Below are positions 1-64,000 of a stretch of 64,000 nucleotides of DNA, piece by piece. Source of the stretch: Alkalihalobacillus sp. AL-G (lineage in GTDB: Bacteria > Bacillota > Bacilli > Bacillales > Fictibacillaceae). The notes below the pieces were generated by a model that saw only the letters and a program-made list of their open reading frames with translations, was not told the DNA's origin and ran no database searches. A program made the translations under genes and the position numbers. The first letter of the stretch is position 1. Every line of letters begins with the position of its first letter. Location: the NCBI RefSeq assembly GCF_030643805.1, contig NZ_CP094656.1, positions 1,984,001 to 2,048,000 on the forward strand, read 5' to 3'.

Positions 1-1
1 A

Positions 2-1135
2 CTCGGAAAAGACGAAAAGGTCATTGTACCTGATGGAATTGCTCATTTTCTCGAGCATAAACTATTTGAAAAAGAAGATGGGGATGTATTTCAAGATTTC
101 AGTAAACAAGGAGCATCCGCAAATGCATTTACTTCCTTTACGCGTACGGCATACTTGTTTTCGAGTACATCATACGTTAAGAAAAATCTAGAAACGTTAA
201 TCGATTTTGTTCAAGAACCGTATTTTACAGAAAAAACAGTTGAAAAGGAAAAAGGGATTATCGCCCAGGAAATCGAGATGTATGATGATAATCCGGACTG
301 GAGAGTATATTTCGGCGTAATCGAAAATATGTTCCACCATCACCCAGTTAAGATTGATATCGCAGGTACTGTTCCGTCAATCGCAAAAATTACGAAGGAT
401 CTTCTTTATACGTGTTATGAAACGTTTTACCACCCAAGCAATATGCTGTTGTTTGTCGTAGGTAATGTCGAACCTGAAGGAATCATGAAGTTTGTTAAAG
501 AAAATCAGTCCAAAAAAGAGTTCGCCCCCAAGGAAGAGATTAAACGCTTTTCAGAAGAAGAACCTGCTGAAGTCGCAAAAAAGAAATCGGTTATAAAGAT
601 GACAGTCCAAACACCAAAATGTATGATTGGATTCAAGGAATCAAAACCGAACCGTTATGGTGAGGAACGTTTAGTACAGGAGATTACTGTCAACCTGCTT
701 CTCGATTATATGTTCGGTCAAAGTTCGATCTACTATGAAGAGCTTTATAATGAAGGCTTGATCGATCAAACATTTTCATTTGATTACACTGAAGAAGGTG
801 AATTCGGTTTTTCATTGATTGGCGGAGATACGAGTGATCCGGATCAGCTCTCGGAACGTCTAGTATCAATTATTGATACAGTAAAATCAAAAGGGATCGA
901 CATTGAATCGATAGATCGTTTAAAAAAGAAAAAAATGGGCGGATTTTTAAGATCAATGAATTCACCTGAGTATATTGCAAATCAGTTTACTCGCTATGAG
1001 TTTGGAGATATGGATCTTTTCAAAGTGGTCGAAACCTATGAAAAAGTCACACCGGAAATTTTAGAACGAACATTGAACCAACATTTTGATCAAAAAGCAT
1101 TTACAAGTTGTCAAGTTCGACCGAAAAAGGGATAA
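2..1135 (+). CDS. ymfH: M16-family zinc peptidase YmfH, 5'-truncated by window edge
   Basis: Predicted zinc-dependent peptidase of the insulinase/M16 family. The open frame runs from base 2 with no start codon, so the first roughly 50 residues lie outside the window; 377 residues are visible. The inverted zinc motif HFLEH is at fragment residues 15-19, followed by the acidic stretch EKEKGIIAQEIEMYDDNPDW that carries the third zinc ligand in this family. The M16 C-terminal half follows. In B. subtilis ymfH sits next to its paralogue ymfF and upstream of ymfI, as here. The substrate is unknown. A terminator-like hairpin follows the stop. Confidence 0.93.
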   Translation, partial: LGKDEKVIVPDGIAHFLEHKLFEKEDGDVFQDFSKQGASANAFTSFTRTAYLFSSTSYVKKNLETLIDFVQEPYFTEKTVEKEKGIIAQEIEMYDDNPDWRVYFGVIENMFHHHPVKIDIAGTVPSIAKITKDLLYTCYETFYHPSNMLLFVVGNVEPEGIMKFVKENQSKKEFAPKEEIKRFSEEEPAEVAKKKSVIKMTVQTPKCMIGFKESKPNRYGEERLVQEITVNLLLDYMFGQSSIYYEELYNEGLIDQTFSFDYTEEGEFGFSLIGGDTSDPDQLSERLVSIIDTVKSKGIDIESIDRLKKKKMGGFLRSMNSPEYIANQFTRYEFGDMDLFKVVETYEKVTPEILERTLNQHFDQKAFTSCQVRPKKG

Positions 1136-1153
1136 TAGGATGTGGATGGTAAT

Positions 1154-1184
1154 GGGGTTGGCTCACCTGAGTCAGCTCCTTTTT
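1154..1184 (+). terminator. Rho-independent terminator after ymfH
   Basis: A 12-bp stem including G-U pairs, GGGGTTGGCTCA against TGAGTCAGCTCC, is followed by TTTTT. Confidence 0.7.
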
Positions 1185-1243
1185 AGAGGACGTTTTTCTT
1201 AAGTTGAAGCACGGATTTTACGATTCATATTATGGAGGAACTG

Positions 1244-1966
1244 ATGAAGAAATATGCGCTAATAACAGGTGCTAGCGGGGATATCGGCAAATCGATTGCA
1301 GCCGGACTTGCTGCAGACGGCTACAACCTTTACATACATTACTTTCAAAATAAACAGAGCTGTGAGCAATTGAAAAATGAACTAGATAAGCGGGTAGAGT
1401 GCCATCTTGTCCAAGCCGATCTTGCTCAAGCTGATGGAGTTCAAAATCTTGTTCGTCAGCTTTCAACACCGATTGATGTACTTGTCTATAACTGTGGGCG
1501 CTCGGTGACAGGATTGATTACCGATGTATCACCGCAAGAACTTGATGAAATGACCCAGCTCCATTTGAAAAGTCCTTTTCAGATCGTTCAATATTTGCTC
1601 CCAAATATGATTTCAGAAAAGGAAGGGTCAGTTGTCATGATCTCCTCGATCTGGGGAGAAACCGGGGCATCTTGTGAGGTCCTTTATTCAATGGTTAAAG
1701 GCGGGATCAATTCCATGGTAAAAGCATTATCGAAAGAACTTGCACCGAGTGGAATTAGAGTAAATGCAGTGGCACCGGGTATGGTCGCAACTAAAATGAA
1801 TCAGTATTTAACAGAGGAAGAACTTGATGACCTCCAGGATGACATACCTCTCGGAAGACTAGGTCTACCTGATGAGATTGCTGATGCGGTCGGTTTTCTC
1901 GTCTCCAAAAAGTCATCTTATATCACTGGACAAATCATTTCTGTGAATGGTGCTTGGTATTGTTAA
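1244..1966 (+). CDS. ymfI: Short-chain dehydrogenase/reductase YmfI
   Basis: SDR-family oxidoreductase of 240 residues, similar to 3-oxoacyl-ACP reductases; the physiological substrate is not established. Visible are the Rossmann motif TGASGDIG near the N-terminus, the SSIWGETG segment with the catalytic Ser region, the YSMVK active-site Tyr/Lys pair, and a PGMVATKMN segment. The NNAG motif is altered to YNCGRS. An upstream in-frame ATG at 1232 lies within the Shine-Dalgarno region, and GGAGG at 1234-1239 is ideally placed for the ATG at 1244, so that start was chosen. It lies between ymfH and ymfJ as in B. subtilis. Confidence 0.92.
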   Translation: MKKYALITGASGDIGKSIAAGLAADGYNLYIHYFQNKQSCEQLKNELDKRVECHLVQADLAQADGVQNLVRQLSTPIDVLVYNCGRSVTGLITDVSPQELDEMTQLHLKSPFQIVQYLLPNMISEKEGSVVMISSIWGETGASCEVLYSMVKGGINSMVKALSKELAPSGIRVNAVAPGMVATKMNQYLTEEELDDLQDDIPLGRLGLPDEIADAVGFLVSKKSSYITGQIISVNGAWYC

Positions 1967-2041
1967 AGCTCTGATGCATAAATTTCCCTCTATTAGAGAT
2001 ATTAAAGTGTGAAGGATTTTATTTTATAGGAGGGACAAAGC

Positions 2042-2299
2042 ATGTCTGTTCTTGAAAATTGGGATCAATGGAAAGGATTTCTCGGGGGCCGTTTACGCCA
2101 AGCAGAGGACAAAGGAATGAACTCAAATGCGATTACTGAAGTCGCAACTGAAATTGGCGGATACCTTGCTGACAAAGTTGAACCAAAGAATGCTGAAGAA
2201 AGAGTTTTGAAGGACCTTTGGAGTGTTGCCTCTGAGGAAGAGCGTCATTCAATTGCCAGCACGATGGTGAAACTCGTTCAGAACAACAAGTCAGAGTAA
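2042..2299 (+). CDS. ymfJ: DUF3243 protein YmfJ
   Basis: An 85-residue soluble protein recognised as YmfJ (DUF3243) by its sequence (SVLENWDQWKGFLGGRL at the N-terminus) and by its place between ymfI and ymfK. No signal peptide or membrane segment is present. It looks like a small helical protein with charged repeats (AEERVLKDLW, SEEERHSIAS). Function is unknown. A strong Shine-Dalgarno, AGGAGGG, precedes the ATG. Confidence 0.93.
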   Translation: MSVLENWDQWKGFLGGRLRQAEDKGMNSNAITEVATEIGGYLADKVEPKNAEERVLKDLWSVASEEERHSIASTMVKLVQNNKSE

Positions 2300-2331
2300 C
2301 GGTTCAAGAAGTATAGGAAAGTTCGAGAAGG

Positions 2332-2363
2332 GGTTGGCTCAATGCATATGAGCTAGCCTTTTT
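2332..2363 (+). terminator. Rho-independent terminator after ymfJ
   Basis: The stem GGTTGGCTCA / TGAGCTAGCC with a 7-nt loop is followed by TTTTT. Confidence 0.8.
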
Positions 2364-2591
2364 CTATTTTTAGAATTTAAATAACACTTGGTTTTGTGAA
2401 ATACGGTATATTTATCCTTTTCTAAACCTGTAAAATCATTTATTATAAAAGAAAAGGGTGTCGGAATCTAGGGAAAAGAACGGAAAACAAGAAAAATGCT
2501 AAGTGTAAGTAGGCACTCGCCCTAATTAAACGTTATACGAAAGAAAGTTTGATAAGATTTCTTAATGTGTAAAAAGGGAAGGAGATGAGCA

Positions 2592-3365
2592 ATGGAAAAA
2601 CAAGAATGGTACTTAGAATATGAAATACATAAGAACCGTCCCGGATTGTTAGGGGATATTTCATCATTGCTCGGAATGCTAGGTATCAATATTATAACGA
2701 TTAATGGCGTTGATAATGAACGACGTGGAATGCTTTTACTTGTCCATAAGCCCGAACAGGTCGAACGTCTAAGGACCATTCTCGAAACGATGGACAATAT
2801 TACAGTGACGAAAATGCGCAAGCCTAAGCTTCGTGACAGACTTGCGGTGCGGCATGGTCGATACATCCAAAGGGATGCCGATGATAAGAAAACATTTCGC
2901 TTTGTACGAGATGAATTAGGACTTCTTGTTGATTTCATGGCTGAGCTGTTAAAGGTTGACGGACATAAATTGATCGGGATCCGTGGAATGCCGAGAGTTG
3001 GAAAGACAGAGTCCATCGTAGCGTCAAGTGTTTGTGCCAACAAACGATGGGTATTTGTGTCGTCCACACTTTTACGTCAAACGATCCGCAGTCAACTTGC
3101 GGATGATGAGTATAGCAATGACCATGTATTTTTGATCGATGGAATCGTATCGATGAAGCGATCAACTGAAAAGCATCGGCAGCTTATACGAGAGGTTATG
3201 AGGCTTCCTGCAACGAAAATTGTAGAACATCCCGATATTTTTGTACGTGACTCCGAATATAAGATGGATGATTTTGATTATATTATCGAACTTCGAAATG
3301 ACCCGAATGAAGAGATTACATATGATTTGATTGATACAAACACGACAACATTTGATTTTGAGTAA
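2592..3365 (+). CDS. ymfK: DUF3388 protein YmfK (ACT-like N-terminus, P-loop-like motif)
   Basis: A 257-residue protein matching YmfK/DUF3388 in sequence and position. Residues 1-75 resemble an ACT domain (RPGLLGDISSLLGMLGINI), a fold that usually binds small ligands. Further on, GMPRVGKT fits the Walker A pattern GxxxxGKT and is followed by FVSSTLLRQTIRSQL, suggesting a nucleotide-binding domain. No function is assigned in the family. The ATG has the Shine-Dalgarno GGAAGGAG. The gene ends 16 bp before rodZ, so the two are probably co-transcribed. Confidence 0.9.
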   Translation: MEKQEWYLEYEIHKNRPGLLGDISSLLGMLGINIITINGVDNERRGMLLLVHKPEQVERLRTILETMDNITVTKMRKPKLRDRLAVRHGRYIQRDADDKKTFRFVRDELGLLVDFMAELLKVDGHKLIGIRGMPRVGKTESIVASSVCANKRWVFVSSTLLRQTIRSQLADDEYSNDHVFLIDGIVSMKRSTEKHRQLIREVMRLPATKIVEHPDIFVRDSEYKMDDFDYIIELRNDPNEEITYDLIDTNTTTFDFE

Positions 3366-3381
3366 AGTGGTAGGTGGTAAT

Positions 3382-4269
3382 GTGACAGAGCTTGGACAGC
3401 GTTTAAAAGAGGCGCGCTTAGAAAAAAATTATACGTTTGAAGAACTGCAAGATCACACGAAAATTCAGAAACGATATCTCAAAGCAATTGAAGAAGGGGA
3501 TTATTCAGTTCTTCCTGGGTCATTTTATGCTAGGGCGTTTATTAAAAATTATGCAGAAGCTGTTGGTTTGGATCCAGATGAACTGTTTGAACAGTATGCA
3601 AGTGATCTTCCTGAGATGAAAGAGGAACCCAAAGACTTTGCGCCTCGATCGTCAAAGGCGAATAATAATGTCCCGAAGGAAAATAGGCTATCGAAAGTTT
3701 TCCCTTTTCTTTTAACAATTCTTCTAATCGGTGCTTTGTTAGTCGCGTTTTACTGGGTGTATACGAATAACAATAGTGGTTCCGGACAAGAACCGAATCA
3801 GAATGAAGTTGACAACTTCGAGAGCGATGCTGGTGAAGAACAACCAGAAGACAAAACTACTGGTGACGAACCTACAGGCAGTGAAAAAGCGAATGAAGAA
3901 TCCGGGGACAAGCCAGTTGAAAATGAAAAGCCAGAGCAAAAGGTTAAAAAGGTATCTTCTGAAGGAAAAACTACGACATACAAACTTACAAACGCAGAAG
4001 AGTTTAAGGTTGAAATCAAAACTAAGGGTAACGTGTATATCGATGTAAAAGATAATGCGGGTGACTATATTCAACCTGGTCCTAAAACGTTTTCAACAGG
4101 GGAGACCTTAAATTACGAATTAACGGATCAAACAAAAGTAAGGTTCAACATTGGAGCTTCCAATAATGTTGATATGACGATCAATGGACAACCGTTTACG
4201 TTCCCTTCTGATCAAGTCCATCAAATAATTATCATTGAATATGTTAAAGTAGCATCCGACTCTCAATAA
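3382..4269 (+). CDS. rodZ: Cell-shape protein RodZ (YmfM)
   Basis: Membrane-anchored component of the MreB elongation machinery, 295 residues. The N-terminal helix-turn-helix (LGQRLKEARLEKNYTFEELQ through DPDELFEQY, about residues 4-72) binds MreB in this family. One transmembrane helix lies at about 107-127, followed by an acidic, low-complexity linker and a C-terminal DUF4115 beta domain. An open frame continues upstream to 3331, but that would overlap ymfK; the GTG at 3382 behind AGGTGG begins VTELGQRL, matching the usual MTELGxRL start. It closes the ymfK-rodZ unit. Confidence 0.95.
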   Translation: MTELGQRLKEARLEKNYTFEELQDHTKIQKRYLKAIEEGDYSVLPGSFYARAFIKNYAEAVGLDPDELFEQYASDLPEMKEEPKDFAPRSSKANNNVPKENRLSKVFPFLLTILLIGALLVAFYWVYTNNNSGSGQEPNQNEVDNFESDAGEEQPEDKTTGDEPTGSEKANEESGDKPVENEKPEQKVKKVSSEGKTTTYKLTNAEEFKVEIKTKGNVYIDVKDNAGDYIQPGPKTFSTGETLNYELTDQTKVRFNIGASNNVDMTINGQPFTFPSDQVHQIIIIEYVKVASDSQ

Positions 4270-4301
4270 ATATAATAGAAGAATGCGATAGTTTTAGACA
4301 G

Positions 4302-4336
4302 GGCGTGACTGGATTTTAATGAGTCACCCCTTTTTT
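4302..4336 (+). terminator. Rho-independent terminator after rodZ
   Basis: The stem GGCGTGACT / AGTCACCCC has one mismatch and an 11-nt loop; TTTTTT follows. Confidence 0.85.
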
Positions 4337-4427
4337 ATTGAAGTCTGTTCTCGTAGAAATACGTTTCCTTTTTAAAAGGTTGTGGTAAAATATACATGCT
4401 TGTGCTGAACAAAAACAGGAGGCAGAT

Positions 4428-5006
4428 ATGAATTTACCGAATAAAATCACATTATCCCGAGTCGTTTTGATACCTATTTTCATGATTATATTATTGGTCC
4501 CTTTCGAGTGGGGAACAATTGAAATGTTTTCTGGTCAGTTACCAGTCCATCATTTTATCGCTGCACTTATTTTTATCGTAGCTTCATGTACAGACTGGGT
4601 CGATGGCTATTATGCAAGGAAATTGAACCTAGTCACGAACCTTGGGAAATTTCTTGATCCTCTTGCCGATAAGCTGTTAGTAACAGCAGCGTTCGTAGGG
4701 CTTGTTGAATTAGGACTTGCTCCAGCATGGATGATAATCCTGATTCTAAGTCGAGAATTTGCAGTGACAGGACTACGTTTAATTGCAGCAAGTGATGGGG
4801 ATGTCATTGCGGCAAGCCAATTAGGAAAGTTGAAAACATGGATTCAGATCATTGCGATTGCTGCACTTCTTTTACACAACTTACCATTCACAGCAATGTC
4901 GTTTCCATTCGCTCAAATCGCCTTATGGGCGGCTGTTGTCATCACCGTCTTTTCAGGGTGGGATTACTTCATGAAAAACAAACAGATCATGCTTAAGTCA
5001 AAATAA
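4428..5006 (+). CDS. pgsA: CDP-diacylglycerol-glycerol-3-phosphate 3-phosphatidyltransferase
   Basis: Catalyses the committed step of phosphatidylglycerol synthesis, exchanging CMP of CDP-diacylglycerol for glycerol-3-phosphate in the membrane. The protein has 192 residues and several hydrophobic helices. The CDP-alcohol phosphatidyltransferase signature D-x2-DG-x2-AR-x8-G-x3-D-x3-D is complete (begins DWVDGYYAR, ends GKFLDPLAD). The start ATG follows AGGAGG. Order rodZ-pgsA-cinA-recA is typical of Bacillaceae. Confidence 0.97.
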   Translation: MNLPNKITLSRVVLIPIFMIILLVPFEWGTIEMFSGQLPVHHFIAALIFIVASCTDWVDGYYARKLNLVTNLGKFLDPLADKLLVTAAFVGLVELGLAPAWMIILILSREFAVTGLRLIAASDGDVIAASQLGKLKTWIQIIAIAALLLHNLPFTAMSFPFAQIALWAAVVITVFSGWDYFMKNKQIMLKSK

Positions 5007-5061
5007 CTTTGACAAGTGTCGATTCGTTTATTATTTAACAATCGCCTAACGCATTCCTATT

Positions 5062-5132
5062 GACTGGCTCACCCGGTTTAGTATCCTTTTGATTAACGGT
5101 ACTTTATACTTGGAAACGGGTCAGTCTTTTTC
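5062..5132 (+). terminator. Terminator-like inverted repeat between pgsA and cinA
   Basis: GACTGGCTCACCCG at 5062-5075 can pair imperfectly with CGGGTCAGTC at 5117-5126, followed by a short T tract. The loop is long (about 40 nt), so termination is likely but not certain. Confidence 0.5.
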
Positions 5133-5159
5133 AATTCAATAAAAATGAGGTGCTGGATA

Positions 5160-6407
5160 GTGAATGCAGAAATTATTGCGATCGGGTCAGAACTACTGTT
5201 AGGACAGATTGCAAATACGAATGCACAATTTATTTCGAAACGTCTTGCGGAACAAGGAATCAATGTGTTTTATCACTCTGTTGTCGGTGATAACAGCGAG
5301 CGCTTGGTCTCAGTAATTGAAACAGCGATACAACGATCAGATTTACTAATCTTTACTGGGGGGCTTGGACCGACAAAAGACGACCTTACAAAAGAAACGA
5401 TTGCTCAGTATCTTGGAACTTCTCTTGTAGAAAATGGTGAGGCAATGCAACAAATTAATGCCTATTATAAAAAGACGGATCAGATCATGTCAGAAAACAA
5501 TCGACGTCAGGCACTCGTGTTTGACGGTGCTGAAGTTTTACCGAACAAGAACGGAATGGCACCCGGAATTGCCCTTGAGCATGACAAGAAAATTTATATG
5601 CTTTTTCCAGGACCGCCGAAGGAATTACAACCAATGTTCATCAATTACGGCATTCCGTTTTTACAACAGTATCGTGAGGATGATTCATTAATTTATTCAA
5701 GGGTATTGCGTTTTTATGGAATTGGTGAATCTTCGCTTGAAACGAAACTGATGGATATGATCGATGAGCAAACCAATCCGACGATCGCTCCACTTGCTGG
5801 CAACTTCGAAGTCACCTTAAGATTAACGGCTAAATGTGAAACAACGGCTAAAGGCATTGAAATGATCGAAAAAGTTGAACAGAAAATTTTCGAACGAGTT
5901 GGGGATTGTTTTTATGGGTACGATGAAACGACATTGGCTGATGAGGTGATGAAAACACTTAAGACGCGAAGTAAAACGGTATCATGTGCCGAAAGCTTAA
6001 CCGGTGGTTCATTCGGTCAAGAACTGACAAAGATCTCAGGTGCAGGACAGGTTTTAAAAGGTGGAATCATCTGTTATCAGAACGAAATCAAAAAGAACCA
6101 ATTGAAGATTCCGGAACAAATACTCGAACAGGACGGGGCGGTAAGTGAAGTGTGCGCGAAATTGATGGCAGAGAATGTCCGTGAACTGTTCAAGAGTGAT
6201 TATGGAATTGGATTTACAGGTGTCGCCGGACCGAACGAGATGGAAGGGAAGCCGCCTGGGACTGTTTTTGTAGGAATCGCAACACCTGAAGAAACATTCG
6301 TTTACCCGCTTCGCTTAGCTGGCGGCCGGAATGCAGTACGCACGAGAACAGTCAATTACGGGCTGTTTTACTTGAAAAAGTTACTCGAAGAAGGAACGAA
6401 AAAATAA
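5160..6407 (+). CDS. cinA: CinA: competence/damage-inducible protein, NMN amidohydrolase-type
   Basis: A 415-residue protein with an N-terminal MoCF-binding-like domain (AEIIAIGSELLLGQIANTN; TGGLGPTKDDLTKE) and a C-terminal CinA/PncC domain (SCAESLTGGSFGQELTKISGA; GFTGVAGP) that in characterised relatives hydrolyses nicotinamide mononucleotide. In Bacillus and Streptococcus it belongs to the competence/recombination group and is often co-expressed with recA. GTG at 5160 was chosen because GAGGTG ends about 8 nt upstream and the protein then begins VNAEIIAIGSELL, as in relatives. An SOS box and promoter separate it from recA. Confidence 0.95.
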   Translation: MNAEIIAIGSELLLGQIANTNAQFISKRLAEQGINVFYHSVVGDNSERLVSVIETAIQRSDLLIFTGGLGPTKDDLTKETIAQYLGTSLVENGEAMQQINAYYKKTDQIMSENNRRQALVFDGAEVLPNKNGMAPGIALEHDKKIYMLFPGPPKELQPMFINYGIPFLQQYREDDSLIYSRVLRFYGIGESSLETKLMDMIDEQTNPTIAPLAGNFEVTLRLTAKCETTAKGIEMIEKVEQKIFERVGDCFYGYDETTLADEVMKTLKTRSKTVSCAESLTGGSFGQELTKISGAGQVLKGGIICYQNEIKKNQLKIPEQILEQDGAVSEVCAKLMAENVRELFKSDYGIGFTGVAGPNEMEGKPPGTVFVGIATPEETFVYPLRLAGGRNAVRTRTVNYGLFYLKKLLEEGTKK

Positions 6408-6419
6408 CCGAGGTTAATG

Positions 6420-6433
6420 CGAATAAATGTTCG
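6420..6433 (+). promoter_or_regulatory. LexA (SOS) box upstream of recA
   Basis: CGAATAAATGTTCG differs at one base from the Bacillus palindrome CGAACNNNNGTTCG. It sits just upstream of the -35 hexamer of the recA promoter. Confidence 0.85.
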
Positions 6434-6442
6434 TAATAAGTA

Positions 6443-6471
6443 TTGGCAAACAGGATGAAAAAAGGTATGAT
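6443..6471 (+). promoter_or_regulatory. Sigma-A promoter of recA
   Basis: TTGGCA at 6443-6448 and TATGAT at 6466-6471 are separated by 17 bp, with the LexA box just upstream. Confidence 0.8.
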
Positions 6472-6502
6472 GGAATCAGGTTGAAATTAAAGGAGTGATT
6501 TA

Positions 6503-7912
6503 ATGAGTGATCGTAAAGCAGCACTAGATATGGCATTACGACAAATCGAAAAGCAATTCGGTAAAGGATCTGTGATGAAGCTGGGCGAACAAACGGAAAA
6601 TCGTGTTTCGACTTCATCAAGCGGATCCCTTGCACTTGACATTGCACTAGGTGTAGGTGGCTACCCGAGAGGAAGAGTAATTGAGGTATATGGTGAACTA
6701 TCAGCTTAACAATTTTTCTAAGCGAAGCTAATAGTGATTTTGCTAAAGTTAAGCGAACAATCGCCCGCTTATTGGGAAACCAAAAAGTAGAAAGGGGCAA
6801 AATCGGAGAACATCTCTATGAGACAATTCCGAGGTAACTATGGGAAGTAAAAAACCTATGGTACCGTAACGCGTACCAGATGAACCTGCTTAATTGCAGA
6901 ATATAATTCTGGCATGAGTGTCCCTTCCCTAACGGAGTATGCTGAGGGAAAATATGTACGCTGAGCTGAGCTGGAAATGACCGGCTGTAGTCATACACTT
7001 ACCAGGGTGTATGATGATGGGGGCGACCTCCAGAAGCAAGGATAAAAAGCCTTGTGTATAACAATCCTGCCCGAATCCTCTGGTAAAACGACGGTAGCAC
7101 TACATGCAATCGCTGAAGTTCAGCGAAATGGCGGTCAAGCCGCTTTCATCGATGCAGAGCACGCGCTCGATCCGGTATATGCCGAGAAGCTAGGTGTTGA
7201 CATAAATGAACTATTATTATCCCAACCAGACACGGGCGAGCAGGCGTTGGAGATCGCAGAGGCGCTGGTGCGAAGCGGTGCAGTTGATATTCTTGTCATC
7301 GACTCCGTTGCAGCGCTTGTACCAAAAGCGGAAATCGAAGGTGAGATGGGAGATTCTCATGTCGGCTTGCAAGCTCGCCTCATGTCACAAGCATTAAGAA
7401 AGCTATCAGGCGCAATCAGCAAGTCGAAGACGATTGCGATCTTCATTAACCAGATCCGCGAGAAAGTGGGGGTCATGTTCGGAAACCCAGAAACGACGCC
7501 GGGTGGACGTGCTCTGAAGTTCTATTCTTCAGTACGTCTGGAAGTACGTCGTGCCGAGACGTTAAAACAAGGCAATGATATGGTTGGTAACAAAACTCGT
7601 ATCAAAGTCGTGAAAAACAAAGTAGCACCTCCATTTAAAGTTGCAGAGGTCGACATCATGTACGGTGAAGGAATCTCGAGACAAGGTGAAATCCTTGATA
7701 TTGGTTCTGATATCGACATCGTTCAAAAGAGTGGTGCATGGTATTCCTTTAACGGGGAACGGCTTGGGCAAGGACGCGAAAATGCAAAGCAGTTCTTAAA
7801 GGAAAATGCTGCGATCGAATCTGAAATCTATCAGCAAGTGCGTGTTTATTATCAATTGAACTCTGAAACAGCAGCAGCTGAAGAGGAAGAAGAAAAAGAC
7901 AAACTCGTATAA
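6503..7912 (+). CDS. recA: Recombinase RecA, two exons joined across an intron (6503..6694 and 7070..7912)
   Basis: DNA strand-exchange protein and LexA co-protease. Exon 1 (64 codons) ends with EVYG and exon 2 (280 codons plus stop) begins PESSGKTT. Joining 6694 to 7070 restores the exact RecA reading frame and the Walker A motif GPESSGKT at residues 64-71, giving 344 residues against about 348 in B. subtilis. Unspliced, exon 1 would stop after 68 codons. Other motifs are intact: Walker [15 protein letters not shown], loop-1 region and the [20 protein letters not shown] loop-2 region. The clean exon junction and intact exon 2 argue for a functional spliced gene, not a pseudogene. Confidence 0.95.
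6695..7069 (+). ncRNA. Group I-type self-splicing intron in recA
   Basis: A 375-nt insertion splits recA between the Gly and Pro codons of Walker A. The boundaries fit group I rules: the 5' exon ends in U (GGT) and the intron ends in G (AATCCTG), with exon 2 starting CCCGAATCC. The boundaries do not fit group II (no GTGYG start, no AY end). No long ORF is present, so no homing endonuclease is encoded. Several hairpins are visible, for example CATACAC/GTGTATG near 6992-7011. Group I introns in recA of Bacillus relatives, including B. anthracis, have been reported. The P1-P9 core was not folded here. Confidence 0.85.
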
Positions 7913-7920
7913 TTAATTGG

Positions 7921-7954
7921 AACTAGCTTACCTAATTGGTAGGCTGGTTTTTTT
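7921..7954 (+). terminator. Rho-independent terminator after recA
   Basis: A 12-bp stem AACTAGCTTACC / GGTAGGCTGGTT, with a TAATT loop, leads into a run of seven T. Confidence 0.9.
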
Positions 7955-8178
7955 GTTTTAGAAAAAGATATAACAAAATGATTTTCCAATTAGTCTCTAC
8001 TCCTGTATGTCGGCTCTTGACAATGAAAATAGACATCTATACAATTAATGTATATTGTTTGATTTCTTTAACAATTATTTGATTGAACAATGAAATGTGC
8101 TGTATGTGAATAGCTAGCTGTTTGATAAACTATTCCAAATTACAACCAACAATTAGATAGCAAGAGGAGGTGAAAGGT

Positions 8179-9744
8179 ATGGAAAATATACTAGTCATCA
8201 TCTCCATTGCGCTCGTCTCTGCAGTAATAGGTGCAGTTGTTGGATATCTTGTTCGTAAATCGATTGCTGAAGCGAAAATTTCCAGTGCGGAGCATGCAGC
8301 CAAGCAAATTATCGAAGACGGAAAACGAGAAGCTGAAGCTAGCAAGAAAGAGGCTTTGCTCGAAGCCAAAGACGAGAATCATAAACAACGAGTAGAGTCT
8401 GAACGAGAAATTCGTGAACGCAGAACAGAGCTTCAAAAACAAGAACATCGATTGGTCCAAAAAGAAGAGGTCCTTGACCGCAAAAGTGAAACCTTAGATA
8501 AAAAAGAGGAATCATTAGAAAAGAGGGAGGATTCTCTCACCAAAAAACAACAACAAATTGAAGAGATTGAAAGCAAAGTGGAGCTGGTGCTTCAACAACA
8601 GCAGAAGGAGCTCGAACGTTTATCTGGTATCTCCCGCGAGGAAGCGAGGCAGGTAATCATGCAGCAGGCTCAACAAGAGATCGATCATGAGCTTGCAGCG
8701 ATGGTTAAGGAACGCGAAAATCGTGCCAAGGAAGACGCAGATAAAAAGGCGAGGGAAATTTTATCTTTAGCCATCCAACGTTGTGCAGCAGATCACGTGG
8801 CAGAAACGACTGTGTCGGTGGTCAATCTGCCGAATGACGAGATGAAAGGTCGAATAATCGGACGTGAAGGCCGTAACATTCGAACGCTTGAAACGTTGAC
8901 GGGAATTGATCTTATCATTGATGATACTCCTGAGGCTGTAATTCTTTCCGGATTTGATCCGATTCGAAGAGAGATTGCAAGAATCGCTCTCGATAAACTC
9001 GTATCTGATGGCAGGATTCATCCTGCACGTATCGAGGAAATGGTCGATAAATCCAGAAGAGAAGTCGATGAGTATATTCGTGAAGTTGGTGAACAAACGA
9101 CATTTGAAATCGGAGTTCACGGACTACATCCAGACCTTATCAAAGTGCTTGGGCGTTTGAAATATCGAACGAGCTACGGCCAAAATGTACTGAAACACTC
9201 AATGGAAGTCGCATATCTTGCTGGTTTAATGGCGGCTGAACTTGGTGAAGATGTAAGTCTTGCCCGTAGAGCAGGATTGTTACACGATATTGGTAAAGCG
9301 ATCGACCACGAGGTTGAAGGTAGTCACGTTGAAATCGGCGTTGAACTAGCGGAGAAATATAAGGAACATCCGGTTGTCATTAACAGTATCGCTTCACACC
9401 ATGGTGATACGGAGCCAACCTCGATAGTAGCTGTACTCGTTGCTGCTGCGGATGCATTGTCTGCTGCAAGACCGGGCGCACGTAGAGAAACGCTCGAAAC
9501 GTATATCAAACGTCTCGAAAAGCTTGAAGAGATTTCTGAATCCTTTGAGGGTGTTGAGAAATCATTTGCGATTCAAGCAGGTAGAGAAATCCGAATCATG
9601 GTCCGGCCAGATATGGTTGATGACATTGAATCCCATCGTTTGGCGAGGGATATTACAAAGAAAATCGAGGATCAACTCGATTATCCAGGTCATATTAAAG
9701 TTACGGTAATTCGTGAAACGAGAGCCGTCGAGTATGCTAAATAA
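8179..9744 (+). CDS. rny: Ribonuclease Y
   Basis: Membrane-anchored endoribonuclease that initiates mRNA decay, 521 residues. An N-terminal transmembrane helix (about residues 4-24) is followed by a long charged coiled coil (to about 190), a KH domain ([20 protein letters not shown]) and an HD domain with the metal-binding motif [15 protein letters not shown]. It ends [12 protein letters not shown] like B. subtilis RNase Y. A GTG at 8170 overlaps the AGGAGG Shine-Dalgarno, so the ATG at 8179 is the start. It precedes ymdB as in other Bacillaceae. Confidence 0.97.
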
Positions 9745-9772
9745 AGTGGCGACAAGCCACTTTATTTTTTTT
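9739..9772 (+). terminator. Rho-independent terminator overlapping the rny stop
   Basis: The stem AAATAAAGTGGC / GCCACTTTATTT includes the stop codon and is followed by a T tract. Confidence 0.85.
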
Positions 9773-9778
9773 ACATTT

Positions 9779-9809
9779 AGAAAGTATTATGATACTTTCT
9801 ATAGTATCA
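9779..9809. repeat. Two overlapping inverted repeats in the rny-ymdB gap
   Basis: GAAAGTAT-TATG-ATACTTTC overlaps TGATAC-TTTCTATA-GTATCA, so the central ATAC segment can pair with either arm. The remaining 130 bp before ymdB hold no recognisable gene. Confidence 0.5.
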
Positions 9810-9944
9810 GTGCAACTAAGGCTGAACCATCGCCAAAGGCTTGGTTTTGCCAAGTTTTCTTTATGTTGAACATGGCATAGTAAGAAGAAACATTCATATA
9901 CAATCGCTTCATTAATAGAGGTTGTGCAAAAGGAGCAAATAATA

Positions 9945-10739
9945 ATGAGAATTTTGTTTATTGGAGATGTAGTCGGATCACCGGGTCGGAATATGGTTGA
10001 AACCTATCTTCCTAAGCTGCGATCTAAATTCCAACCAACGCTGACGATTGTAAACGGAGAAAATGCCGCTCATGGACGTGGGATTAACGAGAAGATTACT
10101 CGCAATTTGAAGCAATGGGGAGCCCAAGCGATCACAATGGGAAACCATACTTGGGACAACAAAGAAATATTTGATTTTATTGATGATGTACCTCAAATGG
10201 TCCGACCAGCAAACTTTCCGGAAGGTACCCCTGGAAAAGGTTATACAATCGTAAAAATAAACGATGCGGAATTTGGTATTGTCAATTTACAAGGTCGTAC
10301 GTTTATGCCGCCATTGGATTGCCCATTTAGGAAAGCGGACGAAATTATATCGGAGTTGAAAAAAAGGACCTCATATATATTTGTAGATTTTCATGCTGAA
10401 GCAACGAGTGAAAAGCAAGCGATGGGTTGGTATTTGGACGGCCAGGTTTCGGCGGTTGTCGGCACCCACACTCATGTGCAAACTGCTGACGAACGAATTT
10501 TACCTGGTGGGACAGCTTTCCTTTCAGACGTAGGAATGACAGGTCCTTATGATGGAATACTTGGCATGAGTAAAAAAGCCGTATTGAATAAATTCCTGAC
10601 GAATCTTCCAGTAAGGTTTGAAGTAGAACAGGGGCGGGAACAGTTAAGTGGGGTCGTCATCGATCTTGATAAAAGCACTGGTCTTGCAACTAAAATTCAA
10701 CGGATCCAAATTAATGATGATCGCCCATTTTTCGACTAA
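9945..10739 (+). CDS. ymdB: Metallophosphodiesterase YmdB
   Basis: A 264-residue TIGR00282-family phosphodiesterase. In B. subtilis YmdB acts on cyclic nucleotides and affects biofilm and nanotube formation. Metal-binding motifs are visible in order: GDVVGSPGR, NGENAAHGRG, MGNHTWDN, DFHAEATSEK and GTHTHVQTAD. The ATG at 9945 follows AAAGGAG and gives MRILFIGDVVG, as in relatives; an in-frame TTG at 9924 was rejected. Order rny-ymdB-spoVS is conserved. Confidence 0.96.
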   Translation: MRILFIGDVVGSPGRNMVETYLPKLRSKFQPTLTIVNGENAAHGRGINEKITRNLKQWGAQAITMGNHTWDNKEIFDFIDDVPQMVRPANFPEGTPGKGYTIVKINDAEFGIVNLQGRTFMPPLDCPFRKADEIISELKKRTSYIFVDFHAEATSEKQAMGWYLDGQVSAVVGTHTHVQTADERILPGGTAFLSDVGMTGPYDGILGMSKKAVLNKFLTNLPVRFEVEQGREQLSGVVIDLDKSTGLATKIQRIQINDDRPFFD

Positions 10740-10772
10740 CCGACGCTTTCATTAGAATTATTAGAAAACTTA

Positions 10773-10801
10773 GAAGGAATACAAGCCTAGTTCGTGAATA
10801 T
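10773..10801 (+). promoter_or_regulatory. Putative sigma-H promoter of spoVS
   Basis: GAAGGAATA matches the sigma-H -35 pattern RNAGGAWWW; 11 bp later CGTGAATAT matches most of RNMGAATWW. B. subtilis spoVS is sigma-H dependent. Confidence 0.6.
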
Positions 10802-10839
10802 AGTATAAGTGGTAGGATATATTAAGGAGGTACAAATCA

Positions 10840-11100
10840 ATGGATGTATTAAAAGTTTCAGCAAAATCCAACCCTAATTCTGTAGCTGGCGCACTAGCTG
10901 GAGTCCTCCGTGAGAGAGGAAACGCCGAAATACAGGCGATTGGTGCAGGTGCACTGAACCAAGCTGTGAAGGCTGTAGCGATTGCTAGAGGATTTGTAGC
11001 ACCTAGTGGAGTTGACCTCATTTGTATCCCTGCATTTACAGATATCATGATCGATGGAGAAGAGCGGACAGCAATCAAACTCATCGTGGAACCAAGATAA
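10840..11100 (+). CDS. spoVS: Stage V sporulation protein S
   Basis: An 86-residue Alba-like protein nearly identical to SpoVS across Bacilli (begins MDVLKVSAKSNPNSVAGALA, ends TAIKLIVEPR). In B. subtilis loss of spoVS blocks sporulation at stage V and affects septation. A strong AAGGAGG lies before the ATG. It is monocistronic here: its own sigma-H-like promoter upstream and a terminator downstream. Confidence 0.98.
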   Translation: MDVLKVSAKSNPNSVAGALAGVLRERGNAEIQAIGAGALNQAVKAVAIARGFVAPSGVDLICIPAFTDIMIDGEERTAIKLIVEPR

Positions 11101-11109
11101 TATGATTGG

Positions 11110-11145
11110 AAAAGCCTGGTAGAAGAGTTTAGTCAGGCTTTTTTT
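11110..11145 (+). terminator. Rho-independent terminator after spoVS
   Basis: AAAAGCCTG pairs with CAGGCTTTT, and the T run extends to seven. Confidence 0.85.
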
Positions 11146-11216
11146 GTGCATTCATTTAAAATGAACGAAAGAGCTATTTTACATAAAGTATGTATGATTT
11201 CAAAAGGAGGAAAACG

Positions 11217-12140
11217 ATGAGAATTTTTGATGCGCATTGTGACGCACTATTAAAATTATGGAAGGATCCTGAACTGTCCTTTAGTAATTCTGCTGGATTA
11301 CAAGTGTCCTATCCATCACTCAAAAAAACGGGAGCAAAAGTTCAATGCTTTGCTGTATATGTTCCAGACGATTTAGTCGGAGACACTCGGTTTCAAGCAG
11401 CCTTAGAAATGATCGATCTATTTTACACTAAAATTGTTGAACCCTATCCTGATATAAAAGTAGTGTATAGCCGTGATGATATTGACCAACTTGAGGATGG
11501 AGAGATCGGTGCGTTGCTGACCTTAGAGGGATGCGGGCCGATTTCAAATGACCTGACACGATTAAGGACGTTGGTCAAGCTAGGTGTACGGTCCTTCGGT
11601 TTAACGTGGAACTATGGAAACGACTTAGCGGATGGCGTGTTGGAAGAAAGAGGAGCAGGGTTATCGAACCTTGGTAGGGAAGCAGTTGAATACTTGCACA
11701 ACGAACGGATCTGGACGGATGTTTCTCACCTTGCCGAGCCGGGTTTTTGGGATGTCATGGAACGTACGGATTATGTAATAGCTTCGCATTCAAATGTGAA
11801 AGCAATCCATGATCATCCCCGAAATCTGAATGACGACCAAATACGTGCACTAATTCAAAAGGATGGTGTTATCGGGATTACGTTCGTACCTTATTTCTTA
11901 AATGATGTCTCCCCTGTGAAAATACCGATGATCCTCCGTCATATCGATTACATCGCTTCACTAGGTGGTGCCAGTAACATTGGATTCGGTTCTGATTTTG
12001 ACGGAATCTCAGAGACGGTGAAAGGTTTGGACTCCTATTATGGATACGAACGCCTTATTAATGAATTAATAAGACACTATCCTGAAGAATTTGTCCGTGG
12101 ATTGTGCTATAAAAACTTCTATGACAGGATTCCTTTTTAG
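11217..12140 (+). CDS. Membrane dipeptidase-type (M19) peptidase
   Basis: Zinc dipeptidase of the renal-dipeptidase family M19, 307 residues, expected to hydrolyse a range of dipeptides in the cytoplasm. Metal ligands are visible: DAHCDAL at the N-terminus (HxD), a Glu in LLTLEGCGP, His in WTDVSHLAEPGF and IASHSN, and Asp in GFGSDFDGI. No signal peptide is present. The ATG at 11217 follows AAAGGAGG; an in-frame upstream ATG at 11190 lacks a good site. The gene stands between spoVS and korA, as in several Bacillus genomes. Confidence 0.92.
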   Translation: MRIFDAHCDALLKLWKDPELSFSNSAGLQVSYPSLKKTGAKVQCFAVYVPDDLVGDTRFQAALEMIDLFYTKIVEPYPDIKVVYSRDDIDQLEDGEIGALLTLEGCGPISNDLTRLRTLVKLGVRSFGLTWNYGNDLADGVLEERGAGLSNLGREAVEYLHNERIWTDVSHLAEPGFWDVMERTDYVIASHSNVKAIHDHPRNLNDDQIRALIQKDGVIGITFVPYFLNDVSPVKIPMILRHIDYIASLGGASNIGFGSDFDGISETVKGLDSYYGYERLINELIRHYPEEFVRGLCYKNFYDRIPF

Positions 12141-12337
12141 AAAATTGAAAATTGTCGAATTGATGGAAGAATTTTAAGTAGAATACTTGCAATTTTAAAG
12201 TGATAGGTCTATTATTGTAGACGTTATTAATCATTTTTCTTCCAATTGTAAGGGTTTAGATAGAATGAAGGTAGGAAGAAAAGTATTAGAATAGTGATTG
12301 AATATGGACTGGAACATTAGAAGGGGTGGAGTTCTAA

Positions 12338-14074
12338 ATGGTAGATCAACTTTCATGGAAAGTTGGCGGACAACAAGGTGAAGGAATCGACAGTACTGGT
12401 GAGGTTTTTTCACTTGCTCAAAATCGATTTGGTTATTATTTATACACGTACCGCCACTTTTCTTCACGAATTAAAGGTGGCCACACGAACAATAAGATTC
12501 GCGTTTCCACGAAGGAAATCGGTGCTGTGTCAGATGAGCTAGATATACTTGTAGCATTCGACCAAGAAACAATTGACGTGAATTATCATGAGCTGCATGA
12601 AGAAGGTATCATTATTGCGGATTCTAAGTTTAACCCGACAGCTCCGGAAGATTGTAAAGCGAAGTTGTATGCGATACCATTCACAGAGATTGCGAATGAA
12701 CTTGGTACTTCACTAATGAAAAACATGGTTGCAATTGGTGCAACAAGTGCAATTCTTGGACAATCGACTGAAGATTATCGCGAAGTCGTTCAAGAAGTTT
12801 ATGGGCGAAAAGGCGAAAAGGTCGTTGAAAAAAATATGGATGCACTAAAACACGGTGCAGAATACTTCAATGAACAAGCAGGCGGACCGATTGAACGTTT
12901 ACAGCTTGAAAAGGCTGATGGAAAAAAACGGATGTTCATGATTGGTAACGATGCGATTTCCCTCGGTTTCCTCGTAGGTGGCGTGCGTTTTATGTCAGCG
13001 TACCCAATAACTCCTGCATCTGAAATTATGGAATATATGATCAAGCATTTACCTAAACATGGCGGAACGGTTATTCAGACAGAAGACGAAATTGCTGCTG
13101 CAACGATGGCAATCGGTGCCAACTATGCAGGTGTTCGTACAATTACTGCATCAGCTGGTCCTGGCCTTTCTTTAATGATGGAAGCAATCGGACTTTCTGG
13201 TATTACCGAGACACCACTTGTAATTGTAGATACACAACGTGGCGGACCTTCAACAGGTCTTCCGACAAAACAGGAACAATCTGATTTGATGGCGATGATC
13301 TACGGTACTCACGGTGAGATTCCAAAAGTTGTCATCGCACCAAGTACTGCTGAAGAAGCATTTTACGATGCTGCTGAAGCATTGAACATTGCTGAAGAAT
13401 ATCAGTGCCCTGTCATCCTGCTTTCTGATCTTCAACTATCTCTAGGAAAGCAATCGGTACAACCGCTCGATTACAGTAAAACTGAAATCCGTCGCGGAAA
13501 GCTTCCTGAAGGTGATCTTCCTGAGCTTGAAGCGAAAGAATACTTCAAGCGATATGAATTGACCGAAGATGGTGTATCTCCACGTGTCTTGCCTGGTACG
13601 AAAAATGGAATTCACCACGTTACTGGTGTTGAGCATGATGAAACAGGTAAACCTTCAGAGGTAGCTGATAATCGTCAATCGCAAATGGATAAGCGTCACC
13701 GTAAGCTGAGTAACTTGAACTTTAAGACACCAGTTTACAAGAATGTTAGACATGATGAAGCAGATGTGCTTGTTGTCGGGTTCAACTCAACTCGCGGCGC
13801 AATTGAAGAAATGATTCCTCAGCTTGAAGCAGATGGACTAAAAGTGAACCACGCACACATTCGATTGATTCATCCGTTCCCAACTGATGAAATGAAAGAA
13901 TTGGTTGACGCTGCAAAAAATGTCATTGTCGTTGAAAACAACTCAACTGGACAGCTTGCAAACATCATGAAAATGAACCTAGGTAACCTAGATAAAATCA
14001 AGAATTTATTGAAATACAACGGCAACCCATTCTTGCCTTCAGAAATTTACACAAAATGCAAGGAGTTGTTATAA
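12338..14074 (+). CDS. korA: 2-oxoacid:ferredoxin oxidoreductase, alpha subunit (gamma-alpha fusion)
   Basis: A 578-residue subunit of 2-oxoglutarate/2-oxoacid:ferredoxin oxidoreductase, which decarboxylates a 2-oxoacid with CoA to the acyl-CoA and reduces ferredoxin. An N-terminal gamma domain (about residues 1-185; WKVGGQQGEGIDSTGEVFS) is fused to the alpha domain (pyrimidine-binding, YPITPASEIMEYM; QTEDEIAAATMAIGANYAG; TASAGPGLSLMMEAIG) and domain II (VVGFNSTRGAIEEMI). It lies 1 bp upstream of korB, so the subunits are co-translated. It would run in parallel to the 2-oxoglutarate dehydrogenase complex. Confidence 0.94.
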   Translation: MVDQLSWKVGGQQGEGIDSTGEVFSLAQNRFGYYLYTYRHFSSRIKGGHTNNKIRVSTKEIGAVSDELDILVAFDQETIDVNYHELHEEGIIIADSKFNPTAPEDCKAKLYAIPFTEIANELGTSLMKNMVAIGATSAILGQSTEDYREVVQEVYGRKGEKVVEKNMDALKHGAEYFNEQAGGPIERLQLEKADGKKRMFMIGNDAISLGFLVGGVRFMSAYPITPASEIMEYMIKHLPKHGGTVIQTEDEIAAATMAIGANYAGVRTITASAGPGLSLMMEAIGLSGITETPLVIVDTQRGGPSTGLPTKQEQSDLMAMIYGTHGEIPKVVIAPSTAEEAFYDAAEALNIAEEYQCPVILLSDLQLSLGKQSVQPLDYSKTEIRRGKLPEGDLPELEAKEYFKRYELTEDGVSPRVLPGTKNGIHHVTGVEHDETGKPSEVADNRQSQMDKRHRKLSNLNFKTPVYKNVRHDEADVLVVGFNSTRGAIEEMIPQLEADGLKVNHAHIRLIHPFPTDEMKELVDAAKNVIVVENNSTGQLANIMKMNLGNLDKIKNLLKYNGNPFLPSEIYTKCKELL

Positions 14075-14075
14075 G

Positions 14076-14942
14076 ATGGCAACATTTAAAGACTTTCGAA
14101 ACTCAGTAAAACCAAACTGGTGTCCAGGTTGTGGGGACTTTTCAGTTCAAGCTGCCATCCAGCGTGCTGCTGCAAATATTGGACTAGAGCCGGAAGATCT
14201 TGCGGTTGTATCTGGAATTGGTTGTTCCGGACGTATTTCAGGGTACATCAACTCATACGGACTGCACGGGATTCATGGTCGTTCGCTTCCAATTGCACAA
14301 GGTGTGAAAATGGCGAACCGTGACCTCAAAGTCATCGCATCTGGTGGTGACGGTGACGGATTTGCAATTGGTATGGGTCACACGATCCACGCAATTCGTA
14401 GAAATATTGATGTAACATACATCGTTATGGATAACCAGATTTACGGACTGACAAAAGGGCAAACGTCTCCTCGTTCTGAATTCGGTTTCAAAACGAAGAG
14501 TACGCCGGAAGGGTCTGTAGAATCATCTATCTCCATCATGGAAACTGCATTGACTGCTGGTGCTACTTTCGTGGCTCAAAGCTTCTCAAGCGACCTAAAA
14601 GAACTAACTTCCTTGATTGAGCAAGGTATCAATCACGAAGGATTCTCTTTAATCAACGTATTTAGCCCTTGTGTAACCTACAACAAGATTAATACGTACG
14701 ATTGGTTTAAAGAAAATCTAGTAAGTCTTTCTGATATCGACGGATACGATCCGCATAATCGTATGATCGCTATGCAAACGTTGATGGAAAACGAAGGCCT
14801 CGTTAAAGGCTTGATTTATCAGAATACAGAAAAGAAATCCTATCAAGACCTTGCACACGGTTATAGCAAGACAGCTCTTTCGAAAGCTGACCTTAGTCTT
14901 GATGACAAACAATTCGATGAGCTTTTATCAGAATTTATGTAA
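14076..14942 (+). CDS. korB: 2-oxoacid:ferredoxin oxidoreductase, beta subunit
   Basis: TPP-binding subunit of 288 residues. The N-terminal CPGCGDFSVQ provides Fe-S ligand cysteines with a later Cys, GIGCSGR is conserved, and the TPP/Mg motif is GDGDGFAIGMGHTIHAIRRNIDVTYIVMDN, given here by its start and end residues GDGDG and DN. QIYGLTKGQTSP follows. It partners korA immediately upstream. A terminator follows the stop. Confidence 0.95.
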   Translation: MATFKDFRNSVKPNWCPGCGDFSVQAAIQRAAANIGLEPEDLAVVSGIGCSGRISGYINSYGLHGIHGRSLPIAQGVKMANRDLKVIASGGDGDGFAIGMGHTIHAIRRNIDVTYIVMDNQIYGLTKGQTSPRSEFGFKTKSTPEGSVESSISIMETALTAGATFVAQSFSSDLKELTSLIEQGINHEGFSLINVFSPCVTYNKINTYDWFKENLVSLSDIDGYDPHNRMIAMQTLMENEGLVKGLIYQNTEKKSYQDLAHGYSKTALSKADLSLDDKQFDELLSEFM

Positions 14943-14958
14943 ATGAATACTGCATCAA

Positions 14959-14993
14959 AAGGGGCGACTCACGTACTGGGTCCCCCTTTTTTT
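14959..14993 (+). terminator. Rho-independent terminator after korB
   Basis: AAGGGGCGAC pairs with GTCCCCCTT, allowing one bulge, before a seven-T run. Confidence 0.8.
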
Positions 14994-15027
14994 GTTTATA
15001 ATTAAGGCCCCCCATGTTAACGCACTT

Positions 15028-15116
15028 ATTTTCGCAGTAAATTCTCCAATTTCGCAGTATCTTTTCATTTAGGCAGTAACATTATCTGAATCGTAGTCTT
15101 AGATGATTCGTAGCTG
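15028..15116. repeat. Degenerate tandem motif TTCGCAGTA, about 20-bp period
   Basis: TTCGCAGTA occurs at 15031 and 15051, TAGGCAGTA at about 15070, ATCGTAGTC at about 15090 and TTCGTAGCT at about 15107. Copies are 18-20 bp apart. No gene is seen in the 363-bp korB-tdh gap apart from this array, the korB terminator and a probable tdh promoter. Confidence 0.55.
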
Positions 15117-15234
15117 AACCCGTTTTTAACTGGAAAAGTCGGGTATATTAAAGGTGACCACATGCAAAAAAGAAAAGACAAGGGTTTGATCGATTATATT
15201 AAAAGGCCAATTGTTCTCCCCAAAAGGACACCAC

Positions 15235-15263
15235 TTTACTGTATACACCTGGCATGATACAAT
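15235..15263 (+). promoter_or_regulatory. Probable sigma-A promoter of tdh
   Basis: TTTACT at 15235-15240 and TACAAT at 15258-15263 have a 17-bp spacer, 43 bp before the start codon. Confidence 0.5.
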
Positions 15264-15305
15264 TTTGACGAGTTGGTTTAAGTGATCTTTAAAGGAGTGT
15301 TCGTC

Positions 15306-16346
15306 TTGGAAGGAAAAATGAAAGCGATTGTAAAACACCACCGTGACAAAGGTGCAAGACTAGAGATGGTGGATATTCCCCAAATAAATGAAGATGAAGT
15401 ATTGATAAAAGTGAAAGCAACATCGATCTGTGGTACGGACGTACACATTTATGCATGGGATGAATGGTCCGCAAGCAGGGTAAACCCACCATATGTATTT
15501 GGTCATGAATTCGCAGGTGAGGTAGTTGAAGCAGGAAAAAATGTAACAAACGTACAAATTGGAGATCAAGTATCTGCAGAAACGCACATCGTATGTGATG
15601 AGTGCCCGCAGTGTTTAACAGGCAATGCCCATATTTGTAGGAACACTAAAATTATCGGTGTAGACATTGATGGTTGTTTTGCAGAATACGTGGCACTTGC
15701 TTCGAAAAATCTATGGAAGAATGATCCTGATCTTTCGAAGTCAGTTGCATCTGTCCAAGAACCGATGGGTAATGCAGTCCATACGGTTTTAGCTGGGGAT
15801 GTTACTGGTAAAAGCGTTGCGATAATCGGGTGTGGACCGATTGGTTTAATGGCTGTCGGTGTTGCAAAAGCTGCCGGTGCTTCACAGGTAATCGCATACG
15901 ATTTGAATGAATATCGACTTGATTTGGCAAAGCAAATGGGCGCAACTATGACTGTAAACTCTCGTGAAAAAGACCCTGTTGAAATCGCAATGAGTTTAAC
16001 AGGTGGTAATGGGGTTGAAGTCGTTTGTGAAATGTCAGGTCATCCAGTCGCAATCGACCAAGGATTCAAGATGCTTACAAACGGTGGAAGAATGTCGATT
16101 TTAAGCCTACCAGTAAAGCCGGTTGAGGTAGACATTACGAATGATATCGTATTTAAAGGAATAACCGTTCAAGGGATCACCGGTCGTAAGATGTATGAAA
16201 CTTGGCGACAAGTATCAGGTCTGTTAGAATCTGGCCAAGTGGATGTTGAGAAAATGATTACACATGAATTCCCGCTTGAAGATTTCGAAAAAGGGTTTGA
16301 GTTAATGCTAGAGGGTAAGTGTGGTAAAGTCGTCCTTAAGCCATAA
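15306..16346 (+). CDS. tdh: L-threonine 3-dehydrogenase
   Basis: Zinc/NAD-dependent dehydrogenase of 346 residues that oxidises L-threonine to 2-amino-3-ketobutyrate. Visible are the catalytic zinc region SICGTDVHIY and GHEFAGEVVEAG, structural-zinc cysteines CDECPQCLTGNAHIC, Rossmann GCGPIGLM, and GITGRKMYETWRQV near the C-terminus. The start is taken as TTG at 15306, 8 nt after AAAGGAG, giving LEGKMKAIVK, which matches the short leader of B. subtilis Tdh; an ATG four codons later is possible. With kbl downstream it forms the threonine-to-glycine pathway. Confidence 0.95.
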   Translation: MEGKMKAIVKHHRDKGARLEMVDIPQINEDEVLIKVKATSICGTDVHIYAWDEWSASRVNPPYVFGHEFAGEVVEAGKNVTNVQIGDQVSAETHIVCDECPQCLTGNAHICRNTKIIGVDIDGCFAEYVALASKNLWKNDPDLSKSVASVQEPMGNAVHTVLAGDVTGKSVAIIGCGPIGLMAVGVAKAAGASQVIAYDLNEYRLDLAKQMGATMTVNSREKDPVEIAMSLTGGNGVEVVCEMSGHPVAIDQGFKMLTNGGRMSILSLPVKPVEVDITNDIVFKGITVQGITGRKMYETWRQVSGLLESGQVDVEKMITHEFPLEDFEKGFELMLEGKCGKVVLKP

Positions 16347-16537
16347 TATAGAAGTTCAAAAATTGACAAGAGCCCAAGTACATGCGCCTGCAATTGTATT
16401 CTAGGATGTATTCTTGATACAACTCGTAGCATTTGTGCAAGTACCGCTCGTTGATAAACGTCGAAGTGAATTTTTTAAATGGGGAGGTTATGACCTCTCT
16501 CTACATATAAATGAAAATTTGATAGGAGGAATATGTA

Positions 16538-17716
16538 ATGAAAGGCTTTGAGTATCTTCAGAATGAATTGGATGAAATGAAATCCGAGGGTGTATACAGA
16601 GAGTTAGTACCATTAGAATCAAAGCAAGGGTCACGAGTTGTTATTCGAGGAAAGGAAGTTATACAACTATCTTCGAACAATTATCTTGGACTGACGGATC
16701 ACCCACGCATGAAACAAGCCGCCCTGGATGCAGTTGAAAAATATGGGGTAGGTACTGGATCTGTCCGCACAATCGCAGGGACATTATCAATGCATGAAGA
16801 ATATGAGAAAAAATTAGCAGAATTTAAACATACAGAAGCTTCTCTTGTGTTTCAATCCGGGTTTACTACAAACCAAGGTGTCCTTTCTTCTATTTTAACG
16901 AAGGAGGATGTTGTCATATCGGACGAGCTTAACCATGCATCCATCATTGACGGAATCCGTTTAACAAAAGCGGCTCGTAAAATTTACAATCACGTTGATG
17001 TAGAGGATCTTGAACGGGCTTTAAAAGAATGCTCAGACTTTCGAGTGCGTCTTGTCGTAACAGATGGTGTCTTCTCAATGGACGGAAATATTGCCCCATT
17101 ACCTGAAATCGTGGAGCTTTGTGAAAAGTATGACGCGATCCTCATGGTTGATGATGCTCATTCCAGCGGTGTTCTTGGAAGAAACGGTCGTGGTTCTATC
17201 GATCATTTTGATTTAAATGGACGCGTGCACATACAGGTAGGTACGTTAAGTAAAGCGATCGGTGTATTAGGTGGATATGTGGCAAGTACCCAAACGTTGA
17301 GAGATTATCTAATTCACAAAGGTCGTCCGTTCCTCTTCAGTACGTCTCACCCGCCTGCTGTGACTGCCGCATGTTCTGCTGCAATCGATGTGTTATTAGA
17401 AGAACCGGAATTGATCGATAAGCTATGGGACAATGCGAAGTTTTTTAAAGATGGACTTACAAAGCTAGGATTTGACACAGGGAAAAGTGAAACGCCGATT
17501 ACGCCTGTTGTAGTAGGTGATGGAGCTCTTGCTCATAAGTTATCTGACAAACTGTTCGAAAACGGGGTATTTGCACAAGGTATCGCTTTCCCGACAGTTG
17601 CAAAAGGTTCGGCGCGGGTTCGTACAATTGTCACCGCACAGCATTCGAAAGAAGATTTACAGGAAGCTTTAGATGCATTTGAAAAAGCCGGTAAAGAATT
17701 GAATATCATTAAATAA
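16538..17716 (+). CDS. kbl: Glycine C-acetyltransferase (2-amino-3-ketobutyrate CoA ligase)
   Basis: PLP enzyme of 392 residues cleaving 2-amino-3-ketobutyrate with CoA to glycine and acetyl-CoA, completing threonine breakdown started by Tdh. Motifs: [32 protein letters not shown], the PLP-Asp segment [12 protein letters not shown] and the PLP-lysine [19 protein letters not shown] precedes the ATG. The 191 bp after tdh contain a GAGGTTATGACCTC inverted repeat but no clear terminator, so read-through from tdh is likely. Confidence 0.95.
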
Positions 17717-17724
17717 CAGAGTAT

Positions 17725-17756
17725 GGAGAAGGTGAACATCCTTCTCCTTTCTTTAT
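17725..17756 (+). terminator. Rho-independent terminator after kbl
   Basis: GGAGAAGG pairs with CCTTCTCC across a 7-nt loop, followed by a T-rich tail. Confidence 0.75.
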
Positions 17757-17881
17757 GTTCACAGTTATTACATAGCCTTCATTGTGGTCATCCCTCTGTG
17801 AATTTGTTATACTGTTAGAGTTATATGCCTAAATGAAAATCAATTTTAAATAGATGTAAAAGGTAGTAAGGAGTGAACACG

Positions 17882-19402
17882 ATGAAAAAAGAATTTCCTG
17901 TAATCGAAACTCCGAATCAGAAATCTGAGGAAAAAGATTACTCAAAATACTTTCAAACAACCTATCAACCGCCTTCTTTAAAGGATGCTAAGCGTCGTGG
18001 TAAAGAGAAGGTCCAATTCCATAAAGATTTTACCATTCCTGAGGACATGAACGGATTAGGAAAAGGGAAGAAATTCATGATCCGTACTTACGGCTGTCAA
18101 ATGAATGAGCATGATACAGAAGTAATGGCCGGTATCCTGTCAGATATGGGCTTTGAGTCGACTTCTGTTACAGAAGAAGCAGATATCATTCTATTAAATA
18201 CATGTGCGATTCGCGAAAATGCTGAAAACAAAGTGTTTGGTGAAATCGGGCATTTGAAGCCGCTTAAACTTGAAAAACCGGGTGTCATCGTTGGGGTTTG
18301 TGGATGTATGTCCCAAGAAGAGTCTGTCGTCAATAAAATTTTACAAAAGCATCAGCATATCGATTTGATTTTCGGTACGCATAACATCCACCGGCTTCCG
18401 CACCTTATTAAGAATGCGATTTTCGGTAAAGAGATGGTCATCGAGGTATGGTCGAAGGAAGGCGATATCGTTGAAAATCTTCCACGTGCCCGAAAAGGAA
18501 ATATCAAGGGCTGGGTTAACATCATGTACGGCTGCGACAAATTTTGTACGTATTGTATCGTTCCTTATACACGTGGAAAAGAGCGTAGCCGACATCCAGA
18601 GGATATTATTGAAGAAGTCCGTCATTTAGCGAGAAATGGCTATAAAGAAATCACCTTACTCGGTCAAAATGTGAATGCATATGGGAAAGACCTTGAAGGT
18701 GTGGACTATGGCCTTGGCGATTTAATGGATGAAATCCGGAAAATCGATATCCCTCGGGTACGTTTCACGACCAGTCACCCTCGTGATTTTGACGATCATT
18801 TGATTGATGTGCTCGCGAAAGGCGGTAACCTTGTCGAACACATTCATTTACCAGTTCAACATGGTAGTTCTGAGGTATTGAAACTGATGGCGCGTAAATA
18901 TTCACGTGAACACTATATGAAGCTCGTCGATAAAATCAAGAAAAAGATCCCGAACGCTGTTTTTACAACGGATATTATTGTTGGATTTCCGAATGAAACA
19001 GAAGAACAGTTTGAAGAAACGTTGTCTCTTGTAAAAGAAGTGGAGTATGACATGGCGTTTACGTTCATTTATTCACCTCGAGAAGGAACACCTGCAGCGA
19101 AGATGAAGGATAACGTTCCAATGGAAGTGAAAAAAGAGCGCCTGCATCGGTTGAATGATGTGATGAACGAGATTTTCTTAAAGAAAAATCTTGCTCTTAA
19201 GGGTGAAGTTGTCGAAGTACTCGTTGAAGGAGAAAGCAAGAAAAATCCAGATGTTCTTACAGGACATACACGCACGAATAAGGTCGTCCATTTCCATGGA
19301 CCTAAATCATTAATCGGTGAGCTCGTCAACGTTCAAATCACGGATCCTAAAACGTGGAGCATGGGCGGCGAACTCGTCGAAACCGCAGAGGTGAGTCGAT
19401 AA
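17882..19402 (+). CDS. miaB: tRNA methylthiotransferase MiaB
   Basis: Radical-SAM enzyme of 506 residues converting i6A37 to ms2i6A37 in tRNA. The N-terminal UPF0004 domain has [12 protein letters not shown] with the first cluster cysteine and further cysteines in [10 protein letters not shown] and GVCGCM; the radical SAM motif is CDKFCTYC, and a TRAM domain ends the protein ([11 protein letters not shown]). The ATG at 17882 sits 8 nt after AAGGAG; an upstream GTG at 17873 overlaps it. The stop overlaps the ricA start (TAATG). It needs the product of MiaA, also encoded in this window. Confidence 0.96.
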
Positions 19403-19821
19403 TGGCAGAGAAGTCTAGAAAAGAAGTTATTGAAAAGGCAGAAGAACTTGCTAAAATGATTGCATCTACTGAAGAAGTTGATTTCTTCAAGAGAGCTGAA
19501 TCGAAAATCAATGAAAATGATAAGGTGCAAAAGCTGATCAGCAAAATCAAAATTTATCAACAAGAGGCAGTCAACTTACAACATTACCAAAAGCATGAGG
19601 CACTGCAAAAGGTAGAAGCAAAGCTGGAGGCACTTCATGCTGAGGTCGATTCGATTCCGATCGTTCAGGAATTCAAACAATCACAAACCGACGTAAATGA
19701 TTTGTTACAGCTTGTTACGAGCACGATTTCAAACACCGTTACCGATGAAATCATCGAATCTACTGATGGAGATCAGTTGAAGGGTCTCACCGGATCTGCT
19801 GTAAAGCATAATCGATTATAA
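19402..19821 (+). CDS. ricA: RicA (YmcA), subunit of the RicAFT complex
   Basis: A 139-residue, mostly helical protein of the Com_YlbF family. In B. subtilis RicA (YmcA) with RicF and RicT promotes RNase Y-dependent mRNA maturation and is needed for competence, sporulation and biofilms. The ATG overlaps the last base of the miaB stop (TAATG), showing translational coupling; a longer open frame reaching back to 19354 inside miaB was rejected. Its partner RNase Y is encoded about 10 kb upstream. Confidence 0.93.
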   Translation: MAEKSRKEVIEKAEELAKMIASTEEVDFFKRAESKINENDKVQKLISKIKIYQQEAVNLQHYQKHEALQKVEAKLEALHAEVDSIPIVQEFKQSQTDVNDLLQLVTSTISNTVTDEIIESTDGDQLKGLTGSAVKHNRL

Positions 19822-19872
19822 AAAGAAGTTTATGAAACTCAGTTTATCCTTTAAAAAGCATGTGTTTACTAG

Positions 19873-19900
19873 GCTCAGTTCAATGTGAACTGAGCTATTT
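19873..19900 (+). terminator. Hairpin after ricA
   Basis: GCTCAGTTCA-ATG-TGAACTGAGC is a perfect 10-bp stem followed by TATTTCT; a probable terminator with a weak U tract. Confidence 0.65.
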
Positions 19901-20042
19901 CTATTCTTTAACCAGTAACCATTGCAGCCCATAATTTTAGTATTTTTGTTTTTACTTTTTGTAATTCTCCTTCCTATTATACTTAGGACATATCTTTCCG
20001 ATTTTTAGGTTAAGTTACAAACCAAAGGAGGTTATGCGAGCA

Positions 20043-20183
20043 ATGAAGGATAAAAAAGGTGAAGCTGAATACGCAAATAAAAGGATCAATGAGTATTTTG
20101 GAAAAAGAAATGATGCTACGGTAGATATTGCCCCTATTTTAAATAACGTTCCACCTATCAGCAGAAACAAAGACAAAAAATAA
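20043..20183 (+). CDS. Small charged protein, 46 residues, unknown function
   Basis: A short open frame not recognised as any named family. It begins MKDKKGEAEYANKRINEYFG and ends PPISRNKDKK; it is hydrophilic, lysine-rich, and has no cysteine or membrane segment. Support for being real: a strong AAAGGAGG 11 nt upstream, and a perfect terminator 23 bp after the stop. An in-frame ATG at 20034 is too close to the Shine-Dalgarno. Position between ricA and the spore-coat gene cotE suggests, but does not show, a sporulation role. Confidence 0.7.
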   Translation: MKDKKGEAEYANKRINEYFGKRNDATVDIAPILNNVPPISRNKDKK

Positions 20184-20206
20184 TGACTTGTAATGATTGT
20201 CGCGTC

Positions 20207-20232
20207 AACCACCATTATTGGTGGTTTTTTAA
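20207..20232 (+). terminator. Rho-independent terminator after the 46-residue ORF
   Basis: AACCACCA-TTAT-TGGTGGTT followed by TTTT. Confidence 0.9.
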
Positions 20233-20432
20233 TGCTGTTCAACCGCGCTAATGTCCCTGTACAAGACCTTTCCAGTTATTTTATAAAAAACAAAAAAATG
20301 AACAATATTTTCTTGAAATCCTCATAGACTGAACTAACGGGACATTATGAACGAGTTATAAAATTTTTAGCACACTAGTCATTCGCCCTGCATAGGATGA
20401 ATTGAAGATTGGAAGAGGAGGGATTTAGTTAC

Positions 20433-21002
20433 ATGGCCAAAAACGATTTCAGTTACAGAGAGATCATAACTAAAGCAGTTTGCGGCAAGGGTCGAAAGTT
20501 TTCACAGGCTACACATACGATTACTCCTGCACATAAACCGTCTAGCATATTAGGCTGCTGGATTATTAATCACAAGTATAATGCGTTAGATAACGGGGAT
20601 GCGGTCGATGTTGAAGGAAGCTATGATATCAATGTTTGGTATTCCTACAATAACAATACAAAGACAGAAGTCGTAACGGAAACAGTCCGCTATAAAGATT
20701 GCTGTAATCTGTCCAAAAAGGATGAGAAGTCATTAGGAACTCATCTAGAAGTCAATGCAAGAGCATTGCAGGAACCAAATACATTAGAAGCGACAATCTC
20801 ACCGAACGGAAACAAAGTACTCGTACAGGTCGAGCGTGAATTCCTTGCAGAGGTTATCGGAGAAACGAAGGTTTGGGTCTATGTCAATCCTGAAGGCATA
20901 GAGGAAGATGATATTGAAGAAGATGAATGGGAAGACGAAGTAGATGATGAAGAGTTTGAAGATCTTGATCCTAACTTCCTCCTAGGGGATTTGGAGGAGT
21001 AA
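20433..21002 (+). CDS. cotE: Outer spore coat morphogenetic protein CotE
   Basis: A 189-residue protein that directs outer-coat assembly on the forespore in B. subtilis. The conserved body ([74 protein letters not shown]) is followed by a very acidic tail from about residue 155 ([17 protein letters not shown]) ending FLLGDLEE, as in relatives. GAGGAGGG lies about 10 nt before the ATG. The 249-bp upstream gap holds the preceding terminator and a possible sigma-E -10 (CATAGGAT, 20392-20399), not a confident promoter. Confidence 0.96.
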
Positions 21003-21009
21003 AGAAAGG

Positions 21010-21082
21010 GTTGACTCATAAGGGTCTGGCTCTCCGCAGGATGGAGGTGCCTGACACCTGATTTTTGAGTCAATCCTTTTTA
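21010..21082 (+). terminator. Extended hairpin/terminator after cotE
   Basis: GGTTGACTCA at 21010-21019 pairs with TGAGTCAATCC at 21067-21077, then TTTTT. The long loop contains a second small inverted repeat, GGTG-CCTGA-CACC. Confidence 0.7.
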
Positions 21083-21120
21083 TTTTTCATGAAGTGAAAA
21101 AGCTTCTGACGTATAGATGG

Positions 21121-21300
21121 TCTGTCCAGCTTCAGCGCCCAACCTCCCGGATCACTTCAGAGCTCCTGCGGCGGTCGACACACTGATTTACATCGGGAAT
21201 TGACCCACGCAGATCCAATCTGTATTTTGGTTGGTTTGATGCCTCCTCGTCGGTCTTCCATTGACCTACGAGGCTAAGCAGGGCGCTTACGCTTTTCTAA
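21121..21300. repeat. Dispersed intergenic repeat element, cotE-mutS gap
   Basis: About 180 bp, richer in GC than the surroundings, bounded by CCAGCTTCAGCGCCC at the left and GGGCGCTTACGCTTTTCT at the right, with inner inverted segments such as CCTCGT/ACGAGG. The termini resemble a repeat I recall from intergenic regions of many Bacillaceae (GTCCAGCTTCAGCGCC... GGCGCTTGCGCTTTT). It encodes nothing. Confidence 0.65.
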
Positions 21301-21314
21301 GAATATGCTATAAT
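21287..21314 (+). promoter_or_regulatory. Probable sigma-A promoter of mutSL
   Basis: An extended -10, TGCTATAAT (hexamer 21309-21314), has a weak -35, TTACGC, 16 bp upstream inside the end of the repeat element. Confidence 0.6.
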
Positions 21315-21348
21315 GGGGTGTAGATTACGTATATGACGGAGGGTTGAC

Positions 21349-23985
21349 ATGGCTGAATACACTCCAATGATCCAGCAGTATTTAACTATTAAGGCAGACT
21401 ATCAAGATGCCTTTTTATTTTTTCGTCTTGGAGACTTTTATGAACTCTTTTTCGACGATGCATTAGAGGCATCTAAAGAGCTTGAAATTACACTGACGAG
21501 CAGAGATGGCGGCAAGGGAAACCGGATACCGATGTGTGGCGTTCCTCACCATTCATCAAAAAATTACATCGCACAGTTAATTGGAAAAGGTTTTAAAGTT
21601 GCGATATGCGAGCAGGTAGAGGATCCGAAAACAGCCAAAGGGGTAGTAAAACGGGACGTCGTGCAAATCATTACACCCGGCACCGTTATGGAAGGAAGCA
21701 TGCTCGATGAAAAAGCGAATAATTTTATCGCTTCTGTAACTCCTTTTGAAAATCGTTATGGGTTCGCGACGTGTGACTTATCGACAGGGGAATGCTCAAT
21801 AACGCTGTTAGACGAAGATTGGAAAGGTGTTTGCCTCCAAATCCAATCGGTCGGTGCCAAAGAGGTCATTGTTCCGAGTAATGTTGATTCCGAATCACGT
21901 GTAATGCTTAGGGATCAATTTCATTTGACAGTGTCTATAGAAGACGATATCGAAATACCAGAACCATTACATACAATCAGTGAGCATCTTGATGTACCGG
22001 AAATTAGAGAAAGTGCAGAGCGACTTGTTTCTTATTTGGTTAGGACCCAAAAACGTTCGCTTGATCATCTTCAACGCTTTAGCTATGTCGACCGATCTGG
22101 ACATATGAAAATCGATCCAAACTCGAAGCGGAACCTTGAATTGGTCGAGACGTTACGTCAAAAGCAGAAAAAGGGTTCTTTACTATGGTTGTTGGACAAG
22201 ACGGTGACAGCAATGGGCGGTCGGCTACTAAAGCAGTGGATTGAACGACCATTGGTACAACAAGCTCAGATTGAGGAACGGCTCGAAATTGTTGAAGCGT
22301 TCATGCAGCAATTTTTCAAAAGAGAAGAAATTCGGGAACAGCTTTTAGAAGTATATGACCTTGAGCGGTTGGCAGGTAAGGTTTCCTACGGCAACGTAAA
22401 TGCCCGTGATCTCCATCAACTTAAACGGTCATTACAAAAAGTTCCCCAAGTCAAGGATATCCTTCTCGATATGGATCATACCGGATTAGTGGAACGGTCG
22501 GGTAAAATGGATCCTTGCCAGGAGCTGGCTGGTTTGCTTGAACGTGCCATTCATGAGGATGCACCGCTAACAATCAAGGATGGAAATATTATAAAAGATG
22601 GCTATCATGAAGGCTTGGATGCTTATCGAGATGCCAGTGTGAACGGAAAATCATGGATCGCCTCACTTGAACAGAAGGAAAAAGAAAGAACTGGTATTCG
22701 ATCCTTGAAAATCGGCTATAATCGGATATTCGGCTATTATATCGAATGTACCAGAAGTAATCTTCATTTGATCGACGAAGAACGGTATGAACGAAAACAA
22801 ACGTTAGCAAATGCTGAACGTTTTATTACTCCTGAATTGAAGGAAAAAGAGTCGATCATTTTAGAGGCGGAAGAAAAGTCGGTTGAGCTGGAATATGAAT
22901 TGTTCCTTACAATCCGTGAAAAGGTAAAAGAATATATTCCTAAGCTTCAGCTTCTAGCAAAACAATTAAGTGAGATTGACGTATTACAAAGCTTCGCAGT
23001 CGTGAGTGAAGAAGGACAATTTTGTAAACCGCAGCTTTCAGAAGATGGTACTCTTCACATCGTTTCAGGCCGTCATCCTGTCGTGGAGAAAATGATGAAT
23101 CGCCAGGATTACGTATCGAATGATGTCTATATGAATGATGAGCGTGAAGTCATACTTATAACGGGTCCGAATATGGCAGGAAAAAGCACGTACATGCGAC
23201 AGGTCGCCCTGTCCTCAATTCTACTCCAAGTGGGCTGTTATGTACCTGCCGAGAAAGCAACTCTTCCGATATTCGATCAGATTTTCACCAGAATCGGAGC
23301 TGCGGATGATCTTGCTGGCGGCCAAAGCACGTTCATGGTTGAGATGATGGAAACCGAATATGCCTTATCTCATGCAACCGATAAAAGCTTGTTGTTACTT
23401 GATGAAATAGGCCGGGGAACATCTACTTATGATGGAATTTCATTAGCGCAATCGATCGTCGAGTATATCCACGAGCAAATTGGAGCAAAGACGTTATTTT
23501 CTACACACTATCATGAATTGACTGTACTGGAAGACAGTTTGGAGCGCTTGCAAAACGTCCACGTAAAAGCGGTTGAAGAGGATGGAAAGGTTGTTTTCCT
23601 ACACCGGGTTGAAGACGGGAAGGCAGATAAGAGCTATGGAATTCATGTCGCTCAGTTAGCTCACCTGCCATCTAGATTAATCGATCGAGCGAACGAGCTT
23701 CTCGGTTTATTTGAAGCGAAACAGTCTGACGATTCGAGCGATCCAGCAACGAGAAATGAAGTGGTGAATGAACCTTCCAATCAATTGTCTTTATTCGAAC
23801 ATGAGGCTGAATCCAAACCCCGTCAACAAAAAGGCAAGGATCAAAATGCTGTCCTATCACATCTGAAGGAACTTGAACTATTGACGATGACCCCTTTAGA
23901 AGCGATGAATGCACTGTATGAATTACAAATGACACTCAAAAAAGATAAACGGGAGGAATCGAAATGGGTAAGATCAAACAGTTAG
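21349..23985 (+). CDS. mutS: DNA mismatch repair protein MutS
   Basis: Mismatch-recognition ATPase of 878 residues. Domain I carries the mismatch-probing FYE (LGDFYELFF). The connector, lever and clamp domains follow, then the ATPase with Walker [14 protein letters not shown], Walker [14 protein letters not shown] and H-loop STHYHEL. A C-terminal segment ([12 protein letters not shown]) resembles the beta-clamp-binding QLSLF motif known in Bacillus MutS. The start matches [12 protein letters not shown] of relatives, behind GGAGGG. The last 22 nt overlap mutL. Confidence 0.97.
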
Positions 23986-25829
23986 ACGATCTTTTATCCA
24001 ATAAAATTGCTGCCGGTGAAGTGGTCGAACGACCTGCTTCTGTTGTAAAAGAACTCGTTGAAAACTCAATTGATGCAAGTAGTACACGTATCGATATCGA
24101 GGTAGATGAAGGTGGGTTGTCCCGACTCCGAATAACAGATAACGGGGAGGGAATCGATAGTAATGACCTGAAGCTTGCGTTTCAACGCCATGCTACGAGT
24201 AAAATTCAACAGGAAAATGATCTGTTCCACATCCGCACACTCGGGTTTCGTGGGGAAGCATTACCGAGTATCGCTTCTGTGGCAAAGGTTGAAGTCAAAA
24301 CGAGTACAGGAAGTGGTCCAGGCAATTACCTCGAGATCCAATACGGGAAGGTAATGACTGAATCGAAAGCGGATAGCAGGAAAGGAACGGATATTACGGT
24401 TTCTCAATTGTTCCATAACACGCCAGCAAGGTTAAAACATCTTAAAACCGTCCATACTGAGTTAGGGAATATAACTGATGTCATCAACCGGTTGGCTATG
24501 GGACATCCGGATGTTGGATTTCATTTGAAGCATAATGGAAAATCGGTACTAAGGACACCTGGGAACGGGGATATCCAGCAAGTGATAGCAGCCATCTACG
24601 GATTATCGGTAGCTAAAAAAATGCTTCAAGTCAAAAATAAAACACTTGATTATACCGTTTCCGGCTTTGCTGTTAAACCAGAAATCACCCGTTCCTCAAG
24701 GCAATACATATCACTGTTCATCAATGGGCGGTATATAAAAAATTACACCGTCTATAAAGCGATCGAACAAGCGTACCATACCTTGCTCCCGATCGGTAGA
24801 TATCCAATCGTCGTTCTATCTATTGAACTCGATCCGATTCTCGTTGATGTTAATGTGCATCCTGCAAAGCTTGAAGCAAGATTCAGCAAGGAGAAGGAGC
24901 TAGCAAAAGCGATTGAGGACGGCATCCGGGAAACTTTAGGCCAAACAGAGTTGATTCCGAACGTTTCGAGTGCTTCTCACGAAAAAACGATAAAGCCGAA
25001 TTCCGAACAGCACACCTTTGAGTTTGAAAATGGAACACCTCAAAAAGAAAAATTAACTCGATCGAATCAAAACGAGTTTGTAAGAGAGAAAGCGCGAATC
25101 TTTTCAGAGGTTTTTAAATCCGACGATCATGATTCACCAAAAAGTGAATCTTTTGATGAGCTTGGTGAACTCAATGAAAACATCTCTACTGGCGATGTTG
25201 GCTTACCTGAATCAGAAGAAAGTCATGAGAATGCCCCGATGACTAAAAGGGTACCACCGATGTATCCGGTTGGGCAGGTTCATGGAACGTACATCGTTGC
25301 ACAAAACGATATCGGGATGTACATTATTGACCAGCATGCAGCTCAGGAGCGGATCAAATATGAATTTTATCGTGAGAAGGTTGCTGAGGTGAAGCATGAA
25401 GTTCAGGAGTTGCTCGTACCGATCACGTTTGAATTCACTCACACTGAAACAATGATCATTCGTTCTCATCTCGAGGAATTCGCCTTAGTCGGGATCTTTT
25501 TAGAATCGTTTGGAACGAATGCGTTCATCGTCCGCTCACATCCCCAATGGTTTCCAAACGGCGAAGAGCAGAGGACGATACAGGAAATCATTGATCAGGT
25601 TTTACAGAACCAAAAAACAGACATAAAAAAGTTACGAGAAGAAGCAGCGATTATGATGTCCTGTAAGGGTTCCATTAAAGCAAATCGCCATTTACGACAT
25701 GATGAGATGATCACGTTGATCGACTCATTAAGAGAAGCAAGTGATCCATTTACATGTCCGCATGGCAGACCGATCATCGTTCAGTATACGAAGTATGAGA
25801 TGGAGAAGATGTTTAAGCGAGTGATGTAA
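23964..25829 (+). CDS. mutL: DNA mismatch repair protein MutL (endonuclease type)
   Basis: GHKL ATPase of 621 residues acting after MutS. N-terminal motifs: [38 protein letters not shown]. After a poorly conserved linker, the C-terminal domain has the endonuclease motif [12 protein letters not shown] (DQHAx2Ex4E), [10 protein letters not shown] and CPHGRP, which bind metal in nicking MutLs of bacteria without MutH. It overlaps mutS by 22 nt, with GGGAGG upstream of the ATG inside mutS. Confidence 0.97.
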
Positions 25830-25832
25830 AGG

Positions 25833-25954
25833 ATGTTCAAAAAGTCCTGAGGCTAACAAGACTACAGATATGGAATGCTTCAATGCGGTTTTGCGCTGAG
25901 TAACCGCAGGCGCAGCATATTAGTCAGTTCGACCTTGTCATTTTTTTTGAACAT
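25833..25954. repeat. Inverted-repeat-bounded intergenic element, mutL-miaA gap
   Basis: A 122-bp segment begins ATGTTCAAAAA and ends TTTTTGAACAT, an 11-bp perfect terminal inverted repeat; inside is a further pairing region (GCGGTTTTGCGC...GCAGGCGCAGC). The right-hand T run could also act as a terminator for mutL. It resembles short palindromic repeats seen between genes of Bacillaceae; family not determined. Confidence 0.6.
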
Positions 25955-25984
25955 TTATTTGTAACAGATGGGTGGAGGCATAGC

Positions 25985-26908
25985 ATGACAAAACCTACTC
26001 TTGTAGCGGTTGTTGGTCCGACGGCGGTCGGGAAAACGAAAACAAGTATTGAACTTGCAAAAACGTTCGCTGGTGAAATCGTCAACTGTGATTCGATGCA
26101 AATTTATCGAGAAATGGACATAGGTACCGCAAAAATAAAGCCCGATGAAATGGAAGGGATTCCACATCATTTATTTGATATTTGCATGCCAGACGAAGAA
26201 TATTCGGTAGCCGAATACCAGCATGATGCTAACGAAGTGATCGACGAAATTCATGGTCGCAACCATTTACCGATCATGGTTGGGGGAACAGGTTTATATG
26301 TCCGTGCAGTTGCGCATAATTATCAGTTTGATGAAACACCACGAAATCCTGACTATCGTGAAGAGCTTGAAAAGTATGTGGATGACTGTGGTGCGGATGC
26401 GTTGCATGACCGTTTAACAAAAGTCGATTCTGAACGTGCTAAACAGATTCATCCGAATAATACTCGACGAGTCATTCGAGCGCTTGAGATTTTTCAAATG
26501 ACAGGGAGTGCATTTTCAAGTAAACACGAACCGGAATCTCCATTCAATCTCGCTCTTGTTGGCTTGACGATGGAACGAGACCTACTTTATGAACGAATCA
26601 ATCATCGGGTTGATTTAATGGTCGAGGAGGGATTGTTTGACGAGGTGAAAAAACTGTACGAGGCAAACATTCAAAATACGCAATCTGTTCAAGCAATTGG
26701 GTATAAGGAAATCTACCGATATTTTGATGGAGGCTATTCGCGTGAAAAAGCGATCGAGACACTGAAACGGAACTCCAGAAGGTATGCAAAACGACAATTG
26801 ACATGGTTTAGACATCAATTGGATGTTGAGTGGTTTGATATGACAACAACACCTGATGAAAAAATTCCATCAATTTTACGATTTGTGGCAGGAAAGCTCA
26901 GTCTTTAA
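25985..26908 (+). CDS. miaA: tRNA dimethylallyltransferase MiaA
   Basis: Transfers a dimethylallyl group from DMAPP to A37 of tRNAs reading UNN codons; 307 residues. P-loop [15 protein letters not shown] at about residues 10-24, substrate-recognition motifs [15 protein letters not shown] and [28 protein letters not shown], and the C-terminal [16 protein letters not shown]. The start ATG follows GGTGGAGG. The product is the substrate for MiaB encoded upstream. hfq follows after 41 bp, as in B. subtilis. Confidence 0.97.
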
Positions 26909-26949
26909 TCGAATTAATGTATGAACGTTTATTTAGGAGGCCTGTACAT

Positions 26950-27186
26950 ATGAAGCAATCCATTAATATCCAAGACCAATTTCTGAACACTCTTCGCAAA
27001 GAAAATGTATTTGTAACGGTATACCTTTTGAATGGGTTCCAGCTAAAGGGTCTAGTAAAAGGATTCGATAATTTTACCGTTGTACTGGAATCGGATGGAA
27101 AGCAACAATTGATCTACAAGCACGCTATTTCCACATTTACACCGCAGCGATCAGTTGAATTCACCTCCGAGAACAATAACGGATAA
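26950..27186 (+). CDS. hfq: RNA-binding protein Hfq
   Basis: A 78-residue Sm-fold RNA chaperone forming hexamers. Sm1 ([21 protein letters not shown]) and Sm2 (YKHAIST) are intact, and the N-terminus INIQDQFLN is typical. ATG at 26950 lies 9 nt after TTAGGAGG; an in-frame upstream ATG at 26917 was rejected. The C-terminal tail is short as in Bacillus. Confidence 0.97.
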
Positions 27187-27264
27187 TCGAAATGAACTCG
27201 TGGGTATCTTAACTTCTTTAACGGACCTTCTTCATTAGAAGGAAAAGTAAGTTCCATTGAAAAA

Positions 27265-27348
27265 GGAAAAAAATAAGGCTGACCCTAAGAACAGTAACTT
27301 CGCCACAATTTCAGGGTGGAGAAACATAAATTCAGGGTCAGCTTTTTT
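27265..27348. terminator. Bidirectional terminator between hfq and the recombinase gene
   Basis: GGCTGACCCT at 27277-27286 pairs with AGGGTCAGC at 27334-27342, flanked by A-rich sequence on the left and TTTTTT on the right, so it can stop both converging transcripts. A partial internal copy of the arm (TTTCAGGGTGG) lies in the loop. Confidence 0.75.
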
Positions 27349-27360
27349 GGTGTTTTTCTA

Positions 27361-28317
27361 TTAGTTTAAGTATTCGTAAAAACGATTTAAGGTCAGTGGT
27401 GTTTTAAGTCCAAAACGTTGTTGAATCGTCTCAGGTTTTTCTTCGGATTGAATTGCTTTAAGGATGGCAGTCCTTCGAAAATGCTGCCCTGAAATTCCTT
27501 TTCGCAGTCCAGACCTTTCTACCTCTTGTCTGATCATTTTTTGAATCGCGATTTCTGTTAAACGCTTCGGCCTGTCTTCTTCATAACTCCATCGGTACGT
27601 CAATCGCTGAAAGTCAAAAGCTACAAATAGCGGGTCAGAATGGTATTGTGCAGGACGAACTGCTTCTGGAATTAGTTGGTAGTATCTGTACAAACCGTTG
27701 GCTATTTCTCCGTCAATGTCAATATGACGGTCCAATTGGCCATTTGAACTTCGAACGACGATCTGTTTTTGTATAAAAGAAACATGTCGAATATCCATTG
27801 ATACAATATCCTGCAACGACAATCCGTAGTTGAGCATTAGGCTGATAATTGAGACGTTTCTTGGAGCCAAGTAAGGATGTGCTTTGAGCTGGTTCTCGGT
27901 CAATCCTTTTTCAGATGACATGGTTTCGAGTAGTTGAGCTGTTTCCCCTTCTGTTACAAACATGTCCTCCGTAAAATATTCCTTCTCCAACACATTGATC
28001 TTAATCCCATTTAACGGATTTTCAGGAATAACACGTTGATCAGTCAGGTAATGATAATACTGCTTAAGTACACTATAAACACGTTTTATAGTACGAAAAG
28101 AGTACTCCCGTTCATGAGCAAGATAATCAAAATAGGATTGAACAAACTCTGATGTATAAACTCTGCCATCTATGTATGTAAGTTCATTTACCCTTATCCA
28201 AGCGAGGAAATCTTCGAGATCATATCGGTACCGTTTAACGGTAGCTGGACGTTTACCTCTTTTCTCCAAAAAAATGATAAATTCGATTGCATGCTGTGGC
28301 TTTTCTTCGGTTTTCAT
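27361..28317 (-). CDS. Tyrosine recombinase (XerC/phage-integrase type)
   Basis: Site-specific recombinase of 318 residues. An N-terminal SAM-like/core-binding domain (AIEFIIFLEKRGKRPATVKRY to about residue 110) precedes a catalytic domain with an Arg box (YLAPRNVSIISLMLNYGLSLQDI), the HxxR box GQHFRR and a C-terminal Tyr (LNRFYEYLN). The ATG at 28317 was chosen over an upstream in-frame ATG because AAAGGTGG precedes it by 8 nt. It is convergent with hfq and divergent from the lipoprotein gene. No phage genes surround it, so it is probably a domesticated recombinase; its target site is unknown. Confidence 0.82.
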   Translation of the reverse strand: MKTEEKPQHAIEFIIFLEKRGKRPATVKRYRYDLEDFLAWIRVNELTYIDGRVYTSEFVQSYFDYLAHEREYSFRTIKRVYSVLKQYYHYLTDQRVIPENPLNGIKINVLEKEYFTEDMFVTEGETAQLLETMSSEKGLTENQLKAHPYLAPRNVSIISLMLNYGLSLQDIVSMDIRHVSFIQKQIVVRSSNGQLDRHIDIDGEIANGLYRYYQLIPEAVRPAQYHSDPLFVAFDFQRLTYRWSYEEDRPKRLTEIAIQKMIRQEVERSGLRKGISGQHFRRTAILKAIQSEEKPETIQQRFGLKTPLTLNRFYEYLN

Positions 28318-28425
28318 CACACTCACCACCTTTAGGCTCATTATAGCATGTTCGATTTGCATTTTAGTGTATAACAGAACTCCATTCATCAAACGATATA
28401 AAAAAAGAGTGTTGAGGTGGACATG

Positions 28426-28980
28426 ATGATCAAGAAAGTAGCCGTGATTCTGTTCGTATTCAGTATTATATCAGCCTGTAATTGGGATCAAGCGGACCCT
28501 GGACAGGAAAATTATACAAACCCGACGGAACAAAATTTTAAAACGAATAAAAACGGATTAAATTCTTCACCAATCGTGCTAAAGAATTCAGGAGAAGCGG
28601 CAAGTGCCAAAGATCTTGTGCAATTGACAGAACAGGTTGAAGGTGTGGAGTATGCACGATCGATCGTATCCGGCATATATTCCGTTATCGGGGCGAAAAT
28701 TCAATCCGGCTATGACAAGGAAAAAACGATTGAAAATATATATAAGAAGGTAAATACTCATAGTCGCGGTGCCAATGCGGTTGTGACGACTGATCCGACA
28801 CATTTGAATAAGCTGAAAAAATGGGGCGATGAAATCAATGAAGGTGGACTTAAAGCAAATATATATAACAACCTTGGTGTCATGATCAGCCAGATTAAAC
28901 CGAATGATAATTATCCAAGCAATGATGCACTGCCATCAGAAGAAGAATTACAACAGGAACGAATTAAAGAAACGCCATAG
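28426..28980 (+). CDS. YhcN/YlaJ-family sporulation lipoprotein
   Basis: A 184-residue predicted lipoprotein. A signal peptide MIKKVAVILFVFSIISAC ends in lipobox ISAC at about residues 15-18. The mature part carries a YhcN/YlaJ-type domain (LTEQVEGVEYARSIVSGIYSVIGAKI; THSRGANAVVTTDP). Related B. subtilis proteins are spore-associated and expressed in the forespore. Two adjacent ATGs exist (28423, 28426); the second is better spaced from TTGAGGTGG. A terminator follows. Confidence 0.85.
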   Translation: MIKKVAVILFVFSIISACNWDQADPGQENYTNPTEQNFKTNKNGLNSSPIVLKNSGEAASAKDLVQLTEQVEGVEYARSIVSGIYSVIGAKIQSGYDKEKTIENIYKKVNTHSRGANAVVTTDPTHLNKLKKWGDEINEGGLKANIYNNLGVMISQIKPNDNYPSNDALPSEEELQQERIKETP

Positions 28981-28988
28981 TTGAGAAG

Positions 28989-29016
28989 TGACCCGAGAAA
29001 GAATGGGTCATTTTTT
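28989..29016 (+). terminator. Rho-independent terminator after the YhcN-type gene
   Basis: TGACCC pairs with GGGTCA, followed by TTTTTT; the stem is short. Confidence 0.65.
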
Positions 29017-29099
29017 ATTGTTTAAAATATTATACTGTGCTGAATCCGTTATGATACTTCTCCGTCGAAGACTCAACCAACTGGAATTTATTTTTTCAT

Positions 29100-29129
29100 T
29101 TGACAATCTTGTATATACAAGATTATACT
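29100..29129 (+). promoter_or_regulatory. Sigma-A promoter of the trehalose operon
   Basis: TTGACA at 29100-29105 and TATACT at 29124-29129 are 18 bp apart; a TreR-type operator fills the spacer. Confidence 0.85.
29105..29124. promoter_or_regulatory. TreR operator 1
   Basis: AATCTTGTATATACAAGATT is a perfect 20-bp palindrome lying between the -35 and -10; its core TTGTATATACAA is the B. subtilis tre operator. Confidence 0.88.
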
Positions 29130-29141
29130 AACGGAAGAAAC

Positions 29142-29161
29142 AAACATGTATATACAAGATG
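29142..29161. promoter_or_regulatory. TreR operator 2
   Basis: A second copy with core TGTATATACAAGAT lies 37 bp downstream of operator 1, matching it in the right half. Confidence 0.82.
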
Positions 29162-29198
29162 AAAATGAAAGCGGTATATAAATTTTTTTGAAAAAGTA

Positions 29199-29212
29199 TG
29201 TAACCGTTTTCC
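29199..29212 (+). promoter_or_regulatory. Putative CcpA cre site before treP
   Basis: TGTAACCGTTTTCC matches TGWAANCGNTNWCA at all but the last position. A weaker match, TGAAAGCGGTATAT, lies at 29166-29179. Confidence 0.55.
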
Positions 29213-29233
29213 ACTCACTGGGAGGAGTACATC

Positions 29234-30646
29234 ATGAGTATTAGTCGTGAAACAGTTCTAATGATTGTGGAAGCGCTCGGTGGACGTGACAATATCAATA
29301 CGGCAACACATTGTGTTACACGCCTGCGTCTTGCATTAAACGATGAGGGAAAAGTAGATAAGGAGAAATTAGAATCTATTGATATCGTAAAAGGTTCCTT
29401 TTCTACAAATGGTCAGTTCCAGGTCGTAATCGGCCAAGGAACTGTTGATGAAGTGTATAAAAAGATGGTCGAAGAAACCGGTATCGGTGAAGCATCGAAG
29501 GAAGATGTCAAGGAAGCTGCAAAGGACAAGCTGAATCCGTTACAACGAGCGGTCAAAGTCTTAGCAGACATCTTCATTCCGATCCTGCCAGCAATTGTTA
29601 CTGCTGGTCTCTTGATGGGATTGAATAACGTACTTGTCGGTGAAGGTATTTTTTATGATGAAAAGTCAATTGTGCAAGTGCATAAACAATGGGCAGATCT
29701 AGCAAGTATTATCAACTTGATCGCAAATACCGCATTCGTCTTTTTACCTGCGTTAATCGGTTGGTCCGCAGTAAAACGATTCGGCGGTAACCCATTACTC
29801 GGTATAGTTCTCGGATTAATGCTCGTCCACCCAGATTTATTGAACGCGTGGGCGTATGGTGATGCGCTTAAAAAAGGAGAAATCCCAGCATGGAATCTCT
29901 TCGGATTAACCATTGAAAAGGTTGGGTATCAAGGTCAGGTCCTCCCTGTTCTGGTAGCCTCTTATGTATTAGCGAGAATTGAGCAATTTTTAAACAAACG
30001 AATTCCAGATTCCATAAAATTATTGGTCGTTGCACCGATAACGTTACTGATTACTGGATTCCTAGCATTTATAGTAATCGGCCCAATTACGTTTGCAATC
30101 GGGAATGTGATTACTGATTTATTTGTAGGAATCTTTGAAAACTTTGCAGCACTAGGTGGAATTGTGTACGGTGGTTTGTATTCACTACTTGTTATAACAG
30201 GAATGCACCATACCTTCCTAGCTGTCGATCTTCAATTGATTTCGAGTACAGGCGGAACATTTCTATGGCCGATGCTCGCCTTATCAAACATTGCACAAGG
30301 TTCATCTGCACTTGCGATGATGTTTGCAACAAGAGACGAAAAGCTGAAAGGCCTATCGGGTACATCAGCTCTTTCTGCGTACCTCGGTATCACTGAGCCA
30401 GCGATGTTTGGAGTAAACATCCGGTTCAAGTATCCGTTTGTCTTCGCGATGCTTGGCTCAGCGATTGCAGGTTTGATCCTCGCACTTAATCATGTAACGG
30501 CATTTTCGATTGGCATCGGTGGTATACCTGGATTCTTATCGATTAAGGACGAGTTCTGGGGAGCATTCTTCACCGGTATGGCGATTGTAATTGTAGTGCC
30601 TTTCGCTCTCACATATTTCTACGCAAAGGTCAAAAAGATCAAATAA
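29234..30646 (+). CDS. treP: PTS trehalose transporter EIIBC
   Basis: Imports trehalose and phosphorylates it to trehalose-6-phosphate; 470 residues. The EIIB domain (residues 1-85) carries the phosphorylated Cys in ATHCVTRLRLAL, and the EIIC domain (about 105-465) has many hydrophobic helices and the GMHHTFLAVD and GITEPAMFGVN motifs typical of the glucoside PTS family. No EIIA domain is fused, so an EIIA from elsewhere must donate the phosphate. GGAGG precedes the ATG. First gene of the operon under the TreR operators. Confidence 0.95.
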   Translation: MSISRETVLMIVEALGGRDNINTATHCVTRLRLALNDEGKVDKEKLESIDIVKGSFSTNGQFQVVIGQGTVDEVYKKMVEETGIGEASKEDVKEAAKDKLNPLQRAVKVLADIFIPILPAIVTAGLLMGLNNVLVGEGIFYDEKSIVQVHKQWADLASIINLIANTAFVFLPALIGWSAVKRFGGNPLLGIVLGLMLVHPDLLNAWAYGDALKKGEIPAWNLFGLTIEKVGYQGQVLPVLVASYVLARIEQFLNKRIPDSIKLLVVAPITLLITGFLAFIVIGPITFAIGNVITDLFVGIFENFAALGGIVYGGLYSLLVITGMHHTFLAVDLQLISSTGGTFLWPMLALSNIAQGSSALAMMFATRDEKLKGLSGTSALSAYLGITEPAMFGVNIRFKYPFVFAMLGSAIAGLILALNHVTAFSIGIGGIPGFLSIKDEFWGAFFTGMAIVIVVPFALTYFYAKVKKIK

Positions 30647-30660
30647 GATTCAAATAAACA

Positions 30661-30683
30661 GGCATCTCACATTGTGAGATGCC
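30661..30683 (+). other. Intercistronic hairpin treP-treA
   Basis: GGCATCTCAC-ATT-GTGAGATGCC is a perfect 10-bp stem without a T run, so it is more likely an mRNA-stabilising or processing element than a full terminator. Confidence 0.6.
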
Positions 30684-30734
30684 TTACATCCTAAGAGAAG
30701 AACATCATGAATTTAAAGGAGTTGACTTAAGTTG

Positions 30735-32414
30735 ATGGAATGGTGGAGAAAGTCAGTCGTTTATCAAATCTATCCGAAGAGCTTTAATGACACGACTGGC
30801 TCAGGCGTAGGTGATATTGAAGGGATCATCCAAAAGCTTGATTATATAAAAACACTTGGCGTGGACGTGATTTGGCTAACACCGATTTACGATTCTCCGC
30901 AACGGGATAATGGCTATGATATCCGTGATTATTACAAAATTCATGAAGAATATGGAACGATGGAGGATTTTGAGCGGTTAATATCTGAATCACACCAACG
31001 CGGGATTAAGGTGATCATGGATATTGTCGTCAATCATACATCGACGGAGCATCGTTGGTTTAAAGAAGCATTGAACGATCCGAACAGTGAATTTCGTGAC
31101 TTTTATATTTGGAAAGAAGGTAAAGATGGAGAGCCGCCTACGAACTGGAAATCGAAATTCGGCGGGTCCGCCTGGCAGTATGACGGCAAATCGGGTGAAT
31201 ATTACCTTCATTTATACGACGTAACCCAAGCAGATTTGAACTGGGAAAACGAAAAGTTAAGAAACAACATCTATGAAATGATGACGTACTGGTTCAATAA
31301 AGGTGTCGATGGCTTCCGGCTCGATGTCGTGAATTTACTATCGAAAAACCAGCAGTTCCCGGATGACGACTATTCTGTGCCGCCTGGAGATGGCCGTAAA
31401 TTTTATACGGATGGACCTCGAATCCACGAGTTCATCCATGGGATGAATGAAAATGTTTTTTTAAAGTTCAATGTGATGACAGTAGGTGAAATGTCCTCTA
31501 CGACGGTAGACCATTGTATCAAGTACACGAACCCAGATCGCGGAGAACTCGATATGACCTTTAACTTCCATCACTTGAAGGTGGACTATCCGAATGGTGA
31601 AAAGTGGACGAAAGCTGATTTTGACTTTATAAAACTGAAGCAAATCCTATCTGACTGGCAAGTGAAAATGCATGAAGGAAACGGATGGAATGCACTGTTC
31701 TGGTGCAATCATGACCAGCCGAGGATTGTTTCGAGATTTGGGGACGAAGGCAAATATCATTCAGAGTCTGCTAAAATGCTCGCTACCACCATCCATATGA
31801 TGCAAGGGACTCCTTACATTTATCAAGGCGAGGAATTTGGGATGACCAACCCGAACTTTGATCAGCTTTCCTCGTATCGGGATGTTGAATCGGTCAATGC
31901 TTTTAAAGATTTGAAAAAACAAGGGATGTCAGAAGAAGAAATCATCGATATTTTAAAACAAAAGTCGAGGGATAACTCAAGAACACCGATGCAATGGACA
32001 GATAGCGAACATGCAGGTTTTACAACAGGAGAACCTTGGATTGATGTGGCAAATAATTTCGATGAAGTGAATGCAGTAAAAGCTGTGATGGAACCAGATT
32101 CAATTTTTCACCATTATCAAAGACTAATCGACTTGCGAAAATCACACGATGTAATTACAACAGGGGATTATCAACTTTTGCTGGAAGATGACCCGAAAGT
32201 CTTCGCTTACGTTCGTAATGGAGAAGACGAAAAACTCCTTGTCGTTAATAATTTTTATGCAGACGAGGTATCCTTTCAATTACCGGATACTGTACAAGTC
32301 TCGGGTTACGGATCGGAAATCTTGCTTTCTAATTATGGAGATTCAACTAAGGACTTTCAAAGCATACAATTAAGACCATACGAATCTATCGTTTATCACC
32401 TTAAGAAGAAGTGA
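30735..32414 (+). CDS. treA: Trehalose-6-phosphate hydrolase
   Basis: GH13 enzyme (alpha,alpha-phosphotrehalase), 559 residues, splitting trehalose-6-phosphate into glucose and glucose-6-phosphate. The four GH13 regions are visible: DIVVNHTS, the nucleophile Asp in GFRLDVVN, the acid/base Glu in TVGEMSS and NHDQPR. The N-terminus WWRKSVVYQIYPKSFNDTTG is diagnostic. ATG at 30735 is used; a TTG directly before it at 30732 is better spaced from AAAGGAG and could be the true start. Confidence 0.95.
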   Translation: MEWWRKSVVYQIYPKSFNDTTGSGVGDIEGIIQKLDYIKTLGVDVIWLTPIYDSPQRDNGYDIRDYYKIHEEYGTMEDFERLISESHQRGIKVIMDIVVNHTSTEHRWFKEALNDPNSEFRDFYIWKEGKDGEPPTNWKSKFGGSAWQYDGKSGEYYLHLYDVTQADLNWENEKLRNNIYEMMTYWFNKGVDGFRLDVVNLLSKNQQFPDDDYSVPPGDGRKFYTDGPRIHEFIHGMNENVFLKFNVMTVGEMSSTTVDHCIKYTNPDRGELDMTFNFHHLKVDYPNGEKWTKADFDFIKLKQILSDWQVKMHEGNGWNALFWCNHDQPRIVSRFGDEGKYHSESAKMLATTIHMMQGTPYIYQGEEFGMTNPNFDQLSSYRDVESVNAFKDLKKQGMSEEEIIDILKQKSRDNSRTPMQWTDSEHAGFTTGEPWIDVANNFDEVNAVKAVMEPDSIFHHYQRLIDLRKSHDVITTGDYQLLLEDDPKVFAYVRNGEDEKLLVVNNFYADEVSFQLPDTVQVSGYGSEILLSNYGDSTKDFQSIQLRPYESIVYHLKKK

Positions 32415-32437
32415 TAAACTATTAGTGGTGATACAAA

Positions 32438-33157
32438 TTGAAACAAAACAAGTTCATATCAATCTATACGGAGTTACAAGAAAAAATTGAAAATGGAACA
32501 TATGTGCCAGATACTAAGCTGCCTTCAGAGCACGAACTGACCGAGCTATATTCAACGTCACGAGAAACGGCTAGAAAAGCGCTTAATTTACTTGCTCAAA
32601 ATGGCTACATTCAGAAGGTGAAAGGGAAAGGGTCAATTGTCTTAGATGTAGGGAAGTTCAATTTTCCAGTTTCCGGACTTGTCAGCTTTAAAGAATTGGC
32701 GAACAAGATGGGGAAAGAAGTATCGACAGAAGTGCACGAGGTGGTTTTAATCGATCCTGATTCATTCCTTCGACGGCAGCTGAACATCCAATCCGATGAG
32801 AAGGTTTGGAAGGTCGTACGTACGAGGGAAATCGAAGGAGAGCGAATCATTTTAGACCAGGATTTTTTCCTTGAGAGTATCGTTCCAACGTTAACTCAAG
32901 AAATTTGTGAACGTTCGATTTATGAATATCTTGAAGGTGAATTGCAACTGCCAATTAGCTTTGCAAAAAAGGAAATCACAGTGGAACGGGCTTCTGAAAC
33001 AGACAAAATGAGGTTGGACCTCAAAGATTATGAACAGCTCGTTTTGGTCAAAAACTTTGTTTACCTTGAAGACGCACGTCTCTTTCAATATACGGAATCA
33101 AGACATCGACTAGACAAATTCCGATTTGTCGATTTTGCACGAAGATCCCATTCATGA
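32438..33157 (+). CDS. treR: Trehalose operon repressor TreR (GntR/UTRA)
   Basis: A 239-residue repressor with an N-terminal GntR winged helix (about 1-70; LPSEHELTELYSTSRETARKALNLLAQNGYIQKVKGKGS) shown here only by its ends LPSEHEL and GKGS, and a C-terminal UTRA effector domain. In B. subtilis trehalose-6-phosphate relieves repression. It is the third gene of the tre operon and presumably binds the two palindromes before treP. Its natural terminator has been disrupted by the insertion sequence that follows. Confidence 0.94.
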   Translation: MKQNKFISIYTELQEKIENGTYVPDTKLPSEHELTELYSTSRETARKALNLLAQNGYIQKVKGKGSIVLDVGKFNFPVSGLVSFKELANKMGKEVSTEVHEVVLIDPDSFLRRQLNIQSDEKVWKVVRTREIEGERIILDQDFFLESIVPTLTQEICERSIYEYLEGELQLPISFAKKEITVERASETDKMRLDLKDYEQLVLVKNFVYLEDARLFQYTESRHRLDKFRFVDFARRSHS

Positions 33158-33223
33158 TCGCTGACAAGATGGACGATTTCATCAACAGATTCAATCCCCG
33201 ATTTTATGGAGTGGAACGAAAAA

Positions 33224-33241
33224 AGCGCCTATATAGGCGCT
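33224..33241. repeat. Left copy of 18-bp palindromic target duplication (former terminator)
   Basis: AGCGCCTATATAGGCGCT, a perfect palindrome preceded by six A but no longer followed by T. Identical to 34802-34819. Confidence 0.92.
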
Positions 33242-34801
33242 CAGGCTGTCGAGAAAGTCTCTCGACAGCCTGATTTAGTTTCCTGAACTTTAATAAATTA
33301 CCGCGTTAATATGTTATAATAGAGGTAATAAATAAAGGCGGTGGTACGATTGTTCCATACAAGAAGCGCGACTCAAAATGAAGTTGAATTTGTATCCATT
33401 GAAGACCTCGTTCCTCAAGATCATCTTCTCAGAAAGATTGATCAATACATCGATTTTTCCTTCATCCTTGATCGAGTTCGACCTTACTATTCAGAAGATA
33501 ACGGACGTCCTTCTCTTGATCCTCTCGTACTTTTCAAGATGATGTTTATTGGCTATTTTTACGGAATTCGCTCCGAGAGACAACTTGAAAAAGAAATTCA
33601 AATGAACATTGCCTATCGTTGGTTTCTTGGATTACGTCTATCTGATTCTGTTCCTCATCACTCTACGATTAGTTGGAATCGCCGTACACGATTTAAAGGA
33701 ACGGATATCTTTCAAGAAATCTTTGATGAAATTGTTCTTCAAGCCACGAGCCATCGAATGGTTGGAGGCAGAGCCCTGTTCACAGACTCCACCCATTTAA
33801 AGGCGGATGCCAATAAACATAAATTCACGAAAGAAACCGTTGAAGTAGAAACCCGTGACTACATTGAAGACTTAGATCAAGCGATCGAAGAGGACCGGAA
33901 CAAGAACGGAAAAAAGCTCTAAAGGAACGGAAGGAGGTGAAAAAGACCAAAGAAATTCGAAAAAGTACAACCGATCCGGATTGTGGGTTCATGTCCCGAG
34001 ATCATAAGCAGGAGATGTTCTGTTACCTTGATCATCGTACGACAGATATGAAGTTCAACATTATTACGGATGCCTTTGTCACTCCTGGAAATGTTCATGA
34101 CTCAGTTCCTTATCTATCACGCTTAGATCGTCAAAGGGAACGCTTTGACTTTCAAGTAGAAGCTGTCGCATTGGACTCAGGTTATCTAACCAACCCGATT
34201 TGTAAAGGAATATCAGACCGATTGATCTTTGGAGTCATCGCTCATCGAAGATACCAGCCAACGAAAAGTCTTTTCCCAAAATGGAAATTTACATATCAGT
34301 CCGAGAACGATCAATATATTTGCCCGAATGGTGAAGTCTTAACGTATCGAACAACAACACGTGGAGGGTATCGAGAGTATAAATCTGATTCTCAGAAGTG
34401 TAAGGAGTGTCCTCTACTTGATCAATGTACACGATCAAAAAATCACCAAAAGGTTGTTACTCGGCACGTATGGGAAGAGCACAAAGAAAAAGTTCGATTA
34501 AACCGGTTATCCAAATCAGGTAAGCAGCTTTATAAATTTAGAAAAGAGAAAGTTGAGCGAAGCTTCGCAGATTCAAAAGAACTGCATGGGCTTCGCTACT
34601 GTAGGTTGAGGGGAATAGAAAATGTGAGTGAGCAAGTATTACTCACCGCAGCGTGTCAGAATATGAAAAAGATTGCCACACACCTAGCCCGGTTAGGATG
34701 GGTGTGTGGGAGTCTTTTTTCAAAAAACAACTCATTTTCTAAGAGAAATTTATCCAAATAAAAAAGCCTGTAGAGAAAAAACATAGGGTTTCTCTACAAG
34801 C
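33242..34801 (+). mobile_element. IS1182-family insertion sequence, 1560 bp
   Basis: Bounded by an identical 18-bp direct repeat (itself palindromic). The left end starts CAGGCTGTCGAGAAAG, the right end read inward starts GCTTGTAGAGAAAC, so the terminal inverted repeats are imperfect (GCTGTCGAGAAA against GCTTGTAGAGAAA). Each end can fold: a 13-bp stem CAGGCTGTCGAGA/TCTCGACAGCCTG at the left, and GTAGAGAAA/TTTCTCTAC at the right. One transposase in two frames lies within. An extended -10 (TGTTATAAT, 33312-33320) precedes it. Confidence 0.88.
33350..34761 (+). CDS. IS1182-family transposase in two frames (33350..33922 and 33916..34761)
   Basis: DDE transposase of about 470 residues if fused. 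The first frame holds the N-terminal domain (DUF772-like, [20 protein letters not shown]) and the first catalytic Asp region ([20 protein letters not shown]), then stops after NKNGKKL. The second, in the -1 frame, holds [42 protein letters not shown], the zinc-like cysteines [10 protein letters not shown] and the C-terminal [16 protein letters not shown]. The shift falls on A-AAA-AAG at 33910-33916, in phase for -1 slippage. Alternatively a GTG at 33937 with AAGGAGG just upstream could start the second part on its own. TTG at 33350 is favoured for the first start. Confidence 0.85.
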
Positions 34802-34824
34802 AGCGCCTATATAGGCGCTTTTTG
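34802..34824. terminator. Right copy of the duplicated palindrome, with T tract
   Basis: AGCGCCTATATAGGCGCT followed by TTTTT. It can end transcripts leaving the IS rightward. For the leftward gene at 34840-36333 this copy lacks a T tract, which is only found beyond the left copy. Confidence 0.8.
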
Positions 34825-34839
34825 TATTTTCTAAATCAA

Positions 34840-36333
34840 CTAATGGGTATGCGTGTGGGACATTTTTTCCTGTAATGCTTCAGAGAGTTCTGTCGCCGGG
34901 ACCTGAATCATATCCGTGGAAATCGGTGCGGTGATTGAGTCTGTGTGTGCAGGTGACTCTTCTGGGAGTGTGACTCTAAGAATGTCCAATCCTCTTGTTG
35001 GGTCATAGGTATAGACCAAATTGGACACATCCCCAGTTACACGGCCGTTTTCATCACGTTCCGGTATCCACTGAGCTCCCCAGACTTCCTGGATCCCCAT
35101 GAACCAGTACCCAACTTGTTTGATATCAGTCGGGTCGCGAACATCAAGAATTCGGGCACCTTGTTGGTAGAAGCCGATCGCTACAAAACCATCCTGGTGA
35201 TACGAAGAATAGTGAGCCGAACAAATCAGACCAGCCGGGGTATCGACATCGGTATTTAAGATTTTAGTGTTCCACGAATCTAATGGTTCAATGGTTCCAG
35301 TACCAGGTTGAATTTGAGATTTATCAGATCCTGCTATACTTTTGTTAAGCCGTTGGACTTGCCAAGTCTGGAACGATCCTTCATTTTCACATGTACCCGG
35401 ATGTAGATAATCTTCTTCAGTGACCATCAGCACTTCACCGGGGCGAATTTGATCAGCGGTTCGTTCTAGACTTTCATTAGACTCCATTTGACCTTCCCCA
35501 CGGGATTTAAATTCATCTCCATTTGGACGTAGCGTGTTATGGTGAATGAATGAATTCCATTCTGTTCCGTTTAGAGCTCTTTCATCAGTAGAATTAAGTA
35601 CTACGGGATTTAATGGATCAGAAATATCATAAGCGACCGTCCCTTGTAACCCCGTAAGCCATGCGACTCCGGATGAATCAATCTGCCAGTCATGTCCGGT
35701 TGTGCCGACTGAACTCGGGTACACTTTCGCTTCATAGGCATTGGAAGGGTCTACTAGGTTGATAATGGAGAATGCAGGGCTGTCTTCCTCGTCTGTGCTT
35801 CCTGAAGTGTAAGCGTAAGTACACTCTTTATTTACACAAGTGGCTGTATGGGTTCGCGTTGTTGTTTCCACACGTGATACAACATGAGGATTAGTTGGAT
35901 CAGAAACATCGACAACCACTATTTCGTTACCGGTCGAAACACTTTTATCTTCGTAGGCAGGTGTTACCCCAATTGGATCATAGGCAATCAGCATAAATTT
36001 CGTGCCATCCTTACGCTCACCGAACGTGGCGTCTTCATTTTCGAAATGGGCACTGGCGAGTTTTCCTACTGGGACGGGTTTGGTAGGATCAGAGATGTCA
36101 TATATCGTAACTCCTGTCAACGTGTTTGCATACATATACGGTTTCTCACTGGAAAAAACAGCAGAAATTATGGTTGCGTTTGGAAAGTTGCCAACCAGTT
36201 CAACATTGTCACTCGATACGACAGGGACATCAATTCCCTCAATTGTTTCGACCGCAGCTTTACTTGGTAAGGTACTTGTTAACAAAATGACCAACAAGGC
36301 AATGATAAAAGTTGATGATCGAAATTTTTTCAC
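34840..36333 (-). CDS. Secreted LVIVD-repeat (beta-propeller-like) protein
   Basis: A 497-residue protein of unknown function. A signal peptide (basic MKKFRSS, hydrophobic FIIALLVILLTSTLP, cleavage near SKA-A) is followed by repeats with the core xxxDISDPxxP (TIYDISDPTKPVPVG, VVDVSDPTNPHVVS, AYDISDPLNPVVLN, ILDVRDPTDIKQVG), which is the LVIVD pattern predicted to form propeller blades. The protein ends with HTHTH. It contains a few cysteines (CVNKEC, CENEG, LICSAH) that could form disulfides outside the cell. GTG start behind AAGGAGG. Its downstream terminator is interrupted by the IS. Confidence 0.82.
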   Translation of the reverse strand: MKKFRSSTFIIALLVILLTSTLPSKAAVETIEGIDVPVVSSDNVELVGNFPNATIISAVFSSEKPYMYANTLTGVTIYDISDPTKPVPVGKLASAHFENEDATFGERKDGTKFMLIAYDPIGVTPAYEDKSVSTGNEIVVVDVSDPTNPHVVSRVETTTRTHTATCVNKECTYAYTSGSTDEEDSPAFSIINLVDPSNAYEAKVYPSSVGTTGHDWQIDSSGVAWLTGLQGTVAYDISDPLNPVVLNSTDERALNGTEWNSFIHHNTLRPNGDEFKSRGEGQMESNESLERTADQIRPGEVLMVTEEDYLHPGTCENEGSFQTWQVQRLNKSIAGSDKSQIQPGTGTIEPLDSWNTKILNTDVDTPAGLICSAHYSSYHQDGFVAIGFYQQGARILDVRDPTDIKQVGYWFMGIQEVWGAQWIPERDENGRVTGDVSNLVYTYDPTRGLDILRVTLPEESPAHTDSITAPISTDMIQVPATELSEALQEKMSHTHTH

Positions 36334-36518
36334 TGTGTGACCTCCTTAGTATCCTTTAATCCTACCTTTCAACAAAAAATACATGGTTCCTACTGTGCGA
36401 AAGTATGAATTTTATAATACAAACAAACTACCATATCGTTTTTGGCAATTAGGCATTTGTCACACTTTTGGGCGGTCGGCGTATAATACACAACAATCTC
36501 AATGTGAGGTGAAGGGTC

Positions 36519-37463
36519 TTGCAACAGACGATCAGTCGTAATTCAAAAACACAAATCAATGTCGTGCTCGGTAATAGCTCCTCCTCATCTATTCCAAAAG
36601 ACGACTGGTATACAGATGTAGAACAGAAGGAAAAACATATTCCACTTAAAAATATACAAAAAGAACTGAAAAAACTTGTCGGCATGGAGGAATTAAAAGA
36701 GCTGATCAATGAGATTTATGCATGGCTATATATTAATAAATGCCGGGAAACGGTACAGTTGAAAACTGGAAAACAAGTGCTTCACATGATGTTCAAAGGC
36801 AATCCAGGAACAGGGAAGACGACAGTAGCAAGAATGATCGGGAAGCTTTTCCATGATATGAACGTCCTATCAAAAGGTCATATCATAGAAGCTGAGAGAG
36901 CGGATCTTGTAGGAGAATACATTGGTCATACTGCACAAAAAACTCGTGAACTTATAAAAAAAGCAGTTGGTGGAATCTTATTTGTCGATGAAGCCTATTC
37001 ACTCGCACGAGGCGGAGAAAAGGATTTCGGCAAAGAAGCCATCGACACCCTTGTAAAAGCTATGGAGGACCAGCAGAACGACTTTATCCTGATTCTAGCA
37101 GGCTACTCGAATGAGATGGATCATTTTCTCACACTGAACCCGGGTTTACCATCTCGTTTCCCTGTAGTCGTTTCGTTTCCGGATTATACGGTCGACCAGC
37201 TGATGGAGATCGCTAAACAAATGACGAAGGAACGTGAATACAAATTATCCTATGATGCTGAACGGAAGTTGCGTAATCATTTGATTCAAACCGTTTCCAA
37301 GGAGGGCGGAACATTTTCCAATGGACGATATATTCGTAACCTGCTGGAAAAATCAATGAGAAAGCAATCGATGAGGCTTTTAAAAGAAGGTAAAGAAGAT
37401 AAGGAATATTTAATGATGATTACCGAGAAAGACCTTCACCTAGCAGAACAATCCCGAATTTGA
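36519..37463 (+). CDS. spoVK: Stage V sporulation protein K (AAA+ ATPase)
   Basis: A 314-residue CbxX/CfqX-type AAA+ ATPase. Walker A GNPGTGKTTVARM, Walker B GILFVDEAYSL, sensor-1 region ILAGYSNEMD and arginine-finger region NPGLPSRFP are present. In B. subtilis spoVK is mother-cell expressed and required for spore maturation. The start is TTG at 36519, behind GAGGTGAAGGG. hflX follows 55 bp later, as in B. subtilis. Confidence 0.93.
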   Translation: MQQTISRNSKTQINVVLGNSSSSSIPKDDWYTDVEQKEKHIPLKNIQKELKKLVGMEELKELINEIYAWLYINKCRETVQLKTGKQVLHMMFKGNPGTGKTTVARMIGKLFHDMNVLSKGHIIEAERADLVGEYIGHTAQKTRELIKKAVGGILFVDEAYSLARGGEKDFGKEAIDTLVKAMEDQQNDFILILAGYSNEMDHFLTLNPGLPSRFPVVVSFPDYTVDQLMEIAKQMTKEREYKLSYDAERKLRNHLIQTVSKEGGTFSNGRYIRNLLEKSMRKQSMRLLKEGKEDKEYLMMITEKDLHLAEQSRI

Positions 37464-37518
37464 TAAGATGTAAGCAGGATTTAAGCAGTACAGCTTACTG
37501 AAAGTAGGGGAATGTAGT

Positions 37519-38793
37519 TTGACCAATGATAAAGTGAAAGAACGGACTTTACTAGCAGGGTGTCAGCTGCCTGATCGAAGCGATACCCGATTTGAGTCGT
37601 CGATGAAGGAGCTTGCTGCATTGACTGAAACGGCGCAGGGCATACCTGTCATGGAAGTGACTCAAAAACGTGAGCGCATCCACCCTGCTACATTTTTCGG
37701 AAAAGGAAAAGTCGAGGAAATACGAAACTTGATCGAGGAAATCGAAATCGACCTCGTTGTCGTCAATCACGAATTAAGTCCGAGTCAATTGAGAAATTTG
37801 ACGGACGCACTTGGCGTAAAAGTAATAGACCGAACCCAGTTGATTCTCGACATTTTCGCGCAACGAGCGAACTCAAGGGAAGGTAAGCTTCAAGTCGAGC
37901 TTGCTCAGTTGGAATATATCCTACCTCGCCTTGCGGGTCAGGGTACACAGCTTTCTAGGCTCGGTGGAGGGATTGGGACGAGAGGACCCGGTGAAACCAA
38001 GCTTGAAACAGACCGAAGACACATTCGTAACCGGCTCGACGATATCCGAACCCAATTGAAAAACGTTTCTTCACATCGGAAACGGTACCGTGAACGCAGA
38101 AAATTGAACCAGACTCATCAAATCGCACTTGTCGGGTATACGAATGCTGGAAAATCCACCTGGTTTAACGAGCTGACACAAGCGGATTCATTTCAGGAGG
38201 ATCAATTGTTTGCAACGCTTGACCCGATGACTCGAAAATTAAAACTTCCAAGTGGCATGCTGACACTAGTGACCGATACGGTCGGCTTCATTCAGGATTT
38301 ACCGACTGGGCTCGTAGCGGCATTCAGATCGACACTTGAAGAGGTTAGTGAAGCGGATCTTATCGTACATATGGTTGATATTTCTGATCCGAATAGGGAC
38401 AAGCATATTGAAACGGTTTTGAAACTGCTCAAAGAGCTTGATGCAGACGACATTCCGGTGCTGACCGTCTTCAATAAGAATGACCGTCCTCATGAATCGG
38501 TTTATCCATTATATGAAGCGATTGAGGTATCTGCACATCGTAAAACAGACAGAGAGCAGCTGCTAGAGGCGATTGAAGAATCAGTCAAATCGGCGATGAT
38601 TCCGTACCGCATACTAGTGCCGTCTTCCAACGGTAAGCTGCTAAGTCAGTTAAAAACATTAACGATCCTGGAGCATAGAAGCTGGAATGAAACAGATGAA
38701 GTCTTTGAATGCGAGGGGTATGTACACGCATCACTTCCGATATACGATAGAATCAGAACGCTGAAAACGCAGGGAGCACAGGATTCACAATGA
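37519..38793 (+). CDS. hflX: Ribosome-associated GTPase HflX
   Basis: A 424-residue GTPase that binds the large ribosomal subunit and rescues stalled ribosomes in studied bacteria. The N-terminal HflX domain (HPATFFGKGKVEEI; LSPSQLRNLTDAL; DRTQLILDIFAQRA) precedes the glycine-rich linker (LGGGIGTRGPGETKLE) and the G domain: G1 GYTNAGKST, G3 DTVGFIQDLP, G4 NKND. Start TTG at 37519 behind TAGGGGA. It overlaps ynbB by ATGA (4 nt). Confidence 0.95.
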   Translation: MTNDKVKERTLLAGCQLPDRSDTRFESSMKELAALTETAQGIPVMEVTQKRERIHPATFFGKGKVEEIRNLIEEIEIDLVVVNHELSPSQLRNLTDALGVKVIDRTQLILDIFAQRANSREGKLQVELAQLEYILPRLAGQGTQLSRLGGGIGTRGPGETKLETDRRHIRNRLDDIRTQLKNVSSHRKRYRERRKLNQTHQIALVGYTNAGKSTWFNELTQADSFQEDQLFATLDPMTRKLKLPSGMLTLVTDTVGFIQDLPTGLVAAFRSTLEEVSEADLIVHMVDISDPNRDKHIETVLKLLKELDADDIPVLTVFNKNDRPHESVYPLYEAIEVSAHRKTDREQLLEAIEESVKSAMIPYRILVPSSNGKLLSQLKTLTILEHRSWNETDEVFECEGYVHASLPIYDRIRTLKTQGAQDSQ

Positions 38794-40058
38794 TACATTT
38801 TAAAAATAATGAAAAGCTCACACAACTCGCAGCACAGATTGAAGAAAAAATCCATCCAATTCACCAATCAATAGAAGCCATCGAAGAGGAAAACCAGCAT
38901 AGAGTCCTAGATGCTTTTCGCAAGCATCAAGTTAGTGACTTTCATTTTACACCGTCAACAGGCTATGGTTACGATGATTCCGGAAGAGATGTGTTAGAAC
39001 GTGTTTATGCCGATGTCTTTGGAGCGGAGTCTGCGCTTGTACGCCCGCATATCATTTCTGGTACACATGCGATTTATCTTGCGCTCTCTGGTGTATTGAG
39101 ACCTGGGGATGAATTGCTTTACATGACGGGTAAACCGTACGATACGCTTGAAGAAATCGTAGGTATCCGAGGGGATGGAAAAGGATCTTTAAAGGAATTC
39201 GGTATTACATATCGCTCGGTAGACCTTAAAGAAAATGGAAACGTCGATTTTCCAGAGATTGAAAAGATTATTCATGAACAGACAAAGGTAATTGGGATTC
39301 AACGATCAAAAGGTTATTCTGATCGACACTCATTTACGATCGAGGAAATTGAAGAGATGATCCGCTTTGTCAAAGAGATCAGGCCTGAAGTGATTGTGTT
39401 CGTTGATAATTGCTATGGTGAATTTGTAGAGATGATGGAACCGACCCATATCGGTGCTGATTTGATGGCAGGGTCACTCATTAAAAACCCTGGCGGTGGT
39501 TTGGCGAAAATCGGTGGCTATATCGCTGGACGTGAAGCTCTTGTAGAGTTGTGTTCATATCGCCTCACTTCTCCTGGCATAGGTAAGGAAGCAGGCGCAT
39601 CTCTAGATACACTGCTTGATATGTATCAGGGATTTTTCCTTGCGCCGCATGTTGTCAGCCAGTCTCTAAAAGGTGCGGTATTCACGGCAGCCTTTTTAGA
39701 GGAGCTTGGCTTTGAAACGAACCCCGCCTGGGACAGTACGCGTACAGATTTAGTCCAATCCGTTAAATTTAGAGACCGTGATGCAATGATTCGGTTCTGT
39801 CAGGCGATCCAACGAAATTCACCTGTCAATGCACATGTTGTTCCGCACCCAAGCCATATGCCCGGCTATGATGACGATGTAATCATGGCGGCGGGAACGT
39901 TCATCCAGGGCTCAAGTATCGAATTATCTGCTGACGGTCCGATCCGTGATCCTTATGAAGCTTATGTACAGGGCGGCCTTACGTACCAGCATGTAAAAAT
40001 CGCTGTCATTAGTGCATTGAACGATCTTTTCGAGGCAGGTTTAAAATCAAAAGGATAG
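38790..40058 (+). CDS. ynbB: PLP-dependent methionine gamma-lyase-like protein YnbB
   Basis: A 422-residue fold-type I PLP protein of the aluminium-resistance/YnbB family (Cys/Met metabolism related). The PLP-lysine lies in GSLIKNPGGGLAKIGGYIAG and the phosphate-binding region in RPHIISGTHAIYLAL. The exact reaction is not established. Translationally coupled to hflX (ATGA). The order hflX-ynbB-glnR-glnA is conserved in Bacillus. Confidence 0.92.
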   Translation: MIHFKNNEKLTQLAAQIEEKIHPIHQSIEAIEEENQHRVLDAFRKHQVSDFHFTPSTGYGYDDSGRDVLERVYADVFGAESALVRPHIISGTHAIYLALSGVLRPGDELLYMTGKPYDTLEEIVGIRGDGKGSLKEFGITYRSVDLKENGNVDFPEIEKIIHEQTKVIGIQRSKGYSDRHSFTIEEIEEMIRFVKEIRPEVIVFVDNCYGEFVEMMEPTHIGADLMAGSLIKNPGGGLAKIGGYIAGREALVELCSYRLTSPGIGKEAGASLDTLLDMYQGFFLAPHVVSQSLKGAVFTAAFLEELGFETNPAWDSTRTDLVQSVKFRDRDAMIRFCQAIQRNSPVNAHVVPHPSHMPGYDDDVIMAAGTFIQGSSIELSADGPIRDPYEAYVQGGLTYQHVKIAVISALNDLFEAGLKSKG

Positions 40059-40102
40059 GGAATTTACTATGGGGAGTGTATTTTTCACTCTCTCTTTTTT
40101 AA

Positions 40103-40119
40103 TGTTAGATTATCTAACA
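40103..40119. promoter_or_regulatory. GlnR/TnrA operator 1
   Basis: TGTTAGATTATCTAACA fits TGTNAN7TNACA perfectly, just upstream of the -35. Confidence 0.9.
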
Positions 40120-40124
40120 TTTTA

Positions 40125-40153
40125 TTGACATCTTTTCTTACATAGCATATAAT
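40125..40153 (+). promoter_or_regulatory. Sigma-A promoter of glnRA with second GlnR site
   Basis: TTGACA at 40125-40130 and TATAAT at 40148-40153 have a 17-bp spacer. A second GlnR-type site, TGACATCTTTTCTTACA (40126-40142), overlaps the -35, so GlnR binding would block polymerase. Confidence 0.88.
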
Positions 40154-40183
40154 ACAATAAAATATAGAGAGGGAGGCTTTGAG

Positions 40184-40573
40184 ATGGGAGATCAGGTTAG
40201 AAGAAATATGCCGCTGTTCTCCATAGGAATTGTCAAGCAATTAACCGAGTTATCAGCACGGCAAATTCGGTATTACGAAGAACAAAGCCTGATAACGCCG
40301 GCCCGATCTAAAGGAAATACGCGAATGTTTTCGTTCAATGATGTGGATCGATTGCTTGAGATTAAGGCCTTGATTGAACGTGGTGTGAACCTAGCTGGAA
40401 TTCGTGAAGTTTTTGAAATGAAAGAAAAAGGCTACGGTACACAACATCCTGTTCATCGGAAAGAGCCAACTGAAGGTGACCTGCACAAACAACTGAAGAA
40501 AGAGCTTTTTCAGGCTGGACGTCATGGGAAAGCCTCATTGATCCAAGGAGAACTATCTAGATTTTTTCATTAA
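40184..40573 (+). CDS. glnR: Transcriptional repressor GlnR (MerR family)
   Basis: A 129-residue MerR-type regulator of nitrogen metabolism. The winged helix (PLFSIGIVKQLTELSARQIRYYEEQSL at about 10-36, given by its ends PLFSIG and YYEEQSL) is followed by a dimerisation helix and a C-terminal tail that senses feedback-inhibited glutamine synthetase in B. subtilis. It heads the glnRA operon and should repress itself at the two operators above. GGGAGG precedes the ATG. Confidence 0.96.
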   Translation: MGDQVRRNMPLFSIGIVKQLTELSARQIRYYEEQSLITPARSKGNTRMFSFNDVDRLLEIKALIERGVNLAGIREVFEMKEKGYGTQHPVHRKEPTEGDLHKQLKKELFQAGRHGKASLIQGELSRFFH

Positions 40574-40622
40574 AAAATAGTACAATTTTATGCGTTTTTA
40601 AAAACTAAGGAGGATAAGAAAA

Positions 40623-41960
40623 ATGGGTTCGAAGTATACGAGAGAGGATATTTTAAAACAAATTAAAGAGGAGAACGTTCGATTCATCCGACTACAATTC
40701 ACTGATTTACTCGGTACGATCAAAAACGTTGAAATACCAGTCAGTCAATTGGATAAGGCGTTGGACAATAAAATGATGTTTGACGGTTCTTCAATCGAAG
40801 GGTTTGTTCGTATCGAGGAGTCCGATATGTATCTCTTCCCTGACATTGATACGTTCGTTATTTTTCCTTGGACATCTGAAAAAGGAAAAGTGGCACGATT
40901 CATATGTGACATCTACAATCCAGATGAAACTCCGTTTGAGGGAGATCCTAGAGGTATCCTTAAGAGAGTTCTAAAAGAAATGGAAGAGCTAGGGTTCACA
41001 GACTTTAATATCGGACCTGAGCCGGAATTTTTCCTATTCAAAAATGATGAAAAAGGCGAACCAACTCTAGAATTGAATGATAAAGGCGGATATTTCGATT
41101 TAGCACCAACAGACCTTGGTGAAAACTGCCGGCGTGATATCGTTCTTGAGCTTGAGGATATGGGCTTTGAAATTGAAGCCTCACACCATGAAGTAGCACC
41201 AGGTCAGCATGAAATCGACTTTAAATATGCTTCAGCAGTCCCAACCTGTGACAACATTCAAACATTCAAGCTTGCGGTCAAAACAATTGCCCGAAAACAC
41301 GGTTTGCACGCAACGTTTATGCCCAAGCCACTATTCGGTGTAAATGGTTCTGGGATGCACGCAAATATGTCGTTGTTCAAAGGGAAGGAAAATGTGTTCT
41401 ACGACCCTAGCACAGAGACTGGATTGAGTGAAGTTGCAATGCAGTTCCTTGCAGGGATCGCAAAGCATGCTATGTCATTTACAGCGATCACGAATCCAAC
41501 CGTCAACTCCTATAAGCGTCTAGTGCCTGGTTATGAAGCGCCATGTTATGTAGCATGGTCGATGCAAAACCGCAGTCCACTAATCCGGATTCCAGCATCA
41601 CGCGGTCTAAGTACCCGAATTGAAGTTCGTAGTGTAGACCCGGCGGCAAACCCTTATCTTGCAATGGCGGCTATGCTGGCTGCGGGGCTTGATGGTATTA
41701 AAAATAAACTTCAAGCACCAGATCCGATTGACCGGAACATTTATGTAATGGATAAGGACGAACGGGAAGAAGCAGGTATCACAGATCTACCGGCAACACT
41801 CAAGGATGCCCTAGAAGTATTCAGAAAGAGTGAGATTATGACGACTGCCCTTGGAGCACATGCGACCGAACACTTCATTGAATTGAAAGAAATCGAATGG
41901 GATATGTTCCGTACGCAAGTCCATCCGTGGGAACGCGAACAATATATGTCGCTTTATTAA
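40623..41960 (+). CDS. glnA: Glutamine synthetase type I (Gram-positive form)
   Basis: A 445-residue GSI-alpha enzyme making glutamine from glutamate, ammonia and ATP. Conserved segments: [70 protein letters not shown] and [13 protein letters not shown]. It lacks the adenylylation-type extension, as expected in Bacillus where regulation is by feedback and GlnR/TnrA. AGGAGG precedes the ATG. The last 60 bp have a degenerate copy about 1.2 kb downstream. Confidence 0.98.
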
Positions 41961-41967
41961 AAGCATG

Positions 41968-42001
41968 AAACCCTTGATACTAATGGTATTGAGGGTTTTT
42001 C
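41968..42001 (+). terminator. Rho-independent terminator after glnA
   Basis: AAACCCTTGATAC pairs with GGTATTGAGGGTTT and leads into TTTTT. Confidence 0.8.
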
Positions 42002-42119
42002 TATTATGTGGACTGGTAACAGCGCAAAAGAGTCAGAAGTAGCTAAAAGAGCCAACTGTCCAGTATTAACCGTGAAGTAATCATGGGTGTATGAATTTAC
42101 ATGTTTCCGCCATTTTCAA

Positions 42120-43076
42120 TTATGAATTTACTGCAAGCCTTCTTTTATGGGTCATATTACTGTGTAAAACTATGCCACCAGTAATTAGTATTAAGCCGAT
42201 TAGGGATAACCCGGATGGGATACTGATCGATAAGAGGTAATATTCCCCTATTACTGTAAAAACAACGCCTCCTGATTGTGTCGATTCAACAGCAGCAAGT
42301 TTTTTAGGATAGTCTTTCGCCATATCAGTAGCCCAAAAAAATAAGATCGTTGCAATCACGCCGGCTGTTAATGCTACAATCCATGTCTGGATTATTTGCT
42401 GAACGGATGGACGACCCTCATAGACAGCCCCATAAATGCAAAGCATCAACCAAAATGGTAGGCTTGCCAAGGTCATTCCAAGTACACGTTGGAAAGTATC
42501 CAATCTACCTCGACAAATTTCCATCATTTTCCTATTTCCCAGTGGATATGCAAAAGCTGCGATGAGAACAGGACTAACAGTAGCAATTAATAAAGCTATA
42601 GAAAAGTGATTTGCATGCTGAACTTGTATTAACATAACACCAATTAAAATGACAAATGAAGTTATTAATGATTTTAAAGGTATCCTTTGCCTCTGTTTGA
42701 TAATTCCTGTAGAGGTTTCAGTGGTTTTATAAAAAAAGGGGGTTAACAAAACACCAGCCACAATAGTAATCTGCCAGGTGCCAGCAATCAACCATCCCGG
42801 ACCATAGGCCGCAGCAAAGGTAATCGGAACATAAAAGAGTACAAAACCTACAAAACTCCATAAGATCCATTTCCATGGCTGACGCTGCATTTCCTTAAAA
42901 AGAGCCCTTAAATTCCCTCTCAGCATAACCACGATTAATAAAAGTGGTACCATAAAAATAAAACGAAGTGAAGCACTCCAGATCCAACTTCCCCCGGAAA
43001 GTTCCATTGAACGATTTAAGATGAACGTAAATGCGAAAAAGAAAGAAGCCAGAATTCCTAAAAATATTGCTTTCAT
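42120..43076 (-). CDS. EmrE-type multidrug/metabolite transporter (DMT superfamily)
   Basis: A 318-residue integral membrane protein with about ten hydrophobic helices, resembling the multidrug resistance efflux transporter family (Pfam EmrE-like, DMT superfamily): AIFLGILASFFFAFTFILNR at the N-terminus, then GSWIWSASLRFIFMVPLLLI. Substrate unknown. The ATG at 43076 follows AAGGGTG; a GTG three codons upstream is also in frame. It is on the opposite strand to both glnA and the region's usual gene order, and is flanked by glnA 3'-end sequence on both sides, which suggests insertion into an ancestral glnA-lexA gap. Confidence 0.85.
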   Translation of the reverse strand: MKAIFLGILASFFFAFTFILNRSMELSGGSWIWSASLRFIFMVPLLLIVVMLRGNLRALFKEMQRQPWKWILWSFVGFVLFYVPITFAAAYGPGWLIAGTWQITIVAGVLLTPFFYKTTETSTGIIKQRQRIPLKSLITSFVILIGVMLIQVQHANHFSIALLIATVSPVLIAAFAYPLGNRKMMEICRGRLDTFQRVLGMTLASLPFWLMLCIYGAVYEGRPSVQQIIQTWIVALTAGVIATILFFWATDMAKDYPKKLAAVESTQSGGVVFTVIGEYYLLSISIPSGLSLIGLILITGGIVLHSNMTHKRRLAVNS

Positions 43077-43165
43077 TCGTATCACCCTTGACTATGATTA
43101 TTAAGATGAATTCAAACTAATTACACTTTTTATGTTTTAGTTTGGTCATCATTAACAGTTGCCAA

Positions 43166-43229
43166 AGGATCTGTGTTCCGGTCACAAGTCCACCAATGGG
43201 AATGCGAACAATATATGTCGCTTTACTAA
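43166..43229 (+). pseudogene. Degenerate copy of the glnA 3' end
   Basis: Translated, the copy reads FRSQVHQWECEQYMSLY-stop against [17 protein letters not shown]-stop at the end of glnA (41910-41960). The 27 bases from GAACAATATATG to the stop are almost identical. Upstream of 43166 the match is lost. It has no start codon and cannot be functional. Confidence 0.88.
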
Positions 43230-43239
43230 TACAAAAAAA

Positions 43240-43266
43240 GCAGCGATGCAAAATCGCTGCTTTTTA
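43240..43266 (-). terminator. Terminator of lexA
   Basis: GCAGCGAT-GCAAA-ATCGCTGC is flanked by seven A on the left (T tract for the minus strand) and TTTTTT on the right, so it may act both ways. It overlaps the lexA stop codon. Confidence 0.85.
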
Positions 43267-43890
43267 ATGTAACATTCGATAAACGCCTATGACTTTTCCC
43301 AGGATCGTTACGTTATTTAAAATAATCGGTTCAAGTGAGGAATTTTCCGGCTGTAGGCGGATGTAGTCTTTTTCCTTAAAGAAACGTTTAACAGTCGCTT
43401 CATCTTCTTCTGTCATCGCTACAACGATATCTCCGTTGGTAGCTGTTGGTTGTTGCCGTACTACGACCATATCTCCATCATAAATGCCTGCCTCGATCAT
43501 GCTATCACCCTGTACAACGAGTGCGAACACATTTTCATCTCCTACAAGACGTTCAGGAAGAGGGAAATACTCTTCTACGTTCTCAATCGCAGTAATCGGC
43601 TGACCTGCTGTGACTTTCCCGATTACCGGGATATTCACTGAATTACCTCTTGGGATGTTCGCTTCCATATCATCGGAAATTACTTCAATTGCTCTTGGCT
43701 TTGTCGGGTCTCTTCGGATAAGTCCTTTTTTCTCAAGTCTGGAAAGGTGTCCGTGAACGGTTGAGCTTGAAGCCAAACCTACGGCTTCCCCAATTTCTCG
43801 GACTGACGGGGGATACCCTTTACGTTTAACCTCGTGTTTTATGTAATTTAAAATGTCCTGTTGACGCCGTGATAATTTCACTCTGTCCAC
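43264..43890 (-). CDS. lexA: SOS repressor LexA
   Basis: A 208-residue repressor that self-cleaves when RecA filaments form. N-terminal winged helix ([40 protein letters not shown]), cleavage site Ala-Gly in GKVTAGQPI, catalytic Ser in QGDSMIEAG and Lys in [13 protein letters not shown] at 43890 lies 7 nt after GAGGAG and gives [10 protein letters not shown]; a GTG three codons later is possible. The frame stays open to 44052, but that would run through the promoters and into yneA and was rejected. Divergent from yneA. Confidence 0.96.
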
Positions 43891-43916
43891 CCCAATTCTC
43901 CTCAATTGTTTTATCA

Positions 43917-43945
43917 AGTATATCATTTGCCTTCCAAAAACACAA
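43917..43945 (-). promoter_or_regulatory. Sigma-A promoter of lexA
   Basis: Read on the minus strand, TTGTGT (43940-43945) and TATACT (43917-43922) have a 17-bp spacer; the -35 overlaps an SOS box. Confidence 0.7.
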
Positions 43946-43956
43946 ACATAAGTTCG
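43943..43956. promoter_or_regulatory. LexA box 1 (lexA side)
   Basis: CAAACATAAGTTCG, one mismatch to CGAACNNNNGTTCG, overlapping the lexA -35. Confidence 0.8.
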
Positions 43957-43965
43957 AAAAAACGG

Positions 43966-43995
43966 TTGACAAGAACAGATGTTCTCAAATATACT
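43966..43995 (+). promoter_or_regulatory. Sigma-A promoter of yneA
   Basis: TTGACA at 43966-43971 and TATACT at 43990-43995 with an 18-bp spacer occupied by an SOS box. Confidence 0.85.
43972..43985. promoter_or_regulatory. LexA box 2 (in yneA spacer)
   Basis: AGAACAGATGTTCT contains the perfect core GAAC-N4-GTTC. Confidence 0.88.
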
Positions 43996-44009
43996 AGATT
44001 TATAAAATA

Positions 44010-44023
44010 AGAACAAACATTCG
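44010..44023. promoter_or_regulatory. LexA box 3 (yneA leader)
   Basis: AGAACAAACATTCG, a near-consensus site just upstream of the yneA Shine-Dalgarno. Confidence 0.75.
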
Positions 44024-44039
44024 TACGGAGGGATTTCAA

Positions 44040-44354
44040 ATGGAAAAATCAAGGCAGAACGGCTGGTCTTTTGTTATCGTATTTATAGTAATTATGGTTT
44101 CAATGGGTGCATACACGTTTATTACAAATAAGTCACATATTGAGAAGTCATACGTTAATGTAACTATCGAGCAAGGAGATACATTATGGGAGCTGTCCGA
44201 AAAGTTCCAAGGTGGACATGAACTATCACATAGTGAGTTCATCCAATGGGTTGAACAAAAGAATGAAGTAAAGGCGGATCGACTACAGCCTGGGAAGACG
44301 GTTGTGATTCCAGTCCCAGATGGAACAGAACTCGTCCAGATTGCATCTGAATAA
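44040..44354 (+). CDS. yneA: SOS-induced cell division inhibitor YneA
   Basis: A 104-residue protein with a single N-terminal transmembrane helix ([20 protein letters not shown], about 9-28) and an extracellular LysM domain ([20 protein letters not shown] to the C-terminus). In B. subtilis YneA delays division during DNA damage. ATG behind GGAGGG. Its promoter carries LexA boxes shared with divergent lexA, which explains damage induction. Confidence 0.95.
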
Positions 44355-44370
44355 GGATAGGAAGGAATGA

Positions 44371-45036
<666 letters not shown>

Positions 45037-45087
45037 AAGCAAATAAGTTAGTATATAGAAACAAACATTTCAAGAAGGAGTTTTTAT

Positions 45088-45315
45088 ATGCTACCTAAAC
45101 ATAAAATAGATCGGATCAATGAACTGTCACGAAAGTCTAAATCAGAAGGACTGAACCCGAAAGAAAAGGACGAGCAAAAGAAGCTGCGTGAAGAATATCT
45201 GAAAGCGTTCCGAGGGGACTTTAAAAAACAACTTCACAACGTCAAGATCGTCGATCCTGAAGGCAACGATGTGACACCTGAAAAATTAAAAAATGAAAAG
45301 AAACGAAATCACTAA
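45088..45315 (+). CDS. ynzC: UPF0291 protein YnzC (DUF896)
   Basis: A 75-residue helical protein identical in plan to Ynz[21 protein letters not shown] then [19 protein letters not shown]. In B. subtilis it is the third gene of the SOS-induced yneA operon. Function unknown. AAGGAG precedes the ATG and a strong terminator follows. Confidence 0.96.
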
Positions 45316-45325
45316 AGGACAAATG

Positions 45326-45364
45326 GCCCAATTTGATGGAATTATCAAATTGGGCTTGTTTTTG
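45326..45364 (+). terminator. Rho-independent terminator after ynzC
   Basis: A perfect 12-bp stem GCCCAATTTGAT / ATCAAATTGGGC, then TTGTTTTT. Confidence 0.9.
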
Positions 45365-45427
45365 TATTGCATCAGTCCTAATTGTTGATATACTGTTATA
45401 TAACAATGTTGAAGGAGTGAAAAACTG

Positions 45428-45706
45428 ATGTTCTCGATTTCAAGTCCAGCGGTTCAACTGTACAAAGAAGAATTAGGCTTAAAAAAAGGGGATTCACTTC
45501 AATTATTTGTTCGGTATGCAGGAACTGGTCTAGGATTTTGTCTAGGAGTAGAGCCTGGACTGCCTGAAAACGATGATTATGTCAGAGAAATCGATGGAAT
45601 CCGTTTTTTTGTTAAATCAGATGAACTATGGTTTGTCGATCAAATGTCGATGGATTATGATGCGTCTGGAGAAAATTTCTCGGTGGAGCTTCCAAGTATA
45701 GCATGA
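45428..45706 (+). CDS. yneR: HesB/IscA-like protein YneR
   Basis: A 92-residue protein of the HesB/YadR/YneR family, related to A-type iron-sulfur carriers. Visible are the N-terminal ISSPAVQLYKEELGLKKGDSLQ region, RYAGTGLGFCLGVEPG and a DGIRFFV segment. Only one cysteine is present, so the three-Cys cluster-binding set of true IscA/SufA is missing; a scaffold role is unlikely. Located between ynzC and tkt. GAAGGAG precedes the ATG. Confidence 0.88.
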   Translation: MFSISSPAVQLYKEELGLKKGDSLQLFVRYAGTGLGFCLGVEPGLPENDDYVREIDGIRFFVKSDELWFVDQMSMDYDASGENFSVELPSIA

Positions 45707-45720
45707 AGGTAACTACCTAT

Positions 45721-45755
45721 CCGACTTCTCGATAGAGCGAGGAGTCGGTTTTTTT
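45721..45755 (+). terminator. Rho-independent terminator after yneR
   Basis: CCGACTTCTCG pairs with CGAGGAGTCGG and is followed by seven T. Confidence 0.92.
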
Positions 45756-45871
45756 GATGTGTGAATTTAGAAAATTGGTACTACGATAGGCTAGTCTTGT
45801 GAATTTTATCCGGAGAGTATATCATGAGTATGGAATGAAAGAATAAGGATGGATAAGAAAGGATGAACCGC

Positions 45872-47869
45872 GTGTCAACAACAATCGAACAATTAGCAGT
45901 TAACACGATTCGTACCATTTCAATTGACAGTGTTGAGAAGGCGAATTCTGGCCACCCAGGAATGCCAATGGGAGCCGCTCCAATGGGATACACTTTATGG
46001 AGCAAACATATGAATCATAATCCAGCAAACCCGGACTGGTTCAATCGAGACCGTTTCGTGCTTTCTGCAGGCCACGGCTCTATGCTTTTATATAGCTTAT
46101 TGCACCTTTTTGGATATGATGTATCAATGGAAGACTTGAAAAACTTCCGTCAATGGGGCAGCAGAACACCAGGTCATCCGGAATATGGACACACACCAGG
46201 TGTTGAAGCAACGACAGGTCCATTAGGTCAAGGAATTGCTATGTCAGTTGGGATGGCAATGGCAGAAAGACATCTTGCTGCTACTTACAACCGCGACGGA
46301 CATGATGTGATTGATCACTTTACATACAGCATCTGTGGTGATGGTGATTTAATGGAAGGCGTTTCTTCCGAAGCAGCATCCCTAGCTGGACACCTTCGTC
46401 TCGGTCGCTTAGTGGTACTATACGATTCAAATGACATTTCCCTTGACGGAGACCTTCACATGTCATTCTCTGAAAGTGTGCAAGACCGTTTTAAATCGTA
46501 TGGATGGCAGGTTATTTATGTCGAAGAGGGTACGGATATCGATTCACTCGATAAAGCGATTGCTGAAGCGAAAGCGAATACCGATCAACCAACCTTGATC
46601 GAGGTAAAAACGATTATCGGTCATGGTTCTCCGAATAAATCAGGTAAATCGGCATCCCATGGTGCACCGCTTGGAATCGATGAAGTGAAAATGACGAAGG
46701 AATATTATGAATGGACGTTTGAAGAAGATTTCCATGTTCCTTCTGAAGTCCGTGATCATTTCAATGAACTGAAGGAATCCGGTGCAAGGAAAGAGCAACA
46801 GTGGAATGAGCTTTTTGATTCTTATCAACAAAAGTATCCGGAGCTTGCCGCCCAGCTTCAAACCGCTATGAAAGGTGAACTCCCTGAAGGATGGGATAAG
46901 GAGCTCCCAACCTATATTGCAGGTGAGGGTAAACTAGCTACTCGTGAATCATCCGGGCAAACACTTAATGCGATTGCGGACCGTGTGCCTCAATTCTTTG
47001 GTGGTTCGGCTGACCTTGCCGGATCGAACAAAACGATGATGAAGAACGAAGGAACCTTCTCCCGTAATGATTATAGTGGAAGAAACATTTGGTTTGGTGT
47101 ACGTGAATTTGCGATGGCTGCCGCACTCAATGGAATGGCTCTTCACGGCGGGTTGAAGGTATACGGAGGAACGTTCTTCGTCTTTTCCGATTACCTTCGT
47201 CCAGCAATGAGATTGTCTGCTTTAATGGGAATGCCTGTCACATATGTATTGACGCATGATTCCATCGCAGTCGGAGAAGATGGCCCTACGCATGAACCGG
47301 TTGAACAGCTTTCTTCACTTCGAGCAATGCCGAACCTTGGCATCATTCGTCCTGCTGACGGGACAGAAACCGTCGCGGCATGGAAAATCGCGCTTGAAAG
47401 TGAAGCGAAGCCGACAGCTCTTGTTTTAACAAGACAAGGTCTACCTACGCTTGAAGGTTCGAGTGAGGATGGTGTGCGCAAAGGTGCTTATGTCCTTTCT
47501 GCTGTTGAAAATGGTACTGCAGATGCGATGCTTTTAGCAACAGGCTCTGAAGTTTCTTTAGCGGTTGAAGCAAAAGAGACGCTTCAAAAGGAAGGCATAA
47601 ATGTATCAGTAGTGAGTATGTCTTCATGGGATCGTTTCGACGAACAACCACAGGATTACCGCGAGAGTGTAATTCCGAAAGCAATTACGAAGCGGCTTGC
47701 GATCGAAATGGGTTCTTCACATGGTTGGCATAAATACGTTGGCGACCAAGGTGATGTACTTGCTATCGATCGATTCGGTGCCTCTGCACCTGGCGGAACT
47801 GTTATGAAAGAGTATGGGTTTACTGTTGAAAATGTTGTGGCAAGAGTGAAAGCACTTTTAAACAAATAA
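45872..47869 (+). CDS. tkt: Transketolase
   Basis: TPP enzyme of the non-oxidative pentose phosphate pathway, 665 residues. N-terminal TPP domain with [29 protein letters not shown] and [19 protein letters not shown]; the second domain has [18 protein letters not shown] and [21 protein letters not shown]-terminal domain [15 protein letters not shown]. The GTG at 45872 is 6-7 nt after AAAGGATG; the in-frame ATG at 45863 lies inside that sequence, so it is less likely but possible. Confidence 0.96.
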
Positions 47870-47890
47870 GAAAGTGGTAGTAAGTTATAA

Positions 47891-47937
47891 GGAATCAGGC
47901 TCAGCAAGTAATACAAATAAGGGTCTGATTCCTTTTT
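47891..47937 (+). terminator. Terminator after tkt
   Basis: GGAATCAGGCTC at 47891 pairs largely with GGGTCTGATTCC at 47921-47932, then TTTTT. Confidence 0.75.
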
Positions 47938-48046
47938 CATTTGTTTTCGACAAAATTAGTCAGTGATATCTACACATATAGACACCTATTGCACTCCTGG
48001 TTGGTTATACTCAATGGACAAGTTCGACTGTTAGGGGTGAAGGTTG

Positions 48047-48487
48047 GTGCGGAATTATGATCTTTACTTAATTGAAGAGGAAGTAGCCTATCATTATTTT
48101 GGTCGTGAACAAATCTTATATCACTTTTTTGTGGAAGCTACTCATCCAATTCCACATTTAAAAGAAACCATTGAACGACAGCTTTTGTATATAACGAAAT
48201 CGATCCCTTTTTATGTCTTCGATTATCAAGTGAAACAAATCGATGCCTTAAGGAAAGGGTATAAGATGCAAAAATCAAGGCAGGAAATCATTCTTTTTTC
48301 GAAAACAAGTAAAGCTGTGCTTCGGAATAACGGGAGAAAGCTTACTCTGATCGCTGAAGGGAACTATGAGGCTGAAACTTTGATGTTCGAGCATTTAAGG
48401 AAATTAGAAGCCAGTTTTCTTGCGATTAACTTCGAAGGAAAGAGCATTGGATGGCTAAGTCCGTTAAAACAGGCACACTATATTTAA
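48047..48487 (+). CDS. sirA: Sporulation inhibitor of replication SirA
   Basis: A 146-residue protein recognised as SirA (YneE) from its N-terminus (DLYLIEEEVAYHYFGRE) and its position between tkt and yneF. In B. subtilis it is made under Spo0A control and binds DnaA domain I to stop new rounds of replication at sporulation onset. GTG at 48047 was selected (7 nt after AGGGGTG); a TTG one codon earlier is also open. Confidence 0.9.
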   Translation: MRNYDLYLIEEEVAYHYFGREQILYHFFVEATHPIPHLKETIERQLLYITKSIPFYVFDYQVKQIDALRKGYKMQKSRQEIILFSKTSKAVLRNNGRKLTLIAEGNYEAETLMFEHLRKLEASFLAINFEGKSIGWLSPLKQAHYI

Positions 48488-48577
48488 ATATCGTGTAAAA
48501 ATCTTGTCGAAATATTGAGTTTGAACAAGAATTTATAGTACACTAGTGCTAGACAACGAGAAGGGAGAAATATAAGA

Positions 48578-48793
48578 ATGGATTGGATGTATTTCGTTGT
48601 GGGCTTAATCGCACTGCTCGCCGGTGCTGCGATTGGCTTTTTTATCGCCCGCAAATATATGATGACTTACCTGAAGAAAAATCCACCAATTAATGAAAAC
48701 ATGCTGCGCGTTATGATGATGCAGATGGGACAAAAGCCATCTCAGAAGAAAATCAACCAGATGATGAAAGCTATGCAAAACCAAATGAAATAA
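48578..48793 (+). CDS. yneF: UPF0154 membrane protein YneF
   Basis: A 71-residue protein with one N-terminal transmembrane helix ([20 protein letters not shown]) followed by a basic, methionine-rich tail ([20 protein letters not shown]). Matches YneF/UPF0154; function unknown. GAAGGGAG precedes the ATG. Confidence 0.95.
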
Positions 48794-48848
48794 AGGTGGG
48801 TAACTAATGGGATGCTTACGTAAGCTATCCCATTTGCTATATCGATAT

Positions 48849-48882
48849 AAAAAAAGAGGACTCTAGCAGGTCTTCTTTTTTT
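48849..48882 (+). terminator. Rho-independent terminator after yneF
   Basis: A-rich AAAAAAGAGGAC pairs with GTCTTCTTTTTT. A separate hairpin AATGGGAT...ATCCCATT precedes it at about 48807-48836. Confidence 0.75.
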
Positions 48883-48967
48883 GTGCATTTTTTTAATAGA
48901 AGTGCTAAAGTAGTATGAGTAATAGTTTCGTTTACAACAAGCTATGTCATTTAGAGGATGATTACGT

Positions 48968-50044
48968 ATGAGTGGTCAAGAAACAGTTCCGATAGTCTCG
49001 CTTCAATCATGTAATTTAAACGACTATCACCTGATCGATGTTCGGTCTCCAGGTGAATTTGAAGAGTTTCATATTGACGAAGCCTATAATCTCCCTATTT
49101 TCACAAATATGGAGCGGGCTGAAGTCGGAACTACCTATAAACAAATTGGAAAAGAAGAGGCGAAGGAGCTCGGTCTTTCAATCGTGTCTCCGAAGCTGTC
49201 AGATATGTTCAAAGAGCTTAATACACTTAATGAGAAAGATCAAAAACCTTATCTCATCTACTGTGCACGTGGTGGGATGAGAAGTAAAAGTGTCGCTACT
49301 GTCATGAAAATGATGGGGTTGTCATGTTTCCAACTCGAAGGTGGAATTCGGTCCTACCGTAAACAAATCGTCAATTCACTTGACTATTTTAGTGGTCTCC
49401 ATAAGCCATTCATTGTTCTGGAGGGATTGACTGGGACGCGTAAGACCGATTACTTGGAAATTTTGCAGGAAGAAGGCTATCCGGTCTTAAACCTTGAACA
49501 GATGGCGGGACACCGAGGTTCGATTTTTGGACAAGTTGGGATCGAAGGACGTTCGCAAAAAGAATTCGAACAAGCTCTCGTTCACCGATTACAACAATTA
49601 GAGAAGACTCCTTATTATATCATCGAATCGGAAAGTAAACGGATTGGCCGGGTTCGTGTTCCAGACTGGATTTTAAATGGAAAAGATCAAGGACATCGGA
49701 TTCACATCACTTATCCTTTCGAGGACCGTGTGGATTACATTTGTGAGGTCTATCAGCCAGAATGTTATCGCGAGGAAATCGGTCAAGCCGTTACAAAGCT
49801 TCGAAAACGGCTGAAGCCTGAGGTTGCTGAGACGGTCATGGAAGCATTTGAACGAAATGACTACAAAGAAATTGTTAGACAACTGTTGAAATACTATTAC
49901 GACCCAAGATACGACCATGCTGCCCAAAGCTATCGATCTTCTGTTACCGAATTATCTATAGAGCATTTCGAAACAGGACTTTCCGAAATTAAAACAATAA
50001 TCGAGCAGATGAAAGTCGATTTAGAGCCAGTAAGAACGAATTAG
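48968..50044 (+). CDS. mnmH: tRNA 2-selenouridine synthase MnmH (SelU)
   Basis: A 358-residue enzyme that replaces sulfur by selenium at the wobble 2-thiouridine of tRNA, using selenophosphate and a geranylated intermediate. An N-terminal rhodanese domain (DVRSPGEFEEFHIDEAYNLP) has the catalytic Cys in LIYCARGGMRSKS, followed by a P-loop domain whose Walker A reads EGLTGTRKTD; the usual G before K is Arg. The enzyme needs SelD, encoded about 12 kb downstream. It probably stands alone: the yneF terminator lies upstream and a 72-bp gap follows. Confidence 0.94.
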   Translation: MSGQETVPIVSLQSCNLNDYHLIDVRSPGEFEEFHIDEAYNLPIFTNMERAEVGTTYKQIGKEEAKELGLSIVSPKLSDMFKELNTLNEKDQKPYLIYCARGGMRSKSVATVMKMMGLSCFQLEGGIRSYRKQIVNSLDYFSGLHKPFIVLEGLTGTRKTDYLEILQEEGYPVLNLEQMAGHRGSIFGQVGIEGRSQKEFEQALVHRLQQLEKTPYYIIESESKRIGRVRVPDWILNGKDQGHRIHITYPFEDRVDYICEVYQPECYREEIGQAVTKLRKRLKPEVAETVMEAFERNDYKEIVRQLLKYYYDPRYDHAAQSYRSSVTELSIEHFETGLSEIKTIIEQMKVDLEPVRTN

Positions 50045-50116
50045 CAGGACAAAAACACTTAAGCTTCCCCGAACAACCGACCTATTGAATAGTGAAATAT
50101 GTTGAGGTGACGCAAA

Positions 50117-50680
50117 ATGGACATCTCCATTCTTGAGGTATTGCGTGACAATCCGGAATTTGCGGTCTTGATCAGTCTCTTTTTAAATATAGTGATTGCG
50201 GTAGCGGGGATACTTCCTAGCTATTTTCTAACTGCTGCAAACATCGTCTATTTTGGTTTTTGGGATGGAACAATCATCTCGTTTATCGGGGAATCGATCG
50301 GCGTTTTGATTGCCTTTATGCTGTATCGGCACGGATTTCAGTCTGCTTTACAGAAAAAGCTGGACCGCTATGAACAGGCAAAAAAACTGATCGAAATCAG
50401 AGGCAGTCGAGCCTTTACAGCGATTTTTTCCTTAAGATTAATGCCGTTCATTCCGTCGGGTGTTGTGACCTTTTTTGCAGCAATCGGTGTTGTTTCAGTG
50501 TGGACGTTTTTTCTTGCAAGCACGATTGGTAAAATTCCTGCTCTTTTATTAGAAGCAATTTCGGTTTATCATATTATAGAATGGAACGGAATCGGTAAAA
50601 TGATTCTTGCGTGTATGAGTATCGCACTGCTCGTTCTATTATGGAACACTACTCGTAAAAAGAATAAAAGTCAGCTATAG
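50117..50680 (+). CDS. TVP38/TMEM64 (VTT-domain) membrane protein
   Basis: A 187-residue membrane protein of the SNARE-associated/VTT (DedA-like) superfamily. Several hydrophobic helices are present; the VTT core is seen in GILPSYFLTAANIVYFGFWDG, FIGESIGVLIAFMLYR and FSLRLMPFIPSGVVTFFAAIG. Proteins of this superfamily are linked to lipid scrambling or undecaprenyl-phosphate flipping; the substrate here is unknown. The next gene starts 11 bp later. Confidence 0.88.
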   Translation: MDISILEVLRDNPEFAVLISLFLNIVIAVAGILPSYFLTAANIVYFGFWDGTIISFIGESIGVLIAFMLYRHGFQSALQKKLDRYEQAKKLIEIRGSRAFTAIFSLRLMPFIPSGVVTFFAAIGVVSVWTFFLASTIGKIPALLLEAISVYHIIEWNGIGKMILACMSIALLVLLWNTTRKKNKSQL

Positions 50681-50691
50681 AGGTGTGAACA

Positions 50692-51582
50692 ATGAAATTT
50701 AAAACAATAATGGTAGTCGTTACGGTCAATTCCCTCATGATGACTGGCTGCTCATTCGACAATCCATTTACAAAAGATTCAAGTGAATCAACTGAGGATC
50801 AGCAACAATCTCAACCTGAAGTTGATGAAAAAAACAGTGGCGATGAACAGCAAAGTGGTGAGAAGCCTGACCAAAACAATAACGATCAGGAAGATGGAAA
50901 TGATGATGAGCCATCGGACGAACAAGCCGATCTTCCATCGTTAAAGAAAACAGTGAAGGTGAATGCTGATGGGAAAAAAGTTGTTACGAACGTGAATGAT
51001 ACCCTAGTACTCGTAAATAAGACGCGAAATCTACCATCAGACTATATTCCTGAAAGTCTTGTGGTACCAAATGTTCAATTTCCTTTTACAGAGGACCTTC
51101 CAAAAAAGAAGATGCAACAAGTGGCAGCGAAGGCACTAGAGAAGATGTTTACTAAAGCGGAACAGGATAACATTCCATTGTTTGCTCAATCCGGATATCG
51201 TTCCTATGACCGTCAAGAGGCGATTTTTGCATCGAATGTACAACAGCACGGGGAAGAGGAAGCGAACAAATTCAGTGCCCATCCTGGCCAGAGCGAACAC
51301 CAGACGGGTCTTGCGATGGATGTGACATCGCCTGCCGTAGAATTTTTCCTAGTTGAAAGATTCGCTGAAACGAAGGCGGGGAAGTGGGTACAGCAAAATG
51401 CACATGAATTCGGGTTCATCATCCGTTATCCAAAAGGTAAAGAGGGGATTACTGGGTATTCATACGAACCATGGCATTTAAGGTATGTTGGCAAAGAACA
51501 TGCAACAAAAATTCATGAACAAAATATGACACTTGAAGAATATTTGGGTGTTCAAGTTGAACAGGTTAACGCTTCGCAGTAA
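50692..51582 (+). CDS. D-alanyl-D-alanine carboxypeptidase lipoprotein (VanY/M15B, YodJ-like)
   Basis: A 296-residue lipoprotein carboxypeptidase trimming peptidoglycan stem peptides outside the membrane. Signal peptide ends in lipobox MTGC (Cys at about residue 20), then an acidic Q/E/D/N-rich linker to about residue 85. The zinc site is intact: SGYRSYDRQ, SEHQTGLAMDVTSP (HxxxxxxD) and EPWHLRYVG. Similar in layout to B. subtilis YodJ. AGAGGTG precedes the ATG. Confidence 0.92.
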   Translation: MKFKTIMVVVTVNSLMMTGCSFDNPFTKDSSESTEDQQQSQPEVDEKNSGDEQQSGEKPDQNNNDQEDGNDDEPSDEQADLPSLKKTVKVNADGKKVVTNVNDTLVLVNKTRNLPSDYIPESLVVPNVQFPFTEDLPKKKMQQVAAKALEKMFTKAEQDNIPLFAQSGYRSYDRQEAIFASNVQQHGEEEANKFSAHPGQSEHQTGLAMDVTSPAVEFFLVERFAETKAGKWVQQNAHEFGFIIRYPKGKEGITGYSYEPWHLRYVGKEHATKIHEQNMTLEEYLGVQVEQVNASQ

Positions 51583-51643
51583 ACTACTAGTAGATATAAG
51601 AGTTCTATAAGAACGTATTGTGCGTTTTAGGAGATGAGAATAT

Positions 51644-52357
51644 ATGGCTGCAGACGTAAATCTGTTCCTCGCATTCGGTGCGGGTTTTCTATCGTTTATT
51701 TCACCTTGTTGTTTACCGCTGTACCCAGCATTCCTTTCCTATGTTACAGGGGTATCAGTGCATGAACTAAAGGAAAACCAGGGGATTCTACAAAGAAGGG
51801 CTCTGCTTCATACAGCTCTCTTTTTATTGGGGTTTTCAATAATTTTCATCTTTCTTGGATTCAGTTCTTCCTGGTTCGGCAATTTCTTTTTCCGTTACAA
51901 GGATCTGATCCGAGAAGTCGGAGCCATTTTGATTGTTGTATTTGGTCTTGTCGTACTAGGTGTTTTCAAACCTGGTTTTTTGATGAAGGAACGTAAAATC
52001 AGCTTTCGTAAACGGCCTGGTGGATTTCTTGGTTCTGTTGCGATCGGTATGGGGTTTGCAGCAGGTTGGACGCCGTGTACGGGTCCGATACTTTTTGGTG
52101 TCATTGCCTTAGCAGCCTCTCACCCTGGTATGGGAATGCTTTATATGATTGCCTATGCCGCAGGATTTTCCGTGCCCTTTTTCATCATGTCCTTTTTCAT
52201 CGGTAAAATAAAATGGCTGAACCGATATAGTCATCACGTAGTCCGAGTTGGCGGCGTATTGATGATCGTTATGGGCGTATTTCTCTATTTGGACTGGATG
52301 TCGAAGGTGACATCCTTTTTAGCCAATCGAATCTTTAATGGATTTTATGGATTTTAA
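51644..52357 (+). CDS. ccdA: Cytochrome c biogenesis protein CcdA
   Basis: A 237-residue membrane protein (about six helices) carrying reducing equivalents across the membrane for cytochrome c maturation and spore formation. The redox cysteines are in ISPCCLPLYPAFLSYVTG (first helix) and GWTPCTGPILFGV (fourth helix), the DsbD-like pair. It opens a cluster with ccdC, but the usual ccdB (yneI) between them is replaced by an MrpB-like gene. Confidence 0.95.
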   Translation: MAADVNLFLAFGAGFLSFISPCCLPLYPAFLSYVTGVSVHELKENQGILQRRALLHTALFLLGFSIIFIFLGFSSSWFGNFFFRYKDLIREVGAILIVVFGLVVLGVFKPGFLMKERKISFRKRPGGFLGSVAIGMGFAAGWTPCTGPILFGVIALAASHPGMGMLYMIAYAAGFSVPFFIMSFFIGKIKWLNRYSHHVVRVGGVLMIVMGVFLYLDWMSKVTSFLANRIFNGFYGF

Positions 52358-52397
52358 AAAAGATTGATCTTACATAGGAAAGGAAGTGAAGCTGTCT

Positions 52398-52823
52398 ATG
52401 CGTACAAACGATATCATTTTAAAAACAACATCCGCAATCATCGTCTTCGTCATACTAGCCTTTTCTGTAAACCTATTTCTCGCTGGACATAATGCACCCG
52501 GAGGCGGATTTATCGGTGGATTGATGGCTTCAGGCGGGTTTTTACTTCTTTATATTGCGTTTGGTTTAAAGACGATGAGTAAAATTCTGAAGGTGAATTT
52601 TCGCTATTTTATCGCAGCAGGCCTTATGATCGCTTTTCTGACGGGGGCGGGATCATTTTTATTCGGGCAACCATTTTTGAGCCATACATATGGGTATTTC
52701 AACCTTCCGATATTAGGAAAAACAGAGCTCGCGACGGCCATGCTGTTTGATTTAGGAGTTTACATCACCGTTATAGGGGTAACGATGACAATATTGTTAG
52801 AAATCGCTCAAGATCGTGGGTAG
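52398..52823 (+). CDS. Stand-alone MrpB/MnhB-domain membrane protein
   Basis: A 141-residue, four-helix membrane protein matching the MnhB/MrpB domain of multisubunit Na+/H+ antiporters: NLFLAGHNAPGGGFIGGLM is the hallmark segment, with LFDLGVYITVIGVTMTILLE near the end. No other Mrp subunit is present in the window, so antiport by a full Mrp complex cannot be inferred. Start ATG at 52398, 11 nt after AAAGGAAG; a GTG at 52386 is too close to that site. It lies 40 bp after ccdA and abuts ccdC, so it is probably in the same transcript. Confidence 0.85.
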   Translation: MRTNDIILKTTSAIIVFVILAFSVNLFLAGHNAPGGGFIGGLMASGGFLLLYIAFGLKTMSKILKVNFRYFIAAGLMIAFLTGAGSFLFGQPFLSHTYGYFNLPILGKTELATAMLFDLGVYITVIGVTMTILLEIAQDRG

Positions 52824-52832
52824 TTGATTCGT

Positions 52833-53303
52833 ATGGAAGAGATGAATTTTTGGATAATAGGTAGTAGTATTTTAGCAATTTTAATGGGATGTCTCGCAAT
52901 GTTCATAAGAATGCGAGCGGCGAGAAAGCCAGCAACCGTCAAGAAAATTATTTTACCGCCACTTTTCATGTCGACTGGGTTTTTAATGTTTTTGTACCCA
53001 CAAGCGAGAGTGTCCTGGAGTGAGGCAATGGAGGCGCTCATTGTCGGTGTCGTATTTTCGTTGTTGTTGATACGGACATCTTCTTTTGAAAGGCGAACCG
53101 GTGATATTTACTTAAAAAGGTCGAAAGCATTTATCATCATCTTAATCGGCTTACTCCTCATTCGAATCTTCCTGAAGATTTACCTCGGACAGCAGATTTC
53201 GATTGAAGAGACGAGTGGACTGTTCTATATCCTCGCTTTTGGAATGATTGCCCCATGGCGGATTGCAATGTATGTTAAATTTAAAAAGCTCCAAACGACG
53301 TAA
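52833..53303 (+). CDS. ccdC: CcdC-like protein (YneJ)
   Basis: A 156-residue membrane protein with four predicted helices recognised as CcdC/YneJ: RAARKPATVKKIILPPLFMS, RRTGDIYLKRSKAFIIILIG and the C-terminal FGMIAPWRIAMYVKFKKL. In B. subtilis it is encoded downstream of ccdA and yneI; its role is unclear. The start is uncertain: ATG at 52833 is used, but TTG at 52824 directly after the previous stop is possible. Confidence 0.85.
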   Translation: MEEMNFWIIGSSILAILMGCLAMFIRMRAARKPATVKKIILPPLFMSTGFLMFLYPQARVSWSEAMEALIVGVVFSLLLIRTSSFERRTGDIYLKRSKAFIIILIGLLLIRIFLKIYLGQQISIEETSGLFYILAFGMIAPWRIAMYVKFKKLQTT

Positions 53304-53309
53304 TACGGG

Positions 53310-53341
53310 GGATGGACCAATGCATTTGGTTCATCCTCTTT
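53310..53341 (+). terminator. Rho-independent terminator after ccdC
   Basis: GGATGGACCAA-TGCA-TTTGGTTCATCC forms an 11-bp stem, then TCTTTT. Confidence 0.8.
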
Positions 53342-53411
53342 TCTAATGCAAAGACTCGAATAATCCAGACGGTTTTGTAAAATGCTATTTAAAACTGATG
53401 GAGGTGTGAAT

Positions 53412-54407
53412 GTGGATAACATAAATTTAACTTCGCCAGAGATTGCTGCATTATGGAGCACGTACCTCCAAAGCACAGCGGAAAATTGTTTTTATAAACA
53501 TTTCCTGCAGCATACTAGTGACGTTGAAATAAAACCTCTACTAGAAGAAGCGTTAGTATTGAATGAAGGTTATATTCAAGAAATAAAAGCTATTTTCACA
53601 ACGGAAATTTTTCCGATACCTGTAGGGTTTTCTGACAAGGATGTTGACCTGTCAGCCCCTGCTTTATTTACAGATTTGTTCGCTTTAAGCTTCGTTTACC
53701 GAAGTGGTCAAATATTGATCAATAACTTTTCTACATACTTAGGGAAAGTCGCACGTACTGACGTTGTCAATGTATTTGATAATGGTTTAACTACGAGAAA
53801 GTCACTGTATACCAAATCGTTGGATCTTATGTTATCAAAAGGGATATATGATCGACCTCCAAAAATGAGTTATCCAAAAAATGTTGAATTTATTGACCAC
53901 CCCTCATCTTTGATAAAAGCTTGGTTTGGAGAGGAGCGGTCATTAAATGCATTCGAATTAGGAGAGCTCTTTTTTGCGATCGAAAGGAATTGTATTGGGT
54001 TGATCATAATGATCGGACTCATTCAAGTTACCAATGATCAAGAAGTTAAAGACTACTTGATAAAAGGGAAAAAACTGAGTGAAAAACAAATTGAGGTGTT
54101 TAATCAAATTTTAAAGGATAATGGGAATTTCCCTACATTCCCTGTAACGTTAGAGGTTACAGATTCAACTGTTTCACCTTTCTCAGATAAATTAATCATG
54201 TTTTTAATCAGCGTCACAGGGCAGCTCGGATTCACGACGCTCAGCTATGCGATGTCTGTATCAGCGAGAAAGGATTTGGCTGTTCGTTATACAACATTTA
54301 TAGGAGAAATACTAAAATACGGAAACGAAGGCTTGAAAATAATGATCAAGAGAGGGTGGATAGAACAACCGCCACAATCACCAAATCGAGCTGATTTACT
54401 CAAATAA
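53412..54407 (+). CDS. DUF3231 protein (duplicated ferritin-like helical domain)
   Basis: A 331-residue protein of the DUF3231 family common in Bacillus and often linked to sporulation or spore germination strains. Two similar halves are visible, each opening with a LTSPEIAALWSTYLQSTAEN-like or AFELGELFFAIERNCIGLIIM-like helix; the family is predicted to form four-helix bundles. No signal peptide. GTG at 53412 lies 7 nt after GGAGG. Function unknown. Convergent with yneK; the 33-bp gap holds a weak hairpin (TGACTC/GAGTTA on the minus strand). Confidence 0.82.
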   Translation: MDNINLTSPEIAALWSTYLQSTAENCFYKHFLQHTSDVEIKPLLEEALVLNEGYIQEIKAIFTTEIFPIPVGFSDKDVDLSAPALFTDLFALSFVYRSGQILINNFSTYLGKVARTDVVNVFDNGLTTRKSLYTKSLDLMLSKGIYDRPPKMSYPKNVEFIDHPSSLIKAWFGEERSLNAFELGELFFAIERNCIGLIIMIGLIQVTNDQEVKDYLIKGKKLSEKQIEVFNQILKDNGNFPTFPVTLEVTDSTVSPFSDKLIMFLISVTGQLGFTTLSYAMSVSARKDLAVRYTTFIGEILKYGNEGLKIMIKRGWIEQPPQSPNRADLLK

Positions 54408-54440
54408 AAAAAGATAACTCTGCAACGAGTCACCCTTTTC

Positions 54441-54869
54441 TTAACTTAACAGCCTTTCATATGGCGTAATATCAATTTGCTTTTGATTCAGCTTTTTTAT
54501 GAGAAATTTGTGGTCGCGTTTGGGTGTTGCAATGATATAACCACGTATAATCAAGTCTTGATCGATGGAATCTGCTTTTTCTTTTAAGGCAAGCTCACCA
54601 ATTTTACCAGCAATTTTTTCGCGAGCGACATCACGGAAAAGTTCAGGGACTGGTTGAACGAGCTCTTCTAGAAGAAGCTTTTGATCATCATTCCATAAAT
54701 GCTTTGTTTCTCGTATATATTGATCCTGCCAATCTAATATTGACTTACCATCTTCCTTTGGTAATCGTTTAAGAAACTTCCGGAACATGAAAAATCCGCC
54801 GATTATCATCATTGTGATGAGGAAGATTGTCCATAATACAATAAATCCGCCAAACCAACCGCTTAACAT
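54441..54869 (-). CDS. yneK: DUF2621 membrane protein YneK
   Basis: A 142-residue protein with an N-terminal transmembrane helix (FIVLWTIFLITMMIIGGFFMF) and a cytoplasmic, charged domain (LDWQDQYIRETKHLWNDDQKL). Matches YneK/DUF2621, which follows ccdC in B. subtilis, but here it is on the opposite strand and separated by the DUF3231 gene. Function unknown. Confidence 0.9.
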   Translation of the reverse strand: MLSGWFGGFIVLWTIFLITMMIIGGFFMFRKFLKRLPKEDGKSILDWQDQYIRETKHLWNDDQKLLLEELVQPVPELFRDVAREKIAGKIGELALKEKADSIDQDLIIRGYIIATPKRDHKFLIKKLNQKQIDITPYERLLS

Positions 54870-55042
54870 AAGGACACCTCTGTCTGATTTTATAGCATTT
54901 CCACCTCATTATACAGGCGTTGAATTTATGAAATCAAGTACTCATCCTTATTGTTCTGTTAACTTTATGTGTAACATTAATAATATTTAAGTAACATAAA
55001 ATAATTATGGTAAACAAACGAATTATAATAGGAGAAATAGAC

Positions 55043-56089
55043 ATGAGTAGTATGAAAGATAATCAAACGCAAAAAAGGAAAAACGAGCATATCGATATTT
55101 GTCTGACAGAACCTGTAGAAAATCTCCTTACCACAGGTTTAGAAAACTACCATTTCCACCACAACCCCATCCCTGAACTGGATTTTAATGCTATCAATAT
55201 CGATACGACTTTTCTCGGGAAGGAAATAAAAGCACCATTTCTGGTCAGTTCGATGACTGGAGGGACAGAAAAAGCAAAGCGTATTAATGAAAAATTGGCT
55301 GAAATCGCAGAAACGAAAGGCTGGGCGATCGGTGTCGGGTCGATGAGAGCGGCACTCGAGTCAGGTAATGCTGCTTCCTATCGGATCCGAAAAATTGCAC
55401 CGACAATCCCGATTTTGGCTAATATCGGCGCTGTGCAGTTGAACTATGGATATGGTGTTGAGGAGTGCAAACGTGCGGTTGATATGATTGAAGCGGATGG
55501 TCTCGTCCTGCATTTAAACAGTTTGCAGGAGGTATTTCAACCAGAAGGTGATACGGATTTTTCGAATTTACTGAACAAAATCGAGCAAGTAGCAAGTAAT
55601 GTTTCCGTTCCGGTCGGGATCAAGGAAGTCGGGATGGGCATCAATGGTTTGGCAGCCAAGCGGCTTGTCGAAATCGGCGTATCATTCATTGATGTCGCTG
55701 GCGCAGGTGGAACTTCTTGGATACAGGTTGAAAAATACCGAAACAAAGATCGCATCCGGTATGAGGCAGCAAAAGCATTTCAAGGTTGGGGAACACCGAC
55801 AGCAAACTGTCTCGAAGAACTTAAGGAACAGGGGGTATCAACAACCGTAATTGCAAGCGGAGGCGTTACCAATGGTGTAGAGGCGGCTAAAGCAATCGGT
55901 TTAGGAGCGCATCTAGTCGGTTTTGGAAGAACCTTACTCCCACGTGCAGTTCAATCCGAGCAATCCGATATCCTAGATCAATTTGATCTGATCGAGTTTG
56001 AATTGAAAGCAACGATGTTTGGGGTAGGGGTATCAACTATAAATGAACTACGAAATACTCAATTACTGAAAAAACCGAAACATCTATAG
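55043..56089 (+). CDS. fni: Isopentenyl-diphosphate delta-isomerase type 2
   Basis: FMN-dependent type II IPP isomerase, 348 residues, interconverting IPP and DMAPP. Conserved segments: RKNEHIDICL, FLVSSMTGGTEKAKRINE, GWAIGVGSMRAALE, HLNSLQEVFQPEGD, GIKEVGMGI, DVAGAGGTSWIQVEKYR and ASGGVTNGVEAAKA. The ATG at 55043 sits 8 nt after ATAGGAG; longer in-frame starts lack a site. The DMAPP it makes is the donor for MiaA. An inverted repeat GAAGGTTT/ATAACCTTC follows the stop but lacks a good T tract. Confidence 0.95.
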   Translation: MSSMKDNQTQKRKNEHIDICLTEPVENLLTTGLENYHFHHNPIPELDFNAINIDTTFLGKEIKAPFLVSSMTGGTEKAKRINEKLAEIAETKGWAIGVGSMRAALESGNAASYRIRKIAPTIPILANIGAVQLNYGYGVEECKRAVDMIEADGLVLHLNSLQEVFQPEGDTDFSNLLNKIEQVASNVSVPVGIKEVGMGINGLAAKRLVEIGVSFIDVAGAGGTSWIQVEKYRNKDRIRYEAAKAFQGWGTPTANCLEELKEQGVSTTVIASGGVTNGVEAAKAIGLGAHLVGFGRTLLPRAVQSEQSDILDQFDLIEFELKATMFGVGVSTINELRNTQLLKKPKHL

Positions 56090-56185
56090 TGAAGGTTTAC
56101 TACATAAAAAATAACCTTCTATTAATTGATAGAGATTACGAAAATGTACAGGGCCATTTGGATATCCCTATGTTGTTAGTTTTTT

Positions 56186-56282
56186 TGGCGGGACTGTGTG
56201 GGAATCGAACCCACCAGAGACGGCACGCGCCTCCCAAGAGGTTTTGAAGACCTAGGTAAGCACCAGCTACACAACCAGCCCC
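56186..56282 (-). tRNA. selC: tRNA-Sec (anticodon UCA)
   Basis: On the minus strand a 97-nt tRNA folds: acceptor GGGGCTG/CAGTCCC, anticodon arm AGGT-CTTCAAA-ACCT with anticodon TCA, a long variable arm beginning GGGAGGC and T arm GTGGG-TTCGATT-CCCAC, with G discriminator and encoded CCA. The long acceptor/variable arms and UCA anticodon identify tRNA-Sec. The eighth acceptor pair is G-A rather than Watson-Crick. It is charged with Ser, converted by SelA, and delivered by SelB, both encoded nearby. Confidence 0.93.
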
Positions 56283-56303
56283 ATATTTATCTCACAGAAT
56301 CTA

Positions 56304-56332
56304 ATTATATTGAAACCCCGGAGTATTTTCAA
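56304..56332 (-). promoter_or_regulatory. Sigma-A promoter of selC
   Basis: Minus strand: TTGAAA (56327-56332), 17-bp spacer, TATAAT (56304-56309), about 22 bp from the tRNA 5' end. The rest of the 215-bp gap before selB contains no gene I can support. Confidence 0.8.
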
Positions 56333-56497
56333 ATTAAACGAATTCTAAATGTGAAAATGGAAAATCAAACAGAAAATTGTAAAAATGTGTTGAGGACTAT
56401 AGTCATCAATTGTTGCCTTTCTAGTTGCAATTGCTTGATTCTCTTAACGCATGTGGATAAAGTTAAAGGAGAATCTTCGAGACAGTAGGTGAGTAGC

Positions 56498-58426
56498 ATG
56501 CCCGATACATTTTTTACGATTGGTATGGCGGGTCATATCGATCATGGGAAAACGGCGTTGACAAAGGCATTGACGAATATAGATACGGACCGGTTGAAAG
56601 AAGAAAAGGAACGAAGCATTTCAATTGAGCCGGGATTTGCGCCAATTGAACTTGGTGATGGGTACAATGTTTCAATCATAGATGTACCCGGTCATGAAAA
56701 ATTCATTCGACAGATGATTGCTGGTGTGGCAGGAATTGATCTTGTTATATTAGTTGTGGCTGGTGATGAAGGTGTGATGCCGCAGACGAAAGAACATGTG
56801 GAAATCCTTAATTATTTAGGTATCGAACATGCGGTTATCACTGTGACGAAAAAGGACAAGGTTGATCCGGAAATGCTGGATCTTGTAACGGAAGACATCC
56901 AAACCGAGTTGACTGGATCAGTATTGGAACATGCACCGCTTTATTTTGTTGACAGTATATCTAAAACAGGGATAGAAGATCTAATAAGTGGAATCAAGCA
57001 AACTTTACCTAAAGTGTCAAAACGGAATGCAGCCTCCCCGTTTCGTATGCCAATAGATCAATCGTTTACATTGCGGGGAAAAGGGGCGATTGTAAGAGGG
57101 ACAGTCTTTGATGGGACTGTACAGGAAGGTGATTCACTCACTTTACTTCCTCAGAACAAGACTGTTCGAGTAAAACAGCTACAAGTACATAAACAAAACG
57201 TTCATAAAGCCGTTGCAGGTCAGCGGACAGCTATTAATCTCGGTGGTATCACGGCTGGTGCAATAGATCGAGGGGACATTCTGACGAAAAATTCAACCGT
57301 TACTCCCAGCAAAACGATCGATCTCGTTTTAAACGTACAAGATGTCCCTGAACATCCATTAAAACAGCGATCACGAGTTAAATTCCATACAGGAACATCT
57401 GAAGTAATGGGAACAATTGTATTTTTTGACCGTAATGAGTTGACTGAATCAACAACAGATGAAGTCCTTTGCCAGATCCGTTTAGATGAACCAGTAGCGG
57501 TGATGAGAGAGGATCGGTTTATTGTACGGAGACCTTCACCCGTTGAAACGATTGGTGGCGGATGGATACTCAATCCACATGGTGCTAAGTACAGGTTTGG
57601 ACAAGGTACTATTGATACACTAAAACAGAAAAAAGAAGGCACACCTGAGGAAAGGATAATAAGCACTCTTGAGAAAATGAAACTCGCTACAATAGAGGAT
57701 ATTAGTAAAGAAGTGGGTGAACCGAGACAAGAAATAGAAACGAATATTGTTTCTTTACTGGATCAAAACAAGGTGATCTCGCTGAACGCAACTTCCTATG
57801 CTTTAGTTGAAGGTTTAATCCGAGTAAGTGAATGGTTGACTCAGGAACTAATGGAGTATCATCACCAGTATCCAATGCGGACCGGACGCCAAAAAGCAGA
57901 AATTGTACAGGAATTGAAAGGACAACTCCCAACATTGCTTATCGAATTTGTCATCGAACAGCTCAAAACAGACCAGAAGATCCGAAAAGAGGGTCCTCTC
58001 CTTTCTATGTATAATCACAAACCGTCCTACCCTGAAAAGTGGCAGAAACGGTTTAGAAATGTCGTTGAACAATTGAAAAATGCAGGGATAAAACATGAAG
58101 GACTACGATCCATATTTGATCAACAATCGATTCCAGAAGAATACTATTCAGAGTTTGAAAACTATTTACTTGAAACCGGAAGTGTAATCGTAATGGAAGA
58201 TAGTACATTCGTGCATCGCAATGTTTTTGTCGATACGATAGAAAAGCTGCATAATCATGTCCCAAATCTTTTTACTGTGCAAGATGCAAAGTCTATCCTT
58301 GATCTTTCGCGAAAGTACTGCATTATGCTGCTTGAAAAGATGGATGATCTAGGTGTTACGGTTCGGGTCGAAAATGAACGAAAGTGGGTGCCTCATAAAC
58401 TTGACTCATACATCTCTAGAAAGTAA
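56498..58426 (+). CDS. selB: Selenocysteine-specific elongation factor SelB
   Basis: A 642-residue GTPase that carries Sec-tRNA-Sec to UGA codons marked by a SECIS hairpin. The EF-Tu-like domains show G1 GMAGHIDHGKTALTKAL, G3 DVPGHEKF, a TKKDK segment at the G4 position and Sec-specific FTLRGKGAIVRGTVF; the C-terminal half contains repeated winged-helix domains that bind SECIS RNA in SelB. ATG at 56498 follows AGGTG by 7 nt; a GTG at 56489 is less well placed. It is the first gene of a tight operon with a glycosyltransferase and an ABC transporter. Confidence 0.96.
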   Translation: MPDTFFTIGMAGHIDHGKTALTKALTNIDTDRLKEEKERSISIEPGFAPIELGDGYNVSIIDVPGHEKFIRQMIAGVAGIDLVILVVAGDEGVMPQTKEHVEILNYLGIEHAVITVTKKDKVDPEMLDLVTEDIQTELTGSVLEHAPLYFVDSISKTGIEDLISGIKQTLPKVSKRNAASPFRMPIDQSFTLRGKGAIVRGTVFDGTVQEGDSLTLLPQNKTVRVKQLQVHKQNVHKAVAGQRTAINLGGITAGAIDRGDILTKNSTVTPSKTIDLVLNVQDVPEHPLKQRSRVKFHTGTSEVMGTIVFFDRNELTESTTDEVLCQIRLDEPVAVMREDRFIVRRPSPVETIGGGWILNPHGAKYRFGQGTIDTLKQKKEGTPEERIISTLEKMKLATIEDISKEVGEPRQEIETNIVSLLDQNKVISLNATSYALVEGLIRVSEWLTQELMEYHHQYPMRTGRQKAEIVQELKGQLPTLLIEFVIEQLKTDQKIRKEGPLLSMYNHKPSYPEKWQKRFRNVVEQLKNAGIKHEGLRSIFDQQSIPEEYYSEFENYLLETGSVIVMEDSTFVHRNVFVDTIEKLHNHVPNLFTVQDAKSILDLSRKYCIMLLEKMDDLGVTVRVENERKWVPHKLDSYISRK

Positions 58427-59444
58427 ACAAACTAGAATTGGTTTTTGGACCCCATATTTAAAAAGCAAACGGGGAAACTCAACGACAGCATTGAGAATTG
58501 TCACTGGTCTTCGGGGAGCAGGCTATGATGTAGAAGTATTTTCATACGAAGAGGAAACGTGGAATAAAGAAAGTATAGAACGGATGGGCACTTGTGATCT
58601 TTTTCATATTTTGCATTTTTATCGCTTTTCAATGTGGCAAATCCATAATGGTTTTGGTTTAACCAAGCCTTATGTGGTTACTTCGGGTGGAACCGATGTC
58701 CATCAAAATATCCACAATCCTGATCAAAGGGAGCAAATGAATGCACTTCTCAACAACGCAAGTGCGATTACTGTATTTACGAAAGATGCAGCCACCGTTG
58801 TTGAAGATGTTTATCCTAGCGCACGAGGGAGCATATCAGTGATTCCGCAAAGTGTTTGGCTGCCGGAAAGGACCAATTATCAAGGGTTACAACTTGAATC
58901 CGGTTTTCCGAAACTACTGCTCCCGGCAGGACTTCGATCAGTGAAAGATGTTTTTTATGTTTTTGGAGCATTAAAGTTGCTACAAACCCGCTATCCTATG
59001 ATAAAATTTACTATCGTCGGAGAGTCTTTAGAAGAAGATATATTGCGAGAAGTTAAAACTCATGAAGAGGCTTATCCTTGGTTCCGTTACATAAGTGGCA
59101 TTCCGCTAGGAGCTATGCATCAAATGTATGAATGGGCAGATGTCGTCATTAATACCTCGATAACTGAGGGGCAGCCACTTGCTTTAATGGAAGCGATGGC
59201 CTTCGGGGTGCCTGTTTTAGCGAGGGATAATGCAGGTAATCGTAGTTTGGTTGATGACGGTGCAGATGGTCTAATGTTTTGTAATCCTAGTGAATTTACG
59301 GAGCAATTTGTAAGGTTGATTGATGATGAAAAGTTATATAAGGACATATCTAGCCATGCAAAAGATAAGGCAAGTAGTAAGTTTAGCTTAGATTTTGAAA
59401 TCAAACAATATGAAGAGAAGTACAAATTAATAAGAGGTGTATGA
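58401..59444 (+). CDS. GT4-type glycosyltransferase, SenB-like (candidate selenosugar synthase)
   Basis: A roughly 347-residue GT-B glycosyltransferase. N-terminal KSKRGNSTTALRIVTGLRGA, a GGTDVHQNI segment, LLLPAGLRSVKDVFYVFGAL and the GT4 motif EGQPLALMEAMAFG (E-x7-E). The order GN-x-TAL, GTD, LRxVKD recalls SenB, which joins selenophosphate to a UDP-sugar in selenoneine biosynthesis; this resemblance is from memory and untested. It overlaps the end of selB and is 1 bp before the binding-protein gene, so selenium-related function is inferred from context. Start uncertain: TTG 58401 or ATG 58374. Confidence 0.7.
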   Translation: MTHTSLESKQTRIGFWTPYLKSKRGNSTTALRIVTGLRGAGYDVEVFSYEEETWNKESIERMGTCDLFHILHFYRFSMWQIHNGFGLTKPYVVTSGGTDVHQNIHNPDQREQMNALLNNASAITVFTKDAATVVEDVYPSARGSISVIPQSVWLPERTNYQGLQLESGFPKLLLPAGLRSVKDVFYVFGALKLLQTRYPMIKFTIVGESLEEDILREVKTHEEAYPWFRYISGIPLGAMHQMYEWADVVINTSITEGQPLALMEAMAFGVPVLARDNAGNRSLVDDGADGLMFCNPSEFTEQFVRLIDDEKLYKDISSHAKDKASSKFSLDFEIKQYEEKYKLIRGV

Positions 59445-59445
59445 G

Positions 59446-60342
59446 ATGAAAAAGGTTACGAGTATTTTATTTGCAGTTATATTGTTGGTTGCACTTGCGG
59501 CTTGTGGTGGAGGAAACTCAGATGGTGCAAGCGGTGACGGTGATAAGGAAAAGCTGACCATCGGCGTCATTCCTGCACAGACCGAAGGGGAGATGCAGGG
59601 GGCGATGGATAAGCTTCAAAAGCTTTTATCCGATGAACTAGATCGTTCTGTATCGATTGAAACCTACCCGGATTATAACGGTGTCGTGGAAGCGATGAAC
59701 TATGACAATATCGATATGGCGTTCTTTGGACCACTCACCTATGTTATTGCTCATGAAAAAAGTGGTGCAAAAGCAATCATCACGCAGCTTGTCGATGGGG
59801 AACCGTTTTACCATTCGTTTATGATCACTCACAAAGATACACCCTATGAATCCTTAGATGATATTGTGAAAAATAGTAAAAAAGTCGATTTTGCTTTTGG
59901 TGACCCAAGTTCAACCTCTGGTTCATTGATTCCGAGTATTGAATTAAAGGATCGTGGAGTGTACACGTCTCAAAGCGACCATGAGTTTAAAACGATTCGT
60001 TTCACAGGTTCTCATGATGCGACAGCATTATCAATACAAAATCAGGAAGTAACCGTAGGTGCGATTGACAGTGCCATCTATAATCAGCTTGTCGAATCGG
60101 GAAAGATTAAGGGAGACAAGCTTAAAGTCATCTGGAAATCGGAAGAATTGTTCCAATACCCGTGGGCTGTTAACAAAAACATGGACGAAGACCTGATCAA
60201 AAAACTTCAGAACATATTTGTCGATATAAAAGACGAAGAAATTTTAAATGCCTTTGGAGCATCTGGATTTACGAAAGCAAGCAACGAGGATTACGCAAGT
60301 ATCCGAAAGGCAGCAGTCAAGCAGGGCATTATTAAGGAGTAG
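59446..60342 (+). CDS. PhnD-type ABC transporter substrate-binding lipoprotein
   Basis: A 298-residue lipoprotein. Signal peptide MKKVTSILFAVILLVALAAC with lipobox LAAC, a short Gly/Asp/Ser linker, then a PhnD/phosphonate-binding fold (LTIGVIPAQTEGEMQGAMDKL; AMNYDNIDMAFFGPLTYVIA; DFAFGDPSSTSGSLIPS; VGAIDSAIYNQL). PhnD-family proteins bind phosphonate, phosphite or related oxyanions; the ligand here cannot be read from sequence. ATG at 59446 follows GAGGTG. Lying in an operon with selB, it is a candidate for uptake of a selenium compound. Confidence 0.86.
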   Translation: MKKVTSILFAVILLVALAACGGGNSDGASGDGDKEKLTIGVIPAQTEGEMQGAMDKLQKLLSDELDRSVSIETYPDYNGVVEAMNYDNIDMAFFGPLTYVIAHEKSGAKAIITQLVDGEPFYHSFMITHKDTPYESLDDIVKNSKKVDFAFGDPSSTSGSLIPSIELKDRGVYTSQSDHEFKTIRFTGSHDATALSIQNQEVTVGAIDSAIYNQLVESGKIKGDKLKVIWKSEELFQYPWAVNKNMDEDLIKKLQNIFVDIKDEEILNAFGASGFTKASNEDYASIRKAAVKQGIIKE

Positions 60343-60350
60343 AGGCGGCC

Positions 60351-61109
60351 ATGGTTTGGTTTAAGCGACGTCACCTGATAATTGGAATCATCCTGATCCT
60401 TTTCATTAATCAAAGTATGAAGGCGACAGAATTCGAACTCTCGAAATTTGAAAACTTTTATAATATGATTGAATTTTTATCTGGATGGTTCCCGTTGAAT
60501 ATGGAAATTTTTCCTGACATGGTCGTGGAGAGTCTTGACACGTTGGCGATGGCATTTTTGGGGAGCCTGCTCGGTCTTGTTCTAGCGTTACCATTAAGTT
60601 TTATGGCGGCTCGGAATACGAGCCGTTTCCGTTTTTTATACGGATTTATGAGAATCGGATTAAGTTTTTTACGTTCGGTTCCTGAAATTGTGTTTGGTCT
60701 TATTTTCTTAACAGCACTTGGACTTGGGCCGTTCCCAGCGGTACTTGCCATCGTTTTACATAATGTAGGGGTACTCGGTAAGCTTATCTCCGAACTGATT
60801 GAGGCAGCTGATGACGGTCCGCAGGATGCGATGAAATCAGTCGGTGCAAGAAGATGGATTGCCAACCTGTTTGCCATTCTTCCACAAATTTGGCCGAATG
60901 TATTATCCCACTATTTTTACCGTTTTGAGGTTGCGATTCGTACCTCACTGATCCTCGGGTTCATCGGTGGCGGAGGAATCGGTCAACAGCTCTTTATTCA
61001 CTTTAAAATTTTTGCCTATCCATCCGTTGCAGTCGATGTTCTATTGATCATGATCATGGTCGTCGTCGTGGATTTTGTCGGTAGTAAAATCAGAGAAATG
61101 GTGATCTGA
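60351..61109 (+). CDS. PhnE-type ABC transporter permease
   Basis: A 252-residue permease with about six helices. The inner-loop EAA motif is ELIEAADDGPQDAMKSVGAR, and the C-terminal LILGFIGGGGIGQQLF is typical of PhnE. Starts 9 bp after the binding-protein gene with GAGGCGG in front and overlaps the ATPase gene by one base (TGATG). A single permease probably forms a homodimer. Confidence 0.9.
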   Translation: MVWFKRRHLIIGIILILFINQSMKATEFELSKFENFYNMIEFLSGWFPLNMEIFPDMVVESLDTLAMAFLGSLLGLVLALPLSFMAARNTSRFRFLYGFMRIGLSFLRSVPEIVFGLIFLTALGLGPFPAVLAIVLHNVGVLGKLISELIEAADDGPQDAMKSVGARRWIANLFAILPQIWPNVLSHYFYRFEVAIRTSLILGFIGGGGIGQQLFIHFKIFAYPSVAVDVLLIMIMVVVVDFVGSKIREMVI

Positions 61110-61867
61110 TGAAGCGAGAACCAGTAATAAAAGTGAAAAATTTAACGGTACGTTATTTACGAGCTAAGACGGACGCCCTTTCAGAGGTCGACATCGAGCT
61201 TCATGAGGGTGAATTCATATGTGTACTTGGAAAGAGCGGGGCAGGTAAATCGACGTTGATCCGTTGCTTGAATGGACTTCAAAAGCCTACAGTAGGTCAT
61301 GTCTTTTATAATGGTAATGATATAACCGTCTATGGTGAAGAAGAACTTCGAAAGGTTCGAACGGAAATGGGGATGATTTTTCAGCATTTCAACCTGATTC
61401 CCCGCTTGTCGGTCATGCAAAATGTTTTAACGGGTACATTCGGGAAACGTCCTGATTGGAAGAATCTGCTCGGACTGTTTACAAAAAACGAGTGTTCTGA
61501 GGCGATTAGCCTTATTGAGGAAGTGGGACTCAGTGATCATGTCCGTCAGCGGGTCGAGCATTTGAGCGGCGGACAGAAGCAGAGGGTAGCGATTGCTCGT
61601 GCACTGATCCAAAGTCCACAGGTATTTCTAGGTGATGAACCGGTTGCTAGTCTTGACCCTGGAACAGCAAATCGGATTTTTCAGATTCTAGGTCGAATTC
61701 ATGAAGAACATCAATTACTGACCTTGATCAATGTACATGATGTTGTGATTGCGAAACGGTATGCTTCAAGAATTTTAGCGTTAAAAGAGGGATCGCTCAT
61801 TTTCGATGGCACTGCAGATGACCTGACCGAAGATATATTAGAGGAAATTTATGAAGAAAGAGGATGA
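61109..61867 (+). CDS. PhnC-type ABC transporter ATPase
   Basis: A 252-residue ATPase. Walker A GKSGAGKSTLIRCLNGL, Q-loop IFQHFNLIPRLSV, signature HLSGGQKQRVAIARAL, Walker B VFLGDEPVASLDP and H-loop LINVHDV. The FNLIPRLSV region and the overall plan are those of PhnC. Last gene of selB-GT-phnDEC; its stop lies in the terminator stem shared with convergent selD. Confidence 0.92.
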   Translation: MKREPVIKVKNLTVRYLRAKTDALSEVDIELHEGEFICVLGKSGAGKSTLIRCLNGLQKPTVGHVFYNGNDITVYGEEELRKVRTEMGMIFQHFNLIPRLSVMQNVLTGTFGKRPDWKNLLGLFTKNECSEAISLIEEVGLSDHVRQRVEHLSGGQKQRVAIARALIQSPQVFLGDEPVASLDPGTANRIFQILGRIHEEHQLLTLINVHDVVIAKRYASRILALKEGSLIFDGTADDLTEDILEEIYEERG

Positions 61868-61890
61868 CATCACGTCATCCTCTTTTGTGT
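61859..61890. terminator. Terminator between phnC-like gene and selD
   Basis: GAGGATGAC-ATCAC-GTCATCCTC followed by TTTT; on the other strand the tail is TTTCTTC, so it may serve both genes. Confidence 0.75.
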
Positions 61891-61907
61891 TGAAAAGAAG
61901 CTATGGT

Positions 61908-62960
61908 CTATTTACTTGCGTATAAGTAGCATTCTTGTTTTTCCGTAACTTTTCCGATGATTGATGTATCGGTGTTTCCTTTATCGTGCATGACCTTTAC
62001 GTATTGTTCTGCTTCATCCATCGGCATGCTGATCAGTAAACCACCCGACGTAACGGCATCACATAGGATCCACTGTTTGATTTCGTCTAGTTCACTGTAC
62101 GCAACGCAATCTGAAATCCAACGATGATTCGCCTTCGTACCCCCAGGTACAACACCTTGTTCAGCAAGCTCCAAAGTGCCATCAAGGATTGGAACATTTG
62201 AAAATTGAACATGAATGGATACGTCACTGCCTTTCGCAATTTCAGACGCATGCCCTAACAGTCCGAAACCTGTTACATCCGTGACTGCGTTCGGATGGAA
62301 GTCCTCAAGTGACTCTGCAGCCGTTTTGTTGAGCTCTGCCATAACAGCTATCACCTTATCGTGCTGTTCTTCCGTTAGCTTCTCACCTTTGATCGCGGTT
62401 GTTTGCACCCCGACCCCAATTGGTTTCGTAAGGACGAGTGCATCTCCAGGTTTAGCACCCACATTTTTATAAACGTTTTCAGGGTGGACCAAACCGGTAA
62501 CAGATAACCCGAACTTCGGTTCTTGATCGTCGATCGAATGACCGCCAACGATAAGTGCTCCAGATTCCTTCACCTTATCTGCAGCGCCTTTTAAAATCTC
62601 AGCGAGCATGTCAGGACCTAATGATTTAATCGGATAGCCAAGAATGTTCATCACTGTTTTTGGCTTGCCACCCATCGCATACACGTCGCTCAATGAATTT
62701 GCAGCTGCAATTTGTCCGAACATATATGGATCATCAACAATCGGGGTGAAAAAGTCCACCGTTTGGATGATGGCAAGATCATCTGTGAGCTTATAGACTC
62801 CTGCGTCATCTGATGTATCTAATCCAACAAGCAGGTTGGGATCATGTTCTCGTTCAGGTAATTGACGCAAAACTTGCGCCAGGTCTTCAGGACCGATTTT
62901 ACAGCCTCAACCACCTTTTGAGGACAGTGTGGTAAGTCTTATCTTTTCTTCTTTTGACAT
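61908..62960 (-). CDS. selD: Selenide, water dikinase SelD, itself a selenoprotein (UGA at 62907-62909)
   Basis: Makes selenophosphate from selenide and ATP; 350 residues including selenocysteine. Translation from ATG 62960 (AGGAGG upstream) gives MSKEEKIRLTTLSSKGG, then UGA at codon 18, then GCKIGPEDLAQVLRQL. In homologues this active-site position is Cys or Sec (GGCGCK or GGUGCK), and the frame upstream is conserved SelD, so the UGA is read as Sec. Reading only from the later ATG at 62870 would lose the active site. Downstream of UGA, GGTC-CTGAA-GACC (complement of 62882-62894) may be the SECIS apex. Other motifs: DDAGVYKL, QTVDFFTPIVDDPY, GGHSIDD, TDVTGFGLLGHASE. Confidence 0.95.
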
Positions 62961-63096
62961 TTTGAAGCACCTCCTAATGGTAGTATAAACATTTTTTTTG
63001 CGATATGAGAAATAATATACTACAATGAACCTAAATTCAGAAAACTTTTTTAATAAACGAACAATGATTTGTACTAGGGAAGGGAGTTATTTTCAA

Positions 63097-63333
63097 ATGA
63101 GCTACAAAGTTTCAGTAGAATTTTGCATGCAGTGAAACTATGCTCCTAAAGCCGCGAGTTTCGCGGAGGAACTATTTGATCGTTTCCGATCAGATGTAAC
63201 GACACTTGAGTTGATTCCAAGTTCAGGCGGTGCATTTGAAGTAACCGTAAATGGACAAAAGATTTATTCGAAGCTGGAAGCAGGCGAGTTTCCGGATTTC
63301 GAAAAGCTGTTTAACGAAATGGAACAAAGGTAA
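63097..63333 (+). CDS. SelW-like (Rdx family) selenoprotein, CxxU motif, UGA at 63133-63135
   Basis: A 78-residue thioredoxin-like protein of the SelT/SelW/SelH (Rdx) family. MSYKVSVEFCMQ-U-NYAPKAASFAEELF carries the CxxU redox motif at residues 10-13, where UGA encodes Sec; the frame then runs to TAA, with the family-typical SSGGAFEVTVNGQKIYSKLEAGEFPD. AAGGGAG precedes the ATG. A hairpin 22 nt after the UGA fits a bacterial SECIS. Location between selD and selA supports Sec insertion. Expected to act in thiol redox reactions; the partner is unknown. Confidence 0.93.
63144..63170 (+). promoter_or_regulatory. Candidate bacterial SECIS hairpin in the SelW-like gene
   Basis: Outer TCCT (63144-63147) pairs with AGGA (63167-63170), an AAAG bulge, then CCGCGA-GTT-TCGCGG (63152-63166). 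The apex is about 22 nt after the UGA, in the range for bSECIS elements. Confidence 0.65.
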
Positions 63334-63347
63334 CCGTTAGTGATTTG

Positions 63348-63399
63348 GGGATGATTCAAAATGGGGGCTGAGTGTCTCTGGAATTTGAATCATCCCTTT
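63348..63399 (+). terminator. Inverted repeat/terminator-like hairpin between SelW-like gene and selA
   Basis: A perfect 13-bp stem GGGATGATTCAAA / TTTGAATCATCCC with a 23-nt loop and a short T tail; may only partly stop transcription before selA. Confidence 0.6.
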
Positions 63400-63440
63400 C
63401 GTTCGCATTACCGGAAGACCTTACAGGAGGTCGATTTCAC

Positions 63441-64000
63441 GTGAAGAATTTATTGCAGGTGCTCCCAGCCGTACATACGATACAAGCAGATGAACGGTTT
63501 ACAGAGATTGTTAAGAACAGTTCGTTTTCAATAGAGGGTGCTACGAAAATCGTTCAGGAACAAATCGATCAGATTCGGTCGCAAATGTTAGAGGATCGAT
63601 GGGATGGCCCATTTACAAAGAAATTAATTACTGATGACTTGCTTGTAAAACTTGAAACTGAACTCATTTCACAGCAAACATCTCTTCGACCTATGATCAA
63701 TGCAACAGGTGTTATTTTACATACGAATCTTGGCAGGGCAAGACTTAGTGAGCGTGCGGTCCAACAGATGATAAGCGTCGCAAGGCATTATTCAAATTTG
63801 GAGTACGATATTGAAAAAGGTGGAAGGGGATCAAGGCATTCACTCGTGGAAGGCTTGCTTTGTGAAATAACAAGTGCCGAGGCTGCAATGGTCGTCAACA
63901 ATAATGCTGCGGCTGTTTTTCTGACGTTACGCTCACTTGCCCGTGAAAAAAGTGTCATCGTCTCACGAGGGGAGCTTGTTGAAATTGGAGGCTCGTTTCG
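63441..64000 (+). CDS. selA: L-seryl-tRNA(Sec) selenium transferase SelA, 3'-truncated by window edge
   Basis: PLP enzyme converting Ser-tRNA-Sec to Sec-tRNA-Sec with selenophosphate. Only the first 186 codons are present and the frame is open to the window end. Diagnostic segments: [38 protein letters not shown] and [16 protein letters not shown], all typical of SelA. GTG at 63441 is preceded by AGGAGG. The N-terminal domain ([15 protein letters not shown]) that binds tRNA-Sec is complete. Confidence 0.95.

Follow-up and report, generated by a model that had tools for sequence, protein, structure and literature searches.

Here, we describe a gene cluster of Alkalihalobacillus sp. AL-G (NZ_CP094656.1), lying within a window of 64,000 nucleotides (the whole stretch of DNA that was analysed), in which selB, a family 4 glycosyltransferase gene (GT) and phnD-, phnE- and phnC-like genes follow one another on the forward strand, with other genes of selenium metabolism nearby (Table 1). 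The packing of these five genes on one strand, as given in a preliminary description of this DNA, stands, but its spacing of 1-9 bp does not hold for selB and GT, whose overlap is 26-74 bp, the length varying with the choice of GT start. GT and phnD overlap by 8 bp or, from the alternative start, phnD begins 1 bp past the end of GT; a gap of 8 bp separates phnD from phnE, and phnE and phnC overlap by 1 bp. The sel genes were also said to continue on the other side, which is correct for selD, a SelW-like gene and selA, but since selD is on the reverse strand, convergent with the phnC side, these are neighbours and not one operon with the cluster. SelB, SelD and SelA all exceed their NCBIfam cut-offs (TIGR00475, TIGR00476, TIGR00474), the in-frame TGA (Sec) of selD is codon 18, and the SelW-like gene has a CxxU motif with an in-frame TGA. 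The mnmH/selU gene, 6.4 kb upstream of the cluster, encodes another user of selenophosphate.

Table 1. Features of the selB-GT-phnDEC cluster and its surroundings (positions are those of the window).
Feature	Position	Strand	Evidence
mnmH/selU, tRNA 2-selenouridine synthase	48968..50044	+	NF008750 354.8 bits
tRNA-Sec, anticodon TCA	56186..56282	-	ARAGORN; divergent from selB
selB	56489 (GTG) or 56498 (ATG)..58426	+	TIGR00475 354.6 bits, cut-off 242.25
GT4 glycosyltransferase (GT)	58353/58374/58401 (alternative starts)..59444	+	NF038229 and TIGR04348 scores (see text)
phnD-like lipoprotein binding protein	59437 (ATG alternative 59446)..60342	+	PF12974 245 bits
phnE-like permease	60351..61109	+	TIGR01097 247 bits, over cut-off
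phnC-like ATPase	61109..61867	+	TIGR02315 302 bits, over cut-off
selD, selenophosphate synthetase	61908..62960	-	TIGR00476 419.3 bits, TGA read as residue
SelW/Rdx-like selenoprotein	63097..63333	+	PF10262 79.6 bits, TIGR02174 71.1 bits, TGA read as residue
selA	63372..64000, runs past window (L008:11373-12839)	+	TIGR00474 561.2 bits

Conservation was assessed in two sets of loci, 60 from the order (of 81 found) and 80 named GT loci, with 20 loci in both. At the GT locus, selB is directly 5' of GT in 46/60 order and 34/80 named loci, phnD, phnE and phnC are all present in 41/60 and 56/80, and at least one of selA, selB and selD is present in 53/60 and 62/80, the opposite of clusters lying mainly with phosphonate catabolism, which the preliminary description had set out as the counter-case. 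None of the tested partner genes was found at 2/60 order and 8/80 named loci, and no selenium gene is annotated within 8 kb of a Streptomyces plasmid GT (34% identity). The arrangement is kept across genera and is therefore more than chance. A second architecture places selD directly 3' of GT. Matches to LysR occur at 16/60 order and 12/80 named GT loci, and all four of the LysR proteins tested beside GT, two of them from Methylomirabilota MAGs, score 297-335 bits against NF040786 (LysR_Sec_metab, a selenium regulator; cut-off 250); no LysR was seen in the cluster of this genome.

Co-occurrence with selenium genes was examined in 397 genomes of the order, with the presence lists of GT, selB and the phnD type matched by eye. 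SelB is over cut-off in 179 genomes, about half of which are without GT, while the GT family is found in 89, of which 88 have selB over cut-off and the remaining one (G203) has a selB cut by the contig end beside GT (locus L047). Genomes reached from the named loci, including Rokubacteria, Methylomirabilota and Thermincola, carry selB in 17 of 18 cases, although by coordinates at least three of these 18 repeat genomes among the 89. Reading the loci with neither selA nor selB beside GT as orphan-SelD genomes was rejected, as selB lies elsewhere in those genomes. The phnD type occurs in 99 genomes, 92 with selB and seven with selD but no selB, and all 99 are selenium users. These seven belong to one genus (g42), in which selD is present in 7/7 genomes with the phnD type and in 0/5 sampled congeners without it; their transporter is not beside selD, and no selA, selB, selD or selU match lies within 12-20 kb around it. 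The C-P lyase gene phnJ is present in 8/60 tested phnD-type genomes and was not found in this genome, and none of 11 neighbour clusters inspected by eye resembles phosphonate catabolism; on the phnJ distribution, a role of phnDEC in C-P lyase catabolism was rejected.

The binding protein passes only the broad subfamily model TIGR01098, and is below cut-off for both PhnD (TIGR03431, 211.9 bits, cut-off 261.1) and the 'putative selenate' binding proteins of TIGR04553 (174.1 bits, cut-off 250). The latter represents the same binding-protein family, under a name that already proposes a selenium oxyanion role, and scores 141-177 bits for four sel-type proteins compared to 79 for the second PhnD of this genome; the protein described here differs in its sub-cut-off score and in having its own phnE/phnC and selB beside it. 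Its best PDB match is the phosphite-binding protein PtxB (5o2j, 1.8e-43). Equivalents of the PtxB oxygen ligands and capping Tyr named in the available excerpts on PtxB (Y55, Y100, S130-T131-S132, H160 and cap Y208) are kept in 98/98 sel-type binding proteins (81 distinct), the capping Tyr being Y241 of the family, whereas D22, described there as holding this Tyr, is Ala, Ser or Val in 96/98. Further differences from PtxB are the family's own invariant residues D211 and W233 and its linkage to selenium genes. The protein was modelled with a mean pLDDT of 88.1. From these residues, the pocket is predicted to fit selenite, and phosphite equally.

That the transporter takes up phosphite or a small phosphonate, its proximity to sel genes reflecting shared regulation or old synteny, agrees with PtxB being the best solved relative, with the conserved ligands, with the NCBIfam models that class permease and ATPase as components of a phosphonate transporter and with the seven g42 genomes whose transporter lies apart from sel genes. 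This import is nonetheless disfavoured, and we consider it unlikely, given selenium use in every phnD-type genome, the tracking of selD within g42, the scarcity of phnJ, the lack of any phosphonate-catabolic cluster among the 11 inspected by eye, and a second phn-type operon in this genome. A small selenium oxyanion instead appears to suit the importer, with selenite the likeliest; in shape and charge selenite is close to phosphite, the ligand of the best solved relatives. Uptake of organic selenium (a selenosugar or methylseleninate), with GT recycling it, would account for a sugar-handling enzyme in the same operon, and PtxB-like pockets are described in the available excerpts as weakly admitting small R groups such as methylphosphonate; however, in PtxB the conserved capping Tyr closes a small pocket, which disfavours a sugar ligand and leaves this explanation quite improbable.

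GT is under the cut-off of every NCBIfam family matched, including NF038229 (234.9 bits, cut-off 400), SenB of the selenoneine pathway (TIGR04348, 90.7 bits, cut-off 300) and BshA (TIGR03999, 55.9 bits, cut-off 273.7). NF038229, the 'GPMC system family 4 glycosyltransferase', is the NCBIfam family that each of the 14 scored members matches best (226-366 bits), and no paper under the name 'GPMC system' was found in the openly licensed PMC literature; against TIGR04348, other entries of the GT family score 63-125 bits (13 entries, two of which are the same gene). GT is 24% identical to SenB, and profile comparison ranks SenB (8.2e-18) and BshA (8.7e-19) about equally. A SenB link thus rests on a few acceptor-site residues, mapped from sequence alone, with SenB numbering inferred via a Hydrogenophaga SenB and PDB chain offsets. 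Equivalents of SenB N20, T23, T85, D86, R155, K158, E231 and E239 are present in 41/41 and 59/59 GT members, of H58 in 36/41 and 51/59, and of R61 in 38/41 and 46/59. The window GT, whose AlphaFold model has a mean pLDDT of 93.8, keeps N20, T23, H58, R61, T85, R155 and K158. N20 or T23 is carried by 0/8 other GT4s of this genome, and among eight control GT4s the same letter occurs at H58 in two and at R61 in three. Differences from SenB include Gly at the T83 position (in the window GT and 31/41 members, with Thr in 10/41 and 24/59) and EGQ (41/41 and 56/59; EGQPLA in the window GT) where SenB has EGGAHV. Both genes lie near a selenophosphate synthetase gene, but GT is found with selB/selA and a transporter, and no SenA was recognised in the cluster at this locus. 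In a maximum-likelihood tree SenB falls inside the GT family, on a branch so long that the placement was not taken as evidence. GT is therefore proposed as a candidate Se-glycosyltransferase with a SenB-like acceptor site.

A possible partner enzyme is a CE4 deacetylase, which is encoded in 52/62 tested GT genomes (10/62 being without it) compared to 0/70 genomes without GT, and whose gene in this genome is not linked to the cluster. All 28 representatives have intact FDDGP/HxxxH motifs and no N-terminal hydrophobic stretch; the enzyme is probably cytosolic. A third biosynthetic partner was sought among the neighbours of the CE4 gene and set aside, as at the 21 loci compared no protein cluster other than CE4 occurred in more than six.

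GT and CE4 recall bacillithiol synthesis, in which BshA, likewise a GlcNAc-type GT4, is followed by a deacetylase, BshB, of the LmbE type. The pair might thus make a non-selenium metabolite, such as a thiol sugar or envelope precursor, that Sec-decoders happen to need, as the equal overall similarity of GT to BshA and SenB, the shared order of steps and the breadth of the GT4 and CE4 families would allow. GT itself being BshA was rejected, as BshA is encoded separately in this genome (TIGR03999, 573.7 bits), and the deacetylase here is of the CE4 type. A non-selenium product also fits poorly with selB in the 89 GT genomes (one cut by the contig end), SenB-type residues at N20, T23, H58 and R61 where BshA differs, selD directly 3' of GT in the second architecture and a selenium-type LysR beside GT, and appears rather unlikely.

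We prefer, with a probability of about 0.6, a selenium-supply module of Sec-decoding Bacillota that combines an oxyanion importer with a Se-glycosyltransferase/deacetylase pair. Gene arrangement, conservation, co-occurrence with selenium genes and active-site residues are observed, and from these we infer substrates and products. Selenium acquisition tied to Sec decoding, as first suggested for this locus, is supported by selenium use in 99/99 phnD-type genomes and the SenB-like GT, with the substrate as predicted above. In the supply module, the PhnD/E/C-like proteins would form an ABC importer for selenite, and the selenium would be reduced inside the cell. SelD is established to make selenophosphate, which, as is likewise established for these families, feeds Sec synthesis via SelA/SelB and selenouridine formation via MnmH/SelU. 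GT may then join selenophosphate to a UDP-sugar (probably UDP-GlcNAc) to yield a 1-selenosugar, as SenB does, and CE4, in most of these genomes, would remove the acetyl group to give selenoglucosamine, by analogy with the BshA/BshB steps. The pathway would end in a soluble selenol that serves as a selenium store or buffer or as a redox agent.

Reviews from 2022 and 2026 and a study from 2024 state, in the sections available, that a specific or high-affinity transporter for selenium has yet to be found (PMC9312934, PMC13188914, PMC11097638), and no paper in the openly licensed PMC literature, as far as its available text goes, was recognised as describing this cluster. More tentatively, and with somewhat less than even odds, the cluster may hold the first dedicated high-affinity prokaryotic selenium importer to be recognised, together with a selenium trait in which GT and a cytosolic CE4 make 1-selenoglucosamine, a selenol that stores selenium for Sec synthesis or works beside it. 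The importer is a concrete and widely conserved candidate, and its binding protein is open to expression and test. Should a selenosugar prove to be the product of GT, such chemistry would reach beyond the selenoneine pathway to Sec-decoding bacteria and suggest that their Sec decoding is coupled to a selenium pool of small molecules. Counting against a selenium importer, Methanococcus is reported in the available part of the 2024 study to have lost the use of no selenium source when five putative transporter loci under selenium regulation, one with a phosphonate-type permease, were deleted (PMC11097638). YedE was likewise predicted to be a transporter from selenium-gene context, but is described in the accessible portion of its report as a ten-helix membrane protein (PMC5322559), whereas the candidate here is an ABC importer with a binding protein.

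In Alkalihalobacillus sp. AL-G, whose genome around the window is one contig of 4.16 Mb (window at 1984001-2048000), selB is followed by a GT4 glycosyltransferase gene (GT) and a full phosphonate-class set of binding-protein, permease and ATPase genes (phnD, phnE and phnC), with selD converging on this run and a SelW/Rdx-like gene and selA lying beyond selD. The preliminary description had the run packed with overlaps or gaps of 1-9 bp, which holds for most of its length (at most 8 bp) but not for the selB-GT junction, where the two genes share 26-74 bp according to which GT start is used. A tRNA-Sec gene lies upstream on the opposite strand. SelD is N-terminally truncated in the ORF list because of its Sec codon, and an in-frame TGA hides the SelW/Rdx-like gene from routine ORF finding. 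Neither terminator-like sites (4 vs 5.8 in shuffles) nor promoter-like sites (10 vs 16.2 in shuffles) are in excess.

Features of the selenium-linked cluster and related loci in the same genome
Feature	Position	Strand	Remarks
selB-GT-phnDEC run	56489-61867 (window)	+	
selD	61908-62960 (window)	-	convergent on selB-GT-phnDEC; in-frame TGA = Sec, codon 18 (GGUGCKIG)
SelW/Rdx-like selenoprotein	63097-63333 (window)	+	between selD and selA; CxxU TGA (CMQ-Sec)
CE4 deacetylase	748371-748973 (genome)		1.3 Mb from the GT cluster
Second phn-type operon	G000:C1:873603-877340 (genome)		PhnD by score; ORFs resembling phnC and two phnE (L002, L009)

With the window GT as query, matches were obtained in 81 of 397 genomes of the order (1e-40), and 60 of these loci were fetched; a second set consisted of the best 80 of 431 confirmed GT relatives in named genomes, 20 loci being common to both. 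The nearest named relative among the matches listed is from Pseudalkalibacillus decolorationis (59% identity). In the order set, selB lies directly 5' of GT in 46/60 loci, selA, selB or selD is present in 53/60, phnD, phnE and phnC are all present in 41/60, and 2/60 have none of the tested partners. Among the best 80 of the 431 relatives, 62 loci contain selA, selB or selD, 56 the three phn genes, 34 a CE4 deacetylase gene and 8 no tested partner. Two layouts recur: selB-GT-(LysR)-phnDEC with a convergent selD and then selA, and GT-selD-phnDEC-CE4, frequently adjoined by a divergent selA/selB pair. Since the other 58 sequences of a 59-member GT alignment are 28-58% identical to the window GT, this conservation goes beyond mere close kinship. 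The arrangement noticed in the preliminary description is thus real and conserved, and a selenium role is well supported from context, with a probability of about 0.75 that the cluster has some such role. Its components are variants of known protein kinds, and a search of openly licensed texts brought up nothing recognisable as a description of the combination. A few GT matches (L011, L027, L031 and L038) read through a stop codon within the matched stretch.

LysR genes were matched in 16/60 order loci and in 12 of the best 80 of the 431 relatives. The four GT-adjoining LysR proteins that were scored, two of them from Methylomirabilota MAGs, all exceed the cut-off of 250 bits for the selenium metabolism-associated LysR family NF040786, with scores of 297-335 bits. 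LysR_Se was proposed from genome context (PMC5322559) and reportedly verified later (PMC9312934).

A profile built from 41 GTs detects the family in 89/397 genomes and 37/135 genera with clean separation (weakest member 1.3e-78, no further match at 1e-45). SelB is over cut-off in 179/397 genomes, including 88 of the 89 with GT (presence lists compared by eye), and in the 89th, G203, a selB next to GT is cut by the contig end (L047). The chance of drawing all 89 from the selB-positive set is ~3e-38, a naive figure overstated owing to relatedness. SelB was also found in 17 of 18 GT genomes reached from named loci, which were mostly picked for selB not adjoining GT, include Rokubacteria and Methylomirabilota MAGs, and duplicate members of the 89 in at least 3 cases (identical selB coordinates); the sole miss is a MAG (G399). 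In one Rokubacteria MAG, an FGE-sulfatase-domain gene directly upstream of GT (L148:709-1524) is a weak SenA match (76.9 bits vs cut-off 420). A Streptomyces plasmid GT (L181:7962-8975), 34% identical in the matched part, retains several of the SenB-like residues but carries ECS instead of EGQ, and none of the genes annotated within 8 kb of it is a selenium gene.

The sel-linked type of binding protein, detected with a profile of 21 sequences, occurs in 99/397 genomes (weakest 4.2e-122, no further match at 1e-60), and 92 of these have selB. The other seven all belong to one genus and lack selB, and selD is present in 7/7, compared with 0/5 sampled members of that genus without this binding protein (Fisher p 0.0013) and 11/75 other selB-negative genomes tested (80 of 218 selB-negative genomes sampled). 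The binding protein therefore tracks selenium use, beyond Sec alone. In this genus no sel gene was matched within the 12-20 kb fetched around phnDEC (L208-L214), and transporter and selD lie ~19-50 kb apart in the six genomes with both on one contig; other ABC-transporter ATPase genes adjoin phnDEC in several of these stretches. Of the 99 genomes with the sel-type protein, 60 were tested for the C-P lyase gene phnJ, which is present in 8; a search of the window's own genome did not find it. No sel linkage was seen within the 18 kb fetched around the second phn-type operon.

The best solved relatives of the window binding protein are phosphite-binding PtxB proteins. Pyramidal XO3 anions include selenite and also phosphite, and a PtxB-type pocket would, by its chemistry, suit such an anion. 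Selenite is proposed, with moderate confidence, as the transport substrate. Equivalents of the Te_PtxB pocket residues Y55, Y100, S130-T131-S132 and H160 and of the capping Y208, as given in PMC5700983, are invariant in 98 sequences (81 distinct), as are D211, S212, W233 and W243, whereas D22, which holds the cap in PtxB, is Ala, Ser or Val in 96/98. Four sel-type proteins score 141-177 bits on TIGR04553 ('putative selenate', NCBI), all below the cut-off of 250, and the second PhnD of the same genome scores 79 bits.

The best family for the window GT is NF038229 (235 bits, cut-off 400), followed by SenB TIGR04348 (90.7 bits, cut-off 300), and its overall profile similarity to SenB and BshA is about equal. 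The selenophosphate pocket of SenB is formed by N20, H58, R61, T83, T85 and R155, with K158 catalytic (PMC10891094). Mapped through a Hydrogenophaga SenB, the GT residues N35, T38, T107, D108, R188, K191, E265 and E273 match SenB and are identical in 41/41 and 59/59 GTs of two alignments; H81 (SenB H58) is kept in 36/41 and 51/59 and R84 (SenB R61) in 38/41 and 46/59, whereas the T83 position is Gly in 31/41 and 34/59. Because equivalents of R155, K158, E231 and E239 also occur in most other GT4s, and those of T85 and D86 in BshA, these are not diagnostic. Equivalents of N20 and T23 occur in 0/8 other GT4s of the genome, the same letter is found at H58 in 2/8 and at R61 in 3/8, and BshA, unlike SenB, lacks both of the latter. 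In a structure model of GT, N35 is predicted to start helix 1, R84 to lie in helix 3 and residues 105-108 to follow the fourth strand, a match by region to the parts named for SenB in PMC10702425. On balance, synthesis of a selenosugar by GT is slightly favoured.

The CE4 subfamily of the second layout was found in 52/62 GT genomes tested (weakest 6.9e-61), comprising 32/40 with the selB-GT layout, 20/20 of a second GT clade and 0/2 others, and in 0/70 genomes without GT (67 selB-positive, 3 selB-negative). The simplest reading is transfer of a GlcNAc-type sugar followed by deacetylation, a step that we suggest tentatively. No common neighbour was found around 21 CE4 copies, nearly all distant from GT, so the co-occurrence is not carried by synteny. 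The subfamily is tight (~200 residues; mean column identity 64%) and probably cytosolic, since 28 representatives, all with FDDGP and HxxxH motifs, have no N-terminal hydrophobic stretch; its members score at least 206 bits and other CE4s at most 156 bits.
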